Below are positions 1-15,761 of a stretch of DNA of 15,761 nucleotides, piece by piece. The translations under genes and the position numbers were made by a program. The notes under the pieces were generated by a model. That model saw only the letters and a program-made list of their open reading frames with translations. It did no database searches and was not told the DNA's origin. The stretch is from Actinomycetota bacterium (GTDB lineage: Bacteria; Desulfobacterota; Deferrimicrobia; Deferrimicrobiales; Deferrimicrobiaceae): contig JAENIX010000008.1 in assembly GCA_016844415.1 (NCBI GenBank), forward strand, positions 1 to 15,761, given 5' to 3'. The first letter of the stretch is position 1, and each line of letters opens with the position of its first letter.

Positions 1-406
1 CGGGCGGGAAGTGTTTCGGGTTCGATGTGATGATCGCTTTAGCCTTTCCCGCTATTGCGGCGGCGAAGAAAATATCGTCGGCAGGGTCAGGGGAGATCTC
101 GACGGAGTACCAAGGTTGGACCAGCACGCCGCCACGACGCAACGAGGCGATAAGATTGCCGGTATGGGCGGTCCGTACCCGGAGGCGATTGAGCACCTCA
201 TTGTACTCGTCGAGGATATCTTCGGTCAGGATGAGATCGAAGGAGCGCTTCTTGCGATCCAGCCATCTTTCGAGGAGAAGGCGAGAGGGATTATCCGATA
301 CGGCCAGCTCCTTCCGGGTGGGAGAGAAGAAGGCCTGGATCCCCCTCATGAGGACGCTCGTGTCCAGGACGTAGCGGTGGCGCTTACCTCGCCGTGATGG
401 TGACAA
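1..406 (-). CDS. PIN-domain toxin-like RNase, partial (3' end outside window)
   Basis: The minus frame entering at base 406 and running off the left edge encodes a PIN-domain protein resembling the COG1569 group of toxin-antitoxin RNases. Visible are the opening LDTSVL strand with Asp15, an acidic helix DEYNEVLNRL (about 66-75), and a late DPADD block (107-111) followed by a hydrophobic helix and IITSNPKHF. These match the Mg2+-binding acidic positions of PIN nucleases; the final acidic position reads Asn129 here. About 135 residues are present, so probably only 10-30 are missing. The chosen TTG start overlaps the end of the upstream MerR-like gene by 23 bases. The only nearby ATG (349) would remove the first catalytic Asp, so TTG is preferred. 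The expected role is cleavage of cytoplasmic RNA, held in check by the upstream protein. Family assignment is firm; RNA target and activity are inferred. Confidence 0.8.
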   Translation of the reverse strand, partial: MSPSRRGKRHRYVLDTSVLMRGIQAFFSPTRKELAVSDNPSRLLLERWLDRKKRSFDLILTEDILDEYNEVLNRLRVRTAHTGNLIASLRRGGVLVQPWYSVEISPDPADDIFFAAAIAGKAKAIITSNPKHFPP

Positions 407-974
407 CGGCCGTCTCGCCCTTTCCGGCGTGTGAACTGCGCCCTGATCGGACGTCGGATACGGCCTCGTCGATGTCCTCCTCGGTGATCCTTGCCTCCCG
501 CATCTCCCTGGCGATGGCATCCGCTGTCTCCCGGAACCGCTTCCTCCAATCGTCCTTTGGGCGTCCCCGGCGAATCGGAGCAACCTCTTCCTTTTCGGAC
601 TCGCAATGGCGGAGTAGGAGGAGAGGCTGCGACAGGTCGATCCGGATCGTTGCCGGAGCCATGACCTCGCCCCTGGTCGGGCGGAACCGAAGAATGAGCC
701 ATTTCTGTTTCCCGGTGATCCAGGCCGAGTAGTGCGGGCGCACGTTTTCGACGATCTTGGCGATCCGACGCGGAGAAAGTCCCAGTTCATGGAACGTGTG
801 GGCGAGGTAGACGTCGTAGACGGAGCGCTCGTCCAGCAACCTCAGGCTTCCCTTTCCACGTCCGGAAAGGCTGGCTTTGACGACGCCGGTCTCGAGAAAA
901 CGGCTCAGGTCTTTCTGGCGGACACCCCAACCGGCGAAGAGGTCGATGGCCTTGCCCAATTGGACTTGCAGCAT
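384..974 (-). CDS. MerR-like HTH protein, probable antitoxin of the PIN toxin
   Basis: This 196-residue protein has an N-terminal MerR-like winged-helix pattern. It runs from a short helix (WGVRQKDLSRFLE, about 16-28) through GVVKAS and a basic GRGKG wing to a second helix pair (about 48-76, HELGLSPRRIAKI). The C-terminal half is charged and ends with a helix (REARITEEDIDEAV, about 160-173) like the EED tail segments of other antitoxins. The ATG at 974 is preceded by a strong AAGGAGG nine bases away. The gene overlaps the downstream PIN gene, the usual arrangement of a toxin-antitoxin operon. A consensus promoter and a 24-bp dyad lie immediately upstream, which suggests autorepression. The HTH assignment is by pattern only. 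The antitoxin role is inferred from position, and a stand-alone regulator remains possible. Confidence 0.75.
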   Translation of the reverse strand: MLQVQLGKAIDLFAGWGVRQKDLSRFLETGVVKASLSGRGKGSLRLLDERSVYDVYLAHTFHELGLSPRRIAKIVENVRPHYSAWITGKQKWLILRFRPTRGEVMAPATIRIDLSQPLLLLRHCESEKEEVAPIRRGRPKDDWRKRFRETADAIAREMREARITEEDIDEAVSDVRSGRSSHAGKGETAVVTITAR

Positions 975-977
975 GAT

Positions 978-1001
978 ATGTAACCTCCTTTAGGGTTACA
1001 T
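978..1001 (-). promoter_or_regulatory. 24-bp inverted repeat over start site and SD (probable operator)
   Basis: A perfect dyad ATGTAACC, 8-base spacer, GGTTACAT. It spans the predicted transcription start and contains the AAGGAGG ribosome site of the MerR-like gene. Its upstream end touches the -10 box. It could be the binding site for autorepression by the HTH protein, or an RNA hairpin that hides the ribosome site; the sequence alone does not decide. Confidence 0.6.
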
Positions 1002-1028
1002 TATCTTCCTGATGGACACGTGTGTCAA
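1000..1028 (-). promoter_or_regulatory. Sigma-70-type promoter of the MerR-like/PIN operon
   Basis: On the minus strand, TTGACA (1028-1023), 17 bases, then GATAAT (1005-1000). The -35 is perfect and the -10 differs from consensus at one base. The predicted start falls near base 993, inside the 24-bp dyad, giving a leader of about 20 bases before the ATG at 974. Confidence 0.75.
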
Positions 1029-1057
1029 TCCTGTCCATCCTGTCCAGGCTGTCCTGC

Positions 1058-1291
1058 CTATGCTTTCTGGATATTGCCCCACCGGGCCGCTTTCTTCGCC
1101 ATCCACGGGTTGATCCCAAGGCGCTCTGCGATGCTGGTAAAGGGCATGCCCAACCTGCGGAGATGTAAGACTTTTTCTGAAATCTTTATGTAGACCGGGA
1201 TTGCGTCCTCGTCCGTCGGGTTCACCTCGATGGGGATCTCGGACGCGGTTCGAATTCTTTCAGATGGGGCGCGCCATTTTTCCGTTGCCAC
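1058..1291 (-). CDS. Small HTH protein fragment, recombinase-tail-like (copy A)
   Basis: A GTG start at 1291 gives 77 residues. The C-terminal half carries a helix-turn-helix: HLRRLGMPF, SIAERLGI, WMAKKAARW (about 43-71). This pattern resembles the DNA-binding tail of site-specific recombinases, but the family is not certain. There is no convincing ribosome site. The same frame stays open upstream to about base 1447 without another ATG, so this is probably a 5'-truncated relic. A second copy (B) lies at 13339-13557. The two proteins are about 75% identical over roughly 68 residues (manual count) with many silent differences, and both begin their similarity at KWRAPSER. The conservation implies selection on a parent gene family rather than recent duplication. 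Function unknown. Confidence 0.4.
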   Translation of the reverse strand: MATEKWRAPSERIRTASEIPIEVNPTDEDAIPVYIKISEKVLHLRRLGMPFTSIAERLGINPWMAKKAARWGNIQKA

Positions 1292-1298
1292 GCATTGC

Positions 1299-1323
1299 GA
1301 GGATTCGAAGTAGCCGAATCCTC
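1299..1323. repeat. 9-bp perfect inverted repeat, 7-base loop
   Basis: GAGGATTCG and CGAATCCTC separated by seven bases. It lies just upstream of the copy A ORF and before the SHOCT-like gene. No T-run follows on either side, so it is not a typical terminator. It may be an operator or chance; no function is assigned. Confidence 0.35.
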
Positions 1324-1419
1324 CAGGGCGCGTCGTTCCTTTGAATGAGTTGGCTTCCCCGCAATGTTCGGCACACGCCGCGCTGAATTTTTTGACAGGA
1401 TTGACCGAGGTTATATGGT

Positions 1420-1944
1420 GTGGACAAGCTCTGGGACAGGACCAGACTGCTCAAGGAAGGGAAGGAATTGTCCGCCTTCCTGGCACGACAGGCTTTCAAT
1501 CAGATTCCGGGCATGAGCGCTGTTGCGGCGCTGATCGTCGGCTGGTGGGTCGCTTCGACATTCACCACCTCTCCCTTCAGGGCGTTCATGGCCAGATGGG
1601 GTCTCATGAAGGGGGGCAGTCACGTCGTCAGCGGCAGCACCTACCGGTTCCTCTCCATTGTCCTGCCGATCCTCGTGGCGGCGGTCACCGCATACGCGGT
1701 CAGCAAGATTCTGAAAGTCGTTCGTGAACAACAAATGCAGAAGAACATGATCAGGGTCTCGCAGCTTGGAGAAGAGATTCAGGCCCTGGTCAACGACAGG
1801 CTCTCCATCCTGGAAAAAGCGAAGGAGGCCGGACTGCTCTCCGACGGGGAGTACCTCACGAGAAAGGCGAATCTGTACAACGAATATGCCAGAATTCCTT
1901 CCTCGCAAATCAAGGATCTTCTGATCGGCAAACTCACCAACTGA
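1420..1944 (+). CDS. Two-TM membrane protein with SHOCT-like C-terminal segment
   Basis: This 174-residue protein starts at GTG 1420, with GAGG about ten bases upstream. It has an amphipathic N-terminus, a first membrane helix (about 31-48, SAVAALIVGWWVASTF), a second (about 77-97, FLSIVLPILVAAVTAYAVSK), then a basic and coiled-coil-like stretch (about 98-125). The C-terminus (about 125-155, LEKAKEAGLLSDGEY) resembles the SHOCT motif, a short oligomerisation segment found at the ends of many membrane proteins. I do not recognise the specific family and assign no function. The stop codon lies at the start of a 6-bp inverted repeat (1942-1959) without a T-run, a weak candidate terminator. A TTGACA at 1392-1397 is present, but its best -10 would place transcription start inside the gene. 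Confidence 0.6.
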   Translation: MDKLWDRTRLLKEGKELSAFLARQAFNQIPGMSAVAALIVGWWVASTFTTSPFRAFMARWGLMKGGSHVVSGSTYRFLSIVLPILVAAVTAYAVSKILKVVREQQMQKNMIRVSQLGEEIQALVNDRLSILEKAKEAGLLSDGEYLTRKANLYNEYARIPSSQIKDLLIGKLTN

Positions 1945-1986
1945 CTTATCCGAAAGTCATCTTCCCAAACTGGTATAGAAAAGTTA

Positions 1987-2064
1987 GAAGGAAAGCGTTT
2001 CGATCCAGTAGTGCCCAGTTTCGTCCGGTATGGCGCACCATATCAATATTTATAGGGAATCCGG
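1987..2064 (+). repeat. Dispersed repeat, copy R1 (direct repeat upstream of hemerythrin gene)
   Basis: Seventy-eight bases align without gaps to 2607-2684 at 64 identical positions (about 82%, manual count). The best-conserved core runs from AGCGTTTC to TGGCGCACCA (1994-2040), and a shared AGGGAATC follows 14 bases later. A third, core-only copy lies at 15015-15061. On the minus strand all three cores can be read as a peptide beginning (M/V)-x-R-H-T-G, but there is no sign that it is expressed. Confidence 0.75.
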
Positions 2065-2183
2065 ATGGACGCTGCCGAAGGGAACAATTCATTGAATTTT
2101 CATTCAATTTTTACCGAATAGTGAAACCGGGGAAGAGTTGACATGGCCCGATAAACCTCCGGGGGGATCGAAAGGAGAGTGTA

Positions 2184-2594
2184 ATGACAACGAGCCTGTT
2201 CAAATGGAAAAATGATTTTTCTGTCGGCATCAAGGAATTGGACGATCAACACAGGAGTTTTTTTGAAATCCTTAACCGGTTGGGGGAGGCGGCAGGGAGG
2301 AATAAGGGTATCGAGGTCGTCGGCCTTGTGTTGCAAGAGCTAAACGAGTACAGCCGTCACCATTTTGCCGAAGAAGAAAACTGGCTTAGGGTCGTAGGGT
2401 TCCCCGGACTTCAATTTCAGAAAAAGCAGCATGAATTCTTCATCTCGCAGGTTACGGATTTACTGGACAAATATTCTAAAGGGGACGCCAACCTCCCGAT
2501 CAGCACGATGGAATTTTTGAGGGACTGGTTGCTGAGCCATATCCTGGAAAATGATAAAAAATACGGGACGTATATGCACGATGTTCGGGAGTAG
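2184..2594 (+). CDS. Bacteriohemerythrin (oxygen-binding di-iron protein)
   Basis: This 136-residue single-domain hemerythrin has the full ligand set: the DDQH segment (about 19-22), the YSRHHFAEEE segment (about 52-61) with two His and a bridging Glu, QKKQHEFF (about 76-83), and LLSHILENDKKY (about 111-122) with His and Asp. It should bind O2 at a non-heme di-iron site in the cytoplasm, for oxygen sensing, storage or delivery in a microaerophile or anaerobe. The ATG is preceded by AAAGGAG eight bases upstream. The gene stands alone between two copies of a direct repeat and ends in an intrinsic terminator, so it forms a self-contained unit. No fused signalling domain is present, and length is normal for the family. 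Confidence 0.93.
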   Translation: MTTSLFKWKNDFSVGIKELDDQHRSFFEILNRLGEAAGRNKGIEVVGLVLQELNEYSRHHFAEEENWLRVVGFPGLQFQKKQHEFFISQVTDLLDKYSKGDANLPISTMEFLRDWLLSHILENDKKYGTYMHDVRE

Positions 2595-2606
2595 GGGAAA
2601 TTAGGG

Positions 2607-2684
2607 GAAGGAGAGCGTTTCCTCCCAGTAGTGCCCGGTTTCGTCCGGTATGGCGCGCCATCGGAATCCTCAAAGGGAATCTGG
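2607..2684 (+). repeat. Dispersed repeat, copy R2 (direct repeat downstream of hemerythrin gene)
   Basis: It aligns gap-free to R1 with an exact 620-base offset. Its core carries a perfect 12-bp palindrome ATGGCGCGCCAT (2650-2661). Its distal end runs into the terminator hairpin at 2672-2706. R1 keeps the first half of that segment but has lost the matching second arm. Confidence 0.75.
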
Positions 2685-2706
2685 CCTGATGCCGGGTTCC
2701 CTTTTT
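2672..2706 (+). terminator. Rho-independent terminator after the hemerythrin gene
   Basis: AAAGGGAA (2672-2679) pairs with TTCCCTTT (2697-2704). The stem continues inward through two G-U pairs and GGC/GCC to about 14 bp with a five-base loop. A T-run (2702-2706) and a second T-run follow. It would end transcription 80-110 bases after the hemerythrin stop. Confidence 0.8.
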
Positions 2707-2761
2707 CGGTTTTTCGGCCCGTGTGGCTGATTTGTGGTTCGTATGATATTGGCGGTGAAGA

Positions 2762-2790
2762 TTCGATCGCTTTCACGCGATACATATAAT
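2762..2790 (+). promoter_or_regulatory. Candidate promoter of the PocR hybrid kinase
   Basis: A perfect TATAAT (2785-2790) with a poor -35 (TTCGAT, 2762-2767) 17 bases upstream. It lies 53 bases before the kinase ATG and after the terminator. The -10 is convincing, the -35 is not, so an activator may be needed. Confidence 0.4.
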
Positions 2791-2843
2791 TCGAGGCCGA
2801 TGTTGATTTATGCGCATCTGCGTGAGACATCTGGAGTGCAAAT

Positions 2844-5696
2844 ATGAAGCACCAAATCGAGGATCTACTGGATATTCCCCGGCTTCAGGCTGCTTTGGAC
2901 AGCCTTTACGCCTCGTCCAAAATCCCCTCCGCCATCATCGACAACGAAGGAAAAATCCACACCGGTTCCGGTTGGCAGGACGTCTGCACGAAATTCCATC
3001 GCGTCCACCCCGAGGCCCGGAAGCGGTGCATCGAGAGCGACATCTACATCACCGGCCACATCGGCGAGGCCAACCCCTCGATCACCTATAAATGCCCTCA
3101 CGGGCTGGTGGATTCGGCGACCCCGATCTTCATCGAGGGCGAACACATCGGGAACGTCTTCACGGGTCAACTGTTCCTTGAAGAGCCGGATCTGGATTAC
3201 TTCCGGTCGCAGGGAAGTGCTTACGGATTCGACGAAGAAAAATATATCGACGCGGTGAAGAAAGTCCCGGTCATCACGGGGCAGGCATTGCAGGAAAACT
3301 TGGCATTCGTAGCACACCTCACGGGAATGCTCGCGGAGATGGGGCTGAAGCGTGCGAGGGAAAAGGAGGCCGAGAAGCGGTTCAGGGAGAGTGAGGAACG
3401 GTACCGGGCGGTGGTGGAGGGACTGCCGGACGTCGTGATGCGCTTTGACCGCGACGGACGGCACCTGTTCGTATCCGATAACGTCAGCAGGGTGGTTGAC
3501 CTCCCGGCGGCGCAATTCATCGGCAAGACCCATCGCGAGCTTGGTTTTCCCGAAGCGCAGTTCCGGTTTTGGGAGGACGCCATCCTGGGTGTGTTCGACA
3601 GCGGCGCGCCTTACGAGACCGAGTTTACGTTAGAGGGCAGGCAAGGGCCGGTGATCTTCAACTGGCGGCTCGTGCCCGAGCGGGACGCACAGGGGATGGT
3701 CCAATCGGTGCTCTCTTTCAAGCGCGATATCACCGACCACCGCCGGGCGGAGGAGAAACTGCGCCAATCGGAGAAGAAGATCCTGGAATCTCAAAATCTC
3801 TTGCAGGCGGTAGTGGACGGGACGACAGACGCTGTCTACGTCAAGGATCTGCAGGGACGTTACCGTCTCTTCAACGCCGCGGCTTCGCGCTTCACGGGGA
3901 AGAGTTTCGCCGAGGTGATCGGAAACGACGACACCATCCTGTTCCCCGCCGATGAAGCCAGGACGGTCATGGAAGGCGACAGGGGCGTCATCGCCTCCGG
4001 GAAGACGTTGACATACGAGGAACATGTCACGACCGCGGAGGGAGAGAAGGTGACCTTCCTCTCGACGAAGGGGCCCATGGTCGACGAACACGGCAATGCC
4101 ACCGGGCTTTTCGGCATCGCCCGTGATATCACCGGGCAGAAGCGGGCGGAGGAGTCCATTCGGGAGAGCGAGGCGAAGTATCGCGGCTTGTTCGAGCACA
4201 TGCAGGAAGGATGCGCGTATTGCAGGATGATCTTCGAGAACGGCGATCCGATGGATTTTATTTATCTCTCCGTCAACACTGCGTTCGAGACTCTGACGGG
4301 GTTAAAGGATGTCGCCGGGAAGCGGGTTAGCGAGGTCATCCCGGGCATCCGATCGTCCGATCCCGCATTGTTCGAAACCTATGGTCGTGTGGCACGCACC
4401 GGCGAACCCGAAAAGGTCGAGATTTTCGTCGAAGCGTTGCAGCAGTGGTTCTTGATCTCCGTCTACTCCCCGGAACAGGAGTATTTCGTCGCCGTGTTCG
4501 ACGTCATCACCGACCGCAAGCGTGCCGAAGTCCAGAAGGAAAAGTTGCAGGCCCAGCTCCTGCAGGCGATGAAGATGGAGGCGGTGGGCCGCCTGGCGGG
4601 GGGCGTGGCGCACGACTTCAACAATCTCCTGACGGTGATCATCGGCAACGTGGCGTTGGCTCTGATGAAGCTTACCCCGTCCGATCCGGCCAAGGGCCTG
4701 CTCGACGAGGCGAACAAGGCCGCGGAGAGGGCGACCCGGCTGACGCAGCAGCTTCTTGCGTTCTCCCGCAAGCAGATCATCGAGCCGAAGGTCCAGGACA
4801 TCAACATCCTGATGGTCGATCTGAACAAGATGCTGATCCGCCTGATCGGGGAGAATATCGACCTGAAAACGATCCCCGGCGAGGACCTCTGGTTGGTGAA
4901 GGTCGACGCCGGTCAGTTCGAGCAGATCTTGGTCAACCTGGCGGTGAACGCCCGGGACGCGATGCCTGACGGCGGGAAGGTCGTCATCGAGACCTCGAAC
5001 GCGGAGCTGGACGACGACTACTGTTCCCGCCATCCCTACGTCAAGCCGGGAAGGTTCGTCGTGGTGGCCGTGAGCGACACGGGGCACGGCATGAGCGAGG
5101 AGGTCAAGGAGCATATTTTCGAGCCGTTCTTCACTACGAAAGCCAAAGGGAGCGGGACCGGCTTCGGCCTTGCGACGACCTACGGTGCGGTGAAGCAGGC
5201 AGGGGGCTCCATCGAAGTGTATTCAGAGGTCGGGATGGGGACGACCTTCAAGATCTACCTGCCGCGGATTGAAGGAGAAACCTCAAAGTTGGAGAGAGAC
5301 GACCGACCAAAGAAGCTCCTGGGCGGTACCGAGACAGTATTGCTCGTGGAGGACGAGAACATCGTGCGGGAGTTGGCCGTCCGGGTCCTCGATGAATTGG
5401 GATATAGGGTATTGCAGGCCGGAAACGGCGACACGGCGATCGCCCTGGCGATGAAATACGGGGAGCGGATCGACCTGCTGCTGACGGACGTTGTGATGCC
5501 GGGGATGAGCGGGCGTGAGGTGGCGAACCGGTTGACGCAAATCCATCCGGAGACGAGGGTGCTCTTCACCTCGGGGTACACGGATGACGCGATCGTGCAC
5601 CACGGCGTACTGGACGAGGGCGTGTCCTTCATCGGTAAGCCGTACACCCCGTCGGCGCTTGCAAGGAAGGTCCGGGAAGTACTCGGCAAGGCGTGA
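2844..5696 (+). CDS. Soluble hybrid histidine kinase PocR-PAS-PAS-PAS-HisKA-HATPase-REC
   Basis: This 950-residue protein has no membrane segment. Residues about 5-165 form a PocR-type ligand-binding domain with Cys48, Cys62 and Cys84. Three PAS domains follow (about 185-300, 315-435, 440-560), each ending in a DIT/VIT signature. The HisKA box VAHDFNN places the phospho-accepting His at 590. The ATPase has the N box near 698-705, DTGHG at 745-749 and a Gly-rich GSGTGFGLA stretch at 769-777. The C-terminal receiver has Glu836/Asp837, phospho-acceptor Asp882, Thr909 and Lys932. The HDFNN-type H box is typical of multi-PAS hybrid kinases. ATG is preceded by GGAG about nine bases upstream. It stands alone, convergent with the Yfi-like operon. 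PocR domains in other proteins bind small hydrocarbon derivatives such as propanediol; the ligand here is unknown. With a terminal receiver, phosphate probably passes to a separate phosphotransfer protein or regulator not seen here. Confidence 0.93.
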
Positions 5697-5764
5697 CGGG
5701 AGAGCAGTTCAGGAGCACGGTCCTTATTCGACTGTCAGGCACGAGCGCAACAGAGTCGTCCGCA

Positions 5765-7276
5765 TCAACCTTTCAACTTCTCGTAGACCTCCTCGAACCC
5801 GGACGCGTTCTCCTCGAAGGTCCTCAGCACCTCGGGATCGAAATGACCGGGCATCGTCCTGCCGTCGCCGACGGTAATGATTTTGTACGTCTTGTCATGA
5901 TCGAACGCCGGCTTGTACGACCGGGCGTTTCTCAATGCGTCGTACTGGTCGGCGATGTTGACCAGCCTCCCCTCGATGGGTATCTGTTCTCCCTTCAGGC
6001 CCTTCGGATACCCGGCACCGTCCCACCGCTCGTGGTGGGTCAGTGCGATGGCCTTCCCGATGCCGAGTTTCCGGTGTTCCCCGATGATCTTTGCCCCGTA
6101 GACCGCATGCTGCTTCATGGACTCCCATTCCTCGGCCGTCAATCCCCCGGATTTCTTCAGGATGCCGGGATGGATGTGGATCTTGCCCACGTCGTGAAGC
6201 GGAGCCTGCACGCGGATGTTCTCGATGAACTCCCTGCTTAATCCCATTTTCCCGGCAAGGAGGGCGCAATACTCGCCGACTCTCAGGATGTGGTTCCCCG
6301 TGTCCTCGTCGTTCGCCTCGGCGGCCCTCGCAAGGGCATAGACAGTGTACGCGAAGGCGTCGTCGACCTCCTTCAATTTCATCGCCAACGACCGCAGGAA
6401 GAGCGTATGCATGACGAGGCTGTTCACCACGGCCGTGTCGTAGAGGGAAACCTCCCTCCCGTAATTGAGCGCGAAGACGCAAAGGATGTCGCTTGCGTAG
6501 CAGACCAGGTTCCGGACATCGGTGCCGAGCCCCTTGAGTTTGACGGTAAACGGCCGAAACATCGGGTCGTGGTCCGGATCGTTGGAAAAGAAGATCGTAG
6601 AGGGTCCCCCGCCGGGGACGTCCGGCGCGAAATCCATGGCGACGGCGGCGCGCCGCACATCCCCTTTCCCTGCGTAAAGGAACCATTCGTGTCTCGTCGT
6701 CCCGCCCAGAAGGCGGACCACGATGCTCTGCGGCCCGCCCGAGCCGTTGTCGCAGCCCTGGAACAACACCTCCACGATCCCGTCGATCTTCGACATGAGG
6801 TCGAAATCCGCATCGTTGAATGTCCGGACGATCTTCTCCGAGTAGGAGTTCATCTCGATCATGTCGCTGTAGGCGTTCCGGAGCCGGTCGCCGAGGCTCT
6901 TCATCTTGAGGAGCATTTTCGTCCGGGCGATCACTTCCCCCTCGTCGAAGGGCTTCGACAGAAAATCGTCGGCCCCGGCCTCGATCCCGCGGATCCGGTC
7001 CTCCCGGGAGGTCAGGGCGGTGATGAGGACGACGGGCAGGTGCCTCGTCTCCTCGTTCTCCTTGATCTTCCGGCAGGCGTCGAACCCGTTCATCTTCGAC
7101 ATCATCACGTCCAGCAAAACGCAGTCGACCTTCTGCTCCCGGATCTTGCGGAGCCCTTCCTCCCCGTTTCCGGCGGTGAGAACTTCATACCCCATCGGCA
7201 GCAGGACCGCCTCGAGAAGCTTTAGATTCAGGATTTCGTCGTCCACGCAGAGAATCCGGGGTTTACGATCCGACAT
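5765..7276 (-). CDS. Response regulator with HD-GYP c-di-GMP phosphodiesterase (RpfG-like)
   Basis: This 503-residue protein has a receiver at about 7-123 (Asp12/Asp13, phospho-acceptor Asp56, Lys108). A middle region follows (about 130-295), then an HD-GYP domain (about 305-485). The catalytic HD is His361-Asp362 with GK following, then a HHERWDG stretch (414-420) and an intact GYP at 422-424, so c-di-GMP hydrolysis is expected. The middle region contains neither DNA-binding nor recognised PAS/GAF motifs and is longer than the usual short linker of RpfG proteins. ATG 7276 is chosen because AAAGGAG sits just upstream; the frame stays open further but its codons are the shadow of the preceding gene. 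The gene begins 17 bases after the receiver gene and is last in the five-gene operon. It is the only recognisable c-di-GMP enzyme in the operon and is the probable final output. Confidence 0.93.
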
Positions 7277-7293
7277 GGCTTCTCCTTTCGGCT

Positions 7294-7662
7294 TCACACC
7301 CGAAGGTGTTTTTTTACGATATCGGGCAACTCGACGAGGTCTATAGGTTTCTGGATGTAGTCGTCGAATCCCTCTCCGATCAGCCTCTCCCTGTCGCCAT
7401 GCATGGCCAGGGACGTCACGGCGAGGATCTTGATCTCCCTCGTTTCCGCGCGCATCCTCAGGTTTTTCATGGCGTCCACCCCGCTCATCACGGGCATCTG
7501 GATGTCCATCAGGATCAGCCCGGGGCAGTGCTCCACGGCCATGTCGATGCATTCGAGCCCGTCCCTGGCCTCCAGCACCTCGTACCCGAAATAGCTCAGG
7601 ACATCCCTCATCAGGACCAGATTCTTCTCGTTGTCCTCCACAACCAGGATCCGTGGGGCCAT
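7294..7662 (-). CDS. Single-domain response regulator (DivK/CheY-like receiver)
   Basis: This 122-residue stand-alone receiver has Glu9/Asp10, phospho-acceptor Asp53, Thr83 and Lys105-Pro106. The helix-4 region reads SLAMHGDRE, the AM-x-GD pattern seen in DivK-type and hybrid-kinase receivers. No output domain is present, so it should act by protein contact or as a phosphate relay. It starts four bases after the kinase stop, with GGAGG overlapping the end of the kinase gene. Its position between the kinase and the receiver-HD-GYP gene suggests that the same kinase feeds both receivers, or that this one tunes the kinase by feedback. Confidence 0.92.
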
Positions 7663-7666
7663 CCGC

Positions 7667-10441
7667 TCACCCTCCCTGCGCCGCGTCTCCGGGGGGCGGG
7701 CCCGGTGAAACGGGATTCCCGTGGAACGCCGCCAGAAGATTGTCCGCGTCCTCCCCGTGTTCCGGGTACACGACCGACGTCTGCGCGGCTTCGTAGCCGC
7801 GCCTGCGCAATATGTCCACGAGTCGCGCCGCCGTGTTTCCCAGCGCCGAGCCGGAGATTTCCATCAGGAGGACATAAAGGCAATCCGGCCGGTCGCCATG
7901 GCCGATGACTTCGTCTTTGCGCGTGTTCTCCAGGACGACCTCCCCGGCTTTCATCAGGAACTCGGGGCCGGCGCAGCCCCTGAATTCGAGCTGGAGGATT
8001 CCGAAACCGCTCCCTCTTTTCCGGTGATATTCCAGGACGTCGCGGACCTTTCCCCGGAACGCCTCGCTCTCAAGGACCAGGTTCTCCGGCCGTATCGAGC
8101 CGCCGAGGGCCGGCTCCGGTGCAGGGATGTCCTCCGGAAAGAGTTCAGGCCGACAAGGCAGCGTGAAGAAGAACCGGCTCCCTTTCCCCTCTTCGCTCTC
8201 GACCCAGATCCTGCCTCCGTGGAGCTCGACGAGCTTCTTCGTGAGCGCCAGCCCGAGCCCCGTTCCTTCGTACTTCTTCGTGTACGTCGATTCCAGCTGC
8301 GTGAACTCGGTGAACAGCTTCGCCATGTCCTCGGCCTTGATCCCGATCCCCGTATCCGAGACGCAGATACGGACGGCGTCGTCCTCCTTCGAAGCCGTCA
8401 GCGTGACGGATCCCCCTTCCGGCGTGAACTTGACGGCGTTGGACAGCAGGTTGAACAGGATCTGCTTCACTTTCCTCTCGTCCGCCTCGATCGTCTCTTC
8501 CACCCCGGGCCCGATCTCGACCGAGAGCCGGATGTCGTTCTTCAAGGCTCTCTCCGTAAGCATGGTCACCGACGCCTGGATCACGCCCTTCAGCGCGACC
8601 GGAGCCGCTTCCAGCGTCATTTTCCCGGCTTCCACCTTGGACAGATCCAGGATGTCGTTGATCAGCCCCAGCAGGTGCTTCCCGCTCTCCTCGATGTAGC
8701 GCACGTACTCGGACTGCTTCTCGTTGAGCTTCCCGTAGAACTCCTTCTTCAGGACCCCTGAAAAACCGATGACGGAGTTGAGCGGCGTCCGGAGCTCGTG
8801 CGACATGTTGGCGAGAAAATCCGACTTGGCGCGGTTGGCTGCCTCGGCGGCTTCCTTGGCCGCGCGAATCTCCTCGGTCGCGCGCCTGCTTTCGGTGATG
8901 TCCTCCTTGATCGCCACGAAGTGGGTGATCTCCCCTTTCGCGCTCCGGACGGGAGCGATGAGGGTGTGCTCCCAATAGGTTTCGCCGTTCTTTTTCCTGT
9001 TGTAGAATTCTCCCCGCCACAGATCCCCTGCGAGAACGGTCTTCCACAGGTTTTTGTAGAAATCGTCGCCATGCACCCCCGTTTTCAGGATCCGGGGATT
9101 TTGCCCGACGGCCTCGTCGAGCGTATATCCCGTCAACTCGACGAACCGGGGATTTACGTATTCGATCGTTCCGTCGCAGCTCGTGATGACGACGGAGACC
9201 GGGCTCTGCTCGACGGCGCGGGAAAGTTTCTGGAGCTGGCCCTCGATCTCCTTTCGCTTCGTGATGTCCCTCAGGACGCACGCGAACATCTGGCGACCGT
9301 GGATAAAGAATTCGTTGGCGGCCAGCTCGAGGGGAATCTTGCGGCCGTCCCTGTGGAGGCCGATCGCTTCGGTCCGGTACCCCGAATTCCTCGGCCCAGG
9401 GACCTTCAGGTACTTTTCCACGAACTCCCTGATCTGGTATTTGTGCTCGATGGGAGTCAGGATCGCGACGTTCTTGCCGGTCACTTCCGCCGAGGCGTAG
9501 CCGAAGATGTGCTCCGCCGCGGGGTTGAAGGAATCGATGACTCCGCTTCCGTCGATCGTCAGGATTCCGTCCCCTGCCGCGGACAGGATGATGCGGGTAC
9601 GCTCCTCGTGTTCCCCGAGCTCGGCGGTGCGCAAGGCGACTTTTTCCTCGAGCTCCTCCCGGTTCCGCCCGAGGTGCTCGTCCCGCAGCTGGATCTGCCC
9701 CAGCATCTCGTTGAAGCCTTTGATGAGGTCGCCGATCTCGTCGCCGCTCTCCCCGGCGACACGCACCGAGTAGTCCTTCTCCCTCGATATATCCCTCATC
9801 GCCTGCCCCAGGTGGAGGATCGGACCGGTGATCGTTCCCTGGAGCCTGGAAAACACGAGGTACACCATGGAAAAGGACCCGAGCATGAATACCGAGGTGA
9901 CGGCAAGAAACCAGGTCAGCCGGGCCCAGAGATCCTTCATGTTCGCCAGGAGTACCACCGTGGAGACCTTCTGGCCGTCCAGAAAGATCGGCACCGCGGC
10001 TACTACCCTGAAATTCCAGTTCCAGATCGTGTCGTTTTCCGCCGTCAGCCGGGACAGGACCAGGCGTCCTTTCCCCGCAGGACCGTCGCCTTCCTCCTTC
10101 TCCGGTCCCGGCGGGTCGGGGCCGGCGCCCCCTGCGGTGTACTTCGCGAACACCTCGCCGTCGTTGGTCAGGAGGTACGTGGCCACGATATACGGCTGGG
10201 CGCGCAGCGCCGACAGGGTCTCCGCCGCGGCCTTCGGGTCGTTGAACGTCACGGCCGCCGCCGTGTTGGTCCCCAGAATCTGCCCCAGCGCGGAGATTTC
10301 CTGGCGCAGCGTCATGCGGTACGAGAGCGCTTCGGTGATCGCGAACGCCAGGGAGGCCACGATCACGACCGCGCCGCTCGCCGCCATGACGATGGTCATG
10401 AGCTTGCGCTTGAGGGGCGCGTCGCGGAAGGCGCCGGTCAC
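7667..10441 (-). CDS. CHASE8-HAMP-PAS-PAS histidine kinase with C-terminal GGDEF-like remnant
   Basis: This 924-residue membrane sensor has TM1 at about 15-36, a periplasmic CHASE8-type sensor (about 37-175, with the AAVTFNDPKAAAETL pattern), TM2 at about 177-197 and HAMP at about 198-252. PAS domains lie at about 280-397 and 405-515. HisKA has NMSHELRTP with His548. The ATPase has N664/N668, DTGIG 696-700 and EGTGLGLAL 725-733. After the ATPase, residues about 785-905 resemble a diguanylate cyclase fold without the signature: RKDEVIGHG leads to DRPDCLYVLL where GGDEF would stand. The GTG start shares four bases (GTGA) with the end of the YfiR-like gene, implying translational coupling. The open frame extends far upstream, but only as a shadow of that gene. 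CHASE8 is the input domain of YfiN/TpbB cyclases, so the input looks borrowed from that system. There is no receiver in the protein; phosphate should go to the two downstream receivers. Confidence 0.92.
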   Translation of the reverse strand: MTGAFRDAPLKRKLMTIVMAASGAVVIVASLAFAITEALSYRMTLRQEISALGQILGTNTAAAVTFNDPKAAAETLSALRAQPYIVATYLLTNDGEVFAKYTAGGAGPDPPGPEKEEGDGPAGKGRLVLSRLTAENDTIWNWNFRVVAAVPIFLDGQKVSTVVLLANMKDLWARLTWFLAVTSVFMLGSFSMVYLVFSRLQGTITGPILHLGQAMRDISREKDYSVRVAGESGDEIGDLIKGFNEMLGQIQLRDEHLGRNREELEEKVALRTAELGEHEERTRIILSAAGDGILTIDGSGVIDSFNPAAEHIFGYASAEVTGKNVAILTPIEHKYQIREFVEKYLKVPGPRNSGYRTEAIGLHRDGRKIPLELAANEFFIHGRQMFACVLRDITKRKEIEGQLQKLSRAVEQSPVSVVITSCDGTIEYVNPRFVELTGYTLDEAVGQNPRILKTGVHGDDFYKNLWKTVLAGDLWRGEFYNRKKNGETYWEHTLIAPVRSAKGEITHFVAIKEDITESRRATEEIRAAKEAAEAANRAKSDFLANMSHELRTPLNSVIGFSGVLKKEFYGKLNEKQSEYVRYIEESGKHLLGLINDILDLSKVEAGKMTLEAAPVALKGVIQASVTMLTERALKNDIRLSVEIGPGVEETIEADERKVKQILFNLLSNAVKFTPEGGSVTLTASKEDDAVRICVSDTGIGIKAEDMAKLFTEFTQLESTYTKKYEGTGLGLALTKKLVELHGGRIWVESEEGKGSRFFFTLPCRPELFPEDIPAPEPALGGSIRPENLVLESEAFRGKVRDVLEYHRKRGSGFGILQLEFRGCAGPEFLMKAGEVVLENTRKDEVIGHGDRPDCLYVLLMEISGSALGNTAARLVDILRRRGYEAAQTSVVYPEHGEDADNLLAAFHGNPVSPGPPPGDAAQGG

Positions 10442-11037
10442 TTCCCCTCCCTTCGTCCCGGCCTGACGATCTTCGCCAGCCCGAGGAGCTTCGAGCTGAT
10501 CTGCAGGCGGGTCCGCTGGGCCGCCTCCATGTTGATCTCGATCCCGATCCGTCGCTCCTCGTTCACCAGGTTGATGGTTCCCCCGTCCCGGGCGAAACCG
10601 TCCACGTCGCCGACCGTCAGGACGTTCCAGTTTTTCGTCGCCTGCAGGATCTTCGGCAGGAGGGTCTTCTCCGACGCGCTGACGTAGAGGAGGTGGCACC
10701 GCTCCAGTTCCCCGAGATTCGCCGCGTACCGGACGACGATCGGCCTTCCGTTGGCGGTTTTTCCCTTCAGGGATTTGAGGGCGTCGCCGAACGGGTCCTC
10801 GCCGAACACAATAAAGACGATGGGGCTCGCGGGGCCCGCGAAGGCGTCGGCGGGCCACTCGACGAACTTGGCGAAGTTGTACAGGAAGGCGGCCTTGACC
10901 GCGTACTCCGGCGCCGGTTCCCCGCGGGCGAACGACGGCGCTCCCCCGGGAATCAGCATCGCGACCAGGACGATCCCGGCGGCGATTCTTGCGGCCCGGC
11001 CACGAGCCGGGGCACGGCTGGGTTTACGGTTCGTCAT
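10438..11037 (-). CDS. YfiR-family periplasmic protein (DUF4154)
   Basis: This 199-residue protein begins with a basic N-terminus and a hydrophobic signal segment (about 17-37), so it is exported. The mature part has the YfiR/DUF4154 pattern: YAVKAAFLYNFAKFVEWP (about 45-62), IVFGEDPFGDAL (about 75-86), CHLLYVS (about 114-120), and GFARDGGTINLV followed by an EINMEAAQR segment (about 146-173). In Pseudomonas, YfiR sits in the periplasm and represses YfiN through its CHASE8-type domain until redox state or YfiB releases it. Here the following gene is a CHASE8 kinase and shares four bases with this one, so the same periplasmic contact is likely but with a kinase as target. It starts nine bases after the receptor stop. 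Only one Cys (114) is evident, so the disulfide switch known in YfiR may not apply. Confidence 0.9.
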   Translation of the reverse strand: MTNRKPSRAPARGRAARIAAGIVLVAMLIPGGAPSFARGEPAPEYAVKAAFLYNFAKFVEWPADAFAGPASPIVFIVFGEDPFGDALKSLKGKTANGRPIVVRYAANLGELERCHLLYVSASEKTLLPKILQATKNWNVLTVGDVDGFARDGGTINLVNEERRIGIEINMEAAQRTRLQISSKLLGLAKIVRPGRREGK

Positions 11038-11046
11038 CCCCCGGTC

Positions 11047-13074
11047 CTAAAACCGATATGTGATCTTTGTCCGGAAACTCCGGCCATCCTGCGGAAGGAT
11101 GTCCTCGGGCACCTTGTTTCCCGTCGGGTCGCCGTACCGGTAGCCGAAGAGGTTGTAGACGCCGGCCGATCCGTCCAGCCCCTTGACCAGGTTCCGGCCG
11201 AACAGGGTCAGGTTGACCACGGAATAGGCCCGCGCGGTGTCGCCCAGGAGCGACGTCCGCTTGCTCACATACTGGGTTTCCCCGCCGGCGAAGACCTTTT
11301 CGGTCAATAGAGGGGCGATCAGGTTGAGCTTGGCCAGGTGCCGGGGCGAATTGATCAGGCTCTGGCCGAGTCCATCCGTGGTCTCCTGGTAGGTATAGCT
11401 GGCCCGGCCTTCCAGGCCGTTCCCCCAACGGCCGTTCAATTCCGTCTCCACCCCCACAGGGTCGGTTTTCTGGGTGATCAGGTCCGTAATCTTGTAGGAG
11501 TAGCCGGCGGCGAGAAGGCGGAGGTGATCCCCGATCGACTGCTCGATGACGCCCTCGACGGTCTCGATCTTCTCGGGGCCGAGGGCGGGATTCGCCTTCT
11601 GGGTAACCTCGCCGTCGGTGTAGAACATTTCGAACACGTTCGGGGCGCGGAACGCCTTTCCGTAAAGGAGCTTGAGTGTCGTCTTCGGCCGCGGATTGTA
11701 GATCAGGGCGACCCTCGGGTTGGTGGTCCCACCGAAGGTCGAGTACTGATCGTGGCGGATCCCAGCGTTCAGGATCAGCCCCTTTGCGATCTCGAATTCG
11801 TCCTGGAGATAAATCGCCCAGATCCTGGTGCTCCTCTTATCGTCGAGCCGGCTCGCGGACGGGTTTTCGTCGAAATTGCCCTGATCCTGCCGGAAGTAGT
11901 CCCGGTACTCCACCCCCACGGTAAGCCGGTGGGTCTCCAGCATCCTCCGCGTCAGTTTTGCTTCGGCCCCCCACCATGCGTTCCGGGTGTCGTCCTTGTT
12001 CACGAACAGGAACGGCGGGACCGGGTTGATCGCGTTATCCGAGAACACATAGTCCCCGCGGTAGCCGTACCAGTCGTAAAAGACCTTGGCGGCGATACTC
12101 GTCTTCTCATCGAAATTGCCGTCGTACTTGAGGTCCGCGTAATACCGGTCGTCGACCGTCCGGTTCCGCGGGTCGTTGAACACCGTGCCGTAGGAGCCGG
12201 TAGGGATCGTTTTCTCCCGGGAGATGTAGGCGGCCTGGAAGGTGAAGTCGCGGTAGGCGAAGGTGGAGAAGAAGCTCTGGAACTTGTCGCCGTCCCTCTT
12301 TTCCGCGATCCCGTTGTTGGTGGCGGGGTCGTTGAATTCCGGAAAGAAGAGGTTCTGTCCCTCGCTGCGGAATACGGTTCCGGAAAGGAGGACCTCCAGC
12401 CCGCTTCCGAACCGGTTACCGTACGTGGTCCGCCCCTTGAAGGTCCCGAAGCTGGCGGCCTCCCCCGAAACCTCGATGCCCTTCAGATCCTTTCCCCGCC
12501 TCGTGATGACGTTGATGACCCCGAAGAAGGCGTTGCTACCGTAGAGCGACGAGCTCGGTCCCCGGATGACCTCCACGCGGTCGATGAGGTCCACGTCGAG
12601 GATGAACTCCGTCCCCACGACCGCGGTGTCGTAGATCCCGTCGTTGATCCGGTGGCCGTCCACCAGGAGAAGCAGCCGGGTATTGAAATCCCCCGGCGGG
12701 GCAAATCCCCTGACACCGATGTAGTTGTAATTCCGGTCGTAGGTGGAGTAGAAGGACCGCAGGCTTTTCAGGATGTCCGCTAGGGTCCGGTACCCGAACT
12801 TCCGGATCTCTTCGGCCGTAACGACGCTCACCGAGGAAGGAGCCTCCGTCGCTTTCTGCTCGTATTTGGAGGCGCTGTAGACGGACACGTTCATCAGGGA
12901 CTCGAGGCTCATCTCCGTGAGGTCGTTGAACGCAAGCGCCGCCGGACCTCCCTCCGCGGCCGAAACATCGGCCGGCCCGAAGATGCAAAGGAATCCGATC
13001 GCCGCGCCCGCCAGGACCCGCCCCGCCGAACTGCCCGGGCGCCCGGGAAAGCGGCGCGCCTTAGAAATCGCCAT
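11047..13074 (-). CDS. TonB-dependent outer-membrane receptor
   Basis: This 675-residue protein has a signal peptide (about 1-40, hydrophobic core about 19-33, Ala-Ala before the likely cut), then a plug domain (about 50-195). The plug shows YSASKYEQKATEAPSS (66-81), VTAEEI, a GVRGF strand, LLLVDGHR, VEVIRGPSSSLYGSNAF and VINVITRRG. A beta-barrel follows, ending in Phe (KITYRF), the C-terminal signal for outer-membrane assembly. The ATG is preceded by AGGAG seven bases upstream. There is no extra N-terminal signalling domain of the FecA/FpvA kind, so any signal to the cell would pass through the periplasmic YfiR-like protein encoded next. The substrate cannot be read from the sequence. It is first in the operon, and no cobalamin or c-di-GMP riboswitch was recognised in the 170-base leader. 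Confidence 0.95.
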   Translation of the reverse strand: MAISKARRFPGRPGSSAGRVLAGAAIGFLCIFGPADVSAAEGGPAALAFNDLTEMSLESLMNVSVYSASKYEQKATEAPSSVSVVTAEEIRKFGYRTLADILKSLRSFYSTYDRNYNYIGVRGFAPPGDFNTRLLLLVDGHRINDGIYDTAVVGTEFILDVDLIDRVEVIRGPSSSLYGSNAFFGVINVITRRGKDLKGIEVSGEAASFGTFKGRTTYGNRFGSGLEVLLSGTVFRSEGQNLFFPEFNDPATNNGIAEKRDGDKFQSFFSTFAYRDFTFQAAYISREKTIPTGSYGTVFNDPRNRTVDDRYYADLKYDGNFDEKTSIAAKVFYDWYGYRGDYVFSDNAINPVPPFLFVNKDDTRNAWWGAEAKLTRRMLETHRLTVGVEYRDYFRQDQGNFDENPSASRLDDKRSTRIWAIYLQDEFEIAKGLILNAGIRHDQYSTFGGTTNPRVALIYNPRPKTTLKLLYGKAFRAPNVFEMFYTDGEVTQKANPALGPEKIETVEGVIEQSIGDHLRLLAAGYSYKITDLITQKTDPVGVETELNGRWGNGLEGRASYTYQETTDGLGQSLINSPRHLAKLNLIAPLLTEKVFAGGETQYVSKRTSLLGDTARAYSVVNLTLFGRNLVKGLDGSAGVYNLFGYRYGDPTGNKVPEDILPQDGRSFRTKITYRF

Positions 13075-13245
13075 GATGCCTCTCCTATCCCCCGGGTTGA
13101 TGCTGCCCGGAGAGATCCAGGGATCCGCCCTTCATATCGCATCCGAGCCGAAGAATATTCAGTGTTTTCGCACGGGAGGGCGGGGCAACGCGGGCGGCGC
13201 GCAACATCATCAGCAATTGTTTATGAATAATTTCCCGGGGTGAGG

Positions 13246-13437
13246 ATGCGGAAACCGGTTTACCTGGCCGTCATCGGGGGCTCGATCGTGGTGTGCGCCG
13301 TCTCCCTCGTCGTCTCGCGGACGAGGTACACTCGGGGTTCAGTGGGTCTTGCCCCAGCGCCCGGCCTTTTTCGCCATCCACAGGTTGACCCCAAGACTGT
13401 CGGCGATGCTGGCATACGTCATACCCAGTCGGCGTAA
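13246..13437 (+). pseudogene. Truncated membrane-protein gene start, interrupted by HTH fragment copy B
   Basis: From ATG 13246 (or GTG 13240) the frame reads MRKPVYLAVIGG and continues through a clean membrane helix (about 4-23) to SRTRYTRG at about base 13335. It then runs antisense through copy B to a stop at 13437. The first 30 codons look like a genuine N-terminus with an anchor or signal segment; the rest does not. GGGG lies five bases before the ATG. The gene is divergent from the TonB operon. The parent family cannot be named from so short a piece. Confidence 0.4.
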
Positions 13438-13557
13438 ATGCACCACCTTTTTTGAAATCTTCATGTAGAACGGGACGGCGTCATTGTCCGCCAGGTCCAC
13501 CTCGATGGGGATTTCAGAGGCGGTTCGAATTCTTTCAGATGGGGCGCGCCATTTATC
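13339..13557 (-). pseudogene. HTH fragment, recombinase-tail-like (copy B)
   Basis: A minus-strand frame matches copy A from KWRAPSER to the WMAKKAGRW helix, about 75% identical in protein. An in-frame TAA (13558-13560) sits three codons before the similarity starts, and no ATG or GTG is available before it. The fragment therefore lacks its own start. A GTG and an ATG inside would give only 45-50 or fewer residues. Bases 13520-13554 are identical to 1245-1279 (35 of 35). It is a relic of the same element as copy A and its end coincides with the break in the membrane gene. Confidence 0.55.
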
Positions 13558-13651
13558 TTAAACTAATCGAACAGTTGCGTAACGCCATTTTGGCGCGCTT
13601 CCCCTGCCCCCTTTCTGGTTGCGCGGGGGTTGCGGATTTCGCCGACTCTGA

Positions 13652-13680
13652 TTGGTAGCCCATAACATGTATGTTATGAT
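13652..13680 (+). promoter_or_regulatory. Promoter with embedded 18-bp palindrome, upstream of XRE gene
   Basis: TTGGTA (13652-13657), 17 bases, TATGAT (13675-13680). Within it, CATAACAT-GT-ATGTTATG (13661-13678) is a perfect 8+8 dyad covering the spacer and most of the -10. A repressor bound there would block RNA polymerase. The XRE protein encoded 48 bases downstream is the obvious candidate. Confidence 0.7.
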
Positions 13681-13727
13681 GCCCTCACGTTGTGGGCAAT
13701 CGACTGTTACGGTGAGGCATGCCATAA

Positions 13728-14045
13728 ATGAGGAAAAAAATGCCGGCCAGGACGCACCGCCAGATGGTCGAGGCGTGGAAGAAGGATCCCGAATTCAAGG
13801 GCGCGTTTGACGAGACGGAAACGGAGTTCGCCCTGTTGCGCGAGCTGCTCGCAGCCCGAAGGAAGGCGGGTATGACGCAGGCCGGCGTGGCGGCAAAGAT
13901 GGGAACCAGACCCACCGCCGTCACCCGGTTGGAGACGGCCCTCTCTGCCAACAGGCATTCCCCCACGCTGGCCACGTTAAAGAAGTACGCCCGGGCCGTG
14001 GGGTGCAAGCTGGAAGTGCACCTCGTCCCGTCCAAGGCCAGGTGA
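13728..14045 (+). CDS. XRE-family HTH antitoxin-like regulator (HigA-like)
   Basis: This 105-residue protein has an N-terminal helical arm (about 8-35) and an XRE helix-turn-helix (about 36-75: LLAARRKAGMTQAGVAAKMG, then PTAVTRLE). A short tail ends in GCKLEVHLVPS, the strand often seen at the end of HigA-type antitoxins. Two starts compete: ATG 13728 with GAGG ten bases upstream, and ATG 13740 with TGAGGA five bases upstream; the second has the better ribosome site and removes only four residues. HigA genes normally follow a RelE/HigB-type toxin gene. None is present upstream (13558-13727 holds only the promoter region), so this one is an orphan or has changed partner. A Fic gene starts 46 bases downstream. 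Self-regulation through the 13661-13678 palindrome is likely. Confidence 0.85.
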   Translation: MRKKMPARTHRQMVEAWKKDPEFKGAFDETETEFALLRELLAARRKAGMTQAGVAAKMGTRPTAVTRLETALSANRHSPTLATLKKYARAVGCKLEVHLVPSKAR

Positions 14046-14091
14046 TGGCCTGGGACATCTCGACGCCGAAAACGATTCCGGGAGGCAGTCC

Positions 14092-14713
14092 TTGAAAAAG
14101 GGGCGTCGCTATGAGGAGACGGGGTTCATCGAAGGCCAGCACGAGCCCGGATCTCGTCGTCGCGTCCTTCGGAACCTCCTCGGTATCAAGAAAAAACGCG
14201 AGATTGAACGTGTCGAGTTGCGGGAGCAGGTTCGCGCGACAGAGGAACTGATCGATACCTACAGCCCCGACCATCGTTTCACATCGGACGATATTCGCAG
14301 GATCCACCGGATATGGTTTGCCCCTGTCTACGCATGGGCCGGGGAGTATCGGAAGGTCAATATGACCAAAGGCGGATTCACCTTTGCCGCTGCCGGTCAG
14401 ATTCCACGCCTGATGGAAATACACTCCATGCCGGGGGAAAAGCACCGAGGAGATTGTCCACGCCCTCGCCGTCGTGCATACGGAGTTGGTCCTTATCCAT
14501 CCGTTCCGGGAAGGGAACGGACGGGTAGCCCGAATGCTGGCAACGCTCATGGGGTTGCAGGCCGGGCTTCCGGCACTGGATTTCTCAGAAATCAGGGGAC
14601 GAAGGCGGAAGGATTTTTTCGCGGCTGTTCAGGCCGGGGTCGCGCGCGACTACCACCCTATGGAGAAGATCTTTACCGCCGTGATCCGGAGGACTTCTCG
14701 TAAACGTGCTTGA
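14092..14713 (+). pseudogene. Fic-domain protein (AMP-transferase type), frame disrupted
   Basis: A TTG start with GGAGG six bases upstream gives the N-terminus YEETGFIEGQHEPGSR and RRVLRNLLGIKKKREI, the opening of a well-known Fic group. Then come HRFTSDDIRRIHRIWF, YAWAGEYRKVN and GGFTFAAAGQIPRLM. Frame one ends its similarity at base 14415. The continuation is in the +1 frame from 14414: KYTPCRGKSTEEIVHALAVV, then the intact Fic motif HPFREGNGRVAR (14498-14533) and RDYHPMEKIF to a TGA at 14713. In relatives I recall about a dozen residues between RLM and the TPC segment. An out-of-frame deletion of some tens of bases therefore fits better than a single-base error. No (S/T)xxxE(G/N) inhibitory motif is seen within the protein. 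Fic enzymes attach AMP to target proteins and many act as toxins; this copy should be inactive unless the frame is restored. Confidence 0.8.
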
Positions 14714-14876
14714 AGGTAGGGGTGGCCTCATTCCGGAGGATTTCGAGTTCCTCCTTGGATAGATGTATCCCCTCGATGGCCGCGGAAGACGTCACAGTCG
14801 TGAGTACCCAATACCTGCGTTCCGCGGGGTCCTTCAGGTAGGGGTTCGTTTGAGATAGGGGCGGTTTCTTCGACAT
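14673..14876 (-). CDS. Small protein with Fic-inhibitory motif (VbhA-like antitoxin candidate)
   Basis: This 67-residue protein starts at ATG 14876 and opens with a TNPYLKDPAERR segment (10-21). It contains TSSAAIEGI (29-37), which satisfies the (S/T)xxxE(G/N) motif with Ser31, Glu35 and Gly36. In VbhA and in self-inhibited Fic proteins this motif places its Glu in the ATP site of the Fic enzyme and blocks AMP transfer. A charged helix (HLSKEELEILRNE, 38-50) follows. The gene is convergent with the Fic gene and overlaps its end by 41 bases. A TATAAT lies only six bases before the ATG and there is no ribosome site, so the message is probably leaderless. The inhibitor role is inferred from motif, size and position; a chance match of so short a motif is possible but less likely next to a Fic gene. 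Confidence 0.65.
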   Translation of the reverse strand: MSKKPPLSQTNPYLKDPAERRYWVLTTVTSSAAIEGIHLSKEELEILRNEATPTFKHVYEKSSGSRR

Positions 14877-14882
14877 GGTTGA

Positions 14883-14888
14883 ATTATA
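14883..14888 (-). promoter_or_regulatory. TATAAT -10 box of the small Fic-inhibitor-like gene
   Basis: A perfect TATAAT on the minus strand ends seven bases from the first base of the ATG at 14876, where transcription would start. The -35 region is weak (TTCATT at 18 bases, TCATTT at 17). The distance implies a leaderless transcript. Confidence 0.5.
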
Positions 14889-15014
14889 CCACGTGCCATT
14901 CCTTAAAATGAACGGTGTGGGGAAAAACAGCAAGGAGTACGAGCGCCCCGCCGACCGGCGGAGAAGGCTCGGTTGCAAGCAGGACCTGCAAGGGGAATGA
15001 ATCAGGGAAAGTTT

Positions 15015-15061
15015 ACTGTTTCCTCCCAGTAGTGCCCAGTTTGGTCCGGTATGGCGCGCCA
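15015..15061 (+). repeat. Dispersed repeat, core-only copy R3
   Basis: The core GTTTCCTCCCAGTAGTGCCC is identical to R2 over these 20 bases and continues to TGGCGCGCCA. Similarity to R1 and R2 stops there; the AGGGAATC part is absent. It lies 20 bases from the end of the YbaK-type gene, in the same strand orientation as R1 and R2. Confidence 0.7.
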
Positions 15062-15081
15062 CACTTTTTGGAAGTTGCGGG

Positions 15082-15579
15082 TTACGGAACCTGCCCGGAC
15101 AGCCCCTCGTCGCGGGCCAGGTCCGCTTCCGTGCCACGGGTGAGGGCGAGCAGTTCGTCGGGGGTGGTCACGAACATGTTGTTCGTCTCCCCCGCGGCGG
15201 GGTAGATCGTTTCGAACCGGCGCAGGGAGCGGTCGATGTAGATCGGTACCCCGTCGGGCAGCGCCACCGGAGAAACGGCGCCGACGGCGAACCCCGTGCG
15301 CGCGACCACGTCGTCCGGCCCCGCCAGCCGCACCCTCTTCCCGTATCCCAGCGCGCGGACCTTCCTCGTGTCCACCCGGCGATCTCCGGAGATCACGACC
15401 ACGATCGCCGTTTCATCGGACAGCAGCAGGATCGTCTTCGCGATCTGGCCCACCTGGACGCCGAGAGACCGGGCGGCAAGCTCCGAGTTGTGGGTCGACT
15501 CCCCGAAGCGGTGGATCTCCTTCGGGACGCCCGCGGACTCGAAGAACGCCCGCACCTCGTTCTCGCCGCGTGTCCGCAT
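15082..15579 (-). CDS. YbaK/EbsC-family aminoacyl-tRNA deacylase-like protein
   Basis: This 165-residue YbaK-fold protein has the hallmarks of the family: an N-terminal helix, STHNSELAARSLGV (28-41), the conserved Lys in GQIAKTILL (Lys48), VVVISGDRRVD (60-70), GAVSPVALP (100-108) with the GxVSP loop, a YIDRSL strand, and YPAAGETNNMF (126-136). Members hydrolyse mischarged aminoacyl-tRNA in trans in the cytoplasm; the substrate of this subgroup is not decided by sequence. ATG 15579 is chosen over ATG 15606 because a TATAAT -10 box (15605-15610) covers the latter. A G-rich run just before 15579 serves as a weak ribosome site. It appears monocistronic, with a dispersed repeat just past its stop codon. 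Confidence 0.88.
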   Translation of the reverse strand: MRTRGENEVRAFFESAGVPKEIHRFGESTHNSELAARSLGVQVGQIAKTILLLSDETAIVVVISGDRRVDTRKVRALGYGKRVRLAGPDDVVARTGFAVGAVSPVALPDGVPIYIDRSLRRFETIYPAAGETNNMFVTTPDELLALTRGTEADLARDEGLSGQVP

Positions 15580-15604
15580 CGCCCCCCCCGAAAACGTTCC
15601 CGCC

Positions 15605-15610
15605 ATTATA
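15605..15610 (-). promoter_or_regulatory. TATAAT -10 box of the YbaK-type gene
   Basis: A perfect TATAAT on the minus strand, 25 bases before the chosen ATG. No good -35 is visible at 16-18 bases. It decides against the longer reading that starts at 15606. Confidence 0.45.
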
Positions 15611-15660
15611 GCCGGGGCGCGCATGCCGGGATCGTCGTAAAATGGGGCGACAAGGCAAAA

Positions 15661-15761
15661 GTGGAGGCACGCTTGCGGGGAGACAGCGAAGCGATCCTGT
15701 GTCGGGTCCTCGATTCGATGGCCAACGGCGTGATCGCCATCGACCGGGAGGGGACGATCTT
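15661..15761 (+). CDS. PAS-domain signalling protein, partial (5' end only)
   Basis: A plus-strand frame begins at GTG 15661 or TTG 15673; the latter has GGAGG five bases upstream and is preferred. It reads MRGDSEAILCRVLDSM and ANGVIAIDREGTI to the window edge. The LDSMANGVIAIDREG pattern is the start of a PAS domain, as found in two-component kinases and sigma-54-dependent regulators. The gene is divergent from the YbaK-type gene. Only about 30 codons are visible, so its output domain is unknown. Confidence 0.65.
   Translation, partial: MEARLRGDSEAILCRVLDSMANGVIAIDREGTI

Follow-up and report, generated by a model that had tools for sequence, protein, structure and literature searches.

The stretch of DNA analysed here (the window; 15,761 nucleotides) carries five genes on its minus strand, encoding a TonB-dependent receptor, a YfiR-like protein, a histidine kinase, a receiver and a receiver-GAF-HD-GYP protein. 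The features are as follows.

11047..13074, minus strand: TonB-dependent receptor, 675 aa (Pfam Plug 3.3e-22, barrel 1.5e-39)
12865..12924, minus strand: pre-plug segment, receptor residues 51-70, DLTEMSLESLMNVSVYSASK (matrix score 38.6)
10438..11037, minus strand: YfiR-like periplasmic protein, 199 aa, one cysteine (Pfam DUF4154, PF13689, 1.9e-47)
7667..10441, minus strand: CHASE8-HAMP-PAS-PAS-HisKA-HATPase kinase, 924 aa, His548 (Pfam; NF053592 175.5 bits, cut-off 194)
9950..10318, minus strand: CHASE8 periplasmic domain, kinase residues 42-164 (Pfam PF17152 5.1e-16)
7670..8152, minus strand: degenerate GGDEF-fold domain, kinase residues 764-924 (hhalign, AF2, Foldseek)
7294..7662, minus strand: stand-alone receiver, 122 aa, Asp53 (Response_reg 6e-24)
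5765..7276, minus strand: receiver-GAF-HD-GYP response regulator, 503 aa, Asp56 (Response_reg 2.5e-29, HD_5 2.6e-26)
6341..6904, minus strand: GAF-like domain, residues 125-312 of the HD-GYP protein (AF2 pLDDT 82.5, Foldseek)

The gene coordinates give junctions of +9, -4, +4 and +17, and the kinase gene starts with GTG, overlapping the YfiR stop. Shine-Dalgarno-like purine runs lie ahead of four of the five starts, with a weaker run ahead of YfiR; a promoter and terminator scan gave no signal exceeding shuffles. The single-strand arrangement, the junctions and the named parts in their order, all listed in the first-pass annotation, are borne out by the coordinates and the Pfam domains. Two domains had been overlooked there, namely the C-terminal domain of the kinase (161 residues) and the GAF-like middle domain of the HD-GYP protein.

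The receptor consists of Plug and barrel only, without an STN domain (Pfam). Its score of 139 bits against NF053590 (TOL_0244 family) does not reach the cut-off of 645, and an alkane ligand was rejected on this score. The YfiR-like protein passes NF053591 (154.6 bits, cut-off 125) and stays under the cut-off of NF053586, the classical YfiR model (27 versus 85 bits); its one cysteine leaves no conserved pair. A search with it finds 3451 relatives (E <= 0.001); the 120 listed go by the names hypothetical protein, DUF4154, YfiR/HmsC-like or YfiR family.

In the kinase, Pfam recognised CHASE8 and HAMP (both over cut-off), two PAS stretches, HisKA and HATPase_c. Hydrophobic stretches span residues 13-42 and 175-194, and NF053592 aligned across nearly its whole length, its score just under the cut-off. 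No receiver was detected within the kinase by Pfam; kinase-fused receivers are present in many relatives. The C-terminal domain has a GGDEF-like fold without the GGDEF motif (hhalign E 2.3e-4, probability 20%; AF2 pLDDT 71.7), the fold being supported by Foldseek comparison. No GGDEF Pfam match was found in the kinase, which is not classed as having an active cyclase output. It had first been proposed that a kinase replaced the cyclase; a clean exchange of this kind was rejected because this degenerate GGDEF-fold domain still sits at the kinase C-terminus.

The phospho-acceptor residues His548, Asp53 and Asp56 are intact in the kinase, the free receiver and the HD-GYP protein, respectively. 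The HD-GYP protein retains the HD, HHE and GYP motifs and the metal-site residues, and D325, H329, H361, D362, K365, H390, H414, H415, Y423, P424 and D443 are invariant in 58 aligned rows. Its best solved relative is 4mcw (1.3e-45), which in the alignment has Glu in place of D325. The earlier prediction of a c-di-GMP hydrolase is consistent with these intact residues. Best Foldseek matches of the middle domain were PDE6 (E 6.9e-5) and other GAF proteins.

For the neighbourhood survey, four phylum-wide samples, which include their centre genomes, supplied 136 fetched YfiR regions (60 of 71, 26 of 33, 29 of 36 and 21 of 22 matches; the remaining matches were weak or partial, came from the window itself or were already in other sets). 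Domains were called with profiles built in this analysis, ten proteins being checked against Pfam and eight against NCBIfam; some neighbours are hidden by contig edges, and the tree is a quick build without bootstrap. A TonB receptor lies within 5 kb in 114/136 regions, against about 1% expected for a random point as calculated from 108 TonB-receptor plugs in 20 sampled genomes (~82 Mb), and chance adjacency of receptor and YfiR is excluded. CHASE8 kinases occur in 102 of the 136 regions and CHASE8 cyclases in seven. OmpA-like (YfiB-type) proteins were detected in at least 3/136, a lower bound given a profile built from four seeds, and the seven cyclase effectors bear independently on the same point. 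No outer-membrane partner was detected in 18/136 regions, and some regions with a CHASE8 kinase have no receptor inside 5 kb (e.g. L162, L166 and L174). Both receptor and CHASE8 kinase were found in 59 of 79 named loci, which were drawn from the best 80 of 333 matches and are biased to close relatives; by NCBI ranks, these named loci place the three-gene core in 14 phyla.

DUF4154 neighbourhoods beside TonB receptors and CHASE8 kinases, for which the first-pass annotation had suggested a search, are thus widely conserved. Its idea of a locally rewired classical Yfi pathway finds no support, the receptor/kinase form being the commoner one in our samples; YfiBNR looks like a rarer relative of a widespread receptor-YfiR-kinase core. 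Joint conservation of all five genes holds for the three-gene core, but the tail of free receiver and receiver-GAF-HD-GYP gene was not seen in fetched relatives, and conservation of the run as one five-gene unit was rejected. No close relative of the free receiver turned up among the fetched loci. The HD-GYP gene accompanies few receptor-YfiR-kinase cassettes, and this output is lineage-specific; support for the tail association comes solely from four cases in which relatives of the kinase and of the HD-GYP protein sit on contigs of equal length.

A partnership of YfiR and the CHASE8 domain is well supported by correlated divergence. After dropping 26 loci for coverage and removing near-copies, YfiR and CHASE8 distances correlate with r 0.76 (partial 0.72), compared with r 0.26 for CHASE8 and the kinase core of the same polypeptide. 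Further support comes from four natural YfiR-linker-TM-kinase fusions (two Pfam-checked), none of which has a CHASE8 match; three of them, all from the L089 phylum sample, lie directly behind a TonB receptor. Receptor and YfiR distances correlate weakly (r 0.31, partial 0.12), so direct receptor-YfiR contact is not shown by co-divergence, and co-variation of the two was set aside as too weak.

A short segment, DLTxLSLEELMN, precedes the plug in YfiR-linked receptors. At a matrix threshold of 8 it was found in 106/116 linked test receptors versus 5/58 unlinked ones, and at a threshold of 12 in 93/116 and 4/58. An earlier cross-validated version recovered 169/174 linked and 3/19 unlinked receptors, with 14/174 shuffled sequences scoring >=8. 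The unlinked receptors came only from 20 Pseudomonadota genomes, in which 59 of 108 plugs were picked and 58 scored; the further unlinked plugs left out are mostly from G210 and G227, and L335, among the 59 picked, has a weak PF13689 match nearby. The test is not fully independent, as some loci are in both the named and the sampled sets (L161/L063; L223/L018; L226/L228 and the genome of L071; L092/L013). The linked receptors L268, L270 and L271 lack the segment by matrix. The prediction that genomes with a receptor-less YfiR cluster carry an orphan segment-bearing receptor held partly: three of the five unlinked positives (L332 in G145, L310 in G122, L339 in G210) come from genomes whose YfiR locus has no receptor within 5 kb, and two (L358 in G221, L367 in G142) lie outside such genomes. 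Variant segments in G245 and G261 (L317, L321) passed the earlier cross-validated version and failed the later matrix. In G205 none of the three plugs scored has the segment and the profile missed a fourth (L331); as far as examined, the prediction failed there. The segment may serve in docking or may simply mark a clade.

We consider it fairly probable that the five genes form a trans-envelope sensory phosphorelay fed by the TonB-dependent receptor. When the receptor is loaded or TonB-engaged, its mature N-terminus, with the SLEELM-type segment just before the plug, would change in exposure. Periplasmic YfiR would sense this state and signal it to the inner-membrane kinase through the CHASE8 domain, its partner; of these steps the partnership is the well supported one. 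Adjacency and intact residues suggest phosphotransfer from the kinase to the receiver-GAF-HD-GYP protein at its receiver, by which the kinase would probably control c-di-GMP breakdown. The free receiver would probably act as a shuttle or phosphate sink, akin to the kinase-fused receivers of relatives. Synthesis of c-di-GMP is not expected of the GGDEF-fold tail, which may serve in feedback by binding a nucleotide.

It is unlikely that YfiR and the CHASE8 kinase are a self-contained sensor of envelope or redox stress, the receptor being merely a regulated target or operon passenger. The weak receptor-YfiR co-divergence and the receptor-less CHASE8-kinase regions speak for it, as does the discussion of classical YfiR as a cysteine-dependent redox sensor in PMC4655355. 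However, receptors adjoin YfiR in most regions and also the three fusions of the L089 phylum sample, the pre-plug segment is common to YfiR-linked receptors, and the lone cysteine of the window YfiR argues against redox sensing. Very improbable is a receiver-GAF-HD-GYP gene that merely neighbours the run and serves another kinase such as the convergent PocR hybrid kinase (2844-5696), even though its family is widespread (relatives at 50-59% identity among the matches listed include Nitrospirota and Nitrospinota proteins) and a hybrid kinase adjoins a receiver-HD-GYP gene in L013, both upstream of the cassette: the gene is on the same strand as the CHASE8 kinase, with junctions of +4 and +17; that kinase lacks its own receiver; relatives of the two proteins sit on equal-length contigs in four cases; and the PocR kinase is on the opposite strand with its own receiver.

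Beyond this locus, and with rather less confidence, there may be a third general route of TonB-receptor signalling across the envelope in at least 14 phyla. A short N-terminal segment of the mature receptor (consensus DLTELSLEELMN) would stand in for STN and dock YfiR, YfiR would stand in for FecR and drive a CHASE8 kinase, and outputs would be exchanged freely. YfiBNR would be a small branch, with an OmpA-like lipoprotein docking in place of the receptor, its Met59 occupying the same pocket of YfiR, and with the kinase superseded by a cyclase. If true, the large YfiR family would gain a role; YfiBNR, a model from one pathogen, would become a small part of a broad receptor-to-kinase system; signalling by STN-less TonB receptors would be testable via one short segment; and outer-membrane hydrocarbon sensing (TOL_0244, OmpS) would have a candidate route to a cytoplasmic response.

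In systems of the FecA-FecR-FecI type, an outer-membrane TonB receptor signals inwards by means of an STN domain, FecR and an ECF sigma factor. Inward signalling from an outer-membrane TonB receptor is likewise proposed here, but the window receptor has no STN domain, and a Pfam scan of 14 window ORFs found no FecR-like regulator or ECF sigma factor, in agreement with the chain lacking a FecR-type factor that had first been envisaged.

The three-gene set is known to curators, since NCBIfam already models it as NF053590 (TOL_0244 receptor), NF053591 (TOL_0243 YfiR-like) and NF053592 (YfiR-associated kinase); full-text literature searches found no paper describing it. The model names imply the same three-gene logic, and the window YfiR is over its cut-off. 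The window receptor is far under and the kinase just under theirs, and the receiver and HD-GYP tail lie outside these models; sampled receptors L163 and L281 pass NF053590. OmpS of Alcanivorax dieselolei is reported as an alkane sensor, and TOL_0244 of Thalassolituus oleivorans as raised sevenfold on n-C28 (PMC6304351, PMC9788540 and PMC5174103). All are TonB receptors, but by cut-off the one in the window falls outside the TOL_0244 family.

With YfiBNR (YfiB, YfiN/TpbB and YfiR of Pseudomonas aeruginosa and E. coli) the window shares a DUF4154 protein whose partner in the inner membrane is of the CHASE8-HAMP type, and a c-di-GMP output, here a predicted hydrolase. The hydrophobic YfiR pocket positions, as given in PMC4655355, appear to be kept in a weak alignment (E ~0.4). 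Classical YfiR has two conserved cysteine pairs according to the same paper, whereas the window YfiR is without such pairs and belongs to another NCBIfam YfiR family. No OmpA-type (YfiB-like) match was found with Pfam among the 14 window ORFs; the window has a TonB receptor for the YfiB lipoprotein, a histidine kinase for the cyclase, and a hydrolase as its predicted output.

The cassette consists of five packed minus-strand genes that occupy 13074 to 5765, the junctions between them being +9, -4, +4 and +17 bases; coordinates and Pfam matches confirm this layout as read in the first-pass annotation.

Gene 1, minus strand: TonB-dependent receptor (Pfam)
Gene 2, minus strand: DUF4154 (YfiR/HmsC-like; Pfam)
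Gene 3, minus strand: CHASE8-HAMP-PAS-PAS-HisKA-HATPase kinase (Pfam)
Gene 4, minus strand: receiver (Pfam)
Gene 5, minus strand: receiver plus HD-GYP (Pfam)
2-790, minus strand: PIN-domain protein, truncated at the end of the window
2184-2594, plus strand: hemerythrin-domain protein
2844-5696, plus strand: convergent hybrid kinase with N-terminal PocR sensory domain, PAS domains, HisKA, HATPase and receiver; CckA-like by NCBIfam score, below cut-offs
13728-14045, plus strand: HTH_3 protein, beyond the cassette's upstream end
14092-14703, plus strand: Fic/DOC match (short, barely above cut-off), in tandem with the HTH_3 gene, the two perhaps being a toxin-antitoxin type pair
15082-15624, minus strand: YbaK-type tRNA-editing domain protein

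The window corresponds to contig C94 in a draft genome (1.5 Mb, 76% complete; 60% G+C). The phospho-acceptors (kinase His548, receivers Asp53 and Asp56) and the HD-GYP residues are intact. Our analysis supports the earlier interpretation in part, and the most likely mechanism is a relay from the receptor through YfiR to the CHASE8 kinase, with HD-GYP as its output.

Conserved neighbourhoods were searched by a contig profile scan with 30 aligned YfiR relatives, which yielded 79 named loci from the best 80 of 333 matches. Among these best 80 matches, a TonB receptor lies within 5 kb in 70 of the 79 loci and receptor plus CHASE8 kinase occur together in 59, spanning 14 phyla (NCBI ranks) and two loci of no stated phylum. 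Since the named set was selected for similarity, whole-genome samples were also drawn. PF13689 was present in 50/200 genomes of the phylum of Aromatoleum, 25/198 of the window's phylum (its own genome counted), 24/119 of the phylum of L058 (a locus titled Acidobacteria) and 16/118 of that of L089 (titled Bacteroidetes). The outer-membrane partner in the 136 sampled regions was a TonB receptor in 114 and OmpA-like in at least 3; none was seen in 18, and one met a contig edge. The effector was a CHASE8 kinase in 102 (four with a split frame), CHASE8-GGDEF in 7, a YfiR-kinase fusion in 4 and a kinase without CHASE8 match in 2, the remaining 21 being edge-cut or without recognised effector. Within these samples the receptor/kinase arrangement is therefore the rule and YfiB/cyclase the exception. 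The receptor most commonly lies co-directional with and upstream of YfiR (154/191, all sets). Genome-wide, receptors number about 1.3 per Mb (108 plugs, 20 genomes). In a quickly built tree (218 YfiR domains; unrooted, so giving no order of appearance for the two forms), one branch (SH-aLRT 92) sets the three OmpA-cyclase rows apart, and at least six changes are needed between cyclase and kinase effectors. Judged by the refuting condition of the first-pass annotation, the three-gene core is conserved in relatives; conservation of the whole five-gene set is not borne out.

The closest named locus among the best 80 of 333 matches, L013 from a 'Deltaproteobacteria bacterium' MAG, has the layout of a contig of G018, a genome in the window's family. 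In that family the cassette YfiR is unevenly distributed (present in 5 of 23 genomes besides the window's, some of these incomplete; 0/3 of the same genus), and the kinases carry receivers where readable. NCBI curators have already noticed the association, as the NCBIfam model names tell: TOL_0244 family TonB-dependent receptor, TOL_0243 family YfiR-like periplasmic protein and 'sensor histidine kinase, YfiR-like protein-associated'. Full-text searches across openly licensed PMC papers turned up no description of a TonB-YfiR-kinase system.

The YfiR-CHASE8 partnership is highly probable. Over the 117 loci in which every domain is well covered, the correlation between YfiR and CHASE8 distances is 0.76 (partial 0.72 once kinase core and receptor are accounted for). 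It is 0.26 for CHASE8 and the kinase core on its own polypeptide, and 0.31 for YfiR and receptor. The phylum samples alone (71 loci) give 0.78 against 0.48 for CHASE8-kinase core and the named loci alone (45) 0.54 against 0.17, and 0/500 Mantel permutations matched (140 loci, without coverage filter). These values argue, from sequence comparison, that YfiR and CHASE8 behave as one unit joined to varying outputs. In agreement with this reading, four fusions (L289, L290, L291, L220) run from YfiR into a kinase by way of a linker, rich in E, Q and K and about 140-155 residues long, and one hydrophobic stretch, with no CHASE8 match (L289 and L220 Pfam-checked). If helical, the linker would measure about 200 Angstrom, roughly the periplasm depth. 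On the YfiR tree these four fusions are set apart by a branch (96), and L289, L290 and L291 lie directly downstream of a TonB receptor. L220 (4045-6687, minus strand, YfiR-linker-TM-kinase-receiver, then a receiver-HD-GYP gene at 2765-3817, minus strand) shares the window's output but is built quite differently. Its genome, G210 (Pseudomonadota), holds seven YfiR matches (L173, L179-L181, L185, L186, L220), several of which directly adjoin a TonB receptor and have no recognised CHASE8 effector. No TonB receptor was found near L035 or L070, where two YfiR genes stand in tandem ahead of the CHASE8 kinase.

The step from kinase to HD-GYP is likely, at a lower grade. Same-strand c-di-GMP enzymes within 6 kb occur in at least 21/79 named loci and 16/60, 6/26, 3/29 and 0/21 sampled regions, and HD-GYP itself in at least 5/79 and 1/60, 2/26, 1/29 and 0/21, all lower bounds owing to contig edges. 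Among 196 CHASE8 frames, kinases bearing between one and three receivers account for 112 and kinases lacking a receiver for 61. The window thus shows a local variant, in which a kinase that has no receiver and ends in a dead GGDEF domain is combined with a free receiver and with receiver-GAF-HD-GYP. This design seems to recur at least partly in kin, where the longest contigs of HD-GYP relatives P0146, P0147, P0152 and P0153 equal in length those of kinase relatives P0009, P0018, P0015 and P0024 and are probably the same contigs.

The earlier anatomy holds for the domains of the five genes and lacked the kinase's GGDEF-like tail and the GAF-like domain. Kinase residues 764-924 have no Pfam match. 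Profile comparison with GGDEF domains gave E 2.3e-4 over 131 columns (hhalign probability only 20%). The AF2 model (mean pLDDT 71.7) matched GGDEF or cyclase proteins in 49 of the 50 listed Foldseek PDB matches (best E 2.5e-5). YfiN of P. aeruginosa is among them at rank 7, with its cyclase domain (7a7e), and the sole other protein, NikR, stands at rank 44. A few of the 49, such as WspR and ImcA, we take to be GGDEF/cyclase proteins. Because the GGDEF signature is lost (GHGDRPDCLYVLL), the tail should make no c-di-GMP. It was found in 18 proteins besides the window's entry, all kinases and 17 with CHASE8 listed, in a search able to detect only proteins of similar length with shared sequence words. 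The HD-GYP protein's middle domain is GAF-like (AF2 pLDDT 82.5; Foldseek matches to PDE6 and other GAF proteins).

Receptor-YfiR coupling is somewhat favoured. Between signal peptide and plug, YfiR-linked receptors bear a segment with consensus DLTELSLEELMNVEVTSVSK; at this place most unlinked receptors from the sampled genomes have a VVTATR-like TonB box. A matrix trained on 58 usable named loci (pass at score >=8) recovered 106/116 other linked versus 5/58 unlinked receptors; the window receptor scores 38.6 and the three beside fusions 10.0, 29.5 and 15.9. Of the five positives among unlinked receptors, three come from genomes in which a YfiR locus has no receptor within 5 kb, and two do not; in genome G205 the expected orphan segment-bearing receptor was not found among the plugs scored. 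Such a segment may serve for docking or may mark a clade.

TOL_0244 offers the lead to function: PMC6304351 reports it raised sevenfold on n-C28 relative to Tween 80, with 40.3% similarity to OmpS, an alkane sensor, and PMC9788540 and PMC5174103 also describe OmpS as a sensor. Among linked receptors, L163 and L281 exceed the cut-off for TOL_0244; L229 stays below it, as does the window receptor.

P. aeruginosa YfiR has cysteine pairs, according to a portion of PMC4655355, whereas the window's YfiR lacks them and holds one cysteine. The same portion describes YfiB Met59 inserting in a hydrophobic YfiR pocket (Ala164, Ile169, Val176, Val180 and Leu181 over Phe151). The equivalents here, Ile168, Ala173, Ile180, Leu184, Leu185 and Ile155, are still hydrophobic by a weak alignment (E about 0.4) that is gapless in the pocket part, and a Leu-Met pair of the receptor may fill this pocket.
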